Of a stretch of DNA of 64,000 nt, positions 1 to 64,000 are shown in pieces; positions within the stretch are counted from its first letter, which is position 1; each line of letters opens with the position of its first letter. The notes beneath the pieces are model-generated. The model searched no databases. It was not told the DNA's origin and saw only the letters and a list, made by a program, of their open reading frames with translations. This stretch comes from Thermotoga sp. SG1 (GTDB lineage: Bacteria; Thermotogota; Thermotogae; Thermotogales; Thermotogaceae), in NCBI RefSeq assembly GCF_002865985.1, contig NZ_LNDD01000001.1:359004-423003 (forward strand). The letters are read 5' to 3'. The translations under genes were made by a program, and so were the position numbers.

Positions 1-36
1 GAGAAATCTGAAGGGATCAAGAAGATTCAGGGATGA
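1..36 (+). CDS. possible 3' end of an upstream gene
   Basis: Frame 1 is open from the window edge and ends at TGA 34-36, giving a short charged, lysine-rich tail. It may be the end of a gene to the left, but eleven codons cannot prove coding. No function can be assigned. Confidence 0.25.
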   Translation, partial: EKSEGIKKIQG

Positions 37-56
37 GATAATGAAAATAAAAAATC

Positions 57-85
57 TTCAAACTTTGAAAGAGATGTTTTATAAT
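57..85 (+). promoter_or_regulatory. possible sigma-A promoter before the ferritin-like gene
   Basis: TTCAAA at 57-62 and TATAAT at 80-85 are 17 bases apart. The predicted transcription start (about 92) falls on the SD sequence, leaving almost no leader, so the site may be fortuitous. Confidence 0.3.
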
Positions 86-105
86 TTTCTCAAGGAGGTG
101 TGAAC

Positions 106-576
106 ATGTTTTCGGCAAAGGAACTATTAAACATTGCTGTAAGGGTAGAAAAAGATGGAGAAGAGTTCTACAGGAAACTAGCAGAACGTTTCGAAAAACC
201 AGATATAAAGGAGTTCTTCTCTTACATGGCTCGTCAGGAGGCAGAGCATGCCCGAACGTTTGAGAGCATAGGAGAAGAGCTGGGGGTAGACGAAGAAACG
301 TACCTGAATCTCGAAGACGCAGAGGAGTACCTGAAAAGCTTTGTGGAGGGAAGGTTCTTCCCTGATACTGTCACGATGGAGAAATATTTGAAAGAAAAAT
401 CTGTGGAAGAGGCGATCGATTTTTCCATATCCGTGGAAAAAGAGACTATAATCTTTTACTACGAAATCCTTGAGCTTCTGAGAAATGAGAGGGCAAAGGA
501 TCTTGTCAGGAGCATAATAAATCAGGAAAAGCAACACGTGGTGAAACTTTTGAGGATAAAGGGGATGATCTCTTAG
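106..576 (+). CDS. ferritin-like (rubrerythrin-type) diiron protein
   Basis: A 156-residue all-helical protein of the ferritin-like superfamily, which binds a di-iron centre in a four-helix bundle and usually handles peroxide or stores iron. Visible ligands are an early VEKDGEEFY helix, an EAEH motif, a second VEKETIIFY helix and a final EKQH motif, i.e. the paired E...ExxH pattern. No C-terminal rubredoxin CxxC domain is present, so it is not a full rubrerythrin. ATG 106 was chosen over GTG 100 because SD AGGAGG (94-99) is six bases before it. The stop is one base before the gspF start, so the two are probably co-transcribed. Substrate and role are unknown. Confidence 0.8.
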   Translation: MFSAKELLNIAVRVEKDGEEFYRKLAERFEKPDIKEFFSYMARQEAEHARTFESIGEELGVDEETYLNLEDAEEYLKSFVEGRFFPDTVTMEKYLKEKSVEEAIDFSISVEKETIIFYYEILELLRNERAKDLVRSIINQEKQHVVKLLRIKGMIS

Positions 577-577
577 G

Positions 578-1777
578 ATGCCTTTTTACAAGTACGTGGC
601 CGTGGAGGGGAGCGGGAAGAAAGTAACGGGGGTTATAGAAGCGGAAAACAAGTTGAAGGCAATCTCACTTCTCGCTGAAAGAGGTTTGATGGTCGTTCGC
701 GTTGAAGAACGTAAAGGTCCAAAAAAGAGCACTCCATTCTTTCAGATCTCCATCAGTGAAATCGCCACCTTCTGTCGTCAGCTTTCCATAATGATATCGG
801 CCGGTATAAGGATAAAAGAGGCACTGAACATACTCGCTCGTCAGGAAGTCTTCTCGAAACGATTCAGAAAGATCATATTGGAGATAGCCATCAACGTGGA
901 AACCGGTGACACTCTGGCCGATGCCTTCCGAAAGGTGGGTGTCTTCGACAACGTGTTGATCAGTATGTTGGAGGCAGGAGAAGAGGGAGGCGTGCTGGAC
1001 AGAACCCTGAGGAGGGCAGCGGATTTCTATGAGAGTGTAAAAAGACTTCAGGACGAAGTAAAATCCGCAATGGCCTATCCTCTTTTTGTCCTTTTCTTTG
1101 CCGTTGTGATCGTTCTTGTGATCAGTTTCTACATTCTTCCCAATCTTGTTCGAGCCTTTGGAACCTCTATTCCTTTATCACCCACGATTCAATCCCTTTT
1201 GAAGGTGAACGAATTTCTCAGTAAAAACTGGCCGTGGTTTTCTGTCGTTGTGGCTGGTGCTGTCTTTGGACTCTTCGTTCTCATGAAATCAAGGTACGGA
1301 ACTTACATAAAAGAGTACCTTTCTTTCCTGTTTCCTCCAGTCAGAAAGCTCAGACAAAATATGGGACTTGAACGTTTTGCCAGGACTCTCGGAATCCTTG
1401 TTAGCAGTGGTGTGAGAATAACAGACGCGATCAAGATGGCGGCTCAGGCTTCCAATTCACCTTCTATCGTTGGAAAAAGTGAGGAAATGGTACAGAAAGT
1501 GTCGGAAGGAAAGACATTGAGAGATACCTTTGCAGAGAGTGGTGTTTTCCCTCAGCTCATCTATGAGATGATAGGAACAGGTGAGGAAACGGGAAAGGTT
1601 GACGAAGTGATGGAAAGGGTGGCAGATTTCTACGAGGACATCGTGCGAAACAGTGTGAAACAACTGGTTTCACTGGTGGAGCCACTTTTGATAGCTGGAG
1701 TTGGCGGATTCGTGGCTTTTCTTGCGTATTCTATCTACACCACTGTCTTTCAACTTCAAAGGAGTATCGGAGGATGA
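578..1777 (+). CDS. GspF/PilC-type inner-membrane platform protein
   Basis: A 399-residue polytopic protein that forms the inner-membrane platform of type II secretion or type IV pilus machines and couples the assembly ATPase to pilin insertion. It has the family's duplicated cytoplasmic domain: ATFCRQLSIMISAGIRI near residue 66 and the matching FARTLGILVSSGVRI near residue 267, each ending in a GEEGG/GEETG element, with three hydrophobic spans (about 165-190, 220-240 and 365-390). Length is normal for the family. It is first in a run of overlapping genes ending with the secretin. The partner GspE/PilB ATPase is not in this window. Confidence 0.93.
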   Translation: MPFYKYVAVEGSGKKVTGVIEAENKLKAISLLAERGLMVVRVEERKGPKKSTPFFQISISEIATFCRQLSIMISAGIRIKEALNILARQEVFSKRFRKIILEIAINVETGDTLADAFRKVGVFDNVLISMLEAGEEGGVLDRTLRRAADFYESVKRLQDEVKSAMAYPLFVLFFAVVIVLVISFYILPNLVRAFGTSIPLSPTIQSLLKVNEFLSKNWPWFSVVVAGAVFGLFVLMKSRYGTYIKEYLSFLFPPVRKLRQNMGLERFARTLGILVSSGVRITDAIKMAAQASNSPSIVGKSEEMVQKVSEGKTLRDTFAESGVFPQLIYEMIGTGEETGKVDEVMERVADFYEDIVRNSVKQLVSLVEPLLIAGVGGFVAFLAYSIYTTVFQLQRSIGG

Positions 1778-2157
1778 GTACAGTTGAAATCCTCGTGGTC
1801 CTTGCTCTTTCACTTATGATAATGTGCTTTTTCATCCCCATTCTTTGGAAAGAATCAGAAGAGGATGTTCAATCGATCGTTGTCAAGATAAAGGCCATGA
1901 AATCTCTAGAATTAGTCTCTAAAAATGGTATTCTAACAATAGTAGACACTGGAAGAATAACTGTTTACGATCCACATGAAAACAAAACGACGGTCTATCG
2001 TTTCCCGTTTTCTTTTCAATCCGAAGGATCGAACGCTGGTGAAGACGTCACTTTCATGAACGGTTTTGTATCAACGGCCGGCACGGTTTACGGTGAGGGA
2101 TGGAGAATAACGGTTGAGCCCGTCACCGGAAGAATGAGGATATACAGGGGGAGATAG
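1774..2157 (+). CDS. pseudopilin-like protein with no leader peptide
   Basis: A 127-residue protein starting with STVEILVVLALSLMIM, a type IV pilin/pseudopilin N-terminal helix with Glu5 conserved if Met is counted as residue 1. It should polymerise at the inner membrane on the GspF platform. The usual short basic leader ending in Gly before the cleavage site is absent. ATG 1774 overlaps the gspF stop (ATGA), and the preceding 15-20 codons in this frame contain no ATG, GTG or TTG. Either it is made in mature form or it inserts without prepilin peptidase. The rest looks like a small beta-rich GspH-type globular domain. Confidence 0.75.
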   Translation: MSTVEILVVLALSLMIMCFFIPILWKESEEDVQSIVVKIKAMKSLELVSKNGILTIVDTGRITVYDPHENKTTVYRFPFSFQSEGSNAGEDVTFMNGFVSTAGTVYGEGWRITVEPVTGRMRIYRGR

Positions 2158-2158
2158 T

Positions 2159-3139
2159 TTGCAGATCTTCTACAACGATATTCTGGCGTTGAATCTGTGT
2201 TCCCACTGTGTAGAGGTAGTTCGTGCCAGAAAACGAGGTTCAAAGCTCAGAGTTTTAAAAAAAGTGTCCAGTGTGGTGGATACTCTCGACGACGAAAAAA
2301 GAAAGGAAACCATTTCCAGTTTGATGAAAGGCATGGAGAAAGACCTTGAAGACATCGTAGTTGTGAACATGCCCATGGAGAACGTTCTGATCATGAGGAT
2401 AAAGGTACCACCATCTCTGAACAGGCAGAACGCTATGGAATATGCCACCATGGAGATATCCAGGAACCTCGGAATAGTTCCCGAACAGCTGATCGTTGCT
2501 CCTCTTGAAATACACGAGGGAGAAGGGCTGTTCTTCGTGTCGAAAGTGAATCAGGTGAAAGCGTTCGTTTCGGAGTTGATGGAAGCAGGCTTTCCTGAAA
2601 CGGATGTGGTGATACCGGATGTTGTGAAGTATCTGGAATTCTTCGATTTTTATTTCAAGAGGCGCCTAAAGGGAATCACCGTTCTCGTTGTGGCTTCGTT
2701 TTTCAACGACTACTACTCCATTGTGGTTCTGAAAGACGATCATTATAGATCCTGCAGGATGGTCTTTTCTATCTTCTGGGACTACATGGACGTTGTAGTG
2801 GAAAACACAGGTATACAACCGAAAGAACTGTTCGAGGGAATGGTAGAAGTTTCTCTGGATTTCCTTCAGCCGTACTTTGGAGATTTTCTTCTGGAGCTGG
2901 ACAGAGAGGTGAAGATATCACTCGACGAGGTTTCGCTCGATAGGGCAAACCAGTTCTTTTACATCATCGATCCACCTGTTTTCTTCCATCCTTTCGTACA
3001 AGCCTTGCAGAAGTTTGAAGGTGCGGTCTTAAAGGAAGGACCTATTCCTTCTGTGAAATCCAGTGTGTCGACAGGAGGACTGGGGCTTCTGTTGAGAGGG
3101 GGAAGGGAAATTGGAAAAGTTAAACATCTATCCGTATAA
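2159..3139 (+). CDS. PilM/GspL-like actin-fold protein
   Basis: A 326-residue soluble protein with the weak pattern of PilM, the cytoplasmic actin-like component that binds the PilN N-terminus: an early beta segment, a region with PPSLNRQNAMEYATMEI in the family's pilus-assembly subdomain, and a later LVVASFFNDYYSIVVL strand pair. ATP-binding phosphate loops look degenerate. The start is TTG 2159 after GGGGGA, one base after the pseudopilin stop. The gene sits exactly where pilM occurs, just before pilN- and pilO-like genes. The call rests as much on order as on sequence. Confidence 0.65.
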   Translation: MQIFYNDILALNLCSHCVEVVRARKRGSKLRVLKKVSSVVDTLDDEKRKETISSLMKGMEKDLEDIVVVNMPMENVLIMRIKVPPSLNRQNAMEYATMEISRNLGIVPEQLIVAPLEIHEGEGLFFVSKVNQVKAFVSELMEAGFPETDVVIPDVVKYLEFFDFYFKRRLKGITVLVVASFFNDYYSIVVLKDDHYRSCRMVFSIFWDYMDVVVENTGIQPKELFEGMVEVSLDFLQPYFGDFLLELDREVKISLDEVSLDRANQFFYIIDPPVFFHPFVQALQKFEGAVLKEGPIPSVKSSVSTGGLGLLLRGGREIGKVKHLSV

Positions 3140-3671
3140 GAAGCGTAAGGTGAAGTTGACTACGTTCGCTGTTCTCCTCATTGCAATGTTGCTTCCACCG
3201 ATTTCGTTCAACGTTTACTTCAGATATGTCAAGGAACAGATGGTGGAAAATCTGGAGAACAGGTATGCGGAAATTCTCAATGCTTACTCGATAGACCTCT
3301 CTATCGATTCGTCCAGGAATCTGGCAGAGGTGTCCCGGATTGAGGATGTGCTGTTGAATCAGATAAAAACATTGGAATTCAAGGTGAATTCTTTGAATGC
3401 CTATCTCGAAAAGAGAAAGAGATGGGAGAATTTCTCTCATTTGTTCACAGAGATTTTTAAAAAGCAAGGCAGGACGTTGAGTTACCTGAGTTTTTCCCAG
3501 GAGAAGGCTGTTCTGGAATTTTATGAAGTTTCCAGAGAACCTCAAGAGATTTTGCCAGAGAGTTTTCTGAAGGATGAGAGAATAAATCTAAAACTTCTGT
3601 TTGAAGAGCATCTGCCAGAAGGATACACCATGAAAAAATACAGGCTGGAGTACGAGGTGGCGAAGAAATGA
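3111..3671 (+). CDS. PilN-like membrane protein
   Basis: A 186-residue bitopic protein whose N-terminus EKLNIYPYKKR matches the INLLPYR-type peptide by which PilN docks into PilM. A hydrophobic span (about residues 17-35) and a coiled-coil/ferredoxin-like periplasmic part follow. It should form the alignment complex with PilM and PilO between platform and secretin. TTG 3111 lies 29 bases inside the pilM end after a GAGAGGGGGAAGG SD region, so translation is coupled. It ends in an ATGA overlap with the next gene. Confidence 0.7.
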   Translation: MEKLNIYPYKKRKVKLTTFAVLLIAMLLPPISFNVYFRYVKEQMVENLENRYAEILNAYSIDLSIDSSRNLAEVSRIEDVLLNQIKTLEFKVNSLNAYLEKRKRWENFSHLFTEIFKKQGRTLSYLSFSQEKAVLEFYEVSREPQEILPESFLKDERINLKLLFEEHLPEGYTMKKYRLEYEVAKK

Positions 3672-4084
3672 GAGGGATCAACAGAAAGTTCGCCGTCTGG
3701 TTTTCTGTCCTTACGCTTTTGGTTCTGGTGTTTGGCCTGGTTGTTCCAGACTTTGTGATATTCATGTCCAACACCAGAAAGGTTGAAAAAAAACTGGCAA
3801 ACCTTGCACCTGCATACAGAATATTTCGTGAAAAACAAAAAGAGTACATGGAGGTTCTGAAAGCTATAGAGAGTACTCCCGATTTTGACGGAAAGCCAGA
3901 AAGCGGGGAAATCAACGTGGTGGAGGCAGAAGATCTAATAAGAAAGCTCATATCAACAAGGAAGGTGGCGGTGAAACAGATGGTGATCGATGCAAAAGAA
4001 GTGATACCTGTTGACTTTCTGGGACTGTCAACATCTCAGCCGAAAGTAAAGATCTCTCTGGATGTGGAAGAGGTGAAACAATGA
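3668..4084 (+). CDS. PilO-like membrane protein
   Basis: A 138-residue protein with a short cytoplasmic tail, a transmembrane segment (about residues 9-31), a coiled coil (NTRKVEKKLANLAPAY onward) and a small alpha/beta domain. This is the architecture of PilO/GspM, which pairs with PilN. The ATGA overlaps at both ends place it in the alignment subcomplex. Sequence similarity is weak and the call leans on order and topology. Confidence 0.6.
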   Translation: MRGINRKFAVWFSVLTLLVLVFGLVVPDFVIFMSNTRKVEKKLANLAPAYRIFREKQKEYMEVLKAIESTPDFDGKPESGEINVVEAEDLIRKLISTRKVAVKQMVIDAKEVIPVDFLGLSTSQPKVKISLDVEEVKQ

Positions 4085-4545
4085 GCCGTCGAACGATCGT
4101 TTTACTGGTGGTGATGGGGGCAGTCTGGGTAGTGGCATTCTTCTATCTCTTCAAAGGGAATTCAGGTGCGGTAGTGACTCTTCAGCAGGAAAAGATGGTG
4201 GATTTTGTCTCTCTTGTGAGTAAAATACGTATCGATCCAAGTTTGAAGAAGATGGTGATCGAAGACCTTCTTGAAGATCTGCCGAAAGTCTTCAATCCTG
4301 TCAGACTCGCTTTTGGGAAAGAAGCGGCTGATATCCTCATAATGACTCTTCCTGCGCTGAACTACAATTTTCTTGGTTTCATAAAAACGGCGGATGGTGT
4401 GAAGATCTTTCTTTCCGACGGCAAAAAGCGCCTTGAGATCTCAGGAAATAACCCTATTTTCGAAAGGTACGTTGTCACCTACGTTTCTAGTTTGGGAGTG
4501 CTGGTACTGGATGTTGAAAATGGAAGATTTTTCTCAATAAGGTGA
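4081..4545 (+). CDS. bitopic membrane protein, possible alignment-complex subunit
   Basis: A 154-residue protein with an N-terminal transmembrane helix (about residues 5-24) and an extracytoplasmic domain of about 125 residues that I do not recognise. In pilus operons this slot before the secretin gene often holds PilP, but no proline-rich linker or lipobox is visible, so equivalence is only positional. It overlaps the PilO-like gene by ATGA and is followed after 15 bases by the secretin start. Confidence 0.6.
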   Translation: MSRRTIVLLVVMGAVWVVAFFYLFKGNSGAVVTLQQEKMVDFVSLVSKIRIDPSLKKMVIEDLLEDLPKVFNPVRLAFGKEAADILIMTLPALNYNFLGFIKTADGVKIFLSDGKKRLEISGNNPIFERYVVTYVSSLGVLVLDVENGRFFSIR

Positions 4546-4560
4546 AAAGGGGTGTTGAAC

Positions 4561-7500
4561 ATGAAAAAAGTTCTTTTTGGTCTTTTCCTTCTAATCGTGG
4601 GGGCGCTGTTTTCCGCTGAACTTGTAGGAGTGTTGCCGCGGATAGAAGAAGATCAGGTGCTCATAGAAATCCAGATTTCTTCTCCAGTTGAGGATATCTC
4701 AGCGGAGATGAATTCTTCCAGAACCGTGTTTTCCGTGTTTTTGAAAGGAATCCAGATGAAAATAAGCAGGTTTATGGTTCCGGTTGGTGTCGGCCCCGTT
4801 GAGGGCGTCCGGGTTGTGAACGTGGGAAACGGTGTAATGGTGTCTGCGAGTTTGCTGGTTCCTTTTCCGGGAAGTTACGAGTTGGAAGGAAACAGGGTGA
4901 TCATGAAATTTCAAAGAAGCAAAGAAAGAATAGATGTCTCCTTTGAGAACATGCTCTTTGAGGATATGGTGAAGTACCTCGCTGAGAGATTGAATCTCAA
5001 CGTAATAGTCTCAGAAAGTGTGAAAAACGCAACTACGAGTCTAAAATTGAACAACGTCACACCAGAGGATGCCTTGAGAGATCTTCTCGTGACCTTTGGA
5101 GAGGTTGCCTACGCCTACTTTCCAGATGGAACGATGTTCATAGGCAAATACGAAGAGGTCTCTGGCAGGTTTCAGCGATTTTGGGGAATATACAAGGTGA
5201 AAGATCAGACTGTGGCAGACAGAATAAAGAGCCTCATCTCACAGGAGGCCATGATAGATTACCTTCCTTCGAAATCGGTGCTCTTTGTTTATGGAACATC
5301 AGAAGAGCACGACCTTGTGGCGAGTCTTCTTTCCGTCTCTCCCCCTCTCCAGCAGAAAGAAGTCTCCTTTTCAGTGGAAACGAGCAAAGTGGAAGAACTG
5401 TTGTCTGCACTGAAGAGTGTTTACCAGTTCGAATATCACCTTTTGAAGCCGGTGTCAAGAGTCATCCTCGTGGGAGATTCGGAGACCATCGCGAAGGTTG
5501 AAAGGTACTTGAAGATCCTGGAAACAGGTGTAGAACAGATGGAGCCTCAGACCGTTCCCACGAAAAAATTCGTCTTCTACGCTTATGATCCAAAAGCTGC
5601 AGCCAGTTTGATTAAATTGATTCTTGGGATAGATGCTCAGGCCTATGAAGAGATGAACCTTGTCATTTGTCAGGTGCCGCTGGACAGAGAGAAAGATCTG
5701 GTGGACTTCATAGCGCAAAACAACCTTGAGCTTGGTAACACATACTACTTTGATGTGAAAAAGAGTGAAGAGACTTTCCTGAAAGAGGTGCTTCAGTTTC
5801 TCGGTATTCCTGTTTCCAGAATGAAACTTCTGAACATCGATGGGGAAAATGTAAAAGTGTCTCTCTCTGTTCCTAAAAGCGTGTACGAAAAAATCTATCC
5901 CGTTCTGGAAAAGCTCCTGAAATTCAGAAGAAAAAACTTCACTGTGAGAGCCTTGGAGTTGAAGCAGGATGTTCAATCGGAACTGCTCGAGGCCATTTCA
6001 AGGATGTACGGTGTTTTGGTGAACAAAGTGGGGAACTTCGTCTTCGTTGAAGGACCTCTAAGTTCCGTTGATAGTGCTGTGGATTATCTGAACAAAATTC
6101 AGACAAGATACACTCAATTTCTGAGGATTTCTTTGAAAGAAGAAAGCCTGGAGGATCTGAAAAAGTTCGCCTTAGCAAAATACGATGTGGAGATTGATTA
6201 CTTCCCCGCGTTGAAAATGCTCATGATCAGTGGTACGGACGAAAGTAAAGTTCAGGAAGCAGTTGAAGAACTGAAAGTCATCGTCTCTGAGGAGAAAACA
6301 GTGCGGTTTGTGAAAAAGGTTGAAACAGTTCCCTCTGACAGGTTGAAGGCGGTGCTCAGTCAACTCTACGATGTCTCTGTGGAAGAACTGGGAAATGAGA
6401 TAGCCGTTATTGGAAGCGAACTTGAAGTCAAAAGTGCCATGGATCTTCTTCAAAAGATTCTGAGCTCGAAGGAAATGGTTCAAACGTTCGTTGAACTTCC
6501 AAAATGGCTGCAAGATCCTGAAAAGGTACTAGATATAGTTGCTAGAAACACGGGAGTTGTTTATGAAGTGATGGACGGTATCGCTTTGCTCGAAGGGCCA
6601 GAAGAAAGTGTGAAAAAGGCCCAGGAGCAGTTCAAAGTGATCCTGGAAAAACTGGGGGAAGTTCGGACAGAAGAGACAGTGAAATTTCTTGAAATAGATT
6701 CTTCTTTCCCGGTCAACGAGTTCGTGGCTTTCTCAGAGGAATTGTACCCGGATGTTCTGTGTATTACCCTTGGCGAATTGAAACTCCTTGTTCTCAAAGG
6801 ACCTTCGGAATCTGTGGAGAAACTCTCAGACATATATCGTTCCTTCTATGAAAGGCACCAGAAGGTGTTGGAAGAGAACGTTTTAGATCGTCTCACGCTC
6901 GAGGTACCTGCCGGCTTTCCGTTCGACCAGTTCAAAACGTTCCTTGAAGTGCTCATACCGGAAGTCAAGCAGGTTGTTTACCTCGACAGGCTCAATCTGG
7001 TACTGGTGGAAGTTCCGGTTTTTCAATCTGGGAAAGTGAAAAAGCTCCTCGATTCGTTCCTGGAAAAGGAGCAGGAAGTGTCGAAGAAGAAAGCAAAAAG
7101 AAACGTTTCTATACCTTCTAGTGTCGATCCCGCAGAACTTTCTGCGTATTTGAAAGAACTCTTCGATGGTCTTGAAATCACGATCTTTCCGAAGATGGGC
7201 CAGATGGTTGTTGAAGGTCCAGAAGACATAGTTGAAAAGGCAGCAGGACTCATCGAAGAAGAGAGAGAAAAAGCTTTGACGAGGGCAAAGAAAGATTATG
7301 TAACCGTATCGAACGGAAAACTGAGCATAAGGGCAGAGAACGTTTCACTTTACGATCTCATCAGAGAAGCCGCTTCTGAACTTGGAGTTTCTATTATGTT
7401 CGTGGACTCCCCATCGGAGACGGTCACAATGAGAGTGGATGGTATCACCTGGGAGAAGTTTCTCGATCTTGTCTCTCAGAACTATGGATATCTGTTCGAT

Positions 7501-8400
7501 TTGAAAAACGGTGTGTACGTCGTTTCTAAGCCCAAACAGGATCTTGCAAAGCGTTATTTCTACGATATTCCACACAATTTCGATCAGATAAAGGCGCTCA
7601 TAGAGTTCTACGGTGGAACGGTTTATGTGGATTCTCTGAACAACTTCATGGTGGTGACGGGAATCTCTGAGACGATAAAGAAAGAGCTGGACAGAATCAT
7701 AGAAAATCTGAAGAGACCAACAAAGCAGGTGGAAATTTCTGCAAAGATAGTGGACAAATCGTTGATAGATATAGTGACCAAAGAGAGGAGATTGGAACTG
7801 GGTGGTACAGGAGTGAACCTGGGGTCCTCTGGAGCAAGCATGTCTTTTTCTGTAACGGATTATCTTGATTTTGAGGAAATCTTCGGTGACCTTCTGAACT
7901 CTTCTCTGTCTCTCCGTTTCTCTGATCAGAAGAGCGACACCCTTGATGACATCCTTGCAAGTCCGAGGATCGTCACAACCGGCGGAAAAGAAGCGAAGAT
8001 CCTGATAGGGGACAGGATACCGTACGTCACAGACACAAATGGCGATGGAACTCCGGAAGTACAGTTCCTTGAAACTGGTATAGAACTTTCAATAACCCCG
8101 TATGTGAGGAGTGACGATACGATAGAACTGGACCTCTTTGTCAAGGCTAGTGAGCCTGGAAATTACATAAACGAAGTCCCGGGGGAAAGAACAAGGGAAG
8201 CACAGACGCATCTCATTGTGAAGAACAACAGTACCATCGTGATAGGTGGTCTCATCAGAGAAGTGACGAACGTGAGTGAAAGTAAGCTACCCTTCTTTGG
8301 AGATCTTCCAATAATAGGTCAATTCTTCAGGACAAAATCGGAGAACAAAGAAAAGCGTGATCTTATGATATTCGTCACTGTCAGGGTGGTGGAACCATGA
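4561..8400 (+). CDS. giant secretin (GspD/PilQ family)
   Basis: A 1279-residue outer-membrane channel protein, roughly twice the usual size. In order: signal peptide (KKVLFGLFLLIVGALFSA); an AMIN-like beta domain (to about 120); a first STN/N0 domain (about 124-195); a run of about ten 60-75-residue beta-alpha-beta modules (about 195-910), many ending in a V.G(P/S).E.V..A pattern; a second STN/N0 domain (about 912-1000); one more N1-like module; and the secretin domain (about 1055-1279) with ASPRIVTTGGKEAKI, IGDRIPYV, an ELSITPYV segment and the final VIGGLIRE...LPFFGDLPIIG block. ATG 4561 after AAAAGGGGTG was preferred to TTG 4552. Confidence 0.93.
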   Translation: MKKVLFGLFLLIVGALFSAELVGVLPRIEEDQVLIEIQISSPVEDISAEMNSSRTVFSVFLKGIQMKISRFMVPVGVGPVEGVRVVNVGNGVMVSASLLVPFPGSYELEGNRVIMKFQRSKERIDVSFENMLFEDMVKYLAERLNLNVIVSESVKNATTSLKLNNVTPEDALRDLLVTFGEVAYAYFPDGTMFIGKYEEVSGRFQRFWGIYKVKDQTVADRIKSLISQEAMIDYLPSKSVLFVYGTSEEHDLVASLLSVSPPLQQKEVSFSVETSKVEELLSALKSVYQFEYHLLKPVSRVILVGDSETIAKVERYLKILETGVEQMEPQTVPTKKFVFYAYDPKAAASLIKLILGIDAQAYEEMNLVICQVPLDREKDLVDFIAQNNLELGNTYYFDVKKSEETFLKEVLQFLGIPVSRMKLLNIDGENVKVSLSVPKSVYEKIYPVLEKLLKFRRKNFTVRALELKQDVQSELLEAISRMYGVLVNKVGNFVFVEGPLSSVDSAVDYLNKIQTRYTQFLRISLKEESLEDLKKFALAKYDVEIDYFPALKMLMISGTDESKVQEAVEELKVIVSEEKTVRFVKKVETVPSDRLKAVLSQLYDVSVEELGNEIAVIGSELEVKSAMDLLQKILSSKEMVQTFVELPKWLQDPEKVLDIVARNTGVVYEVMDGIALLEGPEESVKKAQEQFKVILEKLGEVRTEETVKFLEIDSSFPVNEFVAFSEELYPDVLCITLGELKLLVLKGPSESVEKLSDIYRSFYERHQKVLEENVLDRLTLEVPAGFPFDQFKTFLEVLIPEVKQVVYLDRLNLVLVEVPVFQSGKVKKLLDSFLEKEQEVSKKKAKRNVSIPSSVDPAELSAYLKELFDGLEITIFPKMGQMVVEGPEDIVEKAAGLIEEEREKALTRAKKDYVTVSNGKLSIRAENVSLYDLIREAASELGVSIMFVDSPSETVTMRVDGITWEKFLDLVSQNYGYLFDLKNGVYVVSKPKQDLAKRYFYDIPHNFDQIKALIEFYGGTVYVDSLNNFMVVTGISETIKKELDRIIENLKRPTKQVEISAKIVDKSLIDIVTKERRLELGGTGVNLGSSGASMSFSVTDYLDFEEIFGDLLNSSLSLRFSDQKSDTLDDILASPRIVTTGGKEAKILIGDRIPYVTDTNGDGTPEVQFLETGIELSITPYVRSDDTIELDLFVKASEPGNYINEVPGERTREAQTHLIVKNNSTIVIGGLIREVTNVSESKLPFFGDLPIIGQFFRTKSENKEKRDLMIFVTVRVVEP

Positions 8401-9230
8401 TTAGAGAACCTGTTGTGGCGGGTCTTTTTTATCCATCTCGTAGAGACGAATTGATCGAGCAGATAAGAATGTGCTTTTTCGACAGAAAGATAGGACCAGG
8501 CGAGCTGCCTGGTCCTGTTGAAAAGGATCTTCAGAATCCTGTCGGTCTTGTCTCTCCCCACGCAGGTTACATCTACAGTGGTCCAGTTGCGGCCTGGGGA
8601 TTTCTCGAAGTAGCAAGGCTTGGAAAGCCCTCACTTGTTGTCATAATCGGCCCGAACCACACAGGTCTTGGAAAGCCTGTGGGGATCTGGCCGGAAGGGT
8701 TCTGGGAGACTCCACTTGGAGGAGTTCCTGTGAACAAAGAAGCGGTAGAGATTCTGCTGAACAGTTCCAGATACGCAGAAGAGGACACTCTTTCACACCT
8801 TAGAGAACACTCCATCGAAGTCCAGCTTCCCTTCCTTCAGTTTGTCTTCGGTGATTTTTCCATAGTTCCAGTATGTCTGATGGATCAGAGTTCAACGGTC
8901 GCTGAAGATCTTGCCTTCGCCGTTCGTGAGTTGATGAAAAAGTTCAGTGATGTCTTGATAATAGCCTCCACCGATCTGAACCATTACGAGGATCAGAAGA
9001 CCACCCTGAAGAAAGACTTCCTCGTTGTAGAGGCGATAGAAAAGCGTGATCCCAGGTTACTTTATGAATACCTTGTGAAAGAGGACATAAGCATGTGTGG
9101 TTATGGAGGAGTTGCGGTTCTTCTGAACCTTGGCTTTTCCAGTGTCAGGATTTTGAAACACGCCACAAGTGGAGATGTGTCGGGAGACACGCTTGAGGTA
9201 GTGGGTTATCTCAGTGCGATCCTGTCGTGA
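8397..9230 (+). CDS. Memo/AmmeMemoRadiSam system protein B family
   Basis: A 277-residue protein of the MEMO1-like family, related to extradiol dioxygenase folds. Conserved elements are SPHAGYIYSG near residue 49, IIGPNHTG near 84, REHSIEVQLPFLQ near 137, STDLNHY near 192 and a late MCGYG. These include the histidines and aspartate that form the metal-type pocket in family structures. In many prokaryotes it is linked to an AMMECR1 protein and a radical SAM enzyme, but neither is here. ATG overlaps the secretin stop (ATGA), so it is translationally coupled to the secretion operon. Biochemical function is unproven. Confidence 0.9.
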   Translation: MIREPVVAGLFYPSRRDELIEQIRMCFFDRKIGPGELPGPVEKDLQNPVGLVSPHAGYIYSGPVAAWGFLEVARLGKPSLVVIIGPNHTGLGKPVGIWPEGFWETPLGGVPVNKEAVEILLNSSRYAEEDTLSHLREHSIEVQLPFLQFVFGDFSIVPVCLMDQSSTVAEDLAFAVRELMKKFSDVLIIASTDLNHYEDQKTTLKKDFLVVEAIEKRDPRLLYEYLVKEDISMCGYGGVAVLLNLGFSSVRILKHATSGDVSGDTLEVVGYLSAILS

Positions 9231-10632
9231 AAATTTCCTTTATTTCCTTTATTCTCAATATCTTTCCGACGGCAAAATATACTGCTATTCCAAGAAGTAC
9301 AAGAACAATGGTTCCTACTCTTCCTGGAAGAAATTCTTTTGCAAAAGATAGTGTTGTTCCCATAACGCTTGACGCAGCGATTATTTTGAGGATCTGCACG
9401 TCGAAAGATAACCTGGTTTTGAAAAACAAAAAGAAGAACCCTGCCATATAGGAGATACTGGTGGCAAGGGCAATGCCTTTTGCTCCCGTGGTGAGACCGA
9501 GAACGATGTCCAGTACGATGTTTATGAAAGAGACAAGCAGGGTGGCCTTGAAAGGAAATCTGACTTTTTTCTGGGCGTGGTGGGCACGTGAAAGGAGCTG
9601 AAAAAGTGAAACAAAACACAGTCCCACAGCGTACATCGAGAGGATTTCTGCCGCTCTCTTTGTGGCTTCTGTGGTGAATGCCCCGTATCCGAACAAAAGA
9701 GAGATGAGTCTTTCAGAGAGTACAAAAAGACCAACGGATGATGGAAGGGTGAGAAACAGGTTCTTCATGACGAAGTCTTTCAGATCTTTGTCGTAATCCT
9801 CCGTTTGGCTGAGTGTCGAGAGCGCAACGGTGGAGACGGCCACACCGAAGATACCCAGCGGAAGTTGATAAAGACGGCTGGAAAGCTGTATCAGTGAAAG
9901 GGATCCTGGATCCAGAAAAGAGGCCACGTTAACATCCACTATTGTTGTAACCTGAGAAACTGCCATAGTCAAAAAGGTGGCGAAAAAGAGCTTGTAAAAG
10001 TACGACAGACCTTTGAAGCTCGGTCTGTACTTGAATCCTTCTTTCCAAGGCAAAAGAACGATCAACCCTGCAAGGCCACCAAGCGTGAAGCCAGCGGCTG
10101 CCCATTTTACATCGCCGGTGAGACTGCCCAGTATCACACCAAGATTTGAGAACATCGGTGTCAAAGCGGGCAGAAAGTATCTGTGTGAAGAGTTGTGAAT
10201 CGAGTAAAAAACTGCCCAGACGAAAACGATGGTGATGAAGGGAGATGTTATTCGAAGAAGACTTGCTGCAAGTGACTTTGTGTTCTCTTCTGATCCTGTT
10301 GCGAAAAGAGTCACCATGAGATGGGGAAACACTTCGGAAAAGACGACTATCGCGACGGTAAAAAGCCCCAGAGATGTGAGAACAGCGGAGGCGAAGTTTT
10401 CTCTTTCTTTTCTGGTTTTCAGCTGGTTGTAGATCGGAAGAAAGGCAGAACTCATTGCTCCCTCGGCAAAGGTCCTTCTCAGAAAAAAAGGAAAAATGAT
10501 GGCGATGTAGTAGGCATCGAGGACAGATGAGGCACCGAAGGTTCCCGCGAGTATCATATCTCGAAGCAAGCCCGTGATCCTGGATAAGAAGGTTCCCAGC
10601 GAAAAAGAAAGAGTTTTTTTCAGATTGGACAC
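9211..10632 (-). CDS. murJ: MurJ/MviN lipid II flippase
   Basis: A polytopic MOP-superfamily protein that moves the peptidoglycan precursor lipid II across the cytoplasmic membrane. It shows the family's N-terminal LSRITGLLRDMILAGTFGAS, then DAYYIA and RRTFAEGAMSSAFLP, and about 13 hydrophobic segments. GTG 10632 is preferred to ATG 10668 because GGGAGG lies seven bases before it, giving 473 residues, a normal length. Its 3' end overlaps the convergent Memo gene by 20 bases. The start region is divergent from flgM. Confidence 0.93.
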   Translation of the reverse strand: MSNLKKTLSFSLGTFLSRITGLLRDMILAGTFGASSVLDAYYIAIIFPFFLRRTFAEGAMSSAFLPIYNQLKTRKERENFASAVLTSLGLFTVAIVVFSEVFPHLMVTLFATGSEENTKSLAASLLRITSPFITIVFVWAVFYSIHNSSHRYFLPALTPMFSNLGVILGSLTGDVKWAAAGFTLGGLAGLIVLLPWKEGFKYRPSFKGLSYFYKLFFATFLTMAVSQVTTIVDVNVASFLDPGSLSLIQLSSRLYQLPLGIFGVAVSTVALSTLSQTEDYDKDLKDFVMKNLFLTLPSSVGLFVLSERLISLLFGYGAFTTEATKRAAEILSMYAVGLCFVSLFQLLSRAHHAQKKVRFPFKATLLVSFINIVLDIVLGLTTGAKGIALATSISYMAGFFFLFFKTRLSFDVQILKIIAASSVMGTTLSFAKEFLPGRVGTIVLVLLGIAVYFAVGKILRIKEIKEIFTTGSH

Positions 10633-10648
10633 TTCGATTCCTCCCGGT

Positions 10649-10675
10649 TCAAATCTGAAGAGAATCAACCGATAA
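10649..10675 (+). promoter_or_regulatory. probable sigma-28 (FliA) flagellar promoter
   Basis: TCAAATCT (10649-10656), an 11-base spacer and ACCGATAA (10668-10675) fit the flagellar sigma-28 pattern TAAAGTTT-N11-GCCGATAA well in the -10. The site is about 23 bases before flgM, a typical FliA target. A sigma-A reading (TTCAAA 10648-10653, 17 bases, GATAAT 10671-10676) is also possible. Confidence 0.6.
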
Positions 10676-10676
10676 T

Positions 10677-10682
10677 ATTATA
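10677..10682 (-). promoter_or_regulatory. possible -10 element of murJ
   Basis: TATAAT on the minus strand 45 bases before the murJ GTG start. No good -35 lies upstream, so the assignment is weak. It would place divergent murJ and flgM promoters nearly back to back. Confidence 0.3.
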
Positions 10683-10697
10683 CGGAAGGGGGTGAAG

Positions 10698-10979
10698 ATG
10701 GTGATAGATAGCGTGAACGGGCCAAGGGAAGTGAATCCTCTTGAAGGAATAAAGGGACCTTCCGTAGAAAAATCAAGGGAGAAGAAAAAGAGCGAGCAGG
10801 GAGACAGAATCGAGCTTCGCCATACCTGGAGTGTGGAAGAACTCTCCAAAGAGGCAAAGAACATCTCCTCCGTGAGAGAAGAACTCGTAGAAGAGCTGAG
10901 AAGAGCCATAGAGAGTGGAAACTATTTCGTTGATACGGAAAGACTCGCTCGGAAGATACTGGAGGAATTGTCCGAATGA
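10698..10979 (+). CDS. flgM: FlgM anti-sigma-28 factor
   Basis: A 93-residue protein. The C-terminal half has the FlgM signature: a VREELVEELRRAIESGNY helix followed by VDTERLARKILEEL, the part that binds FliA and holds it until the hook-basal body is complete and FlgM is exported. The N-terminal half is charged and probably disordered. ATG 10698 follows GAAGGGGGTGAAG; GTG 10692 is inside the SD region. It overlaps flgN by ATGA and heads the flgMNKL-fliW operon behind a sigma-28-like promoter. Confidence 0.9.
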   Translation: MVIDSVNGPREVNPLEGIKGPSVEKSREKKKSEQGDRIELRHTWSVEELSKEAKNISSVREELVEELRRAIESGNYFVDTERLARKILEELSE

Positions 10980-11425
10980 AGAGAGAGAAATTGAAGAACG
11001 TTCTGACGAAAAAAATAGATCTTATGGAAAAACTTAGGGAGCTTCTACAAGAAAAGCTTGAGGCTATTGTAACGAAGGATTTCAAGAAGCTGGAAGGTGT
11101 TATCGGACGCATTGAGGAAATGTCTTTCCAGATGGAAATGGTCAACGAAGAATTAAAAGCTGCTCTGAATTTGCATAGTCAGGGATTGAAACTCGTTGAT
11201 CTTCTGGAGATGTACAAAGATGATGAAGAGATGATATTGATTTTGAAAGATTTCTTCGAATCCCTGAACAGGATCACGTTTGAAGTAGAAAAGTTGAAGC
11301 AGGCTATAGACTTTCACTTGAGATACATAGATCTTGTCTTCGGGCTTCAAAGAAACAGTGTCACGTACAGAAAAGATGGTTCATTCGATGAAGACGGTCC
11401 GTCCACTTTCCTTGGGAGGTCCTGA
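10976..11425 (+). CDS. flgN: FlgN-like flagellar export chaperone
   Basis: A 149-residue, mostly helical, highly charged protein with long coiled-coil stretches (about residues 1-75 and 85-125). It lies between flgM and flgK where FlgN, the chaperone for FlgK and FlgL, is expected. FlgN proteins diverge strongly, so the call rests on position, size and helical content. The tail is polar and probably disordered. It starts in an ATGA overlap with flgM and ends two bases before the flgK start. Confidence 0.75.
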   Translation: MKREKLKNVLTKKIDLMEKLRELLQEKLEAIVTKDFKKLEGVIGRIEEMSFQMEMVNEELKAALNLHSQGLKLVDLLEMYKDDEEMILILKDFFESLNRITFEVEKLKQAIDFHLRYIDLVFGLQRNSVTYRKDGSFDEDGPSTFLGRS

Positions 11426-11427
11426 AC

Positions 11428-14004
11428 ATGCCTGATATGTCCATGTTCGGCATCCTCAACACGGCACTCACCGGAATATACACTCACAAACTGGCGATGA
11501 ACGTGGTCGGACACAACATAGCGAACGCAAACACACCGGGATATTCCAGGCAGCGTCCCGTTATAGAGGCAACTCCTCCCATTCCTCTGACCACACTGAC
11601 CCAGCCCTCCATTCCTCTTCAAATGGGAACTGGCTCCAGGGTCAGAACGATAGTGAGATTGAGAGATGCGTTTCTCGATATCCAGTACAGACAGGTGAAC
11701 AACAGGTACAACTACTGGGATACCACACTGTCCAACCTACACTTCATAGAACAGCTTTTGTCAGAGCCGGGAGAGAACGGTATCAGAAGCCTTGTGGACA
11801 ACTTCTGGAACGCCTTTCAGGAAGTTATGTCTGATCCTTCCAACACCGCTTCCAAGGCAGAAGTCGTTTCAAGGGCACAACAGATGGTATCCCAGATGAA
11901 GGATCTCTACGGGAGGCTGGAACAACTCAGGGAAGACATAGACAATGAGATCGTGCAGAGGGTTTCTGAGATAAACCAGATGATAAAAAGACTTGCCGAT
12001 CTGAACAACAAGATTCGAATAGGAATGACTCTCAAGTCTCCTCCAAACGATCTTCTCGATGAAAGAGACAGGATCTTAGATGAACTGTCGGACCTTGTGA
12101 ATATAAACTACACGGAAGCGGAAGATGGGCAAATCACACTGAGAATAGGAAACCAGATCGTTCTGAATGGTTCCACTTATAACGAAGTTCGTGCACTAGA
12201 AAGGCCATATGGAAAAGGTTATCACGAGCTCTTTGTTGGTAACGCAAAGCTGATTCTCAGCGATGGAAAGTTGAAAGCACTCCTGGATCTGAGAGATTCA
12301 ACCATTGTGAAATACATGAGAAAGCTCGATGAATTTGTTCTTTTCACAACAGACGCGATCAATCTTATTCACAGGGATGGATTTGAAGCAGGTGGTGTAA
12401 CAACGAACCTTGATTTTTTCAAAAAGATCGAGTCCTTCTCAAATGATCCAGCGATATTCAGACTCAAAGGTAACAGAAAACTTGAGATGGGACCTTACCA
12501 TGTGGTCACGGGTGTTCATTCTGCAACCAGTGTTTCGGAAATAACTGGGAAAACCTTTACTTCCAGCGACCTGATTTTTTCCTTTGGAGGAGGAACGTCA
12601 TCAAACCTGGCTGTTACTCCTGGAATGACCATTGGTGATCTTGCTTTGTCTTGGAGTCTGCTTGGGACAACCTTGAACATTGGCCAGCACGCAGGAGGGT
12701 ACAGACTGTATCTGGAGGACACTTCTGGAGATCTCAGGAACAAGGTTTTCTTTTCTCTGGGAAATTCTCTTTCGAAGATGGGTTTTGAGACTGAGACAAG
12801 AGGTTTTCTCACCATAAAGGAATCTGATCTTTCTTCACTTTCCTCTGGTGTCTACAACGTGAACGTCGAGTACACACTCGAGGATGGATCGAAACAAACT
12901 GAAACGATCTCCATAGATCTCTCGTCCGGTGTGAACCTGTCGAACATCGCATCTTCCATAAATTCCTCCTCGCATTTGATGGCTCAGATCTACACTGATC
13001 CAGCCACGGGGGAAAACATGCTGGTGATCGTTCCTGATGAGCATCTGAACTTCGACCCATCGGCGGTGAACGTGTTGAGTGATGACAGTTTCTTCACAAA
13101 ATCGAATGCTTTCATCAGAAATTACGAAGTATTGAAGTACAAAGACACACTGGAGAATGTTTTCCACGGACAGACAGGTTTCGATCCCACCAGTGCTTTC
13201 ACAATTACGATAAACTCCACCGATATAGAGATCGATCCGGCTGTGGATACTCTGGAGACGATCGTTGAAAAGATCAATGAAAAAGGTACGGGAGTTCTTG
13301 CCGATCTCACACCTCACAACTCTTTTGTTCTCAGGGCCACCTCACTCTACGATTTCGATCTCAGGATGATGGAAATAAAGGGTCCACAAGGGTTTTTCGA
13401 AGCTCTAGGACTCATCGATCCAGACAACAATCCGACCACGTTCGACTGGACAAATTCTTATACACTGGTGTCGAAAAACGATAATTTTGATACACTGAGA
13501 GAAAGGTTTAAGGTGGCGGACATCTTGACTTTCGACAAGGCACCGCTCGACGAACCTCTGAACATAGTCAACCAGTTTGAGGTGAGTTCTTCGTTGTCGT
13601 CCAACCCGAACAATCTCGCTGTTGACATCGGCTACGCTCTTGAGAACTCCAACTGGAATGTGGTGGATATAAGCCCCACTGGAGCTGCCAATCCGAAACT
13701 TCTTGAGATGATCCAGAATCTCTATACCAGAAAGATGTTGTCAAATGGAAAGGAAAGTTTCTACGAATTCTTCGGAGGTGTTGTCGCGGAACTTGGTGTT
13801 GAGGCGGAAACCGCCAGTAGTTTGAAAACCAACACTGAGATTCTCAAGCAAGAGATAGACAACGAACGTGAAAGAGTAAAAGGAGTTTCCCTCGATGAAG
13901 AAATGGCAAACATGATAGAATACCAGCACGCTTTCAGCGCTGCCGCCAAGGTCATCAGTACAGTGGATGAAATGATACAGATCGTGATAAACATGGTGAG
14001 GTGA
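11428..14004 (+). CDS. flgK: FlgK, hook-filament junction protein 1
   Basis: An 858-residue hook-associated protein that forms the first junction zone between hook and filament. The N-terminus has the flagellar rod/hook signature (LNTALTGIYTHKLAMNVVGHNIANANTPGYS broken into its parts: alternate heptad helix, NIANANTPGYSRQRP). The C-terminus has SLDEEMANMIEYQHAFSAAAKVISTVDEM, which closes the D0 domain. It is much longer than the roughly 550 residues of enterobacterial FlgK because of a central region (about 330-740) of beta-rich domains. SD GGGAGG is eight bases before ATG. Confidence 0.93.
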   Translation: MPDMSMFGILNTALTGIYTHKLAMNVVGHNIANANTPGYSRQRPVIEATPPIPLTTLTQPSIPLQMGTGSRVRTIVRLRDAFLDIQYRQVNNRYNYWDTTLSNLHFIEQLLSEPGENGIRSLVDNFWNAFQEVMSDPSNTASKAEVVSRAQQMVSQMKDLYGRLEQLREDIDNEIVQRVSEINQMIKRLADLNNKIRIGMTLKSPPNDLLDERDRILDELSDLVNINYTEAEDGQITLRIGNQIVLNGSTYNEVRALERPYGKGYHELFVGNAKLILSDGKLKALLDLRDSTIVKYMRKLDEFVLFTTDAINLIHRDGFEAGGVTTNLDFFKKIESFSNDPAIFRLKGNRKLEMGPYHVVTGVHSATSVSEITGKTFTSSDLIFSFGGGTSSNLAVTPGMTIGDLALSWSLLGTTLNIGQHAGGYRLYLEDTSGDLRNKVFFSLGNSLSKMGFETETRGFLTIKESDLSSLSSGVYNVNVEYTLEDGSKQTETISIDLSSGVNLSNIASSINSSSHLMAQIYTDPATGENMLVIVPDEHLNFDPSAVNVLSDDSFFTKSNAFIRNYEVLKYKDTLENVFHGQTGFDPTSAFTITINSTDIEIDPAVDTLETIVEKINEKGTGVLADLTPHNSFVLRATSLYDFDLRMMEIKGPQGFFEALGLIDPDNNPTTFDWTNSYTLVSKNDNFDTLRERFKVADILTFDKAPLDEPLNIVNQFEVSSSLSSNPNNLAVDIGYALENSNWNVVDISPTGAANPKLLEMIQNLYTRKMLSNGKESFYEFFGGVVAELGVEAETASSLKTNTEILKQEIDNERERVKGVSLDEEMANMIEYQHAFSAAAKVISTVDEMIQIVINMVR

Positions 14005-14008
14005 TAAG

Positions 14009-14923
14009 ATGCGTGTAACGAACAAGATGATAAGCGACAGGGTGCTGTTCAATATACAGACGAGTTTGAAAAGAATCGCAAAGCTCCACGATCAGCTCTC
14101 TTCGGGTTACAAAGTGAGATATCCAAGTGATGATGCCGTTGTTGCCAAAAGGGCAAGCGACATCATGACAAGAAAGAGAGAACTCGAACAGTTTCAGAGG
14201 AACATAGATCATATTCAAACTTATGTGAATGCATACGACAGCGCTTTACAGACCGTTTCTGCTATTTCTCAGAGATTGAGAGAATTGCTCGTAAGGGCTG
14301 CGAATGGAACGCTTTCAAAAGCAGAGCGTGAGGCAATAGCAGAAGAAATCGACAAGATAAGGGACAATCTTGTTGAGATAGCAAATACCAGAATTGGGAA
14401 CGAGTACATCTTCTCTGGATACGACGTTTTTAGTGAGGCCGTGAGATATGAAAACAACTCCTGGAAAATAGTAACTTCTCCTTCTGCCAACAAGAGTCGT
14501 TCCGTGCTCGTTTTGGGTCACTCTATAGAGTACGGTGTCACAGCAAGTGAGATCTTCAAACTGAACGATGGAAGGAATATATTTCAGGTGCTGGATGAAG
14601 TGGCCGGCCTTCTGCGCTCAAACCTTGATGACAGTACAATATCTTCTCACATATCGAATGTTTCTTTGAAGGATCTTTCTTTATTTGAAGAGAACGTCAC
14701 AAAAGTAACGGGAAAGGTGGGTGGAGTGAGCAGATTCATAGAAATGGTTGAGGGAAGAATCGAAGATCTTGATTATTTCTTCACTGAGTACCTTTCCAAG
14801 GAAAGAGATGCCGATATAACAGAACTTGTAACGGATCTTGCGATGCAACAATCCGTCCTGGAAGCTGCCTTGAAATCGGCAAGCAGGGTTCTTCAGGCTA
14901 CTCTGGTGGATTTTGTGAGGTGA
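14009..14923 (+). CDS. flgL: FlgL, hook-filament junction protein 3
   Basis: A 304-residue flagellin-fold protein forming the second junction layer to which flagellin attaches. The N-terminal helix has RVTNKMISDRVLFNIQTSL...LSSGYKVRYPSDD, and the C-terminus has VTDLAMQQSVLEAALKSASRVLQATLVDFVR, both typical of FlgL. Length is normal. It starts four bases after flgK and is followed after four bases by fliW. Confidence 0.93.
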   Translation: MRVTNKMISDRVLFNIQTSLKRIAKLHDQLSSGYKVRYPSDDAVVAKRASDIMTRKRELEQFQRNIDHIQTYVNAYDSALQTVSAISQRLRELLVRAANGTLSKAEREAIAEEIDKIRDNLVEIANTRIGNEYIFSGYDVFSEAVRYENNSWKIVTSPSANKSRSVLVLGHSIEYGVTASEIFKLNDGRNIFQVLDEVAGLLRSNLDDSTISSHISNVSLKDLSLFEENVTKVTGKVGGVSRFIEMVEGRIEDLDYFFTEYLSKERDADITELVTDLAMQQSVLEAALKSASRVLQATLVDFVR

Positions 14924-14927
14924 TAAT

Positions 14928-15377
14928 GTGGTTTACAGTACAAAACTCGGAGAGATAGAAATAACCGATGACCAGATCTTTGTATTCGAGGAAGGAATAC
15001 CAGGTTTTGAGCACCTGAAAAAGTTCGCACTGATATTTCCAGAGGAGACCTTTCCCATAGGGTGGTTGCTTTCCCTGGAAGACAGCCATGTTGGCCTTCC
15101 CGTTGTGGATCCAAAGCTTGTAAGACCCGATTATGACCCTGTAGTACCGTCTGAAGACCTTGAGAAACTCGGGGTATCGAATCAAGATGAACTGCTTTTT
15201 TTCTGCGTTCTGACAATACCCCCTGGAAAACCAGAAGAGGCAACGATAAATCTCCGGGCTCCGATCATCATCCAACAGAAGACAAAGAAAGGGATGCAGG
15301 TGATACTGGAGAACTCAGATTATCATTTAAAACACCTTCTCTCTGAAGAGATGGAGCGGGCGAAATCTATGGTATGA
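14928..15377 (+). CDS. fliW: FliW flagellar assembly factor
   Basis: A 149-residue beta-rich protein that binds flagellin and, in many bacteria, sequesters CsrA to couple flagellin supply to translation. The N-terminal part contains EEGIPGFEHLKKFALI and a W-L-L-S-L-E-D segment; the C-terminus carries the family's NLRAPIIIQQKTKKGMQVIL block. GTG 14928 follows GAGGTGAT; the overlapping ATG 14926 is out of frame. A csrA gene often follows fliW but none is here; a B12 riboswitch follows instead. Confidence 0.92.
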   Translation: MVYSTKLGEIEITDDQIFVFEEGIPGFEHLKKFALIFPEETFPIGWLLSLEDSHVGLPVVDPKLVRPDYDPVVPSEDLEKLGVSNQDELLFFCVLTIPPGKPEEATINLRAPIIIQQKTKKGMQVILENSDYHLKHLLSEEMERAKSMV

Positions 15378-15395
15378 TTCTTTTGGAAAACCTCC

Positions 15396-15567
15396 CTCAC
15401 CGCGAGGTACCCTTTTGGGTTCAAAGGGGAAGCCGGTGAGAATCCGGCGCGGGGCCGCCACCGTGACCGGGGACGAAACCCGCACGGATGCCACTGGGGC
15501 TCTTGCCCTGGGAAGGCGCGGGGAGTAGGATGATCCGGAAGCCGGGAAACCCGCCCGCGGTGAAGGG
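15396..15567 (+). promoter_or_regulatory. cobalamin (adenosylcobalamin) riboswitch aptamer
   Basis: The stretch has the class hallmarks in order: an early GGTACCCTTTTGGGTTCAAA stem region, the AAGCCGGTGAGAATCCGGCGCGG arm in two halves, the B12 box ATGCCACTGGGG near 15487, GGGAAGGCGCGGGGAGTAGGATGATCCGG parts, and a closing AAGCCGGGAAACCCGCC. It lies directly before a BtuF-type gene, the usual target. Base pairing was read by eye, so the edges are approximate. Confidence 0.93.
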
Positions 15568-15569
15568 AA

Positions 15570-15610
15570 CCACCTTCCTCGGTGCCAGGAAGGTGGGAAT
15601 ATTTCGTTTT
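15570..15610 (+). terminator. riboswitch expression-platform terminator
   Basis: CCACCTTCCT (15570-15579) and AGGAAGGTGG (15587-15596) form a perfect 10-bp stem with a seven-base loop, followed by GAATATTTCGTTTT. It sits between the aptamer and the btuF SD and most likely terminates transcription when B12 is bound. Confidence 0.75.
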
Positions 15611-15624
15611 AGGGAGGGATGATC

Positions 15625-16518
15625 GTGCACAGGAAACTGAGTGTTCTTTTGTTCATTTTGGTGTCCATCCTCACACTTGCCGTGACTGTCGTTGACGACT
15701 CAGGAAGAGTGGTAGAATTCGCGACTGTTCCGGAAAGGGTGGTCAGCCTCTCTCCTGCCGCGACAAGGTTTCTGATCTTTCTGGGGCTGGAAGATAGAAT
15801 CGTCGGCGTGACAGATTACGACAGTTACGAAGCGGAAAGAGTCGGTGCGATGGTTCCGGTGAACGTCGAAAAAGTGGTGGCACTGAATCCGGATCTTGTC
15901 CTGATGTTCGGTGGGTTTCAACTTCCCGAGGTTGCAAAGCTTGAGAGGGTTGGACTGAAGGTTCTGGTGATCAACCCCACCTCGCTCGATGACATCATAA
16001 GGGACGTGGTGCTTCTTGGAACGATCTTCGGTGAGACAGAGCTTGCGGTTGAAAAAGCAGGTGAGTTGAAGAATAAAATGCTGGAAATAGGGAAGAAAGC
16101 CTACAACATTCCTCCCTTAAAACGTCCGAAGGTTCTGTATCTGATCTCCGCTCCAGGATCTGATGTGAAGGAAATATGGACCTGTGGAGAAGGGTCTTAC
16201 TTGGACGAGATCATTTCCCTCGCTGGTGGAATGAACATCGCCTCAGGCATTGCAGGTCCAAACGGCTGGCCACAGCTGTCGCTCGAATACGTTGTAGCGC
16301 AGAACCCTGATGTGATCATCGTGGGAGTCTATGTTCCGGGAACGGAGGACGAGGAGATAAAGAAGATCCTCGATTTTGATCCCTTCAGAGAGGTAAATGC
16401 CGTGAAAAACAAAAAAGTGTTCACTGTGGATGGCAACCTCGCCTCTCAGCCATCTCCAGATGTCTTCAAACTCCTCGACATTCTGTACAACTATTTCTAC
16501 GGAGGAAGCAACCGGTGA
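15625..16518 (+). CDS. btuF: periplasmic cobalamin/corrinoid-binding protein (BtuF type)
   Basis: A 297-residue secreted binding protein of the helical-backbone metal-receptor family: signal peptide HRKLSVLLFILVSILTLA, then VTVVDDSGRVVEF and PERVVSLSPAATRFLIFLGLEDRIVGVTDYD, and later GMNIASG...WPQLSLEYVVAQNPDVIIVG. Family members bind B12, haem or siderophores; the B12 riboswitch in front decides for corrinoid. GTG 15625 is preferred to ATG 15619 because AGGGAGGG (15611-15618) touches the ATG but is six bases from the GTG. GTGA overlap with the permease. Confidence 0.9.
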   Translation: MHRKLSVLLFILVSILTLAVTVVDDSGRVVEFATVPERVVSLSPAATRFLIFLGLEDRIVGVTDYDSYEAERVGAMVPVNVEKVVALNPDLVLMFGGFQLPEVAKLERVGLKVLVINPTSLDDIIRDVVLLGTIFGETELAVEKAGELKNKMLEIGKKAYNIPPLKRPKVLYLISAPGSDVKEIWTCGEGSYLDEIISLAGGMNIASGIAGPNGWPQLSLEYVVAQNPDVIIVGVYVPGTEDEEIKKILDFDPFREVNAVKNKKVFTVDGNLASQPSPDVFKLLDILYNYFYGGSNR

Positions 16519-17483
16519 AGAAATTGATTCTTCCGATTCTGATGATCAGCTTTCTCTTTGGAATACTCTTTGGTGGTGTGTCACTGGACCCCCTCGAAAT
16601 TTTGGGGGTCCTCTTCGGTTTGAAAGAAAATCCATTGGTTGAAAGAATACTGTCCTTGAGGATCCCCAGAGTCTTTGCAAGTTTCGTTGTGGGAGCAGGG
16701 CTTTCCCTGGTTGGAAACGTCTTCCAGAATCTTCTGAAAAATCCCCTTGTCGATCCGTACCTTCTTGGAATTTCTTCTGGGGCTTCTTTCGGGACGGTCC
16801 TCTCACTCTATCTTGCAGAGGTCATCGGCGCTTCTTGGATATACCGCATCCCGCTTCTCAGTTTTGGTTTTTCAGTGATTGCCTCACTTCTCACCCTCTT
16901 CATTGCAAGGAGGGAAGGCCGTTTCCCCGTGACTTCCATCATCCTTGCGGGGGTCGTGATCAGCACTCTCTTCAGTTCCCTCACATACATGACGATCGTT
17001 CTCCTCAAAAGAAACGTGACCACCATATCTCTCTGGCTTTTCGGAAGTTTCTCGGGAACCGTTTGGGAAGACGTTACTTTCTACTCCGTAGTCGTCGCAT
17101 TTTTTCTCCTCTATTCTGTGGTCTTTTCAAAACATCTCAACGCCATGGCTCTTGGAGAAGAAGAGGCTTTTGTTTTGGGGATCAACGTGGAGACCTTGAA
17201 GGTGATCACGTTTCTTTTTGGAAACCTCACCACGGCTTTTCTCGTTTCCAGAAGCGGTGTCATTGGTTTCGTTGGTCTCATAGTTCCTCACATCGCCAGA
17301 TACCTTGTGGGCCCTGGTTTCCTAAGGTCGGCACTGACGAGTGTGATCGTGGGAGGAGTTCTTCTCACCCTGTGCGACACGGTATCGAGATCTTTGTTTT
17401 CCCCAACGGAACTTCCCGTTGGAGTCGTAACTGCTCTGTTGGGTGCTCCTTTTCTCGCCTTTCTCATGAAAAGGGGTGTGTGA
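16515..17483 (+). CDS. btuC: cobalamin ABC transporter permease (BtuC/FecCD family)
   Basis: A 322-residue membrane protein with about ten hydrophobic spans. Family markers are RIPRVFASFVVGAGLSLVGNVFQNLLKNPLVDPYLLGISSGASFG, seen as separate conserved blocks near residues 49-95, and SRSGVIGFVGLIVPHIARYLVGP near 243, the coupling-helix region that contacts the ATPase. GTG 16515 overlaps the btuF stop; it overlaps btuD at its 3' end by eight bases. It forms the translocation channel of the B12 importer. Confidence 0.93.
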   Translation: MKKLILPILMISFLFGILFGGVSLDPLEILGVLFGLKENPLVERILSLRIPRVFASFVVGAGLSLVGNVFQNLLKNPLVDPYLLGISSGASFGTVLSLYLAEVIGASWIYRIPLLSFGFSVIASLLTLFIARREGRFPVTSIILAGVVISTLFSSLTYMTIVLLKRNVTTISLWLFGSFSGTVWEDVTFYSVVVAFFLLYSVVFSKHLNAMALGEEEAFVLGINVETLKVITFLFGNLTTAFLVSRSGVIGFVGLIVPHIARYLVGPGFLRSALTSVIVGGVLLTLCDTVSRSLFSPTELPVGVVTALLGAPFLAFLMKRGV

Positions 17484-18255
17484 GTTGAAGGCGGTGAAGG
17501 TGGAGAATCTGTATTTTCGATACAGGACGGGTTTTTCTCTGGAAAACATCGAATTCTCCGTGGAGGAGGGAGAATTCTTTGGAATAATAGGTCCAAACGG
17601 ATCTGGAAAAACTACCATTTTGAAGATACTATCGGGACTTCTGAAGCCTCAGAAAGGAACGGTGCTTCTCTTTGGAAAAGTTCCATGGGAGGTCTCCAGA
17701 AAAGAGATGGCAAAGACCATCACCCTCGTTTCTCAGGATTTCTTCCCCTCGTACGATTTCACCGTAAAAGAGATCGTTGAGATGGGAAGACTTCCGCATC
17801 AGCGCCTTCTGAATGGAACGAGCAAAAGAGATGAGGAGATCGTTTTAAAAAGCCTGGAACTGACCAACACCTTGAAATTTTCCTCGAGAACCTTCTGGAC
17901 GCTGAGTGCTGGTGAACAAAGGAAGGTTGTGTTTTCAAAGGCGATCGCCCAGGACACGAAGATCCTCCTTGTGGACGAACTGACCGCTCACCTTGACTAC
18001 AGTAACGTGAGTCTTGTGGGCAACGTGATGAGAAAGTTGAAAGAGTCCGGGAAGACCATCGTGGCGGTTTTTCACGATATAAACGTGGCATCGCTTCTGT
18101 GTGATAGGCTGGCTGTGATGAAAAACGGCAGGATCATAAAAATCGGAGCACCCCCCGAGGTCCTCGACGAAGGGGTGCTCCGAAGTGTGTTTGAAACAGA
18201 ATTTGTCGTACTGACACATCCTGTGACAAAAAAGCCTCTAGCCTTCCTCAAATAG
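17476..18255 (+). CDS. btuD: cobalamin ABC transporter ATP-binding protein (BtuD type)
   Basis: An ABC ATPase of about 256-259 residues powering the importer. Walker [10 protein letters not shown] (about residue 38), Q-loop [12 protein letters not shown], signature LSAGEQRKV, Walker [13 protein letters not shown] and a switch histidine in VFHDIN are all present. The signature has the LSAGE variant common in this family. GTG 17476 or TTG 17485 could start it. Its end overlaps the convergent esterase gene by 18 bases; no terminator is visible between them. Confidence 0.92.
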
Positions 18256-19215
18256 TCTCTTCAAGAATTTCACCTGCTCAATTGCCTGGAAAGAACCTCC
18301 TCCTTCATGGTTGTTGTACGGATAGATCCTGATCTCCTTCGGCCCGGTGTAGTGATTGTAAGCAGCAAAGACTGTCGAAGGAGGACATATGGTGTCCATG
18401 AGTCCAACGGAAAACAAGGCAGGTATTTTTGCCCTTGCCGCAAAATTCACGCCGTCGAAGTAGGAAAGTGTTCTGAAAACAATCTCTTCTTTGTCCCTGT
18501 GAGTTTTGAGAAAGTTTGTGATCTCCACGTATGGATGTGTATCAACAAGTTGCACAGCCCTTCTGAAGTGACACAGGAACGGAACATCACATAGTAAAGC
18601 CTTCACCTTGTTTGACAGGACGCTCACTGCAAGTGCGATTCCTCCACCCTGACTGCCTCCCGCCACTACCACTCTGTTCGGGTCCACTCGGGGGAAGGAA
18701 ATAGCTGTTTCTACCGCTCTGACTGCATCAACAAAGACCCTTCTGTAGTAATAAGTTCTTGGATCTAAAATGCCCCTCGTCATGAATCCAGGATACTGAG
18801 GATTGACTGGACCTTCAGGGTAATCCGGTGTATCTCCTTTCATCCAGCCACTTCCCTGACCCCTGGTGTCCATTACAAAACAGATGTAACCCATCGACGG
18901 CCAGAACAGCCAGTCGTGTGGAAAACCTCTTCCACCGTTGTAACCTATGTACTGTACAACACAGGGAAGTTTTTCTTCTTCCAACTTTGGAACAAGAAGC
19001 CAACCTTTTATCCTTTGTCCTTTGTATCCAGAAAAAGTAACGTCGTACGCTTCAACCGTCTTGAGGTGAAAGTCCACTTTCTCAAAAACAGGGTCCAGAG
19101 GAAACCTTTCACTCTCTTTGAGTGTTTCATCCCAGAATTGATCGAAATCTTCTTCTTCGTACCGCTCCGGCCGGTACTTTTTCAGATCCTCAAGCGGCAT
19201 ATCGAAGAAGGCCAT
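18238..19215 (-). CDS. axeA: acetyl xylan esterase / cephalosporin C deacetylase (CE7)
   Basis: A 325-residue alpha/beta hydrolase that removes acetyl groups from xylo-oligosaccharides. The triad expected for CE7 enzymes is visible at Ser188 (GGSQGG), Asp274 (GLMDTICPP) and His303 (NNHEGG), with RGQ at 118-120 in the oxyanion region. There is no signal peptide, so it should act in the cytoplasm on imported oligosaccharides. The T. maritima counterpart (TM0077) forms a hexamer. Good SD GAGGAGTGA before ATG. Last gene of the xylo-oligosaccharide operon, six bases after the GH3 gene. Confidence 0.95.
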
Positions 19216-19221
19216 TTTTTA

Positions 19222-21558
19222 TCACTCCTCGTAGACCTCTGTGAAGAACTTTCTCTTTCCAAGTACTTCTCTTTTGCTACTGGTGACGGTGAAAGAGCCG
19301 ATGAGTCTTATGTCTTCAGAAGAACTTCCCACCATGACTTTGAACTCGCCTGGCTCCACAACGAGCTTCATATCCCTGTCGTAGTAGGAGAGGACATCCA
19401 TGTGAAGTCTGAACACAACCGTCTTCTTCTCCTTCGCCTTCAAAGAAACCCTCTTGAAACCCTTCAGTTCCTTCACAGGCCTTGTCACACTTGCAAACTC
19501 CCGACCGATGTAAAGCTGAACCACCTCGTCTCCATCCATGTCTCCCACGTTTTCCACATCGACCTTTATCACAACCTCTCCGGCCGGAGGCACTTCCTTT
19601 GGCTCTATCCTCAGGTTGCTGTACTCAAACTTCGTGTAAGACAGGCCGTGTCCGAAGGGAAAGAGGGGCTTTGTGCTCTCGTCCACATAATCTCCGTGCC
19701 AGTGAGACCTTCCTCCAGAGGGTTTGACGTAGTGGAAGACAGGGATTTGGCCTGCGCTTCTTGGAAAACTGATCGGAAGTTTTCCAGAGGGATTCACCTT
19801 TCCGTAGATGACATCAACGATCGCTCTTCCGCCGGCTTCTCCAGGAAGCCACACCTGAAGGATGGCGTTCACTCTGTCGACGATGTTCTTTAGTGAGTAG
19901 GGTCTTCCAGTGATAAGGACAAGGACGATGGGTTTTCCAGTCTTTGCAACTTCAAGAACGAGTTCTTCCTGGACACCTGGAAGTTTTAGGTTTGCCATAT
20001 CTCTGGATTCACCCGTCGTGCAGTCGAGGGTGAGGCCGGATCTGTCTCCGACAACGACGATGGCAACGTCGGACCTTTTTGCAGCTTCTATTGCCTCTTT
20101 GAATCCGCTTTTGTCTTCTCCCGTCACTTCACAGCCCTTCGCATACTCGAACTCGATTCCCTCTTCTTTGAAGGCATCGAGAACGCTAGGAATACTCTTC
20201 ATATGTTCTTCTATACTCTTTTTCAATCTCTCGTAGTTTTCCCTTGGAATCTGTGGGTTTCCAAAGACATCGTCTATGTTGTCAAGAAGGGCTCTTATGT
20301 GGGCAAGATACATGTAATCACCGAGGAGGTTTCTCACCTCACCTGCATTTGGTCCAATCAAAGCGACTTTTTTGTTCTTTTCAAGTGGGAGTATACCGTC
20401 GTTTTTGAGCAGGATGATAGATTTTCTTGCGATCTCGAGGGCAAGTTCTCTGTGGCTTTCTATCTTTGCTTTTTCCACGTCAACGTATGGATTTTCAAAA
20501 AGCCCAAGCATGAACTTGAGTCTCAACACCCTGGAAACGGCCTCATCGATCAACGATTCTGGTACGATTCCTTTTTCGACAAGATCCTTCAAATGTTGAT
20601 AACAGTCTGTTTTTGGAAGCTCGACATCTATTCCCGCCTCAAGAGCAAGTTTTGCAGATTCTGCCTTGTCTTTCGCTATCCTGTGATACTCTCCGAGCAT
20701 ATTCACCGCGAAATAGTCAGAGACAACAATACCTTCGAATCCCCAGTCTTTTCTCAAGATATCAGTGAGCAGTTTTCTGTTTGCAGCACATGGCACACCG
20801 TCTATTTCACTGTAGGAGTTCATCACAGAGAGCACCCTTGCTTCTTTGACTGCTGCTTCGAACGGGAAGAGGAAGACCTCTCTGAACTCTCTCTCGGGAA
20901 TGTTTGTCGGTGCCCAGTTCTTTCCACCTTCAGAGGCGCTGTACCCTGCGAAGTGTTTCACTGTGGCAACGACACCTTCTTTTATGTTTTCCCCCTGAAG
21001 TCCTCTTACATAAGAAACTCCCATCCTTGCAACAAGGTAAGGAGACTCTCCGAATGTTTCTTCCGTTCTTCCCCATCTCGGATCTCTTGCCACATCCAGA
21101 ACGGGAGCAAGTCCTTGATGGGCTCCAATCTTTCTCATGTCCTCCCTGATCGCTGATGTCATCTTTTCTATGAGATCTGGATCCCAGGTACTCGCCATTG
21201 CTATTGCCTGTGGAAAGTTGGTTCCTCCAAGACCCATGTATCCGGTGAGGCATTCTTCGTGTATCATCGCCGGTATTCCAAGACGAGTTTCTTCCACAAG
21301 AAAGCGCTGTATCTCGTTTACGAGCTCTGCTGCTTCTTGTGGTTCAAGGTTTGTGGAACCTCCAGGTCGTGTGATCTGTCCAATGCCATGTTTTAAAAGT
21401 TCTTTTGCTTTCTCTTTTGCAAATTTTCCCCTCTCGTCGATCAACTCGTAGCCCCACACCGATCCAAGTTGGGCCACTTTCTCTTCAAGTGTCATCCTTG
21501 AGAGAAGATCTCTCACCCTCACCCCAATCGGTTGTGATGGATCTCTGTAGAGTTCCAT
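19222..21558 (-). CDS. GH3 beta-xylosidase/beta-glucosidase
   Basis: A 778-residue retaining glycosidase. The N-terminal GH3 barrel has LAPVLDVARDPRWGRTEETFGE near 150, KHFAGYS at 201, and the nucleophile Asp281 in VVSDYFA. An alpha/beta sandwich and a C-terminal fibronectin III-like domain (about 665-760) follow, which is the usual three-part layout. No signal peptide is seen, so it works in the cytoplasm, removing xylose or glucose from non-reducing ends. Location between the esterase and GH26-like genes in a xylan operon favours beta-xylosidase as the main job, though Thermotoga relatives have mixed activity. Confidence 0.93.
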   Translation of the reverse strand: MELYRDPSQPIGVRVRDLLSRMTLEEKVAQLGSVWGYELIDERGKFAKEKAKELLKHGIGQITRPGGSTNLEPQEAAELVNEIQRFLVEETRLGIPAMIHEECLTGYMGLGGTNFPQAIAMASTWDPDLIEKMTSAIREDMRKIGAHQGLAPVLDVARDPRWGRTEETFGESPYLVARMGVSYVRGLQGENIKEGVVATVKHFAGYSASEGGKNWAPTNIPEREFREVFLFPFEAAVKEARVLSVMNSYSEIDGVPCAANRKLLTDILRKDWGFEGIVVSDYFAVNMLGEYHRIAKDKAESAKLALEAGIDVELPKTDCYQHLKDLVEKGIVPESLIDEAVSRVLRLKFMLGLFENPYVDVEKAKIESHRELALEIARKSIILLKNDGILPLEKNKKVALIGPNAGEVRNLLGDYMYLAHIRALLDNIDDVFGNPQIPRENYERLKKSIEEHMKSIPSVLDAFKEEGIEFEYAKGCEVTGEDKSGFKEAIEAAKRSDVAIVVVGDRSGLTLDCTTGESRDMANLKLPGVQEELVLEVAKTGKPIVLVLITGRPYSLKNIVDRVNAILQVWLPGEAGGRAIVDVIYGKVNPSGKLPISFPRSAGQIPVFHYVKPSGGRSHWHGDYVDESTKPLFPFGHGLSYTKFEYSNLRIEPKEVPPAGEVVIKVDVENVGDMDGDEVVQLYIGREFASVTRPVKELKGFKRVSLKAKEKKTVVFRLHMDVLSYYDRDMKLVVEPGEFKVMVGSSSEDIRLIGSFTVTSSKREVLGKRKFFTEVYEE

Positions 21559-21570
21559 ACCTCTCCCTCC

Positions 21571-22608
21571 TCATTCACCATGTTTCCATATGGGTTTTGT
21601 GATTTCTTTCAGCCACAAATCTCTGATTACGGGATTGATTTGAACCCTGCTGTCTCCCCAGTATCCGTTTGCATAAGGTGGTCCCCACATGGGTTGAGAG
21701 TCCCAGTCGGCGTTTATATAGGCTACCACCTTTATCACGTCTGAATTTTCATACACAAATTCGAAGAAAGGTTTGAACCACTCGTTCCAGATCTCCTCAG
21801 GTGTCTTTTTCACTTTTTTCTCTCCAGCAGGACCGTCCAAAACAGGACTGATGTTTGCTCTTGTAAGTTCTGAAAGATTGTATCCCTGTGGAGATGCCTC
21901 TGCTATAATCACAGGTTTTTTGTGGAACCTTGCAAAAGCTACCACCTCTTCTGCTAGTTCCTTTTGAGAAGGTGCCTTTCGATATCTCTCGTTCGCAGGC
22001 AGAAACCAGGACAATCCCACAAAATCCACATAATCATCTCCGGGATACCAGAGTGAAATGTCCGGTTTTCGATAGTTTCTAAGAATCACGTTCAAAGGAG
22101 AAGAACACGACTGCCACACTGTGAAGAGAAGATCCTTTTTGTCTCCCAGGAAATCCCTGAGTTTTTCTGTTATATACCTGAAAGTGGCCTTGTACTTTTC
22201 TGGATCATAGTTGTTCCATATTCCATCGAATTCGTATCCGATTCTGAGATACACCAATCTGTTTGCTTCTTTGATGAACTCAGCAAGAATCTCTATCTGA
22301 CGATCATACTTCCCTGAGATCACACCATCCAGCATGTTGACCATGTACAGTCCGATCACAAGAGCAGAGTTTGGAAACTCTTCCAGACACTTTTTCGCAT
22401 TTATCAACCCGGCTCCCCAGTCAGCATCGTTATAAAGACCGTTGAGGGTTGCGATATCAGTGTACGTTGTCACCCCACCAGGTACTGGAAAGTATCCGGA
22501 TCTCACGTATTCTCTGACTGAATCTAAATCCTGACCAATAACAAGAAGTATCTTTCCTTCTAAGTTCACAAAGATCAGCGCCAGCATTAGAAAGAGGAGT
22601 CTTTTCAT
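21571..22608 (-). CDS. secreted GH26-like glycoside hydrolase
   Basis: A 345-residue protein with an N-terminal hydrophobic signal (KRLLFLMLALIFVNL) and a TIM-barrel pattern like clan GH-A family 26. Candidate acid/base Glu126 is in RIGYEFDGIWNN, followed by P..Y...FRYI. Candidate nucleophile Glu237 is in KPVIIAEASP, preceded by DFVGLSWF. A late GYWGDSRVQ motif also fits. GH26 includes beta-mannanases and beta-1,3-xylanases; the site in an operon with xylosidase, xylan esterase and a xylo-oligosaccharide importer favours xylan, possibly mixed-linkage or beta-1,3. The spacing to neighbours is 9-12 bases. Family placement is from memory of motifs only. Confidence 0.65.
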   Translation of the reverse strand: MKRLLFLMLALIFVNLEGKILLVIGQDLDSVREYVRSGYFPVPGGVTTYTDIATLNGLYNDADWGAGLINAKKCLEEFPNSALVIGLYMVNMLDGVISGKYDRQIEILAEFIKEANRLVYLRIGYEFDGIWNNYDPEKYKATFRYITEKLRDFLGDKKDLLFTVWQSCSSPLNVILRNYRKPDISLWYPGDDYVDFVGLSWFLPANERYRKAPSQKELAEEVVAFARFHKKPVIIAEASPQGYNLSELTRANISPVLDGPAGEKKVKKTPEEIWNEWFKPFFEFVYENSDVIKVVAYINADWDSQPMWGPPYANGYWGDSRVQINPVIRDLWLKEITKPIWKHGE

Positions 22609-22617
22609 GTTTTCACC

Positions 22618-23574
22618 TTATCTGTACAAGAAACACTTCACCTGGACACCATCGACTTCGAAATACGGAGGTGGTTCTTTTTTGCAGATATCCATCACCT
22701 TTGGACACCTTCCAGCGAACTTACAACCCTGTCTGAGGTACTCGGTCTGTTCTGTCTCAGACAGTTTTATTCTGATGTTCCATCTCTTCTTTGGATCTGG
22801 CTCAGGCACAGACTCTCTCAGAAGCTGGGTGTAAGGGTGCCTAGGTTCCATGAGGACCTTTTCTGCCGGTCCCAGCTCCACTATGTTTCCTCTGAACATA
22901 ACGGCGATTCTGTCTGAGACATAGTACGCTGTTGTGAGATCGTGTGTGATGTACAGAACACTCACACCGTACTGTTCCTTGAGGTCCTTAAAGAGGTTCA
23001 CGATGGACATTCTCAAAGAGGCGTCCACCATGGAAACGGGTTCGTCCGCCACAAGAAGCGATGGGTTCGTAAGAAGCGCCCTTGCAATGGAGATCCTCTG
23101 AAGCTGTCCTCCTGAGAATTCGCTTGGATACTTTTCCGAGAACTCCTCAAAGGAGATCCCAACGGCGGAAAGTTTCTCCTTGATGATCTCTTCTGCTTTC
23201 TCTTTCGTGTCCGCTATGCCCAAATTGAAGAGTGTCTCGTAGAAGTATCTGTCCACCTTCCTGAGTGGGTTGAACGTGGAAAACGGATTTTGAAAGACCG
23301 CTTGTATCTCCTTCAAGAGTTCTTTCCTTTCTTTTTCATGCACCCTTTCTATCTTCCTTCCTTTGTAGATGATCTCACCGGAGGTGGGCTCTTCGAACCC
23401 GAGGATGATCTTTGCCGTTGTGGTCTTTCCACAGCCACTCTCTCCAGCCAGGGTGAAGATCTCTGCTTCCTTTATGTCGAAGTTCACCCTGTCCACGGCC
23501 ACTATCTTCGTTCTAGAAAAGATGCTCCCTATGGTGAAGATCTTCGTCAGGTTTTTTATCTCAAGAAGCGACAT
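22618..23574 (-). CDS. oligosaccharide ABC importer ATP-binding protein (OppF type)
   Basis: A 318-residue ATPase of the Opp/Dpp family. Walker [10 protein letters not shown] (about residue 42), Q-loop QNPFSTFNP, signature EFSGGQLQRISIARAL, Walker B LLVADEPVSMVD and switch ITHDL are intact. The C-terminus has the oligopeptide-type extension HPYTQLLRESVPEPD and a Cys cluster (C..AGRCP..MDIC, then C near the end) that in relatives binds an iron-sulphur centre. Despite the Opp fold, operon context points to xylo-oligosaccharides. It overlaps the OppD-type gene by 14 bases. Confidence 0.93.
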   Translation of the reverse strand: MSLLEIKNLTKIFTIGSIFSRTKIVAVDRVNFDIKEAEIFTLAGESGCGKTTTAKIILGFEEPTSGEIIYKGRKIERVHEKERKELLKEIQAVFQNPFSTFNPLRKVDRYFYETLFNLGIADTKEKAEEIIKEKLSAVGISFEEFSEKYPSEFSGGQLQRISIARALLTNPSLLVADEPVSMVDASLRMSIVNLFKDLKEQYGVSVLYITHDLTTAYYVSDRIAVMFRGNIVELGPAEKVLMEPRHPYTQLLRESVPEPDPKKRWNIRIKLSETEQTEYLRQGCKFAGRCPKVMDICKKEPPPYFEVDGVQVKCFLYR

Positions 23575-24559
23575 TCTTTCCCTCCTCTACCAGCCAGCAT
23601 GCGACTTTGTGCCCTGGCAGGTATTCTTTGAGAGGTGGTGTCTCCTTTTTGCACCTGTCGAACGCATGGGGACACCTTGGATGGAAACTGCAGCCCGGTG
23701 GAAGGTCTGCAAGGGAAGGGGGACTTCCTGGGGCGCTCTCTCTTCTTCCTTTGTCTCCGAACTTTGGAAGTGAGAATATAAGGTATTTCGTGTAGGGATG
23801 CATGGGGTTTTCGAAGATCTCTTCAGTCTTTGCCTCTTCTATGATCTTTCCTGCGTACATGATCGCTATCCTGTCTGCCACGTTTGCATGAACCCCCATG
23901 TCGTGCGTGACCAGAACGATGGTGTTCTGTCTTGAGGACTGTATCTCCTTGAGAAGTTGCACCACACCTCTCTGTGTCACAACGTCGAGGGCCGTTGTGG
24001 GTTCGTCTGCGATGATCACCTTCGGTGAAAGGACGGTCGCAAGGGCGATTGTCACCCTCTGTCTCATACCACCGGACAACTGGTGTGGATAGGCGTTGAG
24101 GATCTCTATCGGAAGGCCAAGTTCTTTTATGTGTTCTTTTGCCATCTCGTAGGCCTCTTCCTTTGTCTTTCCGCTTGTGTGACTCTCTATGAAGTCCTTG
24201 AAGGTTTCTTTTATCTTCACCACGGGATTGAGTACGCTCATCGATCCCTGTGGAACATAAGAGATGAAACTCCACCTCAACTTTCTTCTTTCCTCTTCAT
24301 TCAGAGAGTAAACATCTATTTCTTCTCCGTTCTCTCTGTACAGTACCTTTCCTCCCACGATTCTCTGAGGAGGTTCTATCGCAGCAAAGAGCGCTTTGAG
24401 AAGCGTGCTCTTTCCACATCCGCTCTCTCCAGCTATGCCGTATATCTCGTTCTCGTTGATCGATATGTTCACATCGTCCACCGCTTTTACCACTCTCTTT
24501 TTGCCGAATATGTCCAGAATGTAGTAAGATTTGAGATTCTCTGTCCTCAACACTTCCAC
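23561..24559 (-). CDS. oligosaccharide ABC importer ATP-binding protein (OppD type)
   Basis: An ATPase of 332 residues from GTG 24559, chosen because GAGGTGA lies about five bases upstream (GTG 24568 is inside that site). Walker [11 protein letters not shown]-loop YVPQGSMSVLNP, signature QLSGGMRQRVTIALA, Walker [13 protein letters not shown] and switch VTHDMGV are complete. The C-terminal region has HPYTKYLIFSLP and a cysteine set in GCSFHPRCPHAFDRC, typical of the Opp subfamily. It pairs with the OppF-type ATPase as a heterodimer. Confidence 0.93.
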   Translation of the reverse strand: MEVLRTENLKSYYILDIFGKKRVVKAVDDVNISINENEIYGIAGESGCGKSTLLKALFAAIEPPQRIVGGKVLYRENGEEIDVYSLNEEERRKLRWSFISYVPQGSMSVLNPVVKIKETFKDFIESHTSGKTKEEAYEMAKEHIKELGLPIEILNAYPHQLSGGMRQRVTIALATVLSPKVIIADEPTTALDVVTQRGVVQLLKEIQSSRQNTIVLVTHDMGVHANVADRIAIMYAGKIIEEAKTEEIFENPMHPYTKYLIFSLPKFGDKGRRESAPGSPPSLADLPPGCSFHPRCPHAFDRCKKETPPLKEYLPGHKVACWLVEEGKNVAS

Positions 24560-24569
24560 CGCTATCACC

Positions 24570-25424
24570 TCATGCCTGTCCTATTCTCTGTATCCTCATC
24601 CTCGGATCAAGGTACTCACTGATGCTGACCGAGATGAGATACAGCGCTATGAACAGAAAGATTGATGTTATGACCGGTGTCAATACCCACCACCAGTATC
24701 CCAGAAGAAGTGCCTGGTAGTTTATCGACCACTGGAGCATGGTGCCAAGGGTTGGAATGTCGAGGTTGGAAACACCCAGGATTGCGAGTGTGATCTCCAT
24801 TCCGATCGCCCAGGACATGTTACCGATGAGCGTTGCGAAGATGAGAGGAATCAAAAACGGCAGATACTCTTTGAAGACGATGGCCAGAGCCTTCGAACCT
24901 GAAAGGAGGGCAGTGTAGGTGAAATCCCTCTCTCTCAGACTCAAAACCTGGGATCTTATGACCCTCGCATCCCATGCCCAGCCGAAGACGCCAAGAAGAA
25001 GTCCCAGCATGGGTAGACTGAGCCGTGCCTTCACCATCGTGGCAATGAGAACGATTATGATGAAAAGAGGTATCACAAGGAAAGAGTCGCTCAGAAACAT
25101 CAGTACCCTGTCAGCGGTTCCTCCCTTGTATCCGGCGATCATTCCCACGATCATCGCTATGATCCTTGAGACAAGACCCGCTATGAGCGACATGATGAGC
25201 GAGTTCCTCACGGCAAAGGTGAGTTTCCAGAAGATATCCTGTCCCATGGAGTTTGTACCCAGTATGTGGGGCCACTGGGGAGGAAGATCCCTTGGAACCT
25301 GGTTCCACAGATAAGGGTTGTAGGGCGAAAAGAAAGACAGAACAGAAAGTCCCGCAAGAACCAGAAACACTATAAAACCGAATCTGAAGCGTGTATCTCT
25401 CAACAGATCCTTCAACACCTGCAT
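24570..25424 (-). CDS. oligosaccharide ABC importer permease (OppC type)
   Basis: An inner-membrane permease with six hydrophobic spans. The OppC N-terminal helix (FRFGFIVFLVLAGLSVLSFF) and LGTNSMGQDIFWKLTFAVRNSL precede the EAA-type coupling loop, here VLSLRERDFTYTALLSGSKAL, followed by PTLGTMLQWS. ATG 25424 sits eight bases after AAGGGAG and is preferred to GTG 25433. It forms the channel with the OppB-type permease next to it. Confidence 0.92.
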   Translation of the reverse strand: MQVLKDLLRDTRFRFGFIVFLVLAGLSVLSFFSPYNPYLWNQVPRDLPPQWPHILGTNSMGQDIFWKLTFAVRNSLIMSLIAGLVSRIIAMIVGMIAGYKGGTADRVLMFLSDSFLVIPLFIIIVLIATMVKARLSLPMLGLLLGVFGWAWDARVIRSQVLSLRERDFTYTALLSGSKALAIVFKEYLPFLIPLIFATLIGNMSWAIGMEITLAILGVSNLDIPTLGTMLQWSINYQALLLGYWWWVLTPVITSIFLFIALYLISVSISEYLDPRMRIQRIGQA

Positions 25425-25440
25425 TCTTTCCACTCCCTTT

Positions 25441-26448
25441 TCATCTGTATCTCACCCTCGGATCGAACAGGGGATAAAGCAGATCTATCAAAAGGATACT
25501 CGTTGTGATCAGAAGGATAGAAAGTGTGCTGACCCCCATTAAAAGGTTGTAGTCACCCGTGAATATGGCGTTGTAGAGGAGTGTTCCAATACCGGGGTAG
25601 GAAAACACGATCTCCGTGATCAAGGCTCCTCCGAAGATCTGACCTAAAGATAGAGCAAGTCCTGTTATCTGTGGCAACATGGCGTTTCTTATGACGTACC
25701 TTCGAACGATTCTCTTCTCCTCTATTCCTCCCATCTTGGCGTACTTGACGTAGTCTTCTGACTTCACACTCTGAACGACGAGTTTCATCGCCTGGAACCA
25801 GATGAACACACCGATCAGTATCAGGGACAGAGCCGGCAAAAACGCGTGTTTCAACAGGATCAGAAGGTTTTCCCAGCTGAAGGTGAACTGCATCCCTATC
25901 GCAAAGCCGCCTCCAATTGGGAAGATGGGAATGATGTATGCGAGAAGAATCAGGAGTCCGAGGGCAAGGATATAGTACGGCATCGGTCTTATCACCATTG
26001 CTATTCCATCGAGTATCTTCACCCATCTTCTGTTCGAAAAGTACCCCGCAAGACCTCCAAGGATGTTTCCTATGATCCAGGAAAGAAGGGTTGTCACCAA
26101 AAGAAGCCATGCTGTCCACGGTAAAGACTGCTTTATCAGTATTATCACAGGCGTTGGGAACTGGTAGTAAGAAGGACCAAAATCACCCTTCAAAAAGCGT
26201 TTCCAGAAGTTTATGTACTGTTCCCACAGACTTCCTTTCAGTCCGTAAAGCTCCTTCAGAGTTTCTGTCATCTCTTCTATCGCCTTCGGGTCCATATACG
26301 TTCCTTGGGCTACAAGACGATTTATGAACTGCTGTACCGGATCCGTAGGTAGAAACCTCGGTATGAAAAAGATCATCGTGATTCCCACCCAGATAACAAG
26401 AAAGTACGTTATCAGTCTTGGGAGAAGATACCTTCTCACGAAGTTCAA
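25441..26448 (-). CDS. oligosaccharide ABC importer permease (OppB type)
   Basis: A 335-residue permease with six hydrophobic spans: YLLPRLITYFLVIWVGITMIFF at the N-terminus, the WTAWLLLVTTLLSWIIGNILGGLAGYF block and the coupling loop SEDYVKYAKMGGIEEKRIVRRYVIRNAMLPQ, given here as parts of a longer conserved block. TTG 26448 follows AAGGAGGT by eight bases. A strong hairpin lies between it and the binding-protein gene upstream. Confidence 0.92.
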   Translation of the reverse strand: MNFVRRYLLPRLITYFLVIWVGITMIFFIPRFLPTDPVQQFINRLVAQGTYMDPKAIEEMTETLKELYGLKGSLWEQYINFWKRFLKGDFGPSYYQFPTPVIILIKQSLPWTAWLLLVTTLLSWIIGNILGGLAGYFSNRRWVKILDGIAMVIRPMPYYILALGLLILLAYIIPIFPIGGGFAIGMQFTFSWENLLILLKHAFLPALSLILIGVFIWFQAMKLVVQSVKSEDYVKYAKMGGIEEKRIVRRYVIRNAMLPQITGLALSLGQIFGGALITEIVFSYPGIGTLLYNAIFTGDYNLLMGVSTLSILLITTSILLIDLLYPLFDPRVRYR

Positions 26449-26475
26449 GATCTCTGACCTCCTTTTCTCTTTAAA

Positions 26476-26500
26476 GGGCCGGGGGTTATCCCCCCGGCCC
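26476..26500 (-). terminator. intercistronic hairpin (partial terminator) after the binding-protein gene
   Basis: GGGCCGGGGG (26476-26485) and CCCCCGGCCC (26491-26500) form a 10-bp GC stem with a five-base loop. On the minus strand it is followed by TTT and an A/T-rich stretch. With no new promoter visible, it probably trims expression of the permease/ATPase genes relative to the binding protein, or protects the 3' end of its mRNA. Confidence 0.7.
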
Positions 26501-26521
26501 CCGTTTGAAAGATATTTTACA

Positions 26522-28399
26522 TCATTTTCTACCGGTTGGTTTCAGGAACGGAAGCATGTACTTGAAGTTGGGCCAGTGATGGTACGGCTGTGCATACATG
26601 TTCTCCGCTCCTGGATAGTTCGTCCAGTAGTACTCATCCCATGCTATGACACCCGGGTAGTTGAACGTCGGTATCGTTGGCATTTCTTTGACGAGAAGCT
26701 TCAGACCTTCAACTCCAAGTTCGATGAGTTTCTTCGTGTCTCCCCAGGTTGTTTGCTGTATCTCGTCTATGATTTTGTCCATTTCAGGATTGCTCCATCT
26801 TGCGTAGTTACCCCATGGCGCGTTCTCTCCAATGGGTCTGATGTATTTGGAGTGGAACGGCTCGAGCGTTCTGAACAGATCCGGATGTCCACCCCACGGT
26901 TCTGCTGCTGGCCAGTCTGTTGAGACTTCGAATTCTCCTCTTTGATCAAGAGTTGCCGCTGCATCTGTTGTCTGGACCGTTACATCGATACCGAATTTCT
27001 TCCACGCCTGAGCGGCTGCGAAGGCGTTTCTGTAACCCGGGTGAGCCGGATTGGTTCCCGTGGTGATGGTGATTTTCCAGAGTTCACCGTTGGGCAGGTG
27101 CCATTTTCCATCTTTGTCCCTGTAGAATCCGTTCTTTTCAAGAAGTTTCGCCGCAACATCGGGTGCGTATTTCCACCATCCAGGCCCGAAGATCCTTTTG
27201 ATCAGTTCTGGGTTGTCAGGAACGGGGTATCCTCTCTTCTTTGCGTATTCAGCCAGCCTGAATCCTGCTGTTGGATCGTAAGGTTTGAACTTTTCTCCGT
27301 TTCCAAGGTCGAGTTCAAAGTTCTTCAGCCAATCTTCAAGTTTTGTGAAGTACCAGTTGTAGTATGCAGTTGTGAGAGGAATGTGAATGGGGCTCAGGGT
27401 GACTGCTCCGTCGAATGCGTTAGCTGCGTATTCGACGATGTCAATCGCAAGCGTAAGTGCCCATCTCACTTCAGGATTGTTGAAGGGTTCTTTGGCTGTG
27501 TTGAAGTGAAGCCCTGTCACACATGGGTCGATGTTGACGGTCCACGGGAAGTTTCTTCTCCAGGCTCTTGCAGTTTTGACTCTGCTGAGAACGGCTTTGA
27601 GTGCTTCAAGCGTGAGATCAGCTGCATCGAGCTGGTGCTGTGCCATGGCGAGAACCTGCTTTTCGGGACCACCGTACGTGATGAAGAGCACGTATTTTGG
27701 TTGTGGCATGCCATAGAGCATTCCTGTTGGTGTTCTGTCCCAGTCTTCTCTTCTTTCCCAGAGCGTCCAGTATCCTCCAGGATCGTATCCTTTGAGAACG
27801 TAAGGCCCTGTTCCAACGGGTGGGTTGAAATCAAACGTGAGAGGATCTTCCACTTTCTCGAATATGTGTTTCGGAAGAGGTCTCAGGGCACCCCATCTGT
27901 CGAGGAAGTAGGTGTGGAATCTGGAGTTGGGTGCGTTAAGCTTAATCACGACTGTGTAATCATCCACCTTCACGATCTCTTTTACCTGCTGCATCTGGGA
28001 GTTGTATCCCATTCCCGGTGTGTTTTTGACGAGTTCGATGGTGTAAATTAGATCATCTGCTGTGAACGGTACGCCATCGCTCCAGTAGACACCCTTTCTG
28101 AGTTTTATGGTGAGTTCTGTGAAGTCGGAGTTGTACTTTGGAGGTTCTGCGGCAAGGGCGTTGATGATCTCGCCAGTAGCGTACTCAACGCACCAGAGCG
28201 GTTCCAGAAGCAAATTCTGAATACCCCTGTCGTTCCAGACCCAGGTGGCCCAGATGTTGAAGTTACCGGGGTTAGCAGCTCTACCTGTCAGGTTGTCGGC
28301 TATGAACGTCTCGTTTCTGGGAATCCCTGGCGGAAGCTGTTGTGCAAAGAAGAGGCTGAACATGGAAACAACGAACAGGATCACAAGAAACTTCTTCAT
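26522..28399 (-). CDS. xloE: xylo-oligosaccharide-binding protein of an Opp-type importer
   Basis: A 625-residue secreted solute-binding protein (SBP family 5). Signal peptide KKFLVILFVVSMFSLFFA ends in FAQQ. The family block LRKGVYWSDGVPFTADDLIYT lies near residue 98; GTGPYVLKGY, FNTAKEPFNNPEVRWALTLAID and YWTNYPG follow. The family was named for peptides, but Thermotoga members bind sugars; the T. maritima counterpart is the xylo-oligosaccharide binder XloE as I recall. First gene of the operon that ends with the esterase; SD GGGAGGTGA. Confidence 0.92.
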   Translation of the reverse strand: MKKFLVILFVVSMFSLFFAQQLPPGIPRNETFIADNLTGRAANPGNFNIWATWVWNDRGIQNLLLEPLWCVEYATGEIINALAAEPPKYNSDFTELTIKLRKGVYWSDGVPFTADDLIYTIELVKNTPGMGYNSQMQQVKEIVKVDDYTVVIKLNAPNSRFHTYFLDRWGALRPLPKHIFEKVEDPLTFDFNPPVGTGPYVLKGYDPGGYWTLWERREDWDRTPTGMLYGMPQPKYVLFITYGGPEKQVLAMAQHQLDAADLTLEALKAVLSRVKTARAWRRNFPWTVNIDPCVTGLHFNTAKEPFNNPEVRWALTLAIDIVEYAANAFDGAVTLSPIHIPLTTAYYNWYFTKLEDWLKNFELDLGNGEKFKPYDPTAGFRLAEYAKKRGYPVPDNPELIKRIFGPGWWKYAPDVAAKLLEKNGFYRDKDGKWHLPNGELWKITITTGTNPAHPGYRNAFAAAQAWKKFGIDVTVQTTDAAATLDQRGEFEVSTDWPAAEPWGGHPDLFRTLEPFHSKYIRPIGENAPWGNYARWSNPEMDKIIDEIQQTTWGDTKKLIELGVEGLKLLVKEMPTIPTFNYPGVIAWDEYYWTNYPGAENMYAQPYHHWPNFKYMLPFLKPTGRK

Positions 28400-28448
28400 G
28401 AAAACTCACCTCCCTTGATTGTATGTATATTTTTTCCTTTCGGGAAAT

Positions 28449-28479
28449 ATTTTAATGGAAATCTCCTTGAAAAATCAAG
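28449..28479 (-). promoter_or_regulatory. probable promoter and inverted repeat before xloE
   Basis: On the minus strand TTGATT (28473-28478) and TAAAAT (28449-28454) are 18 bases apart. The -35 is covered by the inverted repeat CTTGA-AAAA-TCAAG (28466-28479), a possible operator. A transcription start near 28442 would give a leader of about 43 bases. Confidence 0.5.
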
Positions 28480-28573
28480 ACCCGTTTTTCATAAATATTG
28501 AAGATTATTCCGGCCTGCAAGAGATTATTTCAGAATATTGTCGTTTTTCTTCTTTTTTCTCTTTTTTTCTTTC

Positions 28574-28582
28574 TGGTATCAT
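28574..28582 (+). promoter_or_regulatory. possible extended -10 promoter of xynB
   Basis: TGGTATCAT is an extended -10 (TGN plus TATCAT) 37 bases before the xynB ATG. The upstream region is a T/C-rich tract without a clear -35. The pair with the xloE promoter makes a divergent control region of 219 bases. Confidence 0.4.
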
Positions 28583-28618
28583 ATTTCCGTACACAAATGA
28601 AAAAGGAGGTTTCATGTT

Positions 28619-29659
28619 ATGAAAGGATTGCCTGTTCTGTTGTTATTTCTGATCGGATGTGTTTCATCCTTTGGCTCACAGGATGTACCCTTGAGAGTGC
28701 TCGCAGAAAAGTTGAACATTCACATCGGATTTGCATCAAGAAACAACTTCTGGTCTCTTCCCGACGCAGAAAAGTACATGGAAGCTGCAAAGAGAGAGTT
28801 CAACATCCTCACGCCCGAAAACCAAATGAAGTGGGATACCATCCATCCGGAAAGAAGCAGATACAACTTCGAACCTGCCGAAAGACACGTCGAATTTGCA
28901 CTGGAAAACGACATGATCGTACACGGTCATACCCTCGTCTGGCACAACCAGCTCCCTGGATGGCTCACAGACCAGGAATGGTCGAAAGAAGAACTCCTGA
29001 ACGTTCTTGAAGATCACATAAAAACGGTGGTGTCTCACTTCAGGGGCAGAGTGAAGATCTGGGATGTTGTGAACGAGGCGGTGAGTGACTCTGGAACCTA
29101 CAGAGAGAGCATCTGGTATAAAACGATCGGTCCTGAGTACATTGAAAAGGCCTTCATCTGGGCAAGGGAAGCAGATCCAGATGCGATTCTCATCTACAAC
29201 GATTACAGCATCGAAGAGATCAACGCCAAGTCCAACTTCGTCTACAACATGATAAAGGATCTGAAGGAAAAAGGAGTTCCTATAGATGGAATAGGGTTTC
29301 AGATGCACATAGACTACAGGGGACTCAATTACGAGAGTTTCAGGAAAAACCTGGAAAGATTCGCAGAACTTGGTCTTCAGATCTACATCACGGAGATGGA
29401 CGTGAGGATTCCCCTTAGTGGTTCGGAAGAATACTATCTGAAGAAACAGGCAGAAGTTTACAAGAGGATCTTCGAGATCTGTCTGGACAACCCTGCCGTC
29501 AGGGCGATCCAGTTCTGGGGATTCACGGACAAGTACTCCTGGGTGCCGGGTTTCTTCAAAGGTTATGGCAAGGCTTTGATCTTCGACGAAAATTACAATC
29601 CAAAGCCATGCTATTATGCGATAAAGGAAGTCATGGAAGAAAAACTGAAAGAAAAATAA
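28619..29659 (+). CDS. xynB: GH10 endo-beta-1,4-xylanase XynB
   Basis: A 346-residue single-domain retaining xylanase. Acid/base Glu153 is in WDVVNEAV and nucleophile Glu259 in ITEMDVR; the substrate-binding [10 protein letters not shown] is at 102-111. The N-terminus has a hydrophobic segment ending LLLFLIGC, a lipobox-like L-I-G-C, so it may be anchored as a lipoprotein at Cys14 rather than released. ATG 28619 is eight bases after AAAGGAGGT; an overlapping ATG at 28614 runs straight into a stop. It is monocistronic, with a terminator directly after. Confidence 0.96.
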   Translation: MKGLPVLLLFLIGCVSSFGSQDVPLRVLAEKLNIHIGFASRNNFWSLPDAEKYMEAAKREFNILTPENQMKWDTIHPERSRYNFEPAERHVEFALENDMIVHGHTLVWHNQLPGWLTDQEWSKEELLNVLEDHIKTVVSHFRGRVKIWDVVNEAVSDSGTYRESIWYKTIGPEYIEKAFIWAREADPDAILIYNDYSIEEINAKSNFVYNMIKDLKEKGVPIDGIGFQMHIDYRGLNYESFRKNLERFAELGLQIYITEMDVRIPLSGSEEYYLKKQAEVYKRIFEICLDNPAVRAIQFWGFTDKYSWVPGFFKGYGKALIFDENYNPKPCYYAIKEVMEEKLKEK

Positions 29660-29680
29660 GGGGGCATCGCCCCCTTTCTT
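29660..29680. terminator. bidirectional terminator between xynB and uxuA
   Basis: GGGGGC (29660-29665) and GCCCCC (29669-29674) form a six-bp stem with a three-base loop, followed by TTTCTTCT on the plus strand and by TTATTTTTC on the minus strand. It separates the convergent xynB and uxuA genes. Confidence 0.75.
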
Positions 29681-29681
29681 C

Positions 29682-30764
29682 TCAGCAGTACCTTTCTTTC
29701 ATCTTGCCTATCGCTTCCCAGAGACCGAGGATGTAGGTGGCACCGAGTGCTCTGTCGTAGAGGCCATATCCGGGCCGTGCTTTTTCTCCCCAGATCAGTC
29801 TTCCATGATCCGGACGGATGTATCCTTCGTAGCCTATATCATGAAACGCCTTCATCACCTCGAATAGATCGTGCGAGCCACAGAAGGATGGATGGGCTGT
29901 TTCGTAGAATCTTTTTTCACCGGTGAACTTCAGATTTCTCACGTGTGCAAAGTGAATTCTTCCCATCTTTCCGAAGTACCTTATCATCTCAGGGATGTTG
30001 TTTTCCGGGTTTGCACCGAGTGAACCCATACACAGTGTGATACCGTTGTATGGACTGTCGACTGCTTTGAGGAGTCTTTCAATGTTCTCTTTGTTGGTGA
30101 TGATCCTTGGAAGACCGAAAATGCTCCAAGGTGGATCGTCCGGGTGTATGGCGAGTTTCACGTCGCATTCTTCGCAAACAGGAATCACTCTTTCGAGAAA
30201 ATAGACGAGGTTTTCAAAGAGTTTTTCTTCATCCACGTTCTTGTAGAGTTCGAACGTCTCCCTCAATTTTTCCAGTCTGTCCCACTCCCATCCAGGAAGG
30301 ACAAAGCCTTGAGAACCTTCTTTCACACGTTTTATGAGTTCGTCCGGTGTGACTCCTTCGATGAGACTGTGGTCGTACTCCATCGTTTCAGAGCCGTCCG
30401 GGAGTTTTTTGTGAAGATCCGTTCTCATCCAGTCGAAAACGGGCATGAAGTTGTAGCAAACTACCTTCACACCGGCCTTTGCCAGGTTTCTGATCGTCTC
30501 TTTGTAGTTCTCTATGTACCTGTCTCTTGTTGGAAGTCCCAGTTTTATGTCTTCGTGGACGTTCACACTCTCGATGACTTCCAATTTCAGGCCGGCTCTT
30601 TCAACGGTTTCTTTGAGTTTCATGATCTCTTCAAGGGGCCAGACTTCTCCCACGGGGATGTCGAAGAGCGCACCGACCACTCCCTCCACGCCCGGGATCT
30701 GGCGTATCTGTTCCAGGGTTACTGTGTCGTGTTTTTCTCCGAACCATCTGAAGACAAGTTTCAT
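29682..30764 (-). CDS. uxuA: D-mannonate dehydratase
   Basis: A 360-residue TIM-barrel enzyme that dehydrates D-mannonate to 2-keto-3-deoxygluconate (KDG). It starts KLVFRWFGEKHDTVTLEQIRQIPGVEGVVGAL, a typical UxuA beginning, and has the metal-site elements LAIHPDDPPW and CMGSLG, with HFAHVRN and RPDHGR later. Length is normal for the short UxuA type. It overlaps uxuB by four bases (ATGA) and is the last gene of the glucuronate operon. Confidence 0.95.
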   Translation of the reverse strand: MKLVFRWFGEKHDTVTLEQIRQIPGVEGVVGALFDIPVGEVWPLEEIMKLKETVERAGLKLEVIESVNVHEDIKLGLPTRDRYIENYKETIRNLAKAGVKVVCYNFMPVFDWMRTDLHKKLPDGSETMEYDHSLIEGVTPDELIKRVKEGSQGFVLPGWEWDRLEKLRETFELYKNVDEEKLFENLVYFLERVIPVCEECDVKLAIHPDDPPWSIFGLPRIITNKENIERLLKAVDSPYNGITLCMGSLGANPENNIPEMIRYFGKMGRIHFAHVRNLKFTGEKRFYETAHPSFCGSHDLFEVMKAFHDIGYEGYIRPDHGRLIWGEKARPGYGLYDRALGATYILGLWEAIGKMKERYC

Positions 30765-32380
30765 TCATCTTCCCTCCCGATGACTTCCTCGAGTGTTTTT
30801 CTCACCGCACCAGGTCCTGTGATCATCTTTTTGAACAGTCCTTCCACCTTCTCTCCAAGGCCAACTTCGTACAGGTTGACTCTGAAAAGTTGCTGGCTGG
30901 AAAGGATCGGTTTCAGATGATCATCCACGGAGTCGGGATCACCGAACTTTACCTTCGAAACGTAAGATCTGAGATTTTCGAGCAGAGGATCGGGGCTCAA
31001 CTGCATCTCTTTTCCCTCATCATCGATTCCTATGAGGTATCTGCACCATCCCGCTATCACAAGGGGGATGTACTTCAAACTCCTTGGATCTAAATCGGGT
31101 CTTTCGTGGTATGCCTTTATCGTTTCTCCGAACCTGATGGGCATCTTCTGCGAGGTGTCCGTTGCGATTCTCTGAGGCGTGTCTGGAAGGTAGGGGTTGG
31201 GCAGTCGAATGTTTATCACCTCGTTCAGGAAATCCCTGGGGTTGATTATTCCAGGGTCCACCACGACCTTTATACCCTCTTCTCCCACACCTTCCACGAG
31301 TTTCCTCAACAAGGGATCTTTCATCTCATCTGCGATCTTTTTGTATCCCAAAAGACATCCGAAAACTGCCAGTGCCGTATGAAGTGGGTTGAGACAGGTG
31401 GTCACTTTCATCCTTTCGGCTTTCTCGACAGTTTCTCTGTCTGTTAAAAAGACGTTTCTGTCTGCACCTTCAAGTTCTGGTCTGCCGTTTGGAAAACTGT
31501 CCTCTATCACCAGATACTGAGCCCACTCCATGTTCACAAATGGCGCGATGTGTGTCTTTTTGGATGTCACAAAGATCTCCATTCCCTCGATGCCGAGTTC
31601 TTCCAGGTGCTTTTTGATGAACTCGGATGGTCCTGGAACGATCTTGTCTATCATACTCCAGGGGAAGGCAACGTCTTTTTCCAGATAATCCAGAAACTCT
31701 CTCTCCACAAGATTGTTCTTCACCCATTCTTCTGAGATCTTCCTCACAGAACTGTAGAGTTTGTCACCGTTTCTGGAAAAGTTGTCGAGACTGAGAAGTG
31801 CAATGGGAAGCCTTCCTGCTTTGAACCTTTCGTAAAGCAGAGCGGCGACTTTTCCCATCGATGTCTGGGGTGAGGCTGGACCGTTTTTCATGTCTTCTAT
31901 CACCTGGGGAAAGAGGTTCCCAGCCTGGTCTTCGATGTTGTAACCTTTTTCCGTTATGGTGAGTGAAGCGATTTGAAGTGATGAACTTCTGAAGATCTCC
32001 TTTGCTCTTTCCCAGTCAGGATGTGTGGGATCTCCTTTGAGTGCTTCCATCACACTCGCGATGATTCTCTTTTCAAAGTTTCCATCCGGCTTTATGGTGA
32101 CCGCTATGGAGAGATTGTCGTAAGGTGTGTAAACCCTGTCAATAACTTCGTAATCGAAGAGTTCTATCACGTTTATTCCGGTGTCTTCCTTTCCTTCTTC
32201 CAGCAGGTTTTGAAGAACGGCTGCCACGAACCCCCTGAAGATGTTTCCTCCACCGAAGTGGACCCATTTTGGTCGTTCTTTCGTGTTTCTCTCCACACTA
32301 TCAAGGTCGAAGTATGGAGGCCTGACACCTATTCTTTCCCAGGCCTGTCTTTCATTCACTGTCTCTCTACTGAGACGCAC
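30761..32380 (-). CDS. uxuB: D-mannonate oxidoreductase (fructuronate reductase)
   Basis: A 539-residue protein of the mannitol dehydrogenase family, reducing D-fructuronate to D-mannonate. The N-terminal nucleotide-binding part has HFGGGNIFRGFVA near residue 40; SLDNFSRNGDKL and the C-terminal FVTSKKTHIAPFVNMEWAQYLVIED parts, KMPIRFGETI and LRYL-type helices follow. It is longer than E. coli UxuB (about 486). Set between uxuA and kdgK, it fits the step after glucuronate isomerase. Confidence 0.92.
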   Translation of the reverse strand: MRLSRETVNERQAWERIGVRPPYFDLDSVERNTKERPKWVHFGGGNIFRGFVAAVLQNLLEEGKEDTGINVIELFDYEVIDRVYTPYDNLSIAVTIKPDGNFEKRIIASVMEALKGDPTHPDWERAKEIFRSSSLQIASLTITEKGYNIEDQAGNLFPQVIEDMKNGPASPQTSMGKVAALLYERFKAGRLPIALLSLDNFSRNGDKLYSSVRKISEEWVKNNLVEREFLDYLEKDVAFPWSMIDKIVPGPSEFIKKHLEELGIEGMEIFVTSKKTHIAPFVNMEWAQYLVIEDSFPNGRPELEGADRNVFLTDRETVEKAERMKVTTCLNPLHTALAVFGCLLGYKKIADEMKDPLLRKLVEGVGEEGIKVVVDPGIINPRDFLNEVINIRLPNPYLPDTPQRIATDTSQKMPIRFGETIKAYHERPDLDPRSLKYIPLVIAGWCRYLIGIDDEGKEMQLSPDPLLENLRSYVSKVKFGDPDSVDDHLKPILSSQQLFRVNLYEVGLGEKVEGLFKKMITGPGAVRKTLEEVIGREDE

Positions 32381-32392
32381 ATTCTCACCTCC

Positions 32393-33412
32393 TCATCTTT
32401 CTACCCGGCCAGAGGTGGCACCGGATGCGAGTTTTTCGATCTCCTCCACACTTAGAACTGCGAAATCACCGGGTATTGTATGTTTGAGGCAGGAGGCTGC
32501 AGCTGCAAACTCTGCCTTCTTCTGTGGCTCAAATCCCATCAGGCTTCCGTAGATGAGAGCACCGGCGAAACTGTCTCCTGCACCGACCCTGTCGACTATG
32601 TGTATTTCATACCTTGTTGAGAAATGTGGCTTTCCATTTTCGTAAACCATGACGGACCAGTAGTTGACAGTCGCAGAAACGCTTTCCCTCAGTGTGATCC
32701 CTATCGTTTTAAAACCATACTTTTTCGAAATCTCTTCAGCGACTTTCACGTACGCTTCTCTGTTGAGCTTTCCTGTTTTCAAATCGAGACCTTCAACGGG
32801 TATGCCGAGTACTTTCTCAATATCTTCCTCGTTTGCTATCAGAACGTCCACGTACTCCATGAACGGGATCATCACCTTCTGGGCTTCCTCTTTCGACCAG
32901 AGCCTTGCCCTGTAGTTCAGATCACAGCTCACGGTCACGTTTTTTTTCTTGGCAACTTTCAGTGCGTCTTCAAGAATGAGAGGAAGCTCCTTTCCAAGAG
33001 GAGGGGTGATTCCAGAGAAGTGGAACCAGCTCGCACCGTCCAGTATCTTTTCCCAATTGAAATCTTCTCTTTTTGCTTCTGAGATAGCTGAATGTGCCCT
33101 ATCGTACACGACTTTGCTGGGTCTCTGGGATGCACCAATTTCTAAGAAATATATACCTATTCTGCTTCCACCTCTTGCTATGTAATCTGTCTTCACACCG
33201 AACTTTCTCAGATGGCCAATCGCAGCATCTCCCAGCGGGTTATCTGGAAGTTTCGTTACAAAGTACGCATCAACTCCCATCTGTGCAAGGAATGCAGCCA
33301 CGTTTGCCTCCGCACCGCCGTAAGTGACTTCGAAACAGTCTGCCTGGAAGATTCTCTTGTGATTGGGTGGTGAAAGTCTCAGCATGATCTCTCCGAACGT
33401 CACTACCTTCAT
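32393..33412 (-). CDS. kdgK: 2-keto-3-deoxygluconate kinase
   Basis: A PfkB-family sugar kinase of 339 residues converting KDG to KDPG. PfkB signatures are the early [25 protein letters not shown] and the late [15 protein letters not shown] containing the catalytic Asp and anion hole. ATG 33412 overlaps the kdgA stop and has GGGGGTG upstream, so it is preferred to GTG 33421. Gap to uxuB is 12 bases. Confidence 0.94.
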
Positions 33413-34020
33413 TCTGTGCACCCCCTGATTTTCTCCACGAACGCTCTTGCCTTTTCTCTCACTTCATCTGGCGTTCCCTTCACAAGAGCACTCCCAACTC
33501 CCACAGCGAGAACCCCTGCCTTGAACCACTCGCACACGTTGTCCAGGTTCACTCCTCCTGTCGGGACGAACTTCACACCCGGGAAGGGTCCTTTCATCGA
33601 TTTCACAAAGGTGGGCCCCAGCACCTCACCGGGAAAGAGTTTCAGGATCGTGTGACCTAGTTTCATGGCTTTCACGAGTTCGGTGGGTGTCATGACTCCC
33701 GGCATGTAGAAAACTCCCTTTTCCTTGCAGAATCTGGAGATCTCTTCATCCAGATGAGGACTGACGATGAACTCTGCTCCATTTTCTATGGCCTTCTTAC
33801 ACTGCTCAATGCTTGTGACGGTTCCTGCTCCCACAACCGCTCCTTTTTCTTTCAAAAAGGAAATTTCCCTGATGACTTTGTCCGCATCCGGGACTGTGAA
33901 AGTGATTTCGATCATACGGACTCCGCCCTCAAAAACGGCCAGTGCTTTCTCTTTCGCCTCTTCTACGCTGCTTGCTCTCATCACAGCCACGATCCGGTGT
34001 TTCTTGAAGAGTTCCTCCAT
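33409..34020 (-). CDS. kdgA: KDPG aldolase (2-dehydro-3-deoxyphosphogluconate aldolase)
   Basis: A 203-residue class I aldolase splitting KDPG to pyruvate and glyceraldehyde-3-phosphate. It has [34 protein letters not shown], the Schiff-base lysine in [18 protein letters not shown], and PTGGVN. ATG 34020 is six bases from AGGAGGG, while ATG 34026 abuts it; the in-frame difference is two residues. It overlaps kdgK. Confidence 0.95.
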
Positions 34021-34038
34021 CTTCATCCCTCCTGATAT

Positions 34039-34055
34039 TTGATGTTTAATTGATG
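34039..34055. promoter_or_regulatory. direct repeat upstream of kdgA
   Basis: TTGATG occurs at 34039-34044 and again at 34050-34055, eleven bases apart (one helical turn), in the 69-base gap between the IclR regulator and kdgA. It could be a regulator site or chance in A/T-rich DNA. Confidence 0.25.
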
Positions 34056-34089
34056 GTCATAGAAAAAGATACCAGAAAAACTTCACGCT

Positions 34090-34830
34090 TCAATATCCAA
34101 GTTTTTTCGAGATTTTTTCTGCGACTTCCACGAGAAGATTCGCGTACTCTTCTATCTTTTCTTTTGTGAACTTCCGCGCTGCTCCTGAGATGCTCATGGC
34201 GGCGATGGGATACTCTCTGTGATCGAAGATGGGGACACCCACACACATGATACCTATCTCGTTCTCTTCGTTGTCCACCGCGTATCCTTGCCTTCTGATT
34301 TTTTCAAGTTCCCTTTTCAACACTCTGGGATCCGTTATAGTGCTTGGTGTTTTCGGTTTCAATTCAATGAGATTCAAATACTCTTCGAGCTCATCATTTG
34401 GTAAGAAAGCGAGTATCGCTTTTCCGGAGGCCGTGGAGTAAAGATCTATCTTCATTCCCACCCTCGACACCATAGGAAGACTGTGTTCTCCTTCTACTTT
34501 GTCGATGTACACTCCTTCGAGTCCATCTTTCAGGATGAGGTGAACGGTCTCTCCGGTTTTTTTCATCACCTCAACCAGATGATCGTGGGCGATATCCCTC
34601 AGATCGATCCTTCTCAGAACAAGAGAACCATACTCCACCAGTTTGTATCCCGGGATGTATCTTTTGTCTCTCTTTCTGAGAACAAGACCTCTTTCTTCAA
34701 GAACGACGAGGTACTTGTACGCGTTCGAAACGCTCATGCCAAATCTCTCAGCCACTTCCGTGACGCTCACATCTCCAGGGTTCTTCACGATAAAATCCAG
34801 TATTTCCAGGGCTTTTCTGAGAGTGTTCAA
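34090..34830 (-). CDS. IclR-family regulator of uronate catabolism
   Basis: A 246-residue transcription factor with an N-terminal winged helix-turn-helix (DVSVTEVAERFGMSVSNAYKYLVVLEERG, in parts, near residues 18-48) and a C-terminal effector domain with TGETVHLI, YSTASGKAILAFL and NEIGIMCVGVPIFDH. Its T. maritima counterpart TM0065 has a known structure (1MKM). TTG 34830 follows AAGGAGGCG and matches the expected NTLRKAL start; the further upstream GTG/ATG extension is unlikely. It is upstream of kdgA on the same strand and divergent from uxaC, so it probably controls both. Confidence 0.93.
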   Translation of the reverse strand: MNTLRKALEILDFIVKNPGDVSVTEVAERFGMSVSNAYKYLVVLEERGLVLRKRDKRYIPGYKLVEYGSLVLRRIDLRDIAHDHLVEVMKKTGETVHLILKDGLEGVYIDKVEGEHSLPMVSRVGMKIDLYSTASGKAILAFLPNDELEEYLNLIELKPKTPSTITDPRVLKRELEKIRRQGYAVDNEENEIGIMCVGVPIFDHREYPIAAMSISGAARKFTKEKIEEYANLLVEVAEKISKKLGY

Positions 34831-34870
34831 CTTTTCGCCTCCTTGGTTTCGTTCACACAACACAATCAAT

Positions 34871-34908
34871 TATAATAATACCATGAAGATTTTCTTTTTG
34901 AGAAAATC
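34871..34908 (+). promoter_or_regulatory. uxaC control region: -10 and inverted repeat
   Basis: TATAAT (34871-34876, also readable on the minus strand as part of ATTATAAT) precedes GATTTTCT (34888-34895) and AGAAAATC (34901-34908), a perfect eight-bp inverted repeat with a five-base centre. Its position just after the likely transcription start suits a repressor site, plausibly for the adjacent IclR regulator. No strong -35 was found. Confidence 0.4.
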
Positions 34909-34931
34909 ATTTTCACAGTGGAGGTGGATCT

Positions 34932-36287
34932 ATGTTCCTCGGAGAGGACTACCTTTTGACGAACAAAGCAGCGGTGAGGCTTTTCAATGAGGTGAAGGAT
35001 CTTCCCATCGTGGATCCGCACAACCATCTGGATGCCAAAGACATCGTCGAGAACAAACCCTGGAACGACATTTGGGAGGTAGAAGGTGCAACGGATCACT
35101 ACGTTTGGGAACTCATGAGAAGGTGTGGGGTTTCGGAAGAGTACATAACGGGCTCCAGAAGCAACAAAGAAAAGTGGCTTGCGCTTGCGAAGGTGTTTCC
35201 AAAATTTGTGGGAAATCCAACCTACGAGTGGATTCATCTTGATCTGTGGAGAAGGTTCAATGTGAAGAAGGTGATTTCGGAGGAAACAGCCGAAGAGATC
35301 TGGGAGGAAACGAAGAGAATGCTCCCCGAAATGCCCCCCCAGAAACTTCTCAAAGAAATGAAAGTGGAGATCCTCTGTACAACGGACGATCCCATCTCGA
35401 CCCTGGAATATCACAGAAAGGCCGGAGAGACGGTAAAAGACGTGACAATACTTCCCACCTGGCGCCCTGACAGGGCGATGAACGTGGAAAAGAATGACTG
35501 GAAAGAATATGTAAGAGAACTCGGTGAAAGGTACAACGAAGATACCTCCACGCTTGAAGGGTTTCTGAACGCTCTCTGGAAATCACACGAACACTTCAAA
35601 GAGCACGGATGTGTGGCGAGTGATCACGCCCTTCTGGAGCCATCGATACACTTTGTTGATGAAAAGAGCGCTAGAAAAATCCACGAAAAGGCGTTCAAAG
35701 GAAAAAAGCTCGATCCTGAAGAAATCAGGGACTACAAGGCGTTCATGATGGTTCAATTTGGGAAGATGAACCAGGAAACGAACTGGGTGACGCAACTCCA
35801 TATAGGTGCATTGAGAGATTACAGGGACAGCCTTTTCAAAACGCTTGGACTGGATTCCGGAGGAGATATCTCAACGAACTTTCTGAAGATCGCAGAGGGG
35901 CTGAGGTACTTCCTGAACGAGTTCGACGGAAAACTCAAGATCGTTCTCTACGTGCTCGATCCCACGCATCTTCCAACTGTGACGACCATTGCCCGTGCCT
36001 TTCCGAACGTCTACATAGGGGCTCCCTGGTGGTTCAACGACAGCCCGTTCGGTATGGAGATGCACCTGAAGTACGTTGCCTCAGTTGATCTTCTTTACAA
36101 CCTTGCCGGAATGGTGACGGATTCGAGAAAACTTCTCTCCTTTGGTTCCAGAACGGAGATGTTCAGAAGGGTTCTCTCGAGTGTTGTCGGTGAGATGGTC
36201 GAAAGGGGCCAGATTCCCATCAGGGAAGCGAAGGAACTGGTGAAACACGTCTGTTACGACGGTCCGAAGGCGCTCTTCTTCGGATGA
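34932..36287 (+). CDS. uxaC: glucuronate isomerase
   Basis: A 451-residue TIM-barrel isomerase converting D-glucuronate to D-fructuronate (and galacturonate to tagaturonate). Family blocks are LPIVDPHNHLDAKDI near residue 27 with the HxH metal pair, EILCTTDDP near 142, PTWRPD, CVASDHALLEP, TQLHIGALRD and LLSFGSRTEMFRR near the end. Length is normal. SD GGAGGTGG before ATG. It starts the pathway continued by UxuB and UxuA on the other strand and is fed by AguA. Confidence 0.95.
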   Translation: MFLGEDYLLTNKAAVRLFNEVKDLPIVDPHNHLDAKDIVENKPWNDIWEVEGATDHYVWELMRRCGVSEEYITGSRSNKEKWLALAKVFPKFVGNPTYEWIHLDLWRRFNVKKVISEETAEEIWEETKRMLPEMPPQKLLKEMKVEILCTTDDPISTLEYHRKAGETVKDVTILPTWRPDRAMNVEKNDWKEYVRELGERYNEDTSTLEGFLNALWKSHEHFKEHGCVASDHALLEPSIHFVDEKSARKIHEKAFKGKKLDPEEIRDYKAFMMVQFGKMNQETNWVTQLHIGALRDYRDSLFKTLGLDSGGDISTNFLKIAEGLRYFLNEFDGKLKIVLYVLDPTHLPTVTTIARAFPNVYIGAPWWFNDSPFGMEMHLKYVASVDLLYNLAGMVTDSRKLLSFGSRTEMFRRVLSSVVGEMVERGQIPIREAKELVKHVCYDGPKALFFG

Positions 36288-36298
36288 GGAGGGAAAAC

Positions 36299-36742
36299 AT
36301 GAGAAAGGTCCTCAATTACGTTTTCGCCTATCTCTTCCTCGTGGTGACGGGGGCACTTGGATTCTACGTGATTTTCATGGAAGGAAGAAGGTTCTTCTTC
36401 ACGGTTCTTGGGCTCACAAACGCTCGTGTTCAGACTATAAACGCCGTGGACAAGTTCGTGGTGATCGTTCTTGGCATTGTCTTTCTGGGGGTTTTCATGT
36501 TCAGTGAGGATTATTTCAGAAAGAAGGCAAAGGGCGGTGTAAAAGATCTTCTGAGGGCGTTTCTCATGGTCTCCGGGATGCTCATGCTCGTCTGGGCAGG
36601 TTTTCAGGCACCGTTCTTTTTCTCCGTTGGCTACAAATTAGGAACATCGGAGGCCGTGAGTTATTTCTCAAAACTCATCGCAGGCACCCTTCTTCTTGTC
36701 TCCTCCAGGTATCTGAGAAGTGAGCGCCTCCATACCATATAA
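36299..36742 (+). CDS. membrane protein of unknown function in the uxaC operon
   Basis: A 147-residue protein with four probable transmembrane helices (about residues 6-26, 47-69, 82-104 and 116-134). I recognise no family. ATG 36299 follows GAGGAGGG by about six bases; ATG 36284 overlapping the uxaC stop would add five residues. It is co-directional with uxaC and followed by a strong terminator, so it belongs to the glucuronate unit. A minor transport or sensing role is conceivable but nothing in the sequence shows it. Confidence 0.75.
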   Translation: MRKVLNYVFAYLFLVVTGALGFYVIFMEGRRFFFTVLGLTNARVQTINAVDKFVVIVLGIVFLGVFMFSEDYFRKKAKGGVKDLLRAFLMVSGMLMLVWAGFQAPFFFSVGYKLGTSEAVSYFSKLIAGTLLLVSSRYLRSERLHTI

Positions 36743-36768
36743 AAAACCCCCGCTCGTGCGGGGGTTTT
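36743..36768. terminator. bidirectional terminator
   Basis: CCCCCGC (36747-36753) and GCGGGGG (36758-36764) form a seven-bp stem with a TCGT loop, flanked by AAAA and TTTT, so it works in both directions for the convergent membrane-protein and lipoprotein genes. Confidence 0.9.
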
Positions 36769-36773
36769 GTTCT

Positions 36774-37310
36774 TCACTGAGCAGGATCGTACACAACTTC
36801 AATGGTAGAATTGTTTCCTTGCCATCCTTGGGGTGTACCATCTTCAAAGTCGGTCTTCAACACAACCTCTCCAGCTTCGTCTTTGATCACAAAGTCATCG
36901 AAGTAAAAGACGATACCAGAAGTCTGAGGTTCGATGTAGATGTCCGATGGAGCCCCGTCGGCGGAATTGAGCATGTAGGTTGCCTCAATAGTCACCCATG
37001 TTGCCGGAGGAACTTCTCTTTCGTGGAACACGGGTTTGTATTGATTCTCTGCAGTTTTCAGTGTAAGGTTGAACTTCACGGAGGTAGCCTCTTCATGGTA
37101 GATCCTGACGCTGTAGGTATAAGTGGCATCTGTGCTGATGTAATTTTCTATATTGTAGAACCATGCTGTTTTCCAAGTTTCGTCACCTGTTTCCACCTTG
37201 AGAACTCTGTTCGATACCCCTCCTTCCGCTCCAGGCATAGAAACGCACCCTGAAAGAATCACAAGAAAGACAAAAACTCCCAGTACACTCACCAAAAACC
37301 ACTTTTTCAT
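36774..37310 (-). CDS. lipoprotein with a CBM-like beta-sandwich, apparently permuted
   Basis: A 178-residue protein. Signal peptide and lipobox VILSGC (Cys at residue 22) give a lipid anchor. The rest resembles a CBM22/CBM4_9-type carbohydrate-binding module: NRVLKVETGDETWKTAW matches the second conserved segment of such modules, and IVFYFDDFVIKDE the C-terminal strand. The usual first strand (FE.G...W) is missing from the N-terminus; a matching VLKTDFEDGTPQGW occurs at the very C-terminus instead. It follows xynA on the same strand after a terminator. SD is a run of G. Likely role is holding xylan at the cell surface; unproven. Confidence 0.7.
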   Translation of the reverse strand: MKKWFLVSVLGVFVFLVILSGCVSMPGAEGGVSNRVLKVETGDETWKTAWFYNIENYISTDATYTYSVRIYHEEATSVKFNLTLKTAENQYKPVFHEREVPPATWVTIEATYMLNSADGAPSDIYIEPQTSGIVFYFDDFVIKDEAGEVVLKTDFEDGTPQGWQGNNSTIEVVYDPAQ

Positions 37311-37350
37311 GTATATCTACCCCCCTGCCACATGATTTCAGATGATGATC

Positions 37351-37380
37351 AGAAGAAAAGAGGGGGAGGGAGTCCCCCTC
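37351..37380 (-). terminator. xynA terminator
   Basis: GAGGGGGA (37360-37367) and TCCCCCTC (37373-37380) make a perfect eight-bp stem with a five-base loop, followed on the minus strand by TTTTCTTCT. The stem includes the last bases of the xynA stop codon. Confidence 0.85.
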
Positions 37381-40300
37381 ACTTGATGAGCCTGAGGTTC
37401 CCAAACTTCGAAGGATCTCTCCAGCTGTTGTTCGTAGGATCGCTCCAGGAGATGATACCAACCCTCTGACCCTTCTCGTTCGCATCGTTCACCTGCACGT
37501 TGAAACCTATCACCGTGTCCGGACTCGGCTTGATCGTCTTCCACTTGATCGCCGCTTCAACGATGTACCCTCCTTCGATCAACTTCACAGCCGTCTTGAA
37601 CCTTGCTGCACTCGCTCCCGTCCCAAACGACTGTTCGTTCATGTAGTTCACCCTGAACTGTGCATCGTCATTCTCGTAGTAGCCCGTCTTGTGGTTGTTC
37701 TCGTCTATGAAGATCTCCACCGAATCCTGCTCCCACGGATTGCTGTTGTCTTTGTTCAATACCGGATCCTTCACTACCGCAAGAACATACAGATTCTCCT
37801 CGTCCCAAAGCACCCTCACCTTCGCCGTCGCGTTCTTCTCCAGTGACCCCATCGCTACAGACTTCGTCTCTATCTCTTCCGTCGTGTTCCAGATCTCGTC
37901 GATATCTCCATCGATGACAGGTGTTCCGTATTTCGCCGTTGCCACCATTACCCCTTCGAGCTTCAACACTCCATAGTTCATCGTGTTCGTCTTCTGGCTG
38001 TTCGTCGTGTCGCTCCAGCTGTACCACTTCCCGTCGTCTATCACTGCTATATCGAATCCTATGTAACTGTCTTTCTTGTACTCCACACCGGCTATCTTGA
38101 TCGACATCTCAAAACTGTACCTTCTAAAACCAGGCCCAACGAATTTCTTCACCTCTACGTCTTCCCTGTTGACCTCGCTCTTCCAGTTCGTCCATAGCAC
38201 AACGTACGTGTCGTCTGACTGCAGGTATGGTGTTCTTTCGTTGTTTGGGTTGATGAAGATCGCAACGCCATCTTCTGCAGGTTTCTTCGTCCTGTCCTGA
38301 ACCTCTCCGTAAACGTAGATCGTGCTGTCCTTCCATACCGCCCTGATCGTCGCCTTCACGTTCCCTTCTTCGTCGTAGATCTCTATCGGCATAGACATCA
38401 TGTAGGAGTCATCCATCATACCCACTACCACCGCTTCTCCTTCAGAGATCTTGCTTTCTTTTGAAAGAGGTGGTAGCACTTCAGGAGCGACAATCGCCCA
38501 GTAAGCGAGTTTTGCCTGATAATCTTTGTCAAAGATCAATGTCCAGTCATTTCTTCTTGTTGCTCTCCAGGAGTAGTCGTCTTTGAGACCCCAGAACGTG
38601 ACGTTTGTGATCACATTACTGTATTTCTTGAAGATTTCAAAGAGTTGAGCCATCTTGTGAGCCTGTTCAATGAGTGCGTTCCTCGGTGCCTCTGGGTAGT
38701 TGGAAGTAGAATCTCTGTAGACGCTCATATCGAGCTCTGTTATGTGGATTTCTATACCAGGGATGGAGCTGAACTTTTTGATGGCCTCTTCGATCTGCCT
38801 GATGTCCGTTGCAAGACTGATGTGACACTGCATACCGATTCCATCGATGAGACCCTTTTCCTTGAGACTCTTCACAAGGTTGTAGATGATGTCTCTCTTT
38901 TTGGGTTCGAAGGTGTTGTAGTCGTTGTAGAAGAGTTTCGCATCGGGATCTGCCTCCCTTGCAAACTTGAAGGCAAGTTCTATGTAGTCAGGCCCCATGA
39001 TCTGATACCAGGTGGATCTTCTCAGTCCATCTGGCTGGTTCGGATCGACCGCTTCGTTCACAACGTCCCATGCGTAGACCTTCCCTTTGAAGTGTCCAAC
39101 GACGGTGTGTATGTATTCTCTGAGTCTTTCTGTCATCGCTTCTTTGGAGAGGAGGTTTCCATTTTCGTCTTTGAAGAACCACTCGGGCGTCTGATTGTGC
39201 CATACCAGTGTGTGGCCCCTCACAACCATGCCGTTTTGCTGTGCAAATTCGATGTATTTGTCTGCTGTTTCAAATCTGAACTTGAGTTTGCCATTCTCAA
39301 TGCCTGCAAGCAGACTATCAGGTTTCATCTCATTTTCTGCGGTGATGCTGTTGAAGTGCTTGGTGATGAGCGTTAAGTCCTTCTGGTTGATGAATACCTT
39401 GGATGGAAGAGCAACGCCCACTCTGAAGTAGTCTTTCAGAACTTCCCTGAGGGCTGGTATTTCCTCTTCTGGATTCATCTCGAGTTTTATCTCAGCAGAG
39501 GTGGTGTCCACTACCTTCACATCGTCCACGTAGAACTCGAGGGTCGGATTCTGAGACTCGAAGTAAAGTGTGAGATCTTCCACTGTCACACCGGCAGGGA
39601 TCGTGTACGTTCCGGACAGCTGAACCCACTGTCCGGAAGGTACCGTGCTGGATTTAATCCACTCGTATTGTGTGTTGGCATCGGAGGAGTACTTCCTCTG
39701 CATCGTCATGATGATCGTCTGATCCTGACCGGATTCCTGATAGGCCCATGCTTCGAAAGCGTAGGTCTTTCCGGTTTTCAGGATTCCTTTCAAGTTGATC
39801 TGAGTACCATGCCAGCCCTTCTGTCTGTTAGAGACGAAAAGTGATTTCTTTCCAGAGTGTGCTACTTTTGAAGAAATGGAAATCTTCACGTCACCGCCTC
39901 TTGGCTGCCATTCTCCAAGGCCCTTTTCAAAGGAGGTTTCGTAAACAACCTTCGGACCTGCTTCCTTTGGCGTGAGAACCCGAACGTTGTCCACGTAGAA
40001 GATGAAATCAGTTTTTTTGGGTGAAGTGATGATCAGAGAGAACTTCGCTGGAGTACCTTCGAAGGTTGGTGAGAATGGAACGAGGATTTCCTTCCAGTAA
40101 TTCGGCACCGCAACCTTGTCGACCAGTATCTCGTACCTTTCACCTTTTTCGTCTTCTGTTCTTGCAAGAACGCTGAAAAGTTGCGGAGAATCGGAAGTCT
40201 GATAGACCTGGAAGGAAAGCAGATAATCGGCTCCTGAGTTGACTTTTCCAGTCAGATCGATCTCTACTCCATCCCACACGGAGGTTCTGTTTTCCACCTT

Positions 40301-40546
40301 CAGTGAATATTCTCCATCTGCTGCAACATCCTGTGAAGCGGTGACAACCACGTCTTTTCCAAAGGGGGAAGCACCGTCTGTGTTTCCTTCAAAACTCAGG
40401 GCAAGAGCCGTTTCAAAGGGAGAGACTTCCTCACCACCGAATCCCAAAACACCCGTGGCTGCGAGAACCACTCCGAGAAAACCTGCCAAGATACCAATCA
40501 GAACTACGCTCGAAGCATCCAAAAAACCCCATCTCTTCTTTCGCAT
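37379..40546 (-). CDS. xynA: multidomain GH10 xylanase XynA (toga-anchored type)
   Basis: A 1055-residue endo-xylanase. Layout: short basic N-terminus and a single membrane-spanning anchor ([19 protein letters not shown], about residues 11-29); two CBM22 modules (about 40-195 and 200-350, the second beginning [14 protein letters not shown]); GH10 catalytic domain (about 370-690) with acid/base Glu498 in WDVVNEAV and nucleophile Glu604 in ITELDMS; then two CBM9 modules (about 700-870 and 880-1055), the second ending in [13 protein letters not shown]. This is the known Thermotoga XynA plan. ATG 40546 was chosen over GTG 40558, which abuts the SD AGGGAGG. Confidence 0.96.
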
Positions 40547-40573
40547 GAACCCACACACCTCCCTATTGTTAAG

Positions 40574-40594
40574 TTATTTCTTACTAAGAAATAA
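40574..40594. promoter_or_regulatory. palindromic operator candidate of xynA
   Basis: TTATTTCTTA and TAAGAAATAA form a perfect 10-bp inverted repeat around one central C. It lies about 13-33 bases downstream of the predicted xynA transcription start and 28 bases before the ATG, a roadblock position. A ROK-family XylR-type repressor is the likely owner by analogy with Thermotoga xylan regulation; that gene is not in the window. Confidence 0.65.
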
Positions 40595-40613
40595 TGACGT
40601 TCTCCGGTGAAAA

Positions 40614-40622
40614 ATTATACCA
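40614..40622 (-). promoter_or_regulatory. extended -10 promoter of xynA
   Basis: On the minus strand TGGTATAAT is an extended -10 (TATAAT at 40614-40619). A TTGAAA lies 19 bases further upstream, slightly too far for an ideal -35. It places the transcript start near 40607. Confidence 0.55.
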
Positions 40623-40719
40623 TAATTGTGAAAAAGGCTTTCAAATTAGAAAAGCGATGATATTTTCAAATAATTGGTATTTTTCGCAGATAATTACAAA
40701 TAATCGACGATAATCGCAC

Positions 40720-40747
40720 TTGAAATTTTTAGATGAGATGATATAGA
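40720..40747 (+). promoter_or_regulatory. promoter of the second oligosaccharide importer operon
   Basis: TTGAAA (40720-40725) and TATAGA (40742-40747) are 16 bases apart. TAGAAT at 40744-40749 is an alternative -10 with 18-base spacing. It would read the importer genes through aguA with a leader of about 70 bases. Confidence 0.5.
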
Positions 40748-40825
40748 ATTTATTACAAGAAAGAAAAGATAATGCTTACGACTGTAATTTCTCGGTCCTG
40801 ATCTTCCTCTGAGGAGGTGTACTGG

Positions 40826-41809
40826 GTGCTTACCTACATATTCAAACGAGTACTCTATGCTATTCCACTGTTATTTGTCATCTCAATCGTTTCGTTCATC
40901 ATCATTGAACTTCCTCCAGGAGACTATCTAACTACCTATGTAATGACTCTCAGGCAGAGTGGGGAAACTATCGATCAGGCAGCTTTGGAAGTCCTGAAAA
41001 GAAGGTATGGTCTGGACAAACCAGTGATAGTTCGTTACTTTTACTGGATAGGCGGTATTTTGAGAGGAGATTTTGGTTACTCATTCATGTGGGAAAAGTC
41101 TGTTAGCGAACTTTTGAATCAGAGGGTCTGGTGGACAATACTGATCTCCATTCTCTCAACTGCTTTTGCCTGGGTTTTTGGATTTCTCATAGGTGTATAC
41201 TCTGGAACACATCAATATTCTCTAGGTGACTACGTTTTCACGGTACTGGGTTATATAGGACTTGCTACACCGAACTTCCTGCTCGCATTGATACTTTTGT
41301 GGGTAGTGTTTGTAACAACAGGTGTGAGTCTGGGAGGTTTGTTTTCTGCAGAGTTCGCACACGCTCCCTGGTCCTGGGCGAAGTTCGTTGACCTTTTGAA
41401 GCATATATGGATCCCTGTGATTGTTATAGGAACAGGAAGCATGGCGGGCCTCATTAGGGTTCTGAGAGCAAATCTTTTGGATGAGATAAACAAACCCTAT
41501 GTGATCGCTGCAAGAGCTAGAGGTGTCCATGAAAAGGAGCTTGTCTGGAAATATCCCCTGAGGGTGGCGGTTATTCCATTCGCTTCCACCGCAGGCTGGG
41601 CGCTTCCACAGATAGTCTCGGGAGCGGTGATTACCGGTATTGTGCTGAACCTTCCCACAGTGGGAACACTCCTTCTCGATGCGCTCACGTCCCAGGACAT
41701 GTACCTTGCCGGTAGTCTTGTTCTGATTTTGAGCGTGTTCACGATCATAGGTACTCTCATATCTGACATACTACTTGCCTGGCTCGATCCCAGAATAAGA
41801 TTTGAATGA
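40826..41809 (+). CDS. second oligosaccharide importer, permease (OppB type)
   Basis: A 327-residue permease with six hydrophobic segments. It starts LTYIFKRVLYAIPLLFVISIVSFIIIELPPGD, has the WTILISILSTAFAWVFGFLIGVYSG block and a coupling loop NKPYVIAARARGVHEKELVWKYPLRVA in parts, ending LAWLDPRIRFE. GTG 40826 is seven bases after GAGGAGGT; GTG 40817 overlaps that SD. It heads a five-gene importer plus aguA, so the likely load is methylglucurono-xylo-oligosaccharides. Confidence 0.92.
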   Translation: MLTYIFKRVLYAIPLLFVISIVSFIIIELPPGDYLTTYVMTLRQSGETIDQAALEVLKRRYGLDKPVIVRYFYWIGGILRGDFGYSFMWEKSVSELLNQRVWWTILISILSTAFAWVFGFLIGVYSGTHQYSLGDYVFTVLGYIGLATPNFLLALILLWVVFVTTGVSLGGLFSAEFAHAPWSWAKFVDLLKHIWIPVIVIGTGSMAGLIRVLRANLLDEINKPYVIAARARGVHEKELVWKYPLRVAVIPFASTAGWALPQIVSGAVITGIVLNLPTVGTLLLDALTSQDMYLAGSLVLILSVFTIIGTLISDILLAWLDPRIRFE

Positions 41810-41819
41810 GGTGATAGGT

Positions 41820-42929
41820 GTGTGGAAGAAGCGGAAGAACAAAGAAAAAGTGGAAGAGTTATATCTTGCGTCCGAGTGGAAATTGATGTGGTGGAGGTTC
41901 AAAAGGAACAAACTCGCGATCGTTGGTATGATCATCCTTGGAATTCTCTACGTATTGGGAATCTTCTGTGAGTTCTTCTCTCCATACGATCCAAACCGGA
42001 TATTTTCAAGATACGTGTACGCTCCTCCTCAGAGGATACACTTTTTCCACGAGGGAAAATTCATAGGCCCGTTCGTTTATGGCTACAAGATGGAAAGGGA
42101 TCCGGAAACTTTCAGAAGGATATACAAAGAGGACAGAACAAAGATATATGAAATTAAGTTCTTTGTCCGTGGTGACAAGTACAAACTCTGGAACGTCTGG
42201 GAATCAGATATACATTTCTTTGGAGTAGAAGACGGAGTAGTCTTTCTCTTTGGAACGGACAGGCTCGGAAGAGATGTCTTCTCTAGAATCCTGTACGGTG
42301 CAAGGATCTCCACCACGATCGGATTGGTGGGTGTGTTCATCAGTATGGTTCTGGGAATCATCATAGGGGGTATCTCCGGATACTACGGTGGCAAAATAGA
42401 CAACTTCATACAGAGGGTAATAGAGTTCATCATCAGTATTCCAACGATCCCTCTCTGGATGGCTCTCGCTGCGGCTCTTCCAAGATACTGGTCTCAGATA
42501 AAGGTCTACTTTGCCATCACCGTGATTCTTTCACTGATAGGTTGGACTGGACTTGCAAGGGTTGTGAGGAGTAAGTTCCTTTCTCTCAAAGAGGAGGACT
42601 TCGTTGTTGCGGCAAGACTTGCGGGAGCCTCAGAGTGGAGAATCATATTCAAACACATGCTGCCATCTCTGACTAGTCATCTCATAGCATCTGCTACACT
42701 CGCTGTTCCTGGAATGATACTGGGTGAGACGGGACTCAGTTTTCTCGGTCTGGGTTTGAGGCCGCCTGCGATCAGCTGGGGAGTGCTTCTTCAGGAGGCT
42801 CAGAACATCAGAAGCGTTGCGCTTTATCCATGGCTTTTGATACCTGGTTTGTTTGTGATCGTCACCGTTTTGTGCTTCAACTTCGTTGGGGATGGATTAA
42901 GAGACGCTGCCGATCCATACAAGACGTGA
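41820..42929 (+). CDS. second oligosaccharide importer, permease (OppC type)
   Basis: A permease of about 369 residues, longer than its counterpart in the first importer (about 284) because of an insert of some 80 residues (about 55-130) between the first transmembrane helix and the FGTDRLGRDVFSRILYG block, predicted extracytoplasmic. The coupling loop SLKEEDFVVAARLAGASEW and C-terminal ALYPWLLIPGLFVIVTVLCFNFVGDGLRDA parts are typical. GTG 41820 after GAGGTGAT is preferred to TTG 41802, which lies inside the upstream gene. Confidence 0.9.
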   Translation: MWKKRKNKEKVEELYLASEWKLMWWRFKRNKLAIVGMIILGILYVLGIFCEFFSPYDPNRIFSRYVYAPPQRIHFFHEGKFIGPFVYGYKMERDPETFRRIYKEDRTKIYEIKFFVRGDKYKLWNVWESDIHFFGVEDGVVFLFGTDRLGRDVFSRILYGARISTTIGLVGVFISMVLGIIIGGISGYYGGKIDNFIQRVIEFIISIPTIPLWMALAAALPRYWSQIKVYFAITVILSLIGWTGLARVVRSKFLSLKEEDFVVAARLAGASEWRIIFKHMLPSLTSHLIASATLAVPGMILGETGLSFLGLGLRPPAISWGVLLQEAQNIRSVALYPWLLIPGLFVIVTVLCFNFVGDGLRDAADPYKT

Positions 42930-42942
42930 AGGGAGGAGAGTC

Positions 42943-43938
42943 ATGGAAAAAGTTCTTGAAATAAGAAATCTGAGGGTCTATTTCGATCTGACAGAAGGAA
43001 CGGTGAAGGCTGTCGATGGTGTATCGTTTGACATTCGAAGAGGAGAGATCCTGGGACTGGTTGGAGAAAGCGGATGCGGAAAGAGTGTCACCGCCCAGTC
43101 CATTTTGAGGATTCTTCCAGAGAGCGCACGAATAGTAACGGGTGAGATCGTGTTTTCTAGGAATGGGAAAATGATAGATCTGGCAAAACTGGATCCTGAA
43201 GGTGAAGAAATAAGGGACATAAGAGGTAAGGATATATCCATGATCTTTCAGGAACCAATGGCGTCTTTTTCTCCGGTTTACACAGTTGGAGCTCAGATGA
43301 TGGAAGCGATCTTGCTGCACGAGAACGTTTCAAAGGAAGAGGCACGACGGCGGATTGTTGAGATGCTCAAAAAGGTGAAGATACCAAACGCTGAAAAGGT
43401 TGTGGATATGTATCCTTTTGAACTCTCCGGAGGAATGCTTCAGCGCTGCATGATAGCGATGGCGATGTCTTTGAATCCGACATTGCTACTTGCTGACGAA
43501 CCCACAACCGCTTTGGACGTGACTATTCAGGCTCAGATACTCTATCTCATGAAAGAATTGCAGAGAGAATACAAATCTTCTATCCTCCTGATCACACACG
43601 ATATGGGTGTTGTGGCTCAGATGGCAGATAGAGTTGCCGTAATGTACCTTGGAAACATTGTAGAAACTGCCGAGGTCTTTGAACTCTTCAAAAATCCACT
43701 CCATCCCTACACTCAGGCCCTTTTGAGATCCATTCCGAAGATTGGTGTGAGAAAGACCAGGCTTGAAACCATAAAAGGTATGGTCCCGGACCCATACAAT
43801 CTACCAACTGGTTGTAAATTTCACAACAGGTGTGAGAAATTCATGAAAGGTTTGTGCGATGTGAAGGAGCCTCCCGAGGTAGAAGTAGTGCCCGGACACA
43901 AAGTCAAGTGTTTCCTTTATGGAGGGGAAAAAGAATGA
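42943..43938 (+). CDS. second oligosaccharide importer, ATPase (OppD type)
   Basis: A 331-residue ATPase. Walker [10 protein letters not shown] (about residue 40), Q-loop [10 protein letters not shown], signature [15 protein letters not shown], Walker [13 protein letters not shown] and switch ITHDMGV are intact, and the Opp C-terminal part has [13 protein letters not shown] and [26 protein letters not shown] seven bases before ATG. It overlaps the next ATPase gene by ATGA. Confidence 0.93.
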
Positions 43939-44951
43939 AACTACTCGAAGTGAAAGGACTAAAGAAATACTTTCCGTTGACAAAAGGATTCTTCAAGAAG
44001 GTTGTGGGATACGTCAAAGCAGTTGATGGTATAAGTTTCGATATAGAAGAGGGTGAGACCTTAGCCCTCGTTGGTGAAAGTGGATGTGGGAAGACAACCA
44101 CCGCCAAAAGCATTCTCAGGGCGATAGATCCTACAGATGGGGACGTTATCCTCCATGTGGATGGAAAATCCGTGAACCTTGCAAAACTCAAAAGAGACGA
44201 ATTGAAACCATACAGAAGGTACATGCAGATGATCTTTCAAAACCCGTACACCTCCCTGAATCCCAGAATGAAGGTCAAAGAAATCATCGGAGAGCCGCTT
44301 TTAGTGAACGGGATTGCAAAAGGAAAGGAACTGGAAGATCGTGTGGCGGAACTTCTGAAAGCAGTTGGTTTGAGACCAGAGTACATGATAAGGTATCCAC
44401 ACGCTTTCTCAGGCGGTCAAAGACAGAGAATCGTTATAGCAAGAGCAATCGCTTTGAGACCGAAACTAGTGGTGTGTGACGAGCCGACTTCCGCCCTGGA
44501 TGTTTCCATCAGGGCACAGATACTGAACCTTCTGATGGATCTTCAAGAACAGTTCAATCTCACTTATCTCTTCATCACGCACGATCTGAGTGTGGTGGAG
44601 CACATCTCCGATAGGGTTGCCGTGATGTATCTCGGAAAGATCGTGGAACTTTCGAGCACAGAAGAGATCTTCGAAAATCCCAAGCATCCATACACAGAGA
44701 CTCTTCTGAGGTCTGTACCGAAACCTGATCCAGATTTCAGAGAAGAACTCGTGCCGATAGAAGGGGAGGTTCCAAATCCGGCAAATCCGCCGTCTGGTTG
44801 CTACTTCCACCCAAGGTGTTCTTATGCGAAGAGCATCTGCAAAGAAGAATACCCGGAGTTCAAAAATATTGGAACGGAGGAAAATCCACATTATGTAGCG
44901 TGTCATTTTGCCGAGAGCTTGAAATTGAGAGGTGTGAAAATCTCACTGTGA
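43935..44951 (+). CDS. second oligosaccharide importer, ATPase (OppF type)
   Basis: A 338-residue ATPase from ATG 43935, which overlaps the upstream stop (the open frame continues 27 codons further but has no better start). Walker [11 protein letters not shown]-loop [10 protein letters not shown], signature [16 protein letters not shown], Walker [13 protein letters not shown] and switch ITHDLSV are complete, with C-terminal [15 protein letters not shown]. It pairs with the OppD-type ATPase. Confidence 0.93.
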
Positions 44952-44964
44952 GGGGGTGTTAACT

Positions 44965-46938
44965 GTGAGAAGGTTGTTTGTCTTGTCGTTACTTGTGTTC
45001 TTAGTTGTTCTAGCTCTTGCTACCAACGACACATGGGTCTTCTACGCAACACCGGAGGACTACTACAAAGCCACGGGAAAGAGAATCACAGAGTACCACG
45101 AAGCACCAATGTTGGCAAAACTCGTTGAAGAAGGAAAACTCCCACCTGTTGAACAGAGGCTTCCGGAAGAGCCGCTCGTGGTCCAGCCAGTGGAAAAGAT
45201 CGGGCAGTACGGTGGTACCTGGAGAAGGGTATGGAAAGGTCCATCCGACAGGTGGGGTATTTCCAAACTCATCGAGGTGAAGCTTGCATTTTGGGACAAA
45301 GAAGGAGGAAAGCTCGTACCGGGACTTGCAAAGAGTTGGGAAGTTCTTGAAAACGGAAGAGTCTACATTTTCCACTTGAGAAAGGGTGTGAAGTGGTCAG
45401 ATGGTCACCCCTATACGGCCCACGATATCGTGTTCTGGATCGAAGACATCATAGGAAACGACGAGATAACACCATCGAAACCCGATTGGTACAATGTAGG
45501 TGTCAAGGTTGAGGCACTCGACGACTACACAGTGAAGTTCGAATTCAGTAAACCTTATGGCCTCTTCCTTCTGAAGGTTCCTTACGGTGGTTTCACCGGA
45601 GCTCCTGCGCACTATCTGAAACAGTTCCATCCGAAGTACACGCCGATGGAAGAGATAGAGAAAAAGATGGTACCTGGTGTGCACAACACGTGGGTGGATC
45701 TCTTCGATGACAAGAACGACTTCCTTGAGAACCTCGAGCTTCCAACACTTTCACCGTGGAAACCGATCACCGATCCAACAAGCCAGTTCTACGTCCTCGA
45801 GAGAAACCCATACTTCTGGGCAGTTGATACCGAAGGAAACCAGCTTCCGTACATTGACTATGTGAGGCACGAGTATGTCAAAAACGACGAGGTCATACTC
45901 CTGAAGGCAATCTCCGGTGAAATCGACATGCAGTGGAGACACATCGGAGGTTTGGGAGCAGGAGCAGGAAACTTCACACTGCTCATGGAGAACGCCCAGA
46001 GTGGAGACTACAGAGTGTTGAAATGGATTGCCGCAAATGGTTCAGCTAGCAGAATCTCTCTAAACTACGCACACTCCGATGAAGTTCTGAGGAAAGTCTT
46101 CAACGATGTGAGATTCAGACAGGCTCTCTCACTTGCCATCAACAGAGAAGAGATAAACGAGATACTCTTCAACGGTCTTGCGGAACCAAGACAAGCGTCC
46201 CTCGTGAGTGGATCTCCCTACTTCGATCCTGAGTGGGAAAAAGCGTACGTTGAGTACGATCCAGACAGGGCAAACAAACTTCTCGATGAGATGGGACTGA
46301 AGTGGGATGATAAGCACGAGTACAGACTCCTTCCGGATGGAAGACCTTTGAGGTTCACGATCACCGTAACCGGGCAGTTCCATGTTGACGTCTGGACGAT
46401 GGTGAAGGAGTACTGGAAACAGATCGGTGTCTGGGTAGAGGTTGAAAATGTTGAAAGATCCCTCTTCTATGAAAGGGCGGATGCTGGAAACTTCGATGCG
46501 ATGGTCTGGAACATGGATAGGGCAGCCCAGCCGCTGTCCTCACCGATGGTCATCTTCCCGGGCTCTGAAGACATCGCGGACTTCTGGTACATTGGATGGA
46601 GCGGATGGATCTCCTATTATGTCGAAAAGAACATAAGAGGAGAAGAGCCTGAAGAGATTCCAGAAGGGCCCGAACCACCCGAGATCGTTTACAGACTCGT
46701 CGACCTCTACTATCAGATAGCTACCACACCAGATCCTGAAAAGATCAAGGAACTTATGAAAGAGGTAACGAAGATTCACAGGGAAAACCTCTGGATGATA
46801 GGAACCGTTGGTGAGGACCTATCGCCTGCGATCGTCAAAAACAACTTCAGAAACGTACCTGAGTTCCTCGTCACAGACGACGTACTGAGATCGCCGTTGA
46901 ACGCCATGCCGATGCAGTTCTTCATCGAACAGAAATGA
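44965..46938 (+). CDS. second oligosaccharide-binding protein (SBP family 5)
   Basis: A 657-residue secreted binding protein. Signal peptide [18 protein letters not shown] is followed by TND. The family block [21 protein letters not shown] lies near residue 130, and later [20 protein letters not shown] and [12 protein letters not shown] 44965 is six bases after AGGGGGTG; GTG 44956 lies within that SD. It is last in the importer set, unlike xloE which is first, and precedes a terminator and aguA. Ligand is probably a branched (glucuronylated) xylo-oligosaccharide, by context only. Confidence 0.9.
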
Positions 46939-46941
46939 AAC

Positions 46942-46970
46942 AACCCCCCGGCGTTCGCCGGGGGTTTTCA
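46942..46970 (+). terminator. terminator after the binding-protein gene
   Basis: CCCCCGGC (46945-46952) and GCCGGGGG (46957-46964) form an eight-bp stem with a four-base loop followed by TTTT. aguA begins 24 bases later, so either readthrough or a separate promoter must supply its mRNA. Confidence 0.85.
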
Positions 46971-46993
46971 AACTTTTCGGGGAGGGAAGGAAC

Positions 46994-49018
46994 GTGGACT
47001 ACACGATGTGCTGGCTGGAGTACAGAAGATTTCCAGAAAACATCGTTTCGAACTTGAAGGAGTGGTTTTCGAGTGTCTCTATCCTGGACTCTGACGTTTC
47101 TTCTTTAAAGAGTGAGATCAGAGAGTTTTCTGAAAAATCACTCGGCATCACTCCAAGGTTCTACACCAGACCTTTAAAAAAGAAAGAGTACATCATGATA
47201 GGATCTTTGGACTCTCTACCCTTCGAGATCGAAGGAGATCCCGGCGAAGAAGGGTTCATTTTGAGAACACAAAACTGGAGCGGATCGAAGATTCTTGTTG
47301 TGACCGGAAAGACGAAGAGATCTCTTGTGTACGCTGTTTTCGATCTGATAAGGAGGATAAGACTCGGTGAGGATATAGAGAAAATGAACGTTCTGGAAAA
47401 ACCAAAGGCGAAGTTTCGTATGCTGAATCACTGGGACAATCTCGATGGATCGATCGAGAGAGGATATGCGGGTAGCTCCATCTTCTTCAAGGGCAACAAG
47501 ATCGTTGTGAACCAGAGAACAAGAGACTACGCAAGACTTCTTGCATCGATCGGTATAAACGGTGTGGTCATAAACAACGTGAACGTCAAAAAACAGGAAG
47601 TTTTGTTGATAGAACCTGTTTATTTGAAGAAGTTGAAGAGACTTGCAAATCTTTTCAGAGAGTATGGAATCAGGTTGTACCTGAGTATAAATTTCGCTTC
47701 TCCTATGTACCTGGGAGGGCTGGACACGGCAGATCCTCTTGATGAGCGTGTGGCACGTTGGTGGAAAGAGAAGATAAAAGAAATATACGACTATATCCCA
47801 GATTTCGGTGGCTTTCTTGTCAAAGCCGATTCTGAGTTCAATCCTGGTCCTCACATGTTTGGAAGAAACCACGCAGATGGGGCAAACATGCTTGCAAGAG
47901 CCCTTGCTCCGTTTGGGGGTGTGGTGATATGGAGGGCGTTCGTTTACAACTGTCTTCAGGACTGGAGAGACTACAAAACAGACAGAGCCAGGGCAGCTTA
48001 CGATAACTTCAAACCCTTGGATGGAAAGTTCGACGATAACGTAATCGTTCAGATAAAGTACGGGCCAATGGACTTTCAGGTGAGAGAACCCGTTAATCCT
48101 CTTTTCGGTGGTTTGGAAAAGACGAATCAAATCCTTGAACTTCAAATCACACAAGAATACACAGGACAGCAGATTCATCTTTGTTTCCTTGGTACTCTCT
48201 GGAAAGAAATACTGGAGTTCGACACGTTCGCAAAGGGAAGAGGTTCCTATGTGAAAAGAATCGTTGATGGTACCCTCTTTGGTCGTGAAAACAACGGTTT
48301 TGCCGGCGTTTCCAATGTTGGAGACAGTGTGAACTGGACAGGCCACGACCTGGCACAGGCAAATCTCTACACTTTCGGAAAACTCTCCTGGAATCCTGAC
48401 GAAGACATAGAAAAGATCGTTGAAGAGTGGATAAGACTCACCTTTGGAGACGACAAAAAAGTCCTGGAGAACGTCTCTTACATGCTTTTGAAATCGCACA
48501 GAACTTACGAAAAGTACACCACTCCCTTTGGTCTGGGATGGATGGTGAATCCAGGACATCATTATGGACCAAATCCTGAGGGTTATGAGTACTCAAAATG
48601 GGGAACCTACCACAGAGCGAACTGGGAGGCAATAGGTGTCGACAGAACTTCCAGAGGAACTGGCTACACCCTTCAGTACCATTCACCGTGGAGAGAGATC
48701 TTCGATGACATCAAGACGTGTCCTGAGGATCTTCTTCTTTTTTTCCATCGGGTGAAATACAACCATCGACTGAAATCCGGAAAGACCCTAATTCAGGCGA
48801 TATATGACCTTCATTTCGAAGGTGTGGAAGAGGTTGAAGAGTTCATAAGAAAGTGGGAAGAACTGAAAGACAAAGTACCATCCGAGGTTTTTGAAAGGGT
48901 AAAAGAACGTCTTCACATGCAGCTTGAACACGCAAAGGAATGGCGCGATGTGATCAACACGTACTTTTACAGAAGAACGGGTATTCCCGATAAAAGGGGA
49001 AGAAAGATATATCCGTGA
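46994..49018 (+). CDS. aguA: GH67 alpha-glucuronidase AguA
   Basis: A 674-residue inverting enzyme that removes (4-O-methyl)glucuronic acid from the non-reducing end xylose of short xylo-oligosaccharides. GH67 catalytic residues by pattern: acid Glu281 in [11 protein letters not shown], and the base pair Asp360 in KYGPMDF and Glu388 in ITQEYTG. There is no signal peptide, so it acts in the cytoplasm on imported fragments and hands glucuronate to UxaC. GTG 46994 after GGGGAGGGAAGG. Its stop abuts the convergent lipoprotein gene with no gap. Confidence 0.95.
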
Positions 49019-49612
49019 TCAGATCGCACCGCCTTCCTGAGAGTGTACAACTTCCCACCTGAGATTGTCGATGTAGAAGTCGAGCGTAGCAGGTTCACTG
49101 GCTTTGATACCGAGAAGATATCGCTGGACATCATCAAGATCAGGGACGATCGTGGACCCCTCCACGGTCGTCCATGTGTTTTTGTTTAGAAGGGAAGTTG
49201 CTATCACTGTGAGGGATGTGCTCCCAGATGTTTCCTCGTAGATGTTCATGGTGACGGTTGCCGATTCTGTTTTGATCTGAAGAACATCAATGTAGAAACG
49301 CACGGTATCACCTTCAAAGACATCCTCCAGTATTTCTTTGAGATCGAACCACACACTGATGAATCCGGTGACGTTTGTTGAGGCAGGGGAGACATAAAGA
49401 ACCGTTCCGTGATCGCCTGCCTCAGGAAGGTCTTTTTCTTCTGCAGAGATGATGCTAGTTGTTGATTCTGGTGATTGTTCTTCCACCACACTTTCCACTA
49501 ATTCTTCTTCCTGAACTAGGTTAGAGATGGATGGCGTTTGAAAAACTGTTGTCAGCATACAACCTGCCAGAAGAATTCCGAACAAAAAAATGGAAATCAA
49601 AGTTATTTTCAT
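49019..49612 (-). CDS. lipoprotein with a CBM-like beta-sandwich
   Basis: A 197-residue protein with signal peptide and lipobox GILLAGC (Cys at residue 18), a Ser/Glu-rich spacer (about 25-65) and a beta-sandwich of about 120 residues. GTVLYVSPASTNVTGFISVWFDL and the end ATLDFYIDNLRWEVV resemble the inner part and last strand of CBM22/CBM4_9 modules. The first FE.G...W strand is not visible at either end. Together with the 36774-37310 protein it flanks the XynA-importer-AguA block. Function is inferred as surface glycan binding. Confidence 0.65.
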   Translation of the reverse strand: MKITLISIFLFGILLAGCMLTTVFQTPSISNLVQEEELVESVVEEQSPESTTSIISAEEKDLPEAGDHGTVLYVSPASTNVTGFISVWFDLKEILEDVFEGDTVRFYIDVLQIKTESATVTMNIYEETSGSTSLTVIATSLLNKNTWTTVEGSTIVPDLDDVQRYLLGIKASEPATLDFYIDNLRWEVVHSQEGGAI

Positions 49613-49643
49613 AGTAATCCCCCCTTTTCGTTCAAGAACTATT

Positions 49644-50711
49644 TTACCACTTTTCCATAATTCTCAAAAGCAGGTAAGATAATCCTTCAAAGACAATATC
49701 TTTCTTTTTATACAGATCCTCATGATCGGCACTGAAAACAAGAACGTTTCCACCGTAAGATGCACTGGCGTAAGGAACCATTCCGTCTGTCTTTTTGAAT
49801 TCGTCTTTCAAAACAGATAAGCTATCTGCCAAAAGTTTTAAACCAACAAGTCCCAGCGTGTCCCATGTAGACGTAGTGATCATGTTCATCAGAACTTCTG
49901 GGACACTTTCAATGCCGTTAAGAGGAATGATCCCTACAAGATTCACAAACGGTACCTTTGTGAAATCTTCAGGTTTTCTTCTCCATAAAAGGTATCTGTA
50001 TCCAGGTGCATAGGTCACACTGAATCCTGTGTAAGAGACGAGTAAAGCGGCTCTGAGGTTTTCTGCTTCTTTTCTGGAGACAAAAAGTTCTTCTTCGTAT
50101 CTATTCGGGTCAGTGAACAGAATGTCGGCCAATGGGCTTCCAAGGTGTGGTGTTCCAGAAAAGATGATCCCCTTTATATTCTCCGGTTTTTTACTTGCTA
50201 TATATTCTGCTACAATTCCTCCCATGCTGTGGGCAAAGATGAGGATATTTTGCATCTTTTTTGTCATCTCAAGAAACTTTTCTGCCGATCTTTCAGGATC
50301 TGCCACTAAGGTTGGATACACAAAGAGGAAAACGTTCACTTTCAGTCTTTCACCTATCTCTTTGAAAACTTTCACGATCTCCCTTTTGTAAGGCGTCATC
50401 TCTTCTGTGTACTCTCTGGCATCCATTCCATGTATCACCACAATGTTCATCGAAGAATCAGCTTTGTAGACTTCCACCAGTTTTTCCTCGGGGATTTTCC
50501 ACTTTATCACCTTTCCAACGACCGTTGCGTTTGTATCCAGAAGGGGAGGATTACTTGGATCTATCGTTCCATCGTAGACCATCCTGAATATACACCAGTT
50601 GCCCGCATAGTACTCCACCACATCGTACAGAGTGGGAGTGGATTCCAGAATCAGTTCAAAACTGAACATCGAAACACTGAGAAAAACAGTCACGATGAGA
50701 AACGTTTTCAT
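49644..50711 (-). CDS. secreted alpha/beta hydrolase, lipase/esterase-like
   Basis: A 355-residue protein with a signal peptide (KTFLIVTVFLSVSMFS) and a lipase-type alpha/beta hydrolase fold: strand plus oxyanion IVVIHGMD near residue 94, nucleophile Ser in IFAHSMGGIVAEY near 161, and SGTPHLGSPLAD as in triacylglycerol lipases. The acid and His are probably in the C-terminal KTDGMVPYASA...ADHEDLY part. It overlaps the upstream small membrane-protein gene by ATGA and is thus at the end of the feo operon. Substrate is unknown; a xylan-linked ester is possible given the lipoprotein next to it. Confidence 0.8.
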   Translation of the reverse strand: MKTFLIVTVFLSVSMFSFELILESTPTLYDVVEYYAGNWCIFRMVYDGTIDPSNPPLLDTNATVVGKVIKWKIPEEKLVEVYKADSSMNIVVIHGMDAREYTEEMTPYKREIVKVFKEIGERLKVNVFLFVYPTLVADPERSAEKFLEMTKKMQNILIFAHSMGGIVAEYIASKKPENIKGIIFSGTPHLGSPLADILFTDPNRYEEELFVSRKEAENLRAALLVSYTGFSVTYAPGYRYLLWRRKPEDFTKVPFVNLVGIIPLNGIESVPEVLMNMITTSTWDTLGLVGLKLLADSLSVLKDEFKKTDGMVPYASASYGGNVLVFSADHEDLYKKKDIVFEGLSYLLLRIMEKW

Positions 50712-51040
50712 TTCGTCTTCACCTTTCTTTTTAGTACTGTGAAGAGGGCAATCGCACCGGTGAGAAAGAGAACGTAGTTTCCAAAAGTCAGTGTACTTTT
50801 CTCTTCACCTAGGAGTGGTTTCAAAAATCCTGTGAGATACTCAAGAAAACTGATTCCGGCAAAAAACAGAACTATAAGGCTTCCAACGAACAGGTGTGCT
50901 CTGTATTTTTCTCTGGAAATTTCGAACGTTCCATAGAGAAAAACCATCGAAATCACTCCTAGGAAAATACCGAATAGGAGGTCACTTCTCAAGTAAAGAA
51001 TACCTGAAATCAACGTCAGAATGAACATTACTATATTCAT
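50708..51040 (-). CDS. small membrane protein downstream of feoB
   Basis: A 110-residue protein with four predicted transmembrane helices (about residues 2-18, 20-41, 50-68 and 85-102) and a basic C-terminus. No family recognised. ATG 51040 overlaps the feoB stop and its own stop overlaps the lipase start, so all three are translationally coupled. It may assist FeoB in the way small FeoC-like partners do, but shows no winged-helix or cysteine motif. Confidence 0.75.
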   Translation of the reverse strand: MNIVMFILTLISGILYLRSDLLFGIFLGVISMVFLYGTFEISREKYRAHLFVGSLIVLFFAGISFLEYLTGFLKPLLGEEKSTLTFGNYVLFLTGAIALFTVLKRKVKTK

Positions 51041-53043
51041 ACCAGCATCACCACCATTTTACCAACGTAGAGTGTTATCAGAGACAGCACGTACGCAACC
51101 GCCAGAGAATATCCAACTGAAAAGACAGTCCATTTCAAACTACCCGTCTCAGAGTATATCGTTGCGATCGTTGCAAAGCACGGAATGTAAGCCATCACAA
51201 AGACAAGAAAGGCAATGGAGGTGGCGGGATCCATCTCCAAAGAAAGCGCCTCTTTTGCCCCAAGGAGCGTTTCCTCTTCAAAACCGTAAAGCATCGCCAT
51301 CGTTGAGACGATAACCTCTTTGGCCACCGCTCCATAGAAAAGAGATGTTACAATCTTCCACGAATATCCAAACGGTTTAAAAACCCATTCCAGAGACTTT
51401 CCTATCATTGCGGAGAAACTCTTTTCGACGTCTCCGCCTGCCGGGAAATAACTCAGAATCCATATGAGAATCGCCGAAACAAAGATGATCGTTCCGGCCT
51501 TTCTTAAGAAGTGTTTTCCTCTGTTCCACATGTATATGTACAGGTTTTTGAAGGTGGGCATCCTGTACCTTGGAAGTTCCATTATCAAGGGAGAGGTTCT
51601 TCCTCTGTAGAACAGCCAGTTTATGACAATGGACGAGAGAAGTGTAACGAGTATACTCAAAGAATATATCAAAAACAGCATGGCGGCAGAAGAATCGGGG
51701 AAGAAAATCCTCAGGATGAGAAGGTACACGGGAAGCCTTGCACTGCAACTCATGAATGGAGTGATGAGTATCGTGACGAGTCTTTCTTTCGGGTCGTCTA
51801 TAGATCTGGTGGCCATGATGGAAGGTACGTTGCATCCAAATCCAAGAATGAGTGACATGAACGCCCTCCCGCTCAATTTAAATTTCTCCATGATCCTGTC
51901 CATCACGAAGGCAGCTCTTGGGAGGTACCCGCTCTCCTCCAGAAAACCAAGAGCAAGAAACATCGCGAAGATATTGGGAACAAACACTAGAACGCTTCCA
52001 ACGCCCCCTACGATGCCATCAGTGATGAGAGAGGTCACGGGGTTTTCTCCGAAAGTTGTCATCACAAGAGAGCTAAGATGTGAGAAGAGAAGATCGAGAA
52101 GATCTGCAAAGACCTGTGCTATGTCGAAAGTGAATTTAAACACAAGATACATCAGGGCAAAGAAAAGGGGAAAGGCCAGAAATTTGTGTGTCAAGACGTG
52201 ATCGATCGCTTCTGACGAAGACAGAGATTTTCCCTTTGCATTGTAGTATGCTTCTTTCACAACACTTTCAATGTATTCTCGTTTTTTCTTTGAGATAAGA
52301 AGCTGATAGGCTATTCTTTCTTCTTCGCTCAACTCTGGAAGCCCAAGTTTCACTCCTTCACTGTAGAATTCCGGATCTCCCGAAAGATATTTCAAAGCAA
52401 AGTACCGTGGACTCACCCTTATCTTCTTGTTCTGAAGAAAATTTTTCACTCTGGATATTTCTGATTCCATTTTTTCCCCGTAGTCTATGATCACCCTGTG
52501 AGGAATCTCATTTTTTCTGGCGTATTCAATGATTTTTGATTTGAGTTCTTCCAGGCCTTCACCGGTGACGGCGGAGGTGAAGACTACAGGTACTCCAAGG
52601 TGTTTTTGAAGTTCGTAGCGGTCAATCTTTATGCCGAGTTTTTTTGCTTCGTCTATGGCAGTTAAGACGAGTATCACCTTTTTTTCCATCTCGAGTATTT
52701 CAAGCAAAAGGTAGAGACTCTGCTCTGGATTTACAGAATCTGCAACGACCACGATTAGATCTGCGTCTCCTTTCAGGATGTAATCCCGCGCTATCTTCTC
52801 ATCTATTGAGGAATATCCGAGGGAATAAGTACCAGGAAGATCGACGACGCCTATTCTATAGCCATCGTGTATGAAAACACCTTCTTTTTTCTCCACAGTC
52901 ACGCCGGGCCAGTTCGCAACGTACTGTTTTGTGCCCGTGAGGGCATTGAACAGACTCGTCTTTCCAACATTTGGACAGCCTGCAAGTGCAATTTTGATGG
53001 TGGCTGTCTCACTTTTGCGAATCGTATTTTTCACTGGCATCAT
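51037..53043 (-). CDS. feoB: FeoB ferrous iron transporter
   Basis: A 668-residue transporter with an N-terminal GTPase domain and about eight to ten membrane helices. G1 GCPNVGKT is at residues 22-29, G3 DLPG at 68-71, and G4 reads TAID at 128-131 where most FeoB have NxxD. The membrane part has the two Gate-type repeats with GFGCNVPSIMATR near 405 and a later GAVAKEVIV. ATG 53043 follows GAGGAGGATCA, so the 35-base overlap with feoA is real. It imports Fe(II) under anaerobic conditions. Confidence 0.95.
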   Translation of the reverse strand: MMPVKNTIRKSETATIKIALAGCPNVGKTSLFNALTGTKQYVANWPGVTVEKKEGVFIHDGYRIGVVDLPGTYSLGYSSIDEKIARDYILKGDADLIVVVADSVNPEQSLYLLLEILEMEKKVILVLTAIDEAKKLGIKIDRYELQKHLGVPVVFTSAVTGEGLEELKSKIIEYARKNEIPHRVIIDYGEKMESEISRVKNFLQNKKIRVSPRYFALKYLSGDPEFYSEGVKLGLPELSEEERIAYQLLISKKKREYIESVVKEAYYNAKGKSLSSSEAIDHVLTHKFLAFPLFFALMYLVFKFTFDIAQVFADLLDLLFSHLSSLVMTTFGENPVTSLITDGIVGGVGSVLVFVPNIFAMFLALGFLEESGYLPRAAFVMDRIMEKFKLSGRAFMSLILGFGCNVPSIMATRSIDDPKERLVTILITPFMSCSARLPVYLLILRIFFPDSSAAMLFLIYSLSILVTLLSSIVINWLFYRGRTSPLIMELPRYRMPTFKNLYIYMWNRGKHFLRKAGTIIFVSAILIWILSYFPAGGDVEKSFSAMIGKSLEWVFKPFGYSWKIVTSLFYGAVAKEVIVSTMAMLYGFEEETLLGAKEALSLEMDPATSIAFLVFVMAYIPCFATIATIYSETGSLKWTVFSVGYSLAVAYVLSLITLYVGKMVVMLV

Positions 53044-53473
53044 TGATCCTCCTCACCCAGATCTTCATGGTTTCTCCACGCCCTAGAGGTATCTCTTTTC
53101 CCTCAACATAGTACCTGCCTTTTGAAACTGATATCTTCTTTCCTTTTTCCACTCCAAGGCCTTTCATTCTGGATAGAAACCTTCTTCCGCCTTTCAAATC
53201 GATGATTTCGTAGTTTCCATCTTCCGTAAGAAGCAATGGCAATTCTTCAGATAACACTTCTACCTCTATGAAGTCTGCCTCTTTCTTTCTCAGGGTTATG
53301 TTTCTTTCCCCTATTCTACAGACGATTGGGTCCCCGAAAGGTGCTACTCGGACAATCTCTACCTCTTCTTCCGGTATGAATCCCATCCCCACAAGTTTTT
53401 CATGAAGTTCTCCGGAAATTCCCAGATGTTTGATCTTTGCTCGAACGCCCGGTATGAGTTTGGAGAGTCTCAT
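53009..53473 (-). CDS. feoA: FeoA, tandem-domain
   Basis: A 154-residue protein with two SH3-like FeoA domains in one chain: residues about 1-75 (GELHEKLVGMGFIPEEEVEIVRVAPFGDPIVC in parts, with the conserved G.G..PG-like turn) and about 80-150 (GGRRFLSRMKGLGVEKGKKISV). Typical FeoA is about 75 residues with one domain. FeoA works with FeoB at the cytoplasmic face. It is first in the feo operon behind a Fur-box-like repeat. Confidence 0.88.
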   Translation of the reverse strand: MRLSKLIPGVRAKIKHLGISGELHEKLVGMGFIPEEEVEIVRVAPFGDPIVCRIGERNITLRKKEADFIEVEVLSEELPLLLTEDGNYEIIDLKGGRRFLSRMKGLGVEKGKKISVSKGRYYVEGKEIPLGRGETMKIWVRRINDASEKYDSQK

Positions 53474-53488
53474 CGATTTTCCTCCTTT

Positions 53489-53505
53489 TTGAGAACCATT
53501 CTCAA
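53489..53505. promoter_or_regulatory. Fur-box-like operator of feoAB
   Basis: TTGAGAA (53489-53495) and TTCTCAA (53499-53505) form a seven-bp inverted repeat around CCA, close to the TGAGAATNATTCTCA form of Fur-family boxes. It lies between the predicted -10 and the SD of feoA, where binding of an iron-loaded repressor would block transcription. Confidence 0.7.
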
Positions 53506-53518
53506 CAAATCCTGAATA

Positions 53519-53548
53519 ATTATATCATCAAATTTCTGGAGTCTTCAA
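53519..53548 (-). promoter_or_regulatory. feoAB promoter
   Basis: On the minus strand TTGAAG (53543-53548) and TATAAT (53519-53524) are 18 bases apart; the start of transcription would be near 53512, directly upstream of the Fur-like repeat. Confidence 0.65.
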
Positions 53549-53574
53549 TATATACGTTTCTTATATAATGTCTA

Positions 53575-54612
53575 TCACAGGAAATTTCTGACAAGTTTTA
53601 TGGCGTCGTGAGGACACACTTCGTGGCAGACATAACACCTTATGCACTTGTGATAGTCGATTTTCTGGGAGAAGATGTCAATCGCTGAGGCGGGGCATCT
53701 CTCCTCACACAGACGGCACTTCATGCATTTGTTTGTATCTATCCTAGGGTACTTCACGAAGAATCTTGAAAAAGTTCTGGAAAGTCTGTCGAGTGTGGAG
53801 ACAGTAGAAGGGAGTTCTATGGTGGACTGAAAGTGGCCGACTACCTCATAGTCAGGAACCAGTTTCCTTCTTCTTGAATGTTTCACGGTGTACACAAGAT
53901 GATCAATTCCCAGTGCCTTGCAGACGGCATCATCGAGTGCAAAAGCGTTCTTTGAAACACCCACAATGCCAAAGAATCTCTTTTTACCGTTCGTTGGCCC
54001 ATTTCCTTCCATGCCTTCAACTCCATCGAGTATCGTAAGGACCGGCGAGACGATGCGGTGAATGTCTATCAGGAGATTTGCAAAATCGTCATAGTTTTTC
54101 GCTCTCATGTGCCAAGAGGACTTTTCAAGTCCCACCACGCATCCGAAAGTGTTTTTCACACCGAGGGTCATCACCATTTGAGAGTGGGTCTTGAGCTTTG
54201 GAAGATTTACCACTTTGTCTGCTTCCAGCATTTTCCTTGAGATCTTTATCTTCTGGAATATTTCGCCGTTCACTTCCACAGGATCGTCCAGAGGAACACA
54301 TGGAACCTTCAGTTCTGCGCAGACATCCTCAACACCCGTGACTTTTATCACCCTTTTGAAACTGCTGAAGGCGGGGCTGTCTCCCACGAAGGGCTCTGTT
54401 CCAAGATCGATCAGAAACTCAAGCACACCTTTTAGAATGAGAGGATGTGTGGTGACGGCTTCTTCTGGTTTTCTTGCGGAGATGAGGTTTGGTTTGACAA
54501 ACACGCGATCTCCCGGAGAGAAAAGGTCTGAGAAATGCTTGCTAAGAAGATCTTTGAGTTTCGAGTATGCATCTTCGTAGTTTTCTGTTCTCAGGAACCA
54601 GACTTTTTCCAG
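53575..54612 (-). CDS. DUF362 protein with C-terminal 2[4Fe-4S] ferredoxin domain
   Basis: About 345 residues. The N-terminal two-thirds is DUF362 (VFVKPNL, AVTTHPLILKGVLEFL, VVNLPKLKTHSQMVMTLGVKN), and the C-terminus has two clusters, CMKCRLCEERCP and CIRCYVCHEVCP, for two [4Fe-4S] centres. GTG 54504 would cut off the conserved beginning. In frame upstream lie KVWFLRTENYEDAYSKLKDLL parts fitting the family start, but no ATG, GTG or TTG occurs before a stop. CTG 54612, seven bases after GGGAGGG (54620-54626), is the best start. Overlaps the ORF upstream by 22 bases. Function unknown; probably redox. Confidence 0.8.
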   Translation of the reverse strand: MEKVWFLRTENYEDAYSKLKDLLSKHFSDLFSPGDRVFVKPNLISARKPEEAVTTHPLILKGVLEFLIDLGTEPFVGDSPAFSSFKRVIKVTGVEDVCAELKVPCVPLDDPVEVNGEIFQKIKISRKMLEADKVVNLPKLKTHSQMVMTLGVKNTFGCVVGLEKSSWHMRAKNYDDFANLLIDIHRIVSPVLTILDGVEGMEGNGPTNGKKRFFGIVGVSKNAFALDDAVCKALGIDHLVYTVKHSRRRKLVPDYEVVGHFQSTIELPSTVSTLDRLSRTFSRFFVKYPRIDTNKCMKCRLCEERCPASAIDIFSQKIDYHKCIRCYVCHEVCPHDAIKLVRNFL

Positions 54613-54809
54613 AGGATTTCCCTCCCGTCTCTTATGCTCTCAATTCCCGGTGGAATATTCAAACTTTCTTCCTTCAGGATCTCTCTAATGAGATCTCTGG
54701 GTAGAGCCGTCTCTATCCATATCTCGGAGATATCCACATCTTTCAAATCCCGAACAGCTATTCTCTGTAGAGCTTTTTCAATACCTTTTATATATTTCTC
54801 TTTGTCCAA
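54591..54809 (-). CDS. small protein of unknown function
   Basis: A 72-residue, charged, mostly helical protein (a DKEKYIKGIEKALQRIA helix, then a proline-containing turn LNIPPGIESIRDG). No family recognised and no cysteines or membrane segments. TTG 54809 is six bases after AGGTGA. It overlaps the DUF362 gene start by 22 bases, so the two are probably translationally coupled, and it begins just after a terminator. Confidence 0.6.
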   Translation of the reverse strand: MDKEKYIKGIEKALQRIAVRDLKDVDISEIWIETALPRDLIREILKEESLNIPPGIESIRDGREILWKKSGS

Positions 54810-54822
54810 ATTCCATCACCTA

Positions 54823-54849
54823 CCCAAAACAAAGGGGGCAAGCGCCCCC
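54823..54849 (-). terminator. terminator after the candidate barrel gene
   Basis: GGGGGC (54834-54839) and GCCCCC (54844-54849) form a six-bp stem with a four-base loop, followed on the minus strand by TTTGTTTT. Confidence 0.8.
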
Positions 54850-54874
54850 CAATTTTATCTGTATCGAATGTGAC

Positions 54875-55429
54875 TCAGAAGTTGATCTCAAAGTTGGCTC
54901 CCACAGGAACGGCTATCACACTGTTTTTGCCATAGATCCTCATTTCGACACCAGCGCCGAATCCTACAACAAAGTCCTCAAAATACCTTGTGTAATTTGC
55001 GCTAGCTCCAAAAACCCATCCAAATTTGTCAAAAGCAAATTCATTCATTGGCCAGCTGGCACCGCCGAAGCCTCTTATGACGATCTTGGACTCCCTGTCG
55101 AGTTCGACGGAGTACTTGAAAACAGCAAAAAGATCAAGGGCATTTTGGCTGGGTGTACTATCCACCGAAAGAAGAGGAGTTGCTTCAGGTTTGAGAAGCC
55201 AGGCAAAACCCAGACCAAGACCGAGATCCAGATTTTCTGCCACAGGATAAGTGAGATCGAGGCCGAAATCCAAATAACTAGCAGCAGAAGCCTCAACGGT
55301 TGTTGGAGTGGAAGAAACATTAACAGCAAAGTTGTAGTTTCCAAAAACTGTGACCTTCAGATCCTCCATCGAGAAGGCAAACACACCAGCTGCGATCACT
55401 GCTAGGAAAACCACAAGAAGCTTTTTCAT
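54875..55429 (-). CDS. candidate outer-membrane (toga) beta-barrel protein
   Basis: A 184-residue protein with a clear signal peptide (KKLLVVFLAVIAAGVFA). The mature part alternates hydrophobic and polar residues in strands such as YLDFGLDLTYPV, LDLGLGLGFAWLL, FVVGFGAGVEMRIYG and ends AVPVGANFEINF with a terminal Phe, the outer-membrane barrel insertion signature. About eight strands would fit. It could be a small porin-like or structural barrel of the Thermotoga outer sheath. The family was not recognised; a soluble secreted beta protein is the alternative. Confidence 0.65.
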   Translation of the reverse strand: MKKLLVVFLAVIAAGVFAFSMEDLKVTVFGNYNFAVNVSSTPTTVEASAASYLDFGLDLTYPVAENLDLGLGLGFAWLLKPEATPLLSVDSTPSQNALDLFAVFKYSVELDRESKIVIRGFGGASWPMNEFAFDKFGWVFGASANYTRYFEDFVVGFGAGVEMRIYGKNSVIAVPVGANFEINF

Positions 55430-55465
55430 GCTGTCTCCCTCCCTGTAATAGATTTTTCACGTTCA

Positions 55466-55496
55466 ATTATAGCACACGAAAGTGGTAAAATATCAA
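55466..55496 (-). promoter_or_regulatory. promoter of the candidate barrel gene
   Basis: On the minus strand TTGATA (55491-55496) and TATAAT (55466-55471) are 19 bases apart, a little long. SD GGGAGGGAG precedes the ATG. Confidence 0.5.
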
Positions 55497-55512
55497 GTCA
55501 GAGGTGGTGAGA

Positions 55513-57252
55513 TTGAGTCCGGAAAAATTTCTGCTGAGATACGCAGGAAAATACTGGTACCTTTTTTTTGTGGGAACCGTTCTGTCACTTGTCCTCACGG
55601 TACTGGAAATTCTTCCACCCCGTCTCATGAAAACGGCGATCGATACCTTCCTGACAGGAAAGGACCTATCGGCCGCTGAACGTTTTCAGGGAATCGTTAC
55701 GACCGCTTTCATCATACTGGGAATAAGAGGGCTTTCCTTTCTCTTTGGGTTCGCCAGCACTTACGTAACAGGATACGCCGGTGCAAAGATCGTTCTTCTT
55801 ATGAGAAGGGATGTGTTTTCTCACGTCGTTTCTCTTCCATACTCTTTCTTCACGAAGGTACCTTCTGGCGTTGTCACCACCAGAATCGTCAACGATACTC
55901 AGAACATACAGGAGTTTTTCTCTTCTGTCGTCACGAGTGTGATCATGGATGTTCTTCTGCTCGGGGCTGTGATTTTTTCTCTCGTCCAGATCAGCAAGGA
56001 ACTTTTTGGTCATGTTTACTATCTTCTCCCAATTATAGCCATTTCGATTCTGCTTTTTAGATACTTCGACAGAAGGGCTTACAGAAAAGTCAGAACCAAT
56101 CTTGCCCGTCTCAACGCCTTTCTGGCAGAACACATAGCGGGTGTGAACATCATAAAGATCCTGAATCTCGAAAAACACAAAGAAGAAGAGTTCTCTCACG
56201 TTTCGGAGGCTTATTACAGATCCCTGATGGAGCAACTTTATGTCTTTGGAATCTTCAGACCTCTCATGGACTTCCTCTATTTTCTGGGAGTCAGTCTGGT
56301 CATATGGTACGGTGCCAGATACATCGCAGATCGTACCCTGGGTTTTGGGGCCCTTTATGCTTTCGTTTCTTACCTTGACATGTTCTTCAGGCCGCTCAGG
56401 GATCTCTCTGAAAAGTACGATATAATACAGAATTCCATGGCATCCTCTGAGAAGATCCTGAACCTTCTAAAGGAGGAGAGGGAAACAGAGGGAAACCCAA
56501 ATGGTCCTGATCGGATTTCAAAAGGGTATCTTCGTTTTGAAAACGTCTGGTTCTCTTACGATGGTGAAAACTGGATCTTGAAGGACATTGATCTGGAGTT
56601 CCATCCTGGAAAACTCTACGCTATCGTTGGAGAAACGGGTGCAGGGAAGTCCACCCTGATGAGCTTGATAAATGGTCTCTACATTCCTCAGAAGGGAAGA
56701 ATCCTCATCGATGAAATACCCCTGCTTGCGTACAATCTGAAAGTTGCCAGAAGACAGATCGCTGCGGTTCCTCAGGATGTGATGCTTTTCAGTGGAACGA
56801 TACTGGATAACATCAAGCTTTTCGATGAGAGAATATCAGAAAAAGAGGTCTTAAGGGCTCTGGAAAAGGTACACGCAATGGATATAATCGAAAGGTTACC
56901 GGGGGGAATTCATTACGAGATCGTGGAGAGGGGGACCACTCTATCGGCTGGAGAAAGACAGCTCATAGCCCTTGCACGAGCGGTGTTGTTCGATGCAAAG
57001 ATCTTTATCCTGGATGAAGCCACAAGCAACGTGGACGTGATAACGGAGATGAAGATTCAAGAATCCCTGAAAGAACTCTCAAAAGAAAGAACAGTGATTA
57101 TGATAGCCCACAGACTCTCAACCGTAAGGGACGCAGACGAGATAGTGGTGATTCATGATGGCAGAGCAGTGGAAAAAGGGACTCATTCCGAATTGCTCGG
57201 AAGAAAAGGTGTGTATTACAGGCTCTATCGGATCCAGTTTGAAAACGTCTGA
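55513..57252 (+). CDS. ABC exporter (half-transporter, MsbA/LmrA-like)
   Basis: A 579-residue fused membrane-ATPase protein that acts as a dimer to export lipids, drugs or peptides. Six membrane helices span about residues 15-310. The nucleotide domain has Walker A GETGAGKST (about 374), Q-loop VPQDVMLF, signature TLSAGERQLIALARA (about 477), Walker B IFILDEATSNVD and switch IAHRLSTV. TTG 55513 is seven bases after GAGGTGGT; GTG 55504 is inside the SD. No second half-transporter is adjacent, so a homodimer is likely. Substrate unknown. Confidence 0.92.
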   Translation: MSPEKFLLRYAGKYWYLFFVGTVLSLVLTVLEILPPRLMKTAIDTFLTGKDLSAAERFQGIVTTAFIILGIRGLSFLFGFASTYVTGYAGAKIVLLMRRDVFSHVVSLPYSFFTKVPSGVVTTRIVNDTQNIQEFFSSVVTSVIMDVLLLGAVIFSLVQISKELFGHVYYLLPIIAISILLFRYFDRRAYRKVRTNLARLNAFLAEHIAGVNIIKILNLEKHKEEEFSHVSEAYYRSLMEQLYVFGIFRPLMDFLYFLGVSLVIWYGARYIADRTLGFGALYAFVSYLDMFFRPLRDLSEKYDIIQNSMASSEKILNLLKEERETEGNPNGPDRISKGYLRFENVWFSYDGENWILKDIDLEFHPGKLYAIVGETGAGKSTLMSLINGLYIPQKGRILIDEIPLLAYNLKVARRQIAAVPQDVMLFSGTILDNIKLFDERISEKEVLRALEKVHAMDIIERLPGGIHYEIVERGTTLSAGERQLIALARAVLFDAKIFILDEATSNVDVITEMKIQESLKELSKERTVIMIAHRLSTVRDADEIVVIHDGRAVEKGTHSELLGRKGVYYRLYRIQFENV

Positions 57253-57265
57253 GGAGGGAAACGAG

Positions 57266-58345
57266 ATGGAAAGAGCAGACAGGGCGATGGAACTGGCCAT
57301 GAAAAAAGGAGCGGATGCCTTTCTGATCGTGAACGTTGAAAACTCCTCGAGGGCTTCTTCAATATACTTTTCTGGTTTCACGGGGTCCTTTTCCATCATT
57401 CTGATCTCTGAAAGCGCAAGACTCCTCATCACCGATCCGAGATACACCAGTCAGGCCAAGCAGGAAACGGATTTTGAAGTCCGGGAGGTAAGAGACGGTG
57501 ATTTCATCGGAGTTTTGAAAAACGTGATAAAGGATCTCAACATAAAGGTGATCGCCCTTGAGGAAGAAAGACTTTCCCTTTCCATGTTCAGAAAGCTCTC
57601 AACCGCCCTTGGAAAGAGAAAGTTCATCGGTCTTGATGAAGAGGTGAAAAACCTGAGGATGATCAAAGACGAAAAAGAGATCGGAAGGATCAAGCAGGCG
57701 ATAGAGATATCTGAGAGGGCCTTCCTCGAGACGATCCAGCAGATAAGAGCAGGAATGACGGAAAAGGAAATAGCCGCACTTCTCGAGTACACGATGAAGA
57801 AAGAAGGGGCAGAAAAAACGGCTTTCGACTCCATCGTGGCTTCAGGGTGGCGTTCTGCTCTGCCTCATGGAAAGCCAACTGAAAAGGTCGTTGAAAGAGG
57901 AGACGTGATCGTCATCGACTTTGGAGCAGTTTACGAGAACTACTGTGCTGATATCACACGCGTCGTCTGCATAGGCGAACCCTCTGATCGAGTGAAAGAG
58001 ATACACGGAATCGTTCTCGAGGCTCAGGAGAGAGCCCTGAAGAACGCAAAAGCGGGACTGACAGGGAAACAACTCGACTCGTTCGCAAGAGAGTTCATCG
58101 TTGAGAAGGGATATGGAGAGTTCTTCGGACACAGTCTGGGACATGGAATAGGTCTGGAGGTCCATGAAGGACCGGCGGTGAGTTTCAGAAACGAGTCTTC
58201 CCTTCCCGAGAACGCGGTCGTCACCATAGAGCCCGGAATCTATCTGGAAGGAGAGTTCGGCATAAGAATAGAGGAAGATGTGGTTCTGAAGGAGCAGGGA
58301 TGCGAAATCCTCACCACTCTACCGAGATCTATATTCGTTGTTTGA
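57266..58345 (+). CDS. pepP: Xaa-Pro aminopeptidase / M24B peptidase
   Basis: A 359-residue metallopeptidase removing N-terminal residues before proline. The N-terminal creatinase domain (about 1-125) is followed by the pita-bread catalytic domain with the five metal ligands in VIDFGAVY, CADITRVV, FGHSLGHGIGL, VTIEPGIY and RIEEDVVL. ATG 57266 follows GAGGAGGGAAACG, 13 bases after the exporter stop. Its end overlaps the convergent folK by 17 bases. The symbol pepP (or pepQ) is a family-level guess. Confidence 0.92.
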   Translation: MERADRAMELAMKKGADAFLIVNVENSSRASSIYFSGFTGSFSIILISESARLLITDPRYTSQAKQETDFEVREVRDGDFIGVLKNVIKDLNIKVIALEEERLSLSMFRKLSTALGKRKFIGLDEEVKNLRMIKDEKEIGRIKQAIEISERAFLETIQQIRAGMTEKEIAALLEYTMKKEGAEKTAFDSIVASGWRSALPHGKPTEKVVERGDVIVIDFGAVYENYCADITRVVCIGEPSDRVKEIHGIVLEAQERALKNAKAGLTGKQLDSFAREFIVEKGYGEFFGHSLGHGIGLEVHEGPAVSFRNESSLPENAVVTIEPGIYLEGEFGIRIEEDVVLKEQGCEILTTLPRSIFVV

Positions 58346-58784
58346 GTTCCATCAGTAGTTCCCGCACGGTCTTTTTCAAAACGGGATGAACGAGGTCCGG
58401 GGCTATTTCGCTCAGGGGTTCCAGAACGAAAAGTCTGTTGTGAGCATCGGGATGCGGTATGGTCAGTCCCTCTTCGTTCACGACGAGATCTTCATAGAAC
58501 ACGATATCGAGGTCGATCACCCTGGGTCCCCATTTGATCGTTCTGACCCTTCCCATTTCTCTTTCTATCTCAAGAAGAGTGTTCAAAAGCGCTCGAGGTG
58601 AAAGATCCGTTTCCACGAGGCACACGGCGTTCAGGAACTTTGGCTGATCGGTGTATCCATAGGGTTCTGTTTCAACGAACGAGGAGAGTTTTTCGATGGA
58701 CATACCGCGTTCTTTCATCTTCACAAGGGCTGTTTTCAAGTTCAACTCCCTGTCTCCCAGATTGCTTCCCAGTGCTATCACCAC
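58329..58784 (-). CDS. folK: HPPK, 6-hydroxymethyl-7,8-dihydropterin pyrophosphokinase
   Basis: A 151-residue enzyme that activates hydroxymethyl-dihydropterin with ATP for folate synthesis. It has IALGSNLGDR at the start, YGYTDQPKFLNAV, EREMGRVR and the catalytic GPRVIDLDIVFYEDLV, followed by IPHPDAHNRLFVLEPL. GTG 58784 (or 58781) overlaps the folP end. Normal length. Confidence 0.96.
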   Translation of the reverse strand: MVIALGSNLGDRELNLKTALVKMKERGMSIEKLSSFVETEPYGYTDQPKFLNAVCLVETDLSPRALLNTLLEIEREMGRVRTIKWGPRVIDLDIVFYEDLVVNEEGLTIPHPDAHNRLFVLEPLSEIAPDLVHPVLKKTVRELLMELKQRI

Positions 58785-59620
58785 TTTCGCCAGAGTATCG
58801 CCTCCAGCATTTTTACGACTCTTTTGTTCGGTAGTACATCGTGTACCCTGAGGATGTCAACACCTTTCATTGTGCAGTAAGCGGTAACGGCGAGAGTACC
58901 TTCTAATCTTTCTTCCGGTGGAACGTTTCCCAGTGTGATGCCTATAAAAGATTTTCTTGAAGCACCGATGAGCAAAGGAAGGCCAAATTCTTTGAATTCG
59001 TCTATCCTGTGTAGAATTTCAAGGTTGTCCTCGTATCTTTTGCCGAATCCAATACCTGGGTCCAGTACGATCTGGTCTACACCCTTCTCTTTGAGGTGGT
59101 CTATTTTTTTCTGGAAATACTCCTTTATCTCTTTCACAACGTCTTCGTAGAAGGGATTCTCCTGCATTGTTTTTGGGGTTCCTTTTATGTGCATGAGAAT
59201 GTATGGAGCTTTGTTTTCACTTGCCACTCTCACTATATCAGGCTCGAACTGGTATCCACTGATGTCGTTGATGATATCTGCTCCAGCTTCGAGTGCTTTC
59301 ATCGCTACCCTCCATCTGTAAGTATCTACCGAGATTGGTACATCGGTTATAGATCTGATCGCTTTTACCACCGGAATAACCCTTTTCATTTCTTCTTCCT
59401 CGTCAACAGGTTCTGAGCCGGGGCGAGTGGACATTCCTCCAACGTCTATTATGTCGACTCCTTCTTCCACCATCTTCTTTGCCGCCTCAACGGCTTCCAA
59501 CACACTCTGTTTCCTTGAACCTGCGTAGAAGGAATCTGGTGTAACGTTTATTATACCCATGATCAGAGTTCTGTCGAATACAAGTTCTCTCTCCCAAGGA
59601 GTCGTGTACACCACGTTCAT
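58778..59620 (-). CDS. folP: dihydropteroate synthase
   Basis: A 280-residue TIM-barrel enzyme joining p-aminobenzoate to the activated pterin. Blocks are IMGIINVTPDSFYAGS near residue 20, VDVGGMSTRPGS near 60, ISVDTYR, INDISG, LDPGIGFGKR and a late IGASRKSFIG. ATG 59620 overlaps the folE2 stop (TGATG); the upstream SD is only three bases away, so GTG 59614 is an alternative. Confidence 0.96.
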   Translation of the reverse strand: MNVVYTTPWERELVFDRTLIMGIINVTPDSFYAGSRKQSVLEAVEAAKKMVEEGVDIIDVGGMSTRPGSEPVDEEEEMKRVIPVVKAIRSITDVPISVDTYRWRVAMKALEAGADIINDISGYQFEPDIVRVASENKAPYILMHIKGTPKTMQENPFYEDVVKEIKEYFQKKIDHLKEKGVDQIVLDPGIGFGKRYEDNLEILHRIDEFKEFGLPLLIGASRKSFIGITLGNVPPEERLEGTLAVTAYCTMKGVDILRVHDVLPNKRVVKMLEAILWRKW

Positions 59621-60399
59621 CAACCCTCCAGAACGAAATCTCCTTTCTCCACACAGGCAAATGCGTTGTGATTGTGTATGCTCTCCATGCTTTCTACGTA
59701 AACTCTGTACCAGGCAATTCTGGTGTCTTTCTCCAAATCGAGGGCAACGTCTCTTGCTACATCTTCTACGAACCTTGGATTCTCGTAGGCTTTTTCTGTG
59801 ACGAACTTCTCATCAATTCTTTTAAGAAGGGTGTACAAAGGGGAACTTGCATTCCTTTCTGCTATTTCGACGAGATCTTCGAACCATATGAACTTTCTCG
59901 TCTTCACATGTATTCCAACGAACGCTCTTTGATTGTGAGCACCGTAGTCGCTGATCTCTTTCGAACATGGACACAGTGTATGTACAGGAACTCTTACTCC
60001 TATTTTGAAGGAAAAATCCTCATCTTTTTCCGCTTCGACAAAACACTCTATGCTCAGAGGGGATCTCTTTTTAGAGACGGGCGATTCTTTCCAAACGAAA
60101 TAAGGGAAATGAATCTCCAAGTGTGCTCTTTTCGCTTCCATGATCTCTATGAGATCGTCTAAAATCTCTTCAAAGACGTCAGGGGTGATAGTCTCCAGTT
60201 TGTTCAAAACTTCTATGAACCTACTCATGTGTATTCCCCTTTTTTCTCGGTGAAGATCCACGGAACAAGTTATCTTCGCAACCGTTGGTTGGTATCCATC
60301 GTTTTTGAGAAGCACCTTGAGGGGCCAGCTCAGATCCTTTATCCCCACTTTCTTCAAAGGTACCATTCTCGGATCCTTTTCGTTCTGAACGTCTTTCAA
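59620..60399 (-). CDS. folE2: GTP cyclohydrolase IB (FolE2)
   Basis: A 259-residue enzyme of the COG1469 family making dihydroneopterin triphosphate from GTP, first step of folate and queuosine synthesis. It has KITCSVDLHREKRGIHMSRF in parts near residue 43 and the LCPCSKEISDYGAHNQR active-site cysteine region near 146. TTG 60399 overlaps the queD-like stop (TTGA), with GGGGTGA upstream. FolE2 uses manganese or zinc and replaces FolE1. Confidence 0.94.
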   Translation of the reverse strand: MKDVQNEKDPRMVPLKKVGIKDLSWPLKVLLKNDGYQPTVAKITCSVDLHREKRGIHMSRFIEVLNKLETITPDVFEEILDDLIEIMEAKRAHLEIHFPYFVWKESPVSKKRSPLSIECFVEAEKDEDFSFKIGVRVPVHTLCPCSKEISDYGAHNQRAFVGIHVKTRKFIWFEDLVEIAERNASSPLYTLLKRIDEKFVTEKAYENPRFVEDVARDVALDLEKDTRIAWYRVYVESMESIHNHNAFACVEKGDFVLEG

Positions 60400-60758
60400 A
60401 CTTCTTCACCCCTGTACACAACACCGCTTGTCTCCGTTTCCCAAAGTTCTATTTCGTGTAATCTGATACTAGTTTTTTCAAAAGCCTTTGAAAGTTCCTG
60501 CCAAATCCATATCGCCACTCTTTCAGTGGTGGGTTGTTCGAACATCTCGTTGAGATAGGCATGATCCATTTTTGACAACACACTTTCTTCGACAATTCTT
60601 TTCAGTTCTGCAAAATCGATAACCATGTCTTCTTCGTTCAGTGGACCTTCAACTTTTACAATGAGTTTGTAGGTGTGACCGTGGAGTCTTTCACACTTTC
60701 CATGATATCTGGTCAGGTTGTGAGCCGCTTCAAAAGAGAATTTTTTCACTAGAATCAT
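60396..60758 (-). CDS. queD: 6-pyruvoyl-tetrahydropterin synthase homologue (QueD/PTPS-I/III)
   Basis: A 120-residue T-fold enzyme. Zinc-binding histidines are in FEAAHNL and the LHGHTY pair; motif I reads CERLHGH, i.e. CExxHGH, with both the catalytic Cys of QueD and the Glu of the PTPS-III type. A C-terminal LHEIELWET block is typical. ATG 60758 is preferred to GTG 60767 by SD spacing (GGGGTGAAAAAC). Position between folE2 and the HD gene and no folB nearby support a folate as well as a queuosine role. Confidence 0.85.
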   Translation of the reverse strand: MILVKKFSFEAAHNLTRYHGKCERLHGHTYKLIVKVEGPLNEEDMVIDFAELKRIVEESVLSKMDHAYLNEMFEQPTTERVAIWIWQELSKAFEKTSIRLHEIELWETETSGVVYRGEEV

Positions 60759-60772
60759 GTTTTTCACCCCTG

Positions 60773-62026
60773 CTAGAGAACGTAGTCTCCAAACCTTTCA
60801 ACGACTCTGTCCAGAAAAGACCTTATCTCTTGCCTCAGCTTTTTTCCAATTTCCATGTCTTCAAAATTCAGATCTTTCACTGTTGATATAAGGATTTCAA
60901 AGGCTTCTTTGTCCAGTTTTCCCTCTTTCACTTCGTCTCGGATGATGCCCATGGCTTCTTCTACATCCATTGCGGGACGATAGGGCCGTTTTTCCATGAG
61001 AGCACTGAACACGTCTGCCACCTGTAAGATTTTGTCATCAAGACTCATCTCTTCTCCTTTCAATTTGAAGGGATATCCAGAACCATCGATCCTTTCGTGG
61101 TGTCTTACAGCGGGCAGAAACCATTCTTTCTTGTTCACAGGAAGAAGTATGAGATAGGAAAAGTACACGTGTTTTCTCATCACCTGAAACTCTTCCTCAT
61201 CCAGTTTCGTTGGTTTTTCCAGAATCCTGTAGTTCACACTGATTTTTCCTATGTCATGGTACAGCCCCGCTCTGAAGAGGCTTTCGGCATCTTTTCCGGC
61301 TGCTTTTCCCATTTCCCTTGCGATGTTTGCAACCCTCCACGTGTGCTCGCTGGTGAACTCGCTCTTGGCATCTATTATGAAAGAAACGATCTTTCCAAAC
61401 TGAGTCATATCTTCCGCAGTGCATTCCGGACAGTTCGTCACGTATTCTTGAAGGAAATCAACCATGGATTCGGTGAGGATGTACTCAAGTTGCCACTGGG
61501 TGAATTCTTTCAGAAGGGTTTCGCGGCAGGCTTCAAAAACTTCCGGGAAGAAAAAACTCTTCATTTCTTCAAGAGGAACCAGTATCTCTTTTGGTTCGGT
61601 ATCGTGGTTGATCATCACGTATCTTGAGACCTGATCTGATATAAAAATTACATTTGCAAGTATATCCTCCTCCTTAGATGGATCCAGATAAAACGCAGGA
61701 AAGTGGTGCTTCAAAACGATAGGAGACAGAGGCTTGAGTTTTTCCACATAGTCCGTTATGAAACTGCCCAGTATGGAGTGAAGATGCAGAGGTTTTCCGG
61801 GGGTGTCCTTCACAATGATGAAAGTGCTGTCCATATCGTCCAAAATGGTCTTTTCACCATCGTATGGGAGGATCAGACCAAGATCGTGAAGCAAGCCAGA
61901 GAGGAGAGCAGTTGAGGCGTTCAGATTCAGTTTTTCGGCGATTTGAAAGGCAAGAAAGGCAACCTGAAAAGCATGTTTTCCCAGGGGTGGTATGGTCTTG
62001 AGTAAATTGAAGAGGACCTTTATCAT
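60773..62026 (-). CDS. tandem HD-domain protein with HD-GYP C-terminal half
   Basis: A 417-residue protein. The N-terminal half has an HD-type domain (KHAFQVAFLAFQIAEKL, LLSGLLHDLGLILPY). The C-terminal half is HD-GYP-like: HTWRVANIAREMGKAAG, the HD pair in AGLYHDIGKI, the HHERIDGSGYPFKLKGEE motif and ILQVADVFSAL. The GYP tripeptide and the HHE are present, so c-di-GMP hydrolysis is plausible. It overlaps the NTPase gene by four bases. The role within a folate operon is unclear. Confidence 0.85.
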   Translation of the reverse strand: MIKVLFNLLKTIPPLGKHAFQVAFLAFQIAEKLNLNASTALLSGLLHDLGLILPYDGEKTILDDMDSTFIIVKDTPGKPLHLHSILGSFITDYVEKLKPLSPIVLKHHFPAFYLDPSKEEDILANVIFISDQVSRYVMINHDTEPKEILVPLEEMKSFFFPEVFEACRETLLKEFTQWQLEYILTESMVDFLQEYVTNCPECTAEDMTQFGKIVSFIIDAKSEFTSEHTWRVANIAREMGKAAGKDAESLFRAGLYHDIGKISVNYRILEKPTKLDEEEFQVMRKHVYFSYLILLPVNKKEWFLPAVRHHERIDGSGYPFKLKGEEMSLDDKILQVADVFSALMEKRPYRPAMDVEEAMGIIRDEVKEGKLDKEAFEILISTVKDLNFEDMEIGKKLRQEIRSFLDRVVERFGDYVL

Positions 62027-62547
62027 TCTCCGACACCTCGATTAAATTTTAACATGTCCAGTATTCTCTTGGGGAGAAGGTCTCTGTTTTTTTCGTTCAA
62101 CTCAAAGATGATAACATCTTCTTTGCTTTTGATCTTTTCCACAAACGGATCGCTTGATTTTTTAATCGTTGCAACGAGATCTTTTTCGCTGTTGAAAGCC
62201 TTCTCAACAACCCTTTTGAATCTTTCGGAGAGAAGTTCCATTTTACCTATCTCGTCTATGATTACAACACTCTTTTCTTCAAGCGCCCTTTCCACCGAAT
62301 CGACTCCCAGTTCTTCCAGATCTTTCAGGTTCACTCCGTACTTTCCTACCCGGTGCTGAGAGGGAAATCCCACCTTTGCAAGGATTCCCTCTCTTCCATC
62401 GAGGGTGACTATTTTGAAGCCAATCCTTTTTCCCTTCTCTCTCATCTCTTCAGTGTAGAAGCCTCCTGCGTTCTGCAGGAGGCGTGAGATCTTTTTGATG
62501 AGTGTGGTCTTTCCAACACCTGGCCTTCCGGTGATCAGGATCTTCAT
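62023..62547 (-). CDS. THEP1-family nucleoside triphosphatase
   Basis: A 174-residue P-loop NTPase. Walker A GRPGVGKTT is at residues 7-15; GGFYTEEMRE near 28, Walker B VVIIDEIGKMEL near 93 and SERFKRVVEKAF follow, as in the THEP1/DUF265 family of thermophiles that hydrolyse ATP and GTP with slow turnover. Cellular role is unknown. It overlaps both neighbours by four bases. Confidence 0.93.
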   Translation of the reverse strand: MKILITGRPGVGKTTLIKKISRLLQNAGGFYTEEMREKGKRIGFKIVTLDGREGILAKVGFPSQHRVGKYGVNLKDLEELGVDSVERALEEKSVVIIDEIGKMELLSERFKRVVEKAFNSEKDLVATIKKSSDPFVEKIKSKEDVIIFELNEKNRDLLPKRILDMLKFNRGVGE

Positions 62548-64000
62548 TTCAGTTCCAGACTGTTTAGAATACTCTCAAACACACTCTCCAGTCTCTTGAA
62601 ATCTTCTTCAGGGGCATAAAAACTCATGTAGAGATACTGCCCTTCTTTCTCTGGAAACTGTACAATCCAGAAAAGAAAGTTCCTTCCCGTTTCGTAATCG
62701 GGCATGGAGCTTTCTATGAAGTTGACCTCGTAATTTGATGTTTTGAGGGTTCCTCCATTCTCGAGGGGTTCGGTTTCATAGTGGATTTCCGCGAAAGTCA
62801 AGTTAGCGATGTCGAATATGAAATAGTGAATACCTTCGGAGAGTTCGTAGTAGGTGTAACTTGGTACATCCACTCTGAAGGTATCCGTTTCGATGGTTTT
62901 CATCGAAATATCCCTGGAGAGTTTGAAAGACCCTTCTGCCGTTTTTTCACCATCGATGTAGAGCATCACTTTCCAGTTTCCAAGGTCGTTTTCACCAAGA
63001 CTATCTGCTGGTATCCAGCCCCACACGCTGTCGTAGTAATCGTACCCTGTTTCAACTGCCGGAGCAACTATGTAGTAAACGGTTTCTCTCAGACTTCCAC
63101 TGGGATCGTACCATTCCCACTTGAATATGTGGGAATTTTCAAAGGGATCTGCGTTGCTCCACATGACGATTCTTTTGTCAAAGAGGGTGAACGTGTCGTC
63201 GGTGGCGAAGGGAGTGTTTTCGTAGACGCTTCTACAGAAAAGAGATTCGATGAGGGAGACAGTCTCTTCGGGAAAGTGCTTTATTTCGCCAGAAGTGTTT
63301 TCAAAAACAACGGAAGTACCATCCGTTATGGAAAACGGGTCTTCCACATCGGAGAACAAAAGATTCAGCTTGCCATTTTCAACTCTACCACTGAAGACAC
63401 CGTCCCAGAAATTTGAAGGCCCCAACGTTCCTAATGAATCCACCTTCTTCCACCAGCCGAAGATGTTGTTTTCGATCATGATCCCTTCTATCACTCTTTC
63501 TCCGAGGAATCCTTCAATGTGGTTTCTACTCTGGAAAATCTCGAGGGTATCGTTTGATGATTTCCAGTTGCTGAAACTGACGTGTTCGCTCACATTAACG
63601 GAAGAAAGAATCCTTTCCAGGCTCTGTAGATCTTCTTCTGGAGGATTTCCAGCCATGAAACTCCAGATGGCGAGATCCTTCATTCCCATTGGAAACACCC
63701 TGACATCGAAGACAAGATTTGTTCCTTCAAACCTGTAATAACGACCTTTGAAATCGTTCCAAGAGACTTCTTTCTGATCGACAAGGGACGCATCCTGAGA
63801 AAGACCCGAAATCAAAGACTCTTCAACACCGACGTCGTAGATGAAAAACACACCAACACCCTGTGTGAGAGTCTGACCGTCACTGGTTCCTTTGAATACA
63901 CCTTCTGAGTTCAAACCCAGCGAAGGAGTCTTCTGCCAGTCCGATGGCTGCTGCCACGTGATCGGACCGAAACTTTCCGTAACCCATCCTTCCTGGGAAA
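62544..64000 (-). CDS. large beta-rich protein of unknown function, 5' end outside window
   Basis: The frame is open from the window edge, so the start lies beyond base 64000; TTG 63914 is only an internal codon. About 485 residues are visible. The C-terminal part (YLYMSFYAPEEDFKRLESVFESILNSLEL in parts) and an earlier block (WSFMAGNPPEEDLQSLERILSSVNV) look like ends of two PsbP/DcrB-like (Mog1-fold) domains with a beta-rich region between, rich in Trp and Tyr. No family named with confidence. Likely extracytoplasmic, but no signal peptide can be seen here. Confidence 0.7.
   Translation of the reverse strand, partial: SQEGWVTESFGPITWQQPSDWQKTPSLGLNSEGVFKGTSDGQTLTQGVGVFFIYDVGVEESLISGLSQDASLVDQKEVSWNDFKGRYYRFEGTNLVFDVRVFPMGMKDLAIWSFMAGNPPEEDLQSLERILSSVNVSEHVSFSNWKSSNDTLEIFQSRNHIEGFLGERVIEGIMIENNIFGWWKKVDSLGTLGPSNFWDGVFSGRVENGKLNLLFSDVEDPFSITDGTSVVFENTSGEIKHFPEETVSLIESLFCRSVYENTPFATDDTFTLFDKRIVMWSNADPFENSHIFKWEWYDPSGSLRETVYYIVAPAVETGYDYYDSVWGWIPADSLGENDLGNWKVMLYIDGEKTAEGSFKLSRDISMKTIETDTFRVDVPSYTYYELSEGIHYFIFDIANLTFAEIHYETEPLENGGTLKTSNYEVNFIESSMPDYETGRNFLFWIVQFPEKEGQYLYMSFYAPEEDFKRLESVFESILNSLELK

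Follow-up and report, generated by a model that had tools for sequence, protein, structure and literature searches.

A lipoprotein gene downstream of xynA

The window analysed is a 64,000-nucleotide stretch of the Thermotoga sp. SG1 genome (NZ_LNDD01000001.1, positions 359,004 to 423,003), and coordinates in this genome are counted from its first nucleotide. An open reading frame on the reverse strand (36774..37310) encodes a 178-amino-acid (aa) lipoprotein carrying a CBM22-type carbohydrate-binding module (CBM) whose segments appear in circularly permuted order. The sequence begins with a signal peptide and an LSGC lipobox (residues 1-22; 37245..37310, reverse strand), with Cys22 as the lipid attachment site; the lipobox Cys is invariant in the alignment of all four orthologues. 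A short flexible linker, recognised by poor conservation and low AlphaFold confidence, occupies residues 23-35 (37206..37244, reverse strand). The module body (residues 36-143, VLKVETGD...FYFDDFVIK; 36882..37205, reverse strand) was delimited with the Pfam CBM_4_9 profile and the strands of the AlphaFold2 (AF2) model, and corresponds to canonical strands 4-11. A new junction loop, DEAGE (residues 144-148; 36867..36881, reverse strand), connects the former last strand to the former first one, and the protein ends with the transposed head, canonical strands 1-3 (residues 149-178, VVLKTDFEDGTPQGWQGNNSTIEVVYDPAQ; 36777..36866, reverse strand), which was assigned from the Pfam profile, pLDDT and invariant positions.

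The xylanase gene xynA (CBM22-CBM22-GH10-CBM9-CBM9; 37379..40558, reverse strand) lies 68 bp upstream. A terminator-like hairpin in the gap between the two genes (37360..37380, reverse strand), found by consensus match only, could reduce expression of the lipoprotein gene downstream of xynA. Two genes face the lipoprotein gene: a convergent neighbour encoding a predicted 152-aa membrane protein (36284..36742, forward strand), present in every syntenic genome examined, and a 451-aa gene, which we take to be uronate isomerase.

Profile searches match the module in two stretches of swapped order

Pfam CBM_4_9 was the sole family match of the lipoprotein (45.3 bits, cut-off 25.9 bits) and fell in two stretches; an NCBIfam search gave no match. 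Searched alone, the body matched profile positions 36-132 (36.8 bits) and the tail, the last 31 residues, matched positions 3-31 (14.7 bits), so that together they cover the profile once, without overlap. When the tail was placed ahead of the body, a single match to positions 3-132 was obtained (53.5 bits). With a local profile built from nine canonical modules, the linear lipoprotein likewise matched positions 33-146 and then 1-30. The canonical strand order is therefore absent along the chain, strands 4-11 preceding strands 1-3, and the protein is made of two homologous segments, exchanged in order, which jointly cover one domain once. These matches agree with the initial annotation, which described a module that begins at its second segment, ends in FYFDDFVIKDE (residues 135-145) and is followed by a tail, VVLKTDFEDGTPQGW (residues 149-163).

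When all rotations of the mature protein were scored, the best were cut at residues ~145-149 in all four orthologues. A profile made from GH10-type CBM22s only, which served as a test free of close relatives, gave the same cut point, and canonical control modules scored best unrotated. With the GH10-type profile, 1000 shuffled tails were scored per orthologue, of which 0, 0, 2 and 3 did at least as well as the real tail. Given the rotation and shuffled-tail results, the match of the tail is not due to chance.

The predicted fold retains the strands of a canonical CBM22

AF2 modelling of the mature lipoprotein, from a shallow input alignment of 13 rows in which heads and bodies were entered separately, gave a mean pLDDT of 92.3 and a pTM of 0.84. 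Only the linker was poorly predicted (mature residues 2-9 below 50), and the tail reached 93-95. The canonical module B of a sister-genus lipoprotein (see below) gave 92.6 and 0.87, respectively. Comparison of the strand lists of these two predicted models showed 11 strands in each, in one-to-one correspondence after rotation by three; for example, the canonical strands WSGN (17-20) and AQIQVVE (22-28) have WQGN (142-145) and STIEVVY (147-153) as their permuted counterparts. The earlier suggestion that the C-terminal segment completes the fold is in keeping with the model, where that segment is ordered and its strands correspond to canonical strands 1-3.

In Foldseek searches, the canonical model aligned with CBM22 structures over their full length (TM 0.79-0.86, 150-162 columns), whereas the permuted model typically aligned over ~120 columns with a TM of ~0.6, its best match being 4mgq (TM 0.68, 167 columns, 4.5 Å); CBM22 structures made up most of its top 20 matches. 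The shorter alignment, which is not a direct superposition, can be attributed to the aligner being sequential and the chain permuted. A phmmer search of the PDB with the lipoprotein returned weak matches only, the best being CBM22s, and therefore no close structure was found there. The models indicate that a CBM22-type beta-sandwich is kept despite the swap of strands.

The permuted form is conserved within Thermotoga

Of seven Thermotoga genomes, four were found by genome search and alignment to encode the permuted lipoprotein (58-81% identity), with identical strand order in each. An assembly artefact was ruled out, as the order is common to the four genomes and two of these are single-contig assemblies. 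Among the four orthologues the tail has few amino-acid changes relative to many silent ones, with dN/dS of 0.06-0.13 where measurable, silent sites often being saturated. Two further genomes have xynA and lack the lipoprotein, the gene for the 152-aa protein following 36-53 bp after xynA; the lipoprotein gene is cleanly missing from the interval between these genes (L026, 3152-3205; L027, 3138-3174). No match to the lipoprotein was found in the remaining genome (G009). Outside the four Thermotoga genomes, a scan of 103 Thermotogota and 200 Treponema-family genomes found no other permuted module of this kind, and the long-frame matches spanned tandem CBM22s.

A second small lipoprotein of 197 aa is encoded in the same xylan region as xynA (49019-49612, reverse strand). 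Its CBM_4_9-like body matches profile positions 61-121 below the cut-off (14.1 bits) and ends in FYIDN, and an FE.G..GW head was not found on either side. This protein, whose conservation extends to four or more further Thermotoga genomes, may be a further truncated or rearranged CBM.

Unpermuted relatives indicate that the canonical order is ancestral

A genome contig scan with a single protein as query found no match; with an alignment as query, two canonical relatives were recovered. A Thermotogota MAG of a sister genus (L015:5275-6357, JAUQPE010000010.1) encodes a 360-aa lipoprotein with two modules of normal order, A and B, which are joined by a long PEPQ-repeat linker, and its gene sits in the corresponding slot, with xynA on one side and the uronate isomerase region on the other. 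Two Treponema genomes encode canonical single-module lipoproteins adjoining a GH10 xylanase (L016:2178-2741; L033:1489-2058). Identity to the body of the 178-aa lipoprotein was 56% for module B, 42% for module A, 45-47% for the Treponema proteins and 24% for the second CBM22 of XynA (CBM22-2), and identity to its head was 60% for the sister-genus lipoprotein and 38% for XynA CBM22-2. Across the permuted forms, the Treponema bodies share 45-49% identity with most and 39-41% with the most divergent.

In a tree in which six forks were weak, the permuted proteins and the sister-genus modules grouped together (support 99/100) with Treponema outside, and the lipoproteins grouped apart from the XynA modules. 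The position of the permuted forms relative to the pair of sister-genus modules was not resolved in the tree, and the identities favour module B. The canonical order is found in the sister genus, Treponema and the XynA modules and is therefore ancestral, which makes the permutation derived; it arose within Thermotoga or on the branch leading to it.

Profile matches, the AF2 model and the unpermuted homologues encoded at the corresponding locus together support the assignment of the lipoprotein module as a circularly permuted CBM22/CBM_4_9, and bear out the permutation put forward in the initial annotation. The permutation is real, conserved and derived.

Proposed architecture and origin of the permuted module

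Taken as a whole, the data are best explained, with high confidence, by a permuted CBM22-type lipoprotein, which most likely originated from a trimmed tandem and most likely binds xylan or xylo-oligosaccharides near XynA. In the architecture supported by sequence and model, the outward-facing lipoprotein would form one CBM22-type beta-sandwich with canonical strands 1-3 at the C-terminus. Its new N-terminus, created by opening the loop that links canonical strands 3 and 4, would bear the lipid tether, and the five-residue loop would connect the old last strand to canonical strands 1-3, allowing the tail to fold back to its ancestral place and to give a complete module with its cleft. As a side effect of the permutation, the membrane tether would exit the module at another edge. 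The orthologue-level permutation, fixed in one genus at a locus where a sister genus keeps the unpermuted tandem, may have been selected for the way in which the shifted tether reorients the cleft relative to the cell, a tentative suggestion that we consider doubtful.

The tail could instead work between molecules, its strands 1-3 completing the sandwich of the next protein in a strand-swapped dimer or surface chain. A short-loop junction followed by a C-terminal tail is a layout able to swap, and the AF2 modelling covered the monomer only; however, AF2 predicts the monomer with confidence throughout, no partner being required, and we regard swapping as unlikely relative to a tail that folds back on its own module.

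Circular permutations are explained by two general models, permutation by duplication and fission-and-fusion (PMC3320104). Permutation by duplication is the best fit and most likely applies here: a tandem of two copies would have been trimmed out of register, leaving the body of copy 1 and the head of copy 2. Module B is clearly the nearer relative of the body, and the head lies at about the same distance from A and B, which tips the balance somewhat towards a B-B rather than an A-B tandem as the precursor. No partly trimmed tandem intermediate was found in the genomes searched. Fission-and-fusion, in which separate head and body genes were re-fused in the other order, has standing as the second general model, but tandem two-module forms are seen in the genomes searched and a separate head or body gene is not, making this route slightly less probable still than strand swapping.

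Plain loss from a once longer two-module lipoprotein would give another reading, in which the tail is all that is left of the second module, 30 residues without a structural part, and the two-module lipoprotein in the same slot of the sister genus fits such a history. However, the first module would then lack exactly those 30 residues that the tail supplies, AF2 orders the tail at the pLDDT given above, and four species that have diverged to ~58% identity all keep the tail, its dN lying far under dS wherever dS can be measured. No remnant of a module follows the stop codon in the window, where the convergent gene ends ~30 bp on. We judge this improbable, more so than fission-and-fusion. A derivation from the tandem CBM22-CBM22 of XynA, as the initial annotation had envisaged, would suit the adjacency of the genes and the fact that any such tandem holds a body-plus-head unit matching the permuted profile across its boundary, but it is rejected as very improbable on the alignment with XynA CBM22-2 (24% for the body and 38% for the head, versus 56% and 60% for the sister-genus lipoprotein) and on the separate branching of the lipoproteins in the tree; the out-of-register tandem cut proposed along with it remains likely, with the lipoprotein's own module as the material.

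Putative function and regulation

Four residues of the lipoprotein, W46, Y91, Y125 and E127 (within 36928..37175, reverse strand), were mapped onto 1dyo/1h6x and correspond to W53, Y103, Y136 and E138 of the C. thermocellum CBM22; all are invariant in the four orthologues. Together with R25, these C. thermocellum residues reportedly form the xylan site, according to mutant work on 1h6x/1h6y. Four of the five positions are thus kept, and the Arg25 position is Asn (N166, in the head); canonical relatives have Asn (module B and Treponema) or Gln (module A). With this substitution at the binding site, the ligand may be something other than plain xylan.

The T. maritima CenC protein of the xynA-cenC operon is presumably TM0062, and a literature search on TM0062 turned up only an unrelated strain. 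The xynA-cenC genes belong to the XylR regulon and are upregulated ~10-20-fold on xylose (PMC3750489). Gene order suggests that cenC is probably the permuted lipoprotein gene, and the gene is probably also present in T. maritima MSB8. The retained site residues, the place of the gene in the operon and the XylR regulon as published suggest that the lipoprotein is most likely tethered to the membrane and binds xylan or xylo-oligosaccharides on the cell surface, next to XynA; its induction most likely accompanies that of xynA. The protein could be of use for engineering, as a permuted, thermostable CBM whose termini lie at new positions.

Comparison with known systems

The CBM22s of C. thermocellum Xyn10B (1dyo/1h6x) and P. 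barcinonensis Xyn10C (4xup/4xuo) resemble the lipoprotein in profile, in predicted strands and in the W53/Y103/Y136/E138 positions, whereas the lipoprotein has its strand order rotated by three, stands alone rather than as part of an enzyme and has Asn at the Arg25 position. The sister-genus lipoprotein shares the slot and the lipobox and has a body 56% identical, but differs in having two modules of normal order and a PEPQ linker. The Treponema lipoproteins resemble the permuted one in being single-module and beside GH10 but have the normal strand order. T. maritima CenC has the same gene order as the lipoprotein and is named there as a CenC-type protein only, the main text making no mention of a permutation (PMC3750489). 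No report of circular permutation in CBM22 was found in the open-access literature searched.

Natural circular permutation between carbohydrate-binding modules was reportedly described by Montanier et al. in 2010 (J Biol Chem 285:31742), the families concerned being CBM36 and CBM60. Natural permutation of CBMs is therefore already known, and the CBM22-type case adds to this precedent. CBM36 and CBM60 are two separate calcium-dependent families, and it is usually from comparisons of distant families that natural circular permutations are deduced, whereas the Thermotoga case is CBM22-type and lies within one orthologous group at one locus. Here, permuted and unpermuted orthologues occupy one gene neighbourhood and represent the states after and before the change, making the trimming model and the effects of permutation on stability and binding directly testable.
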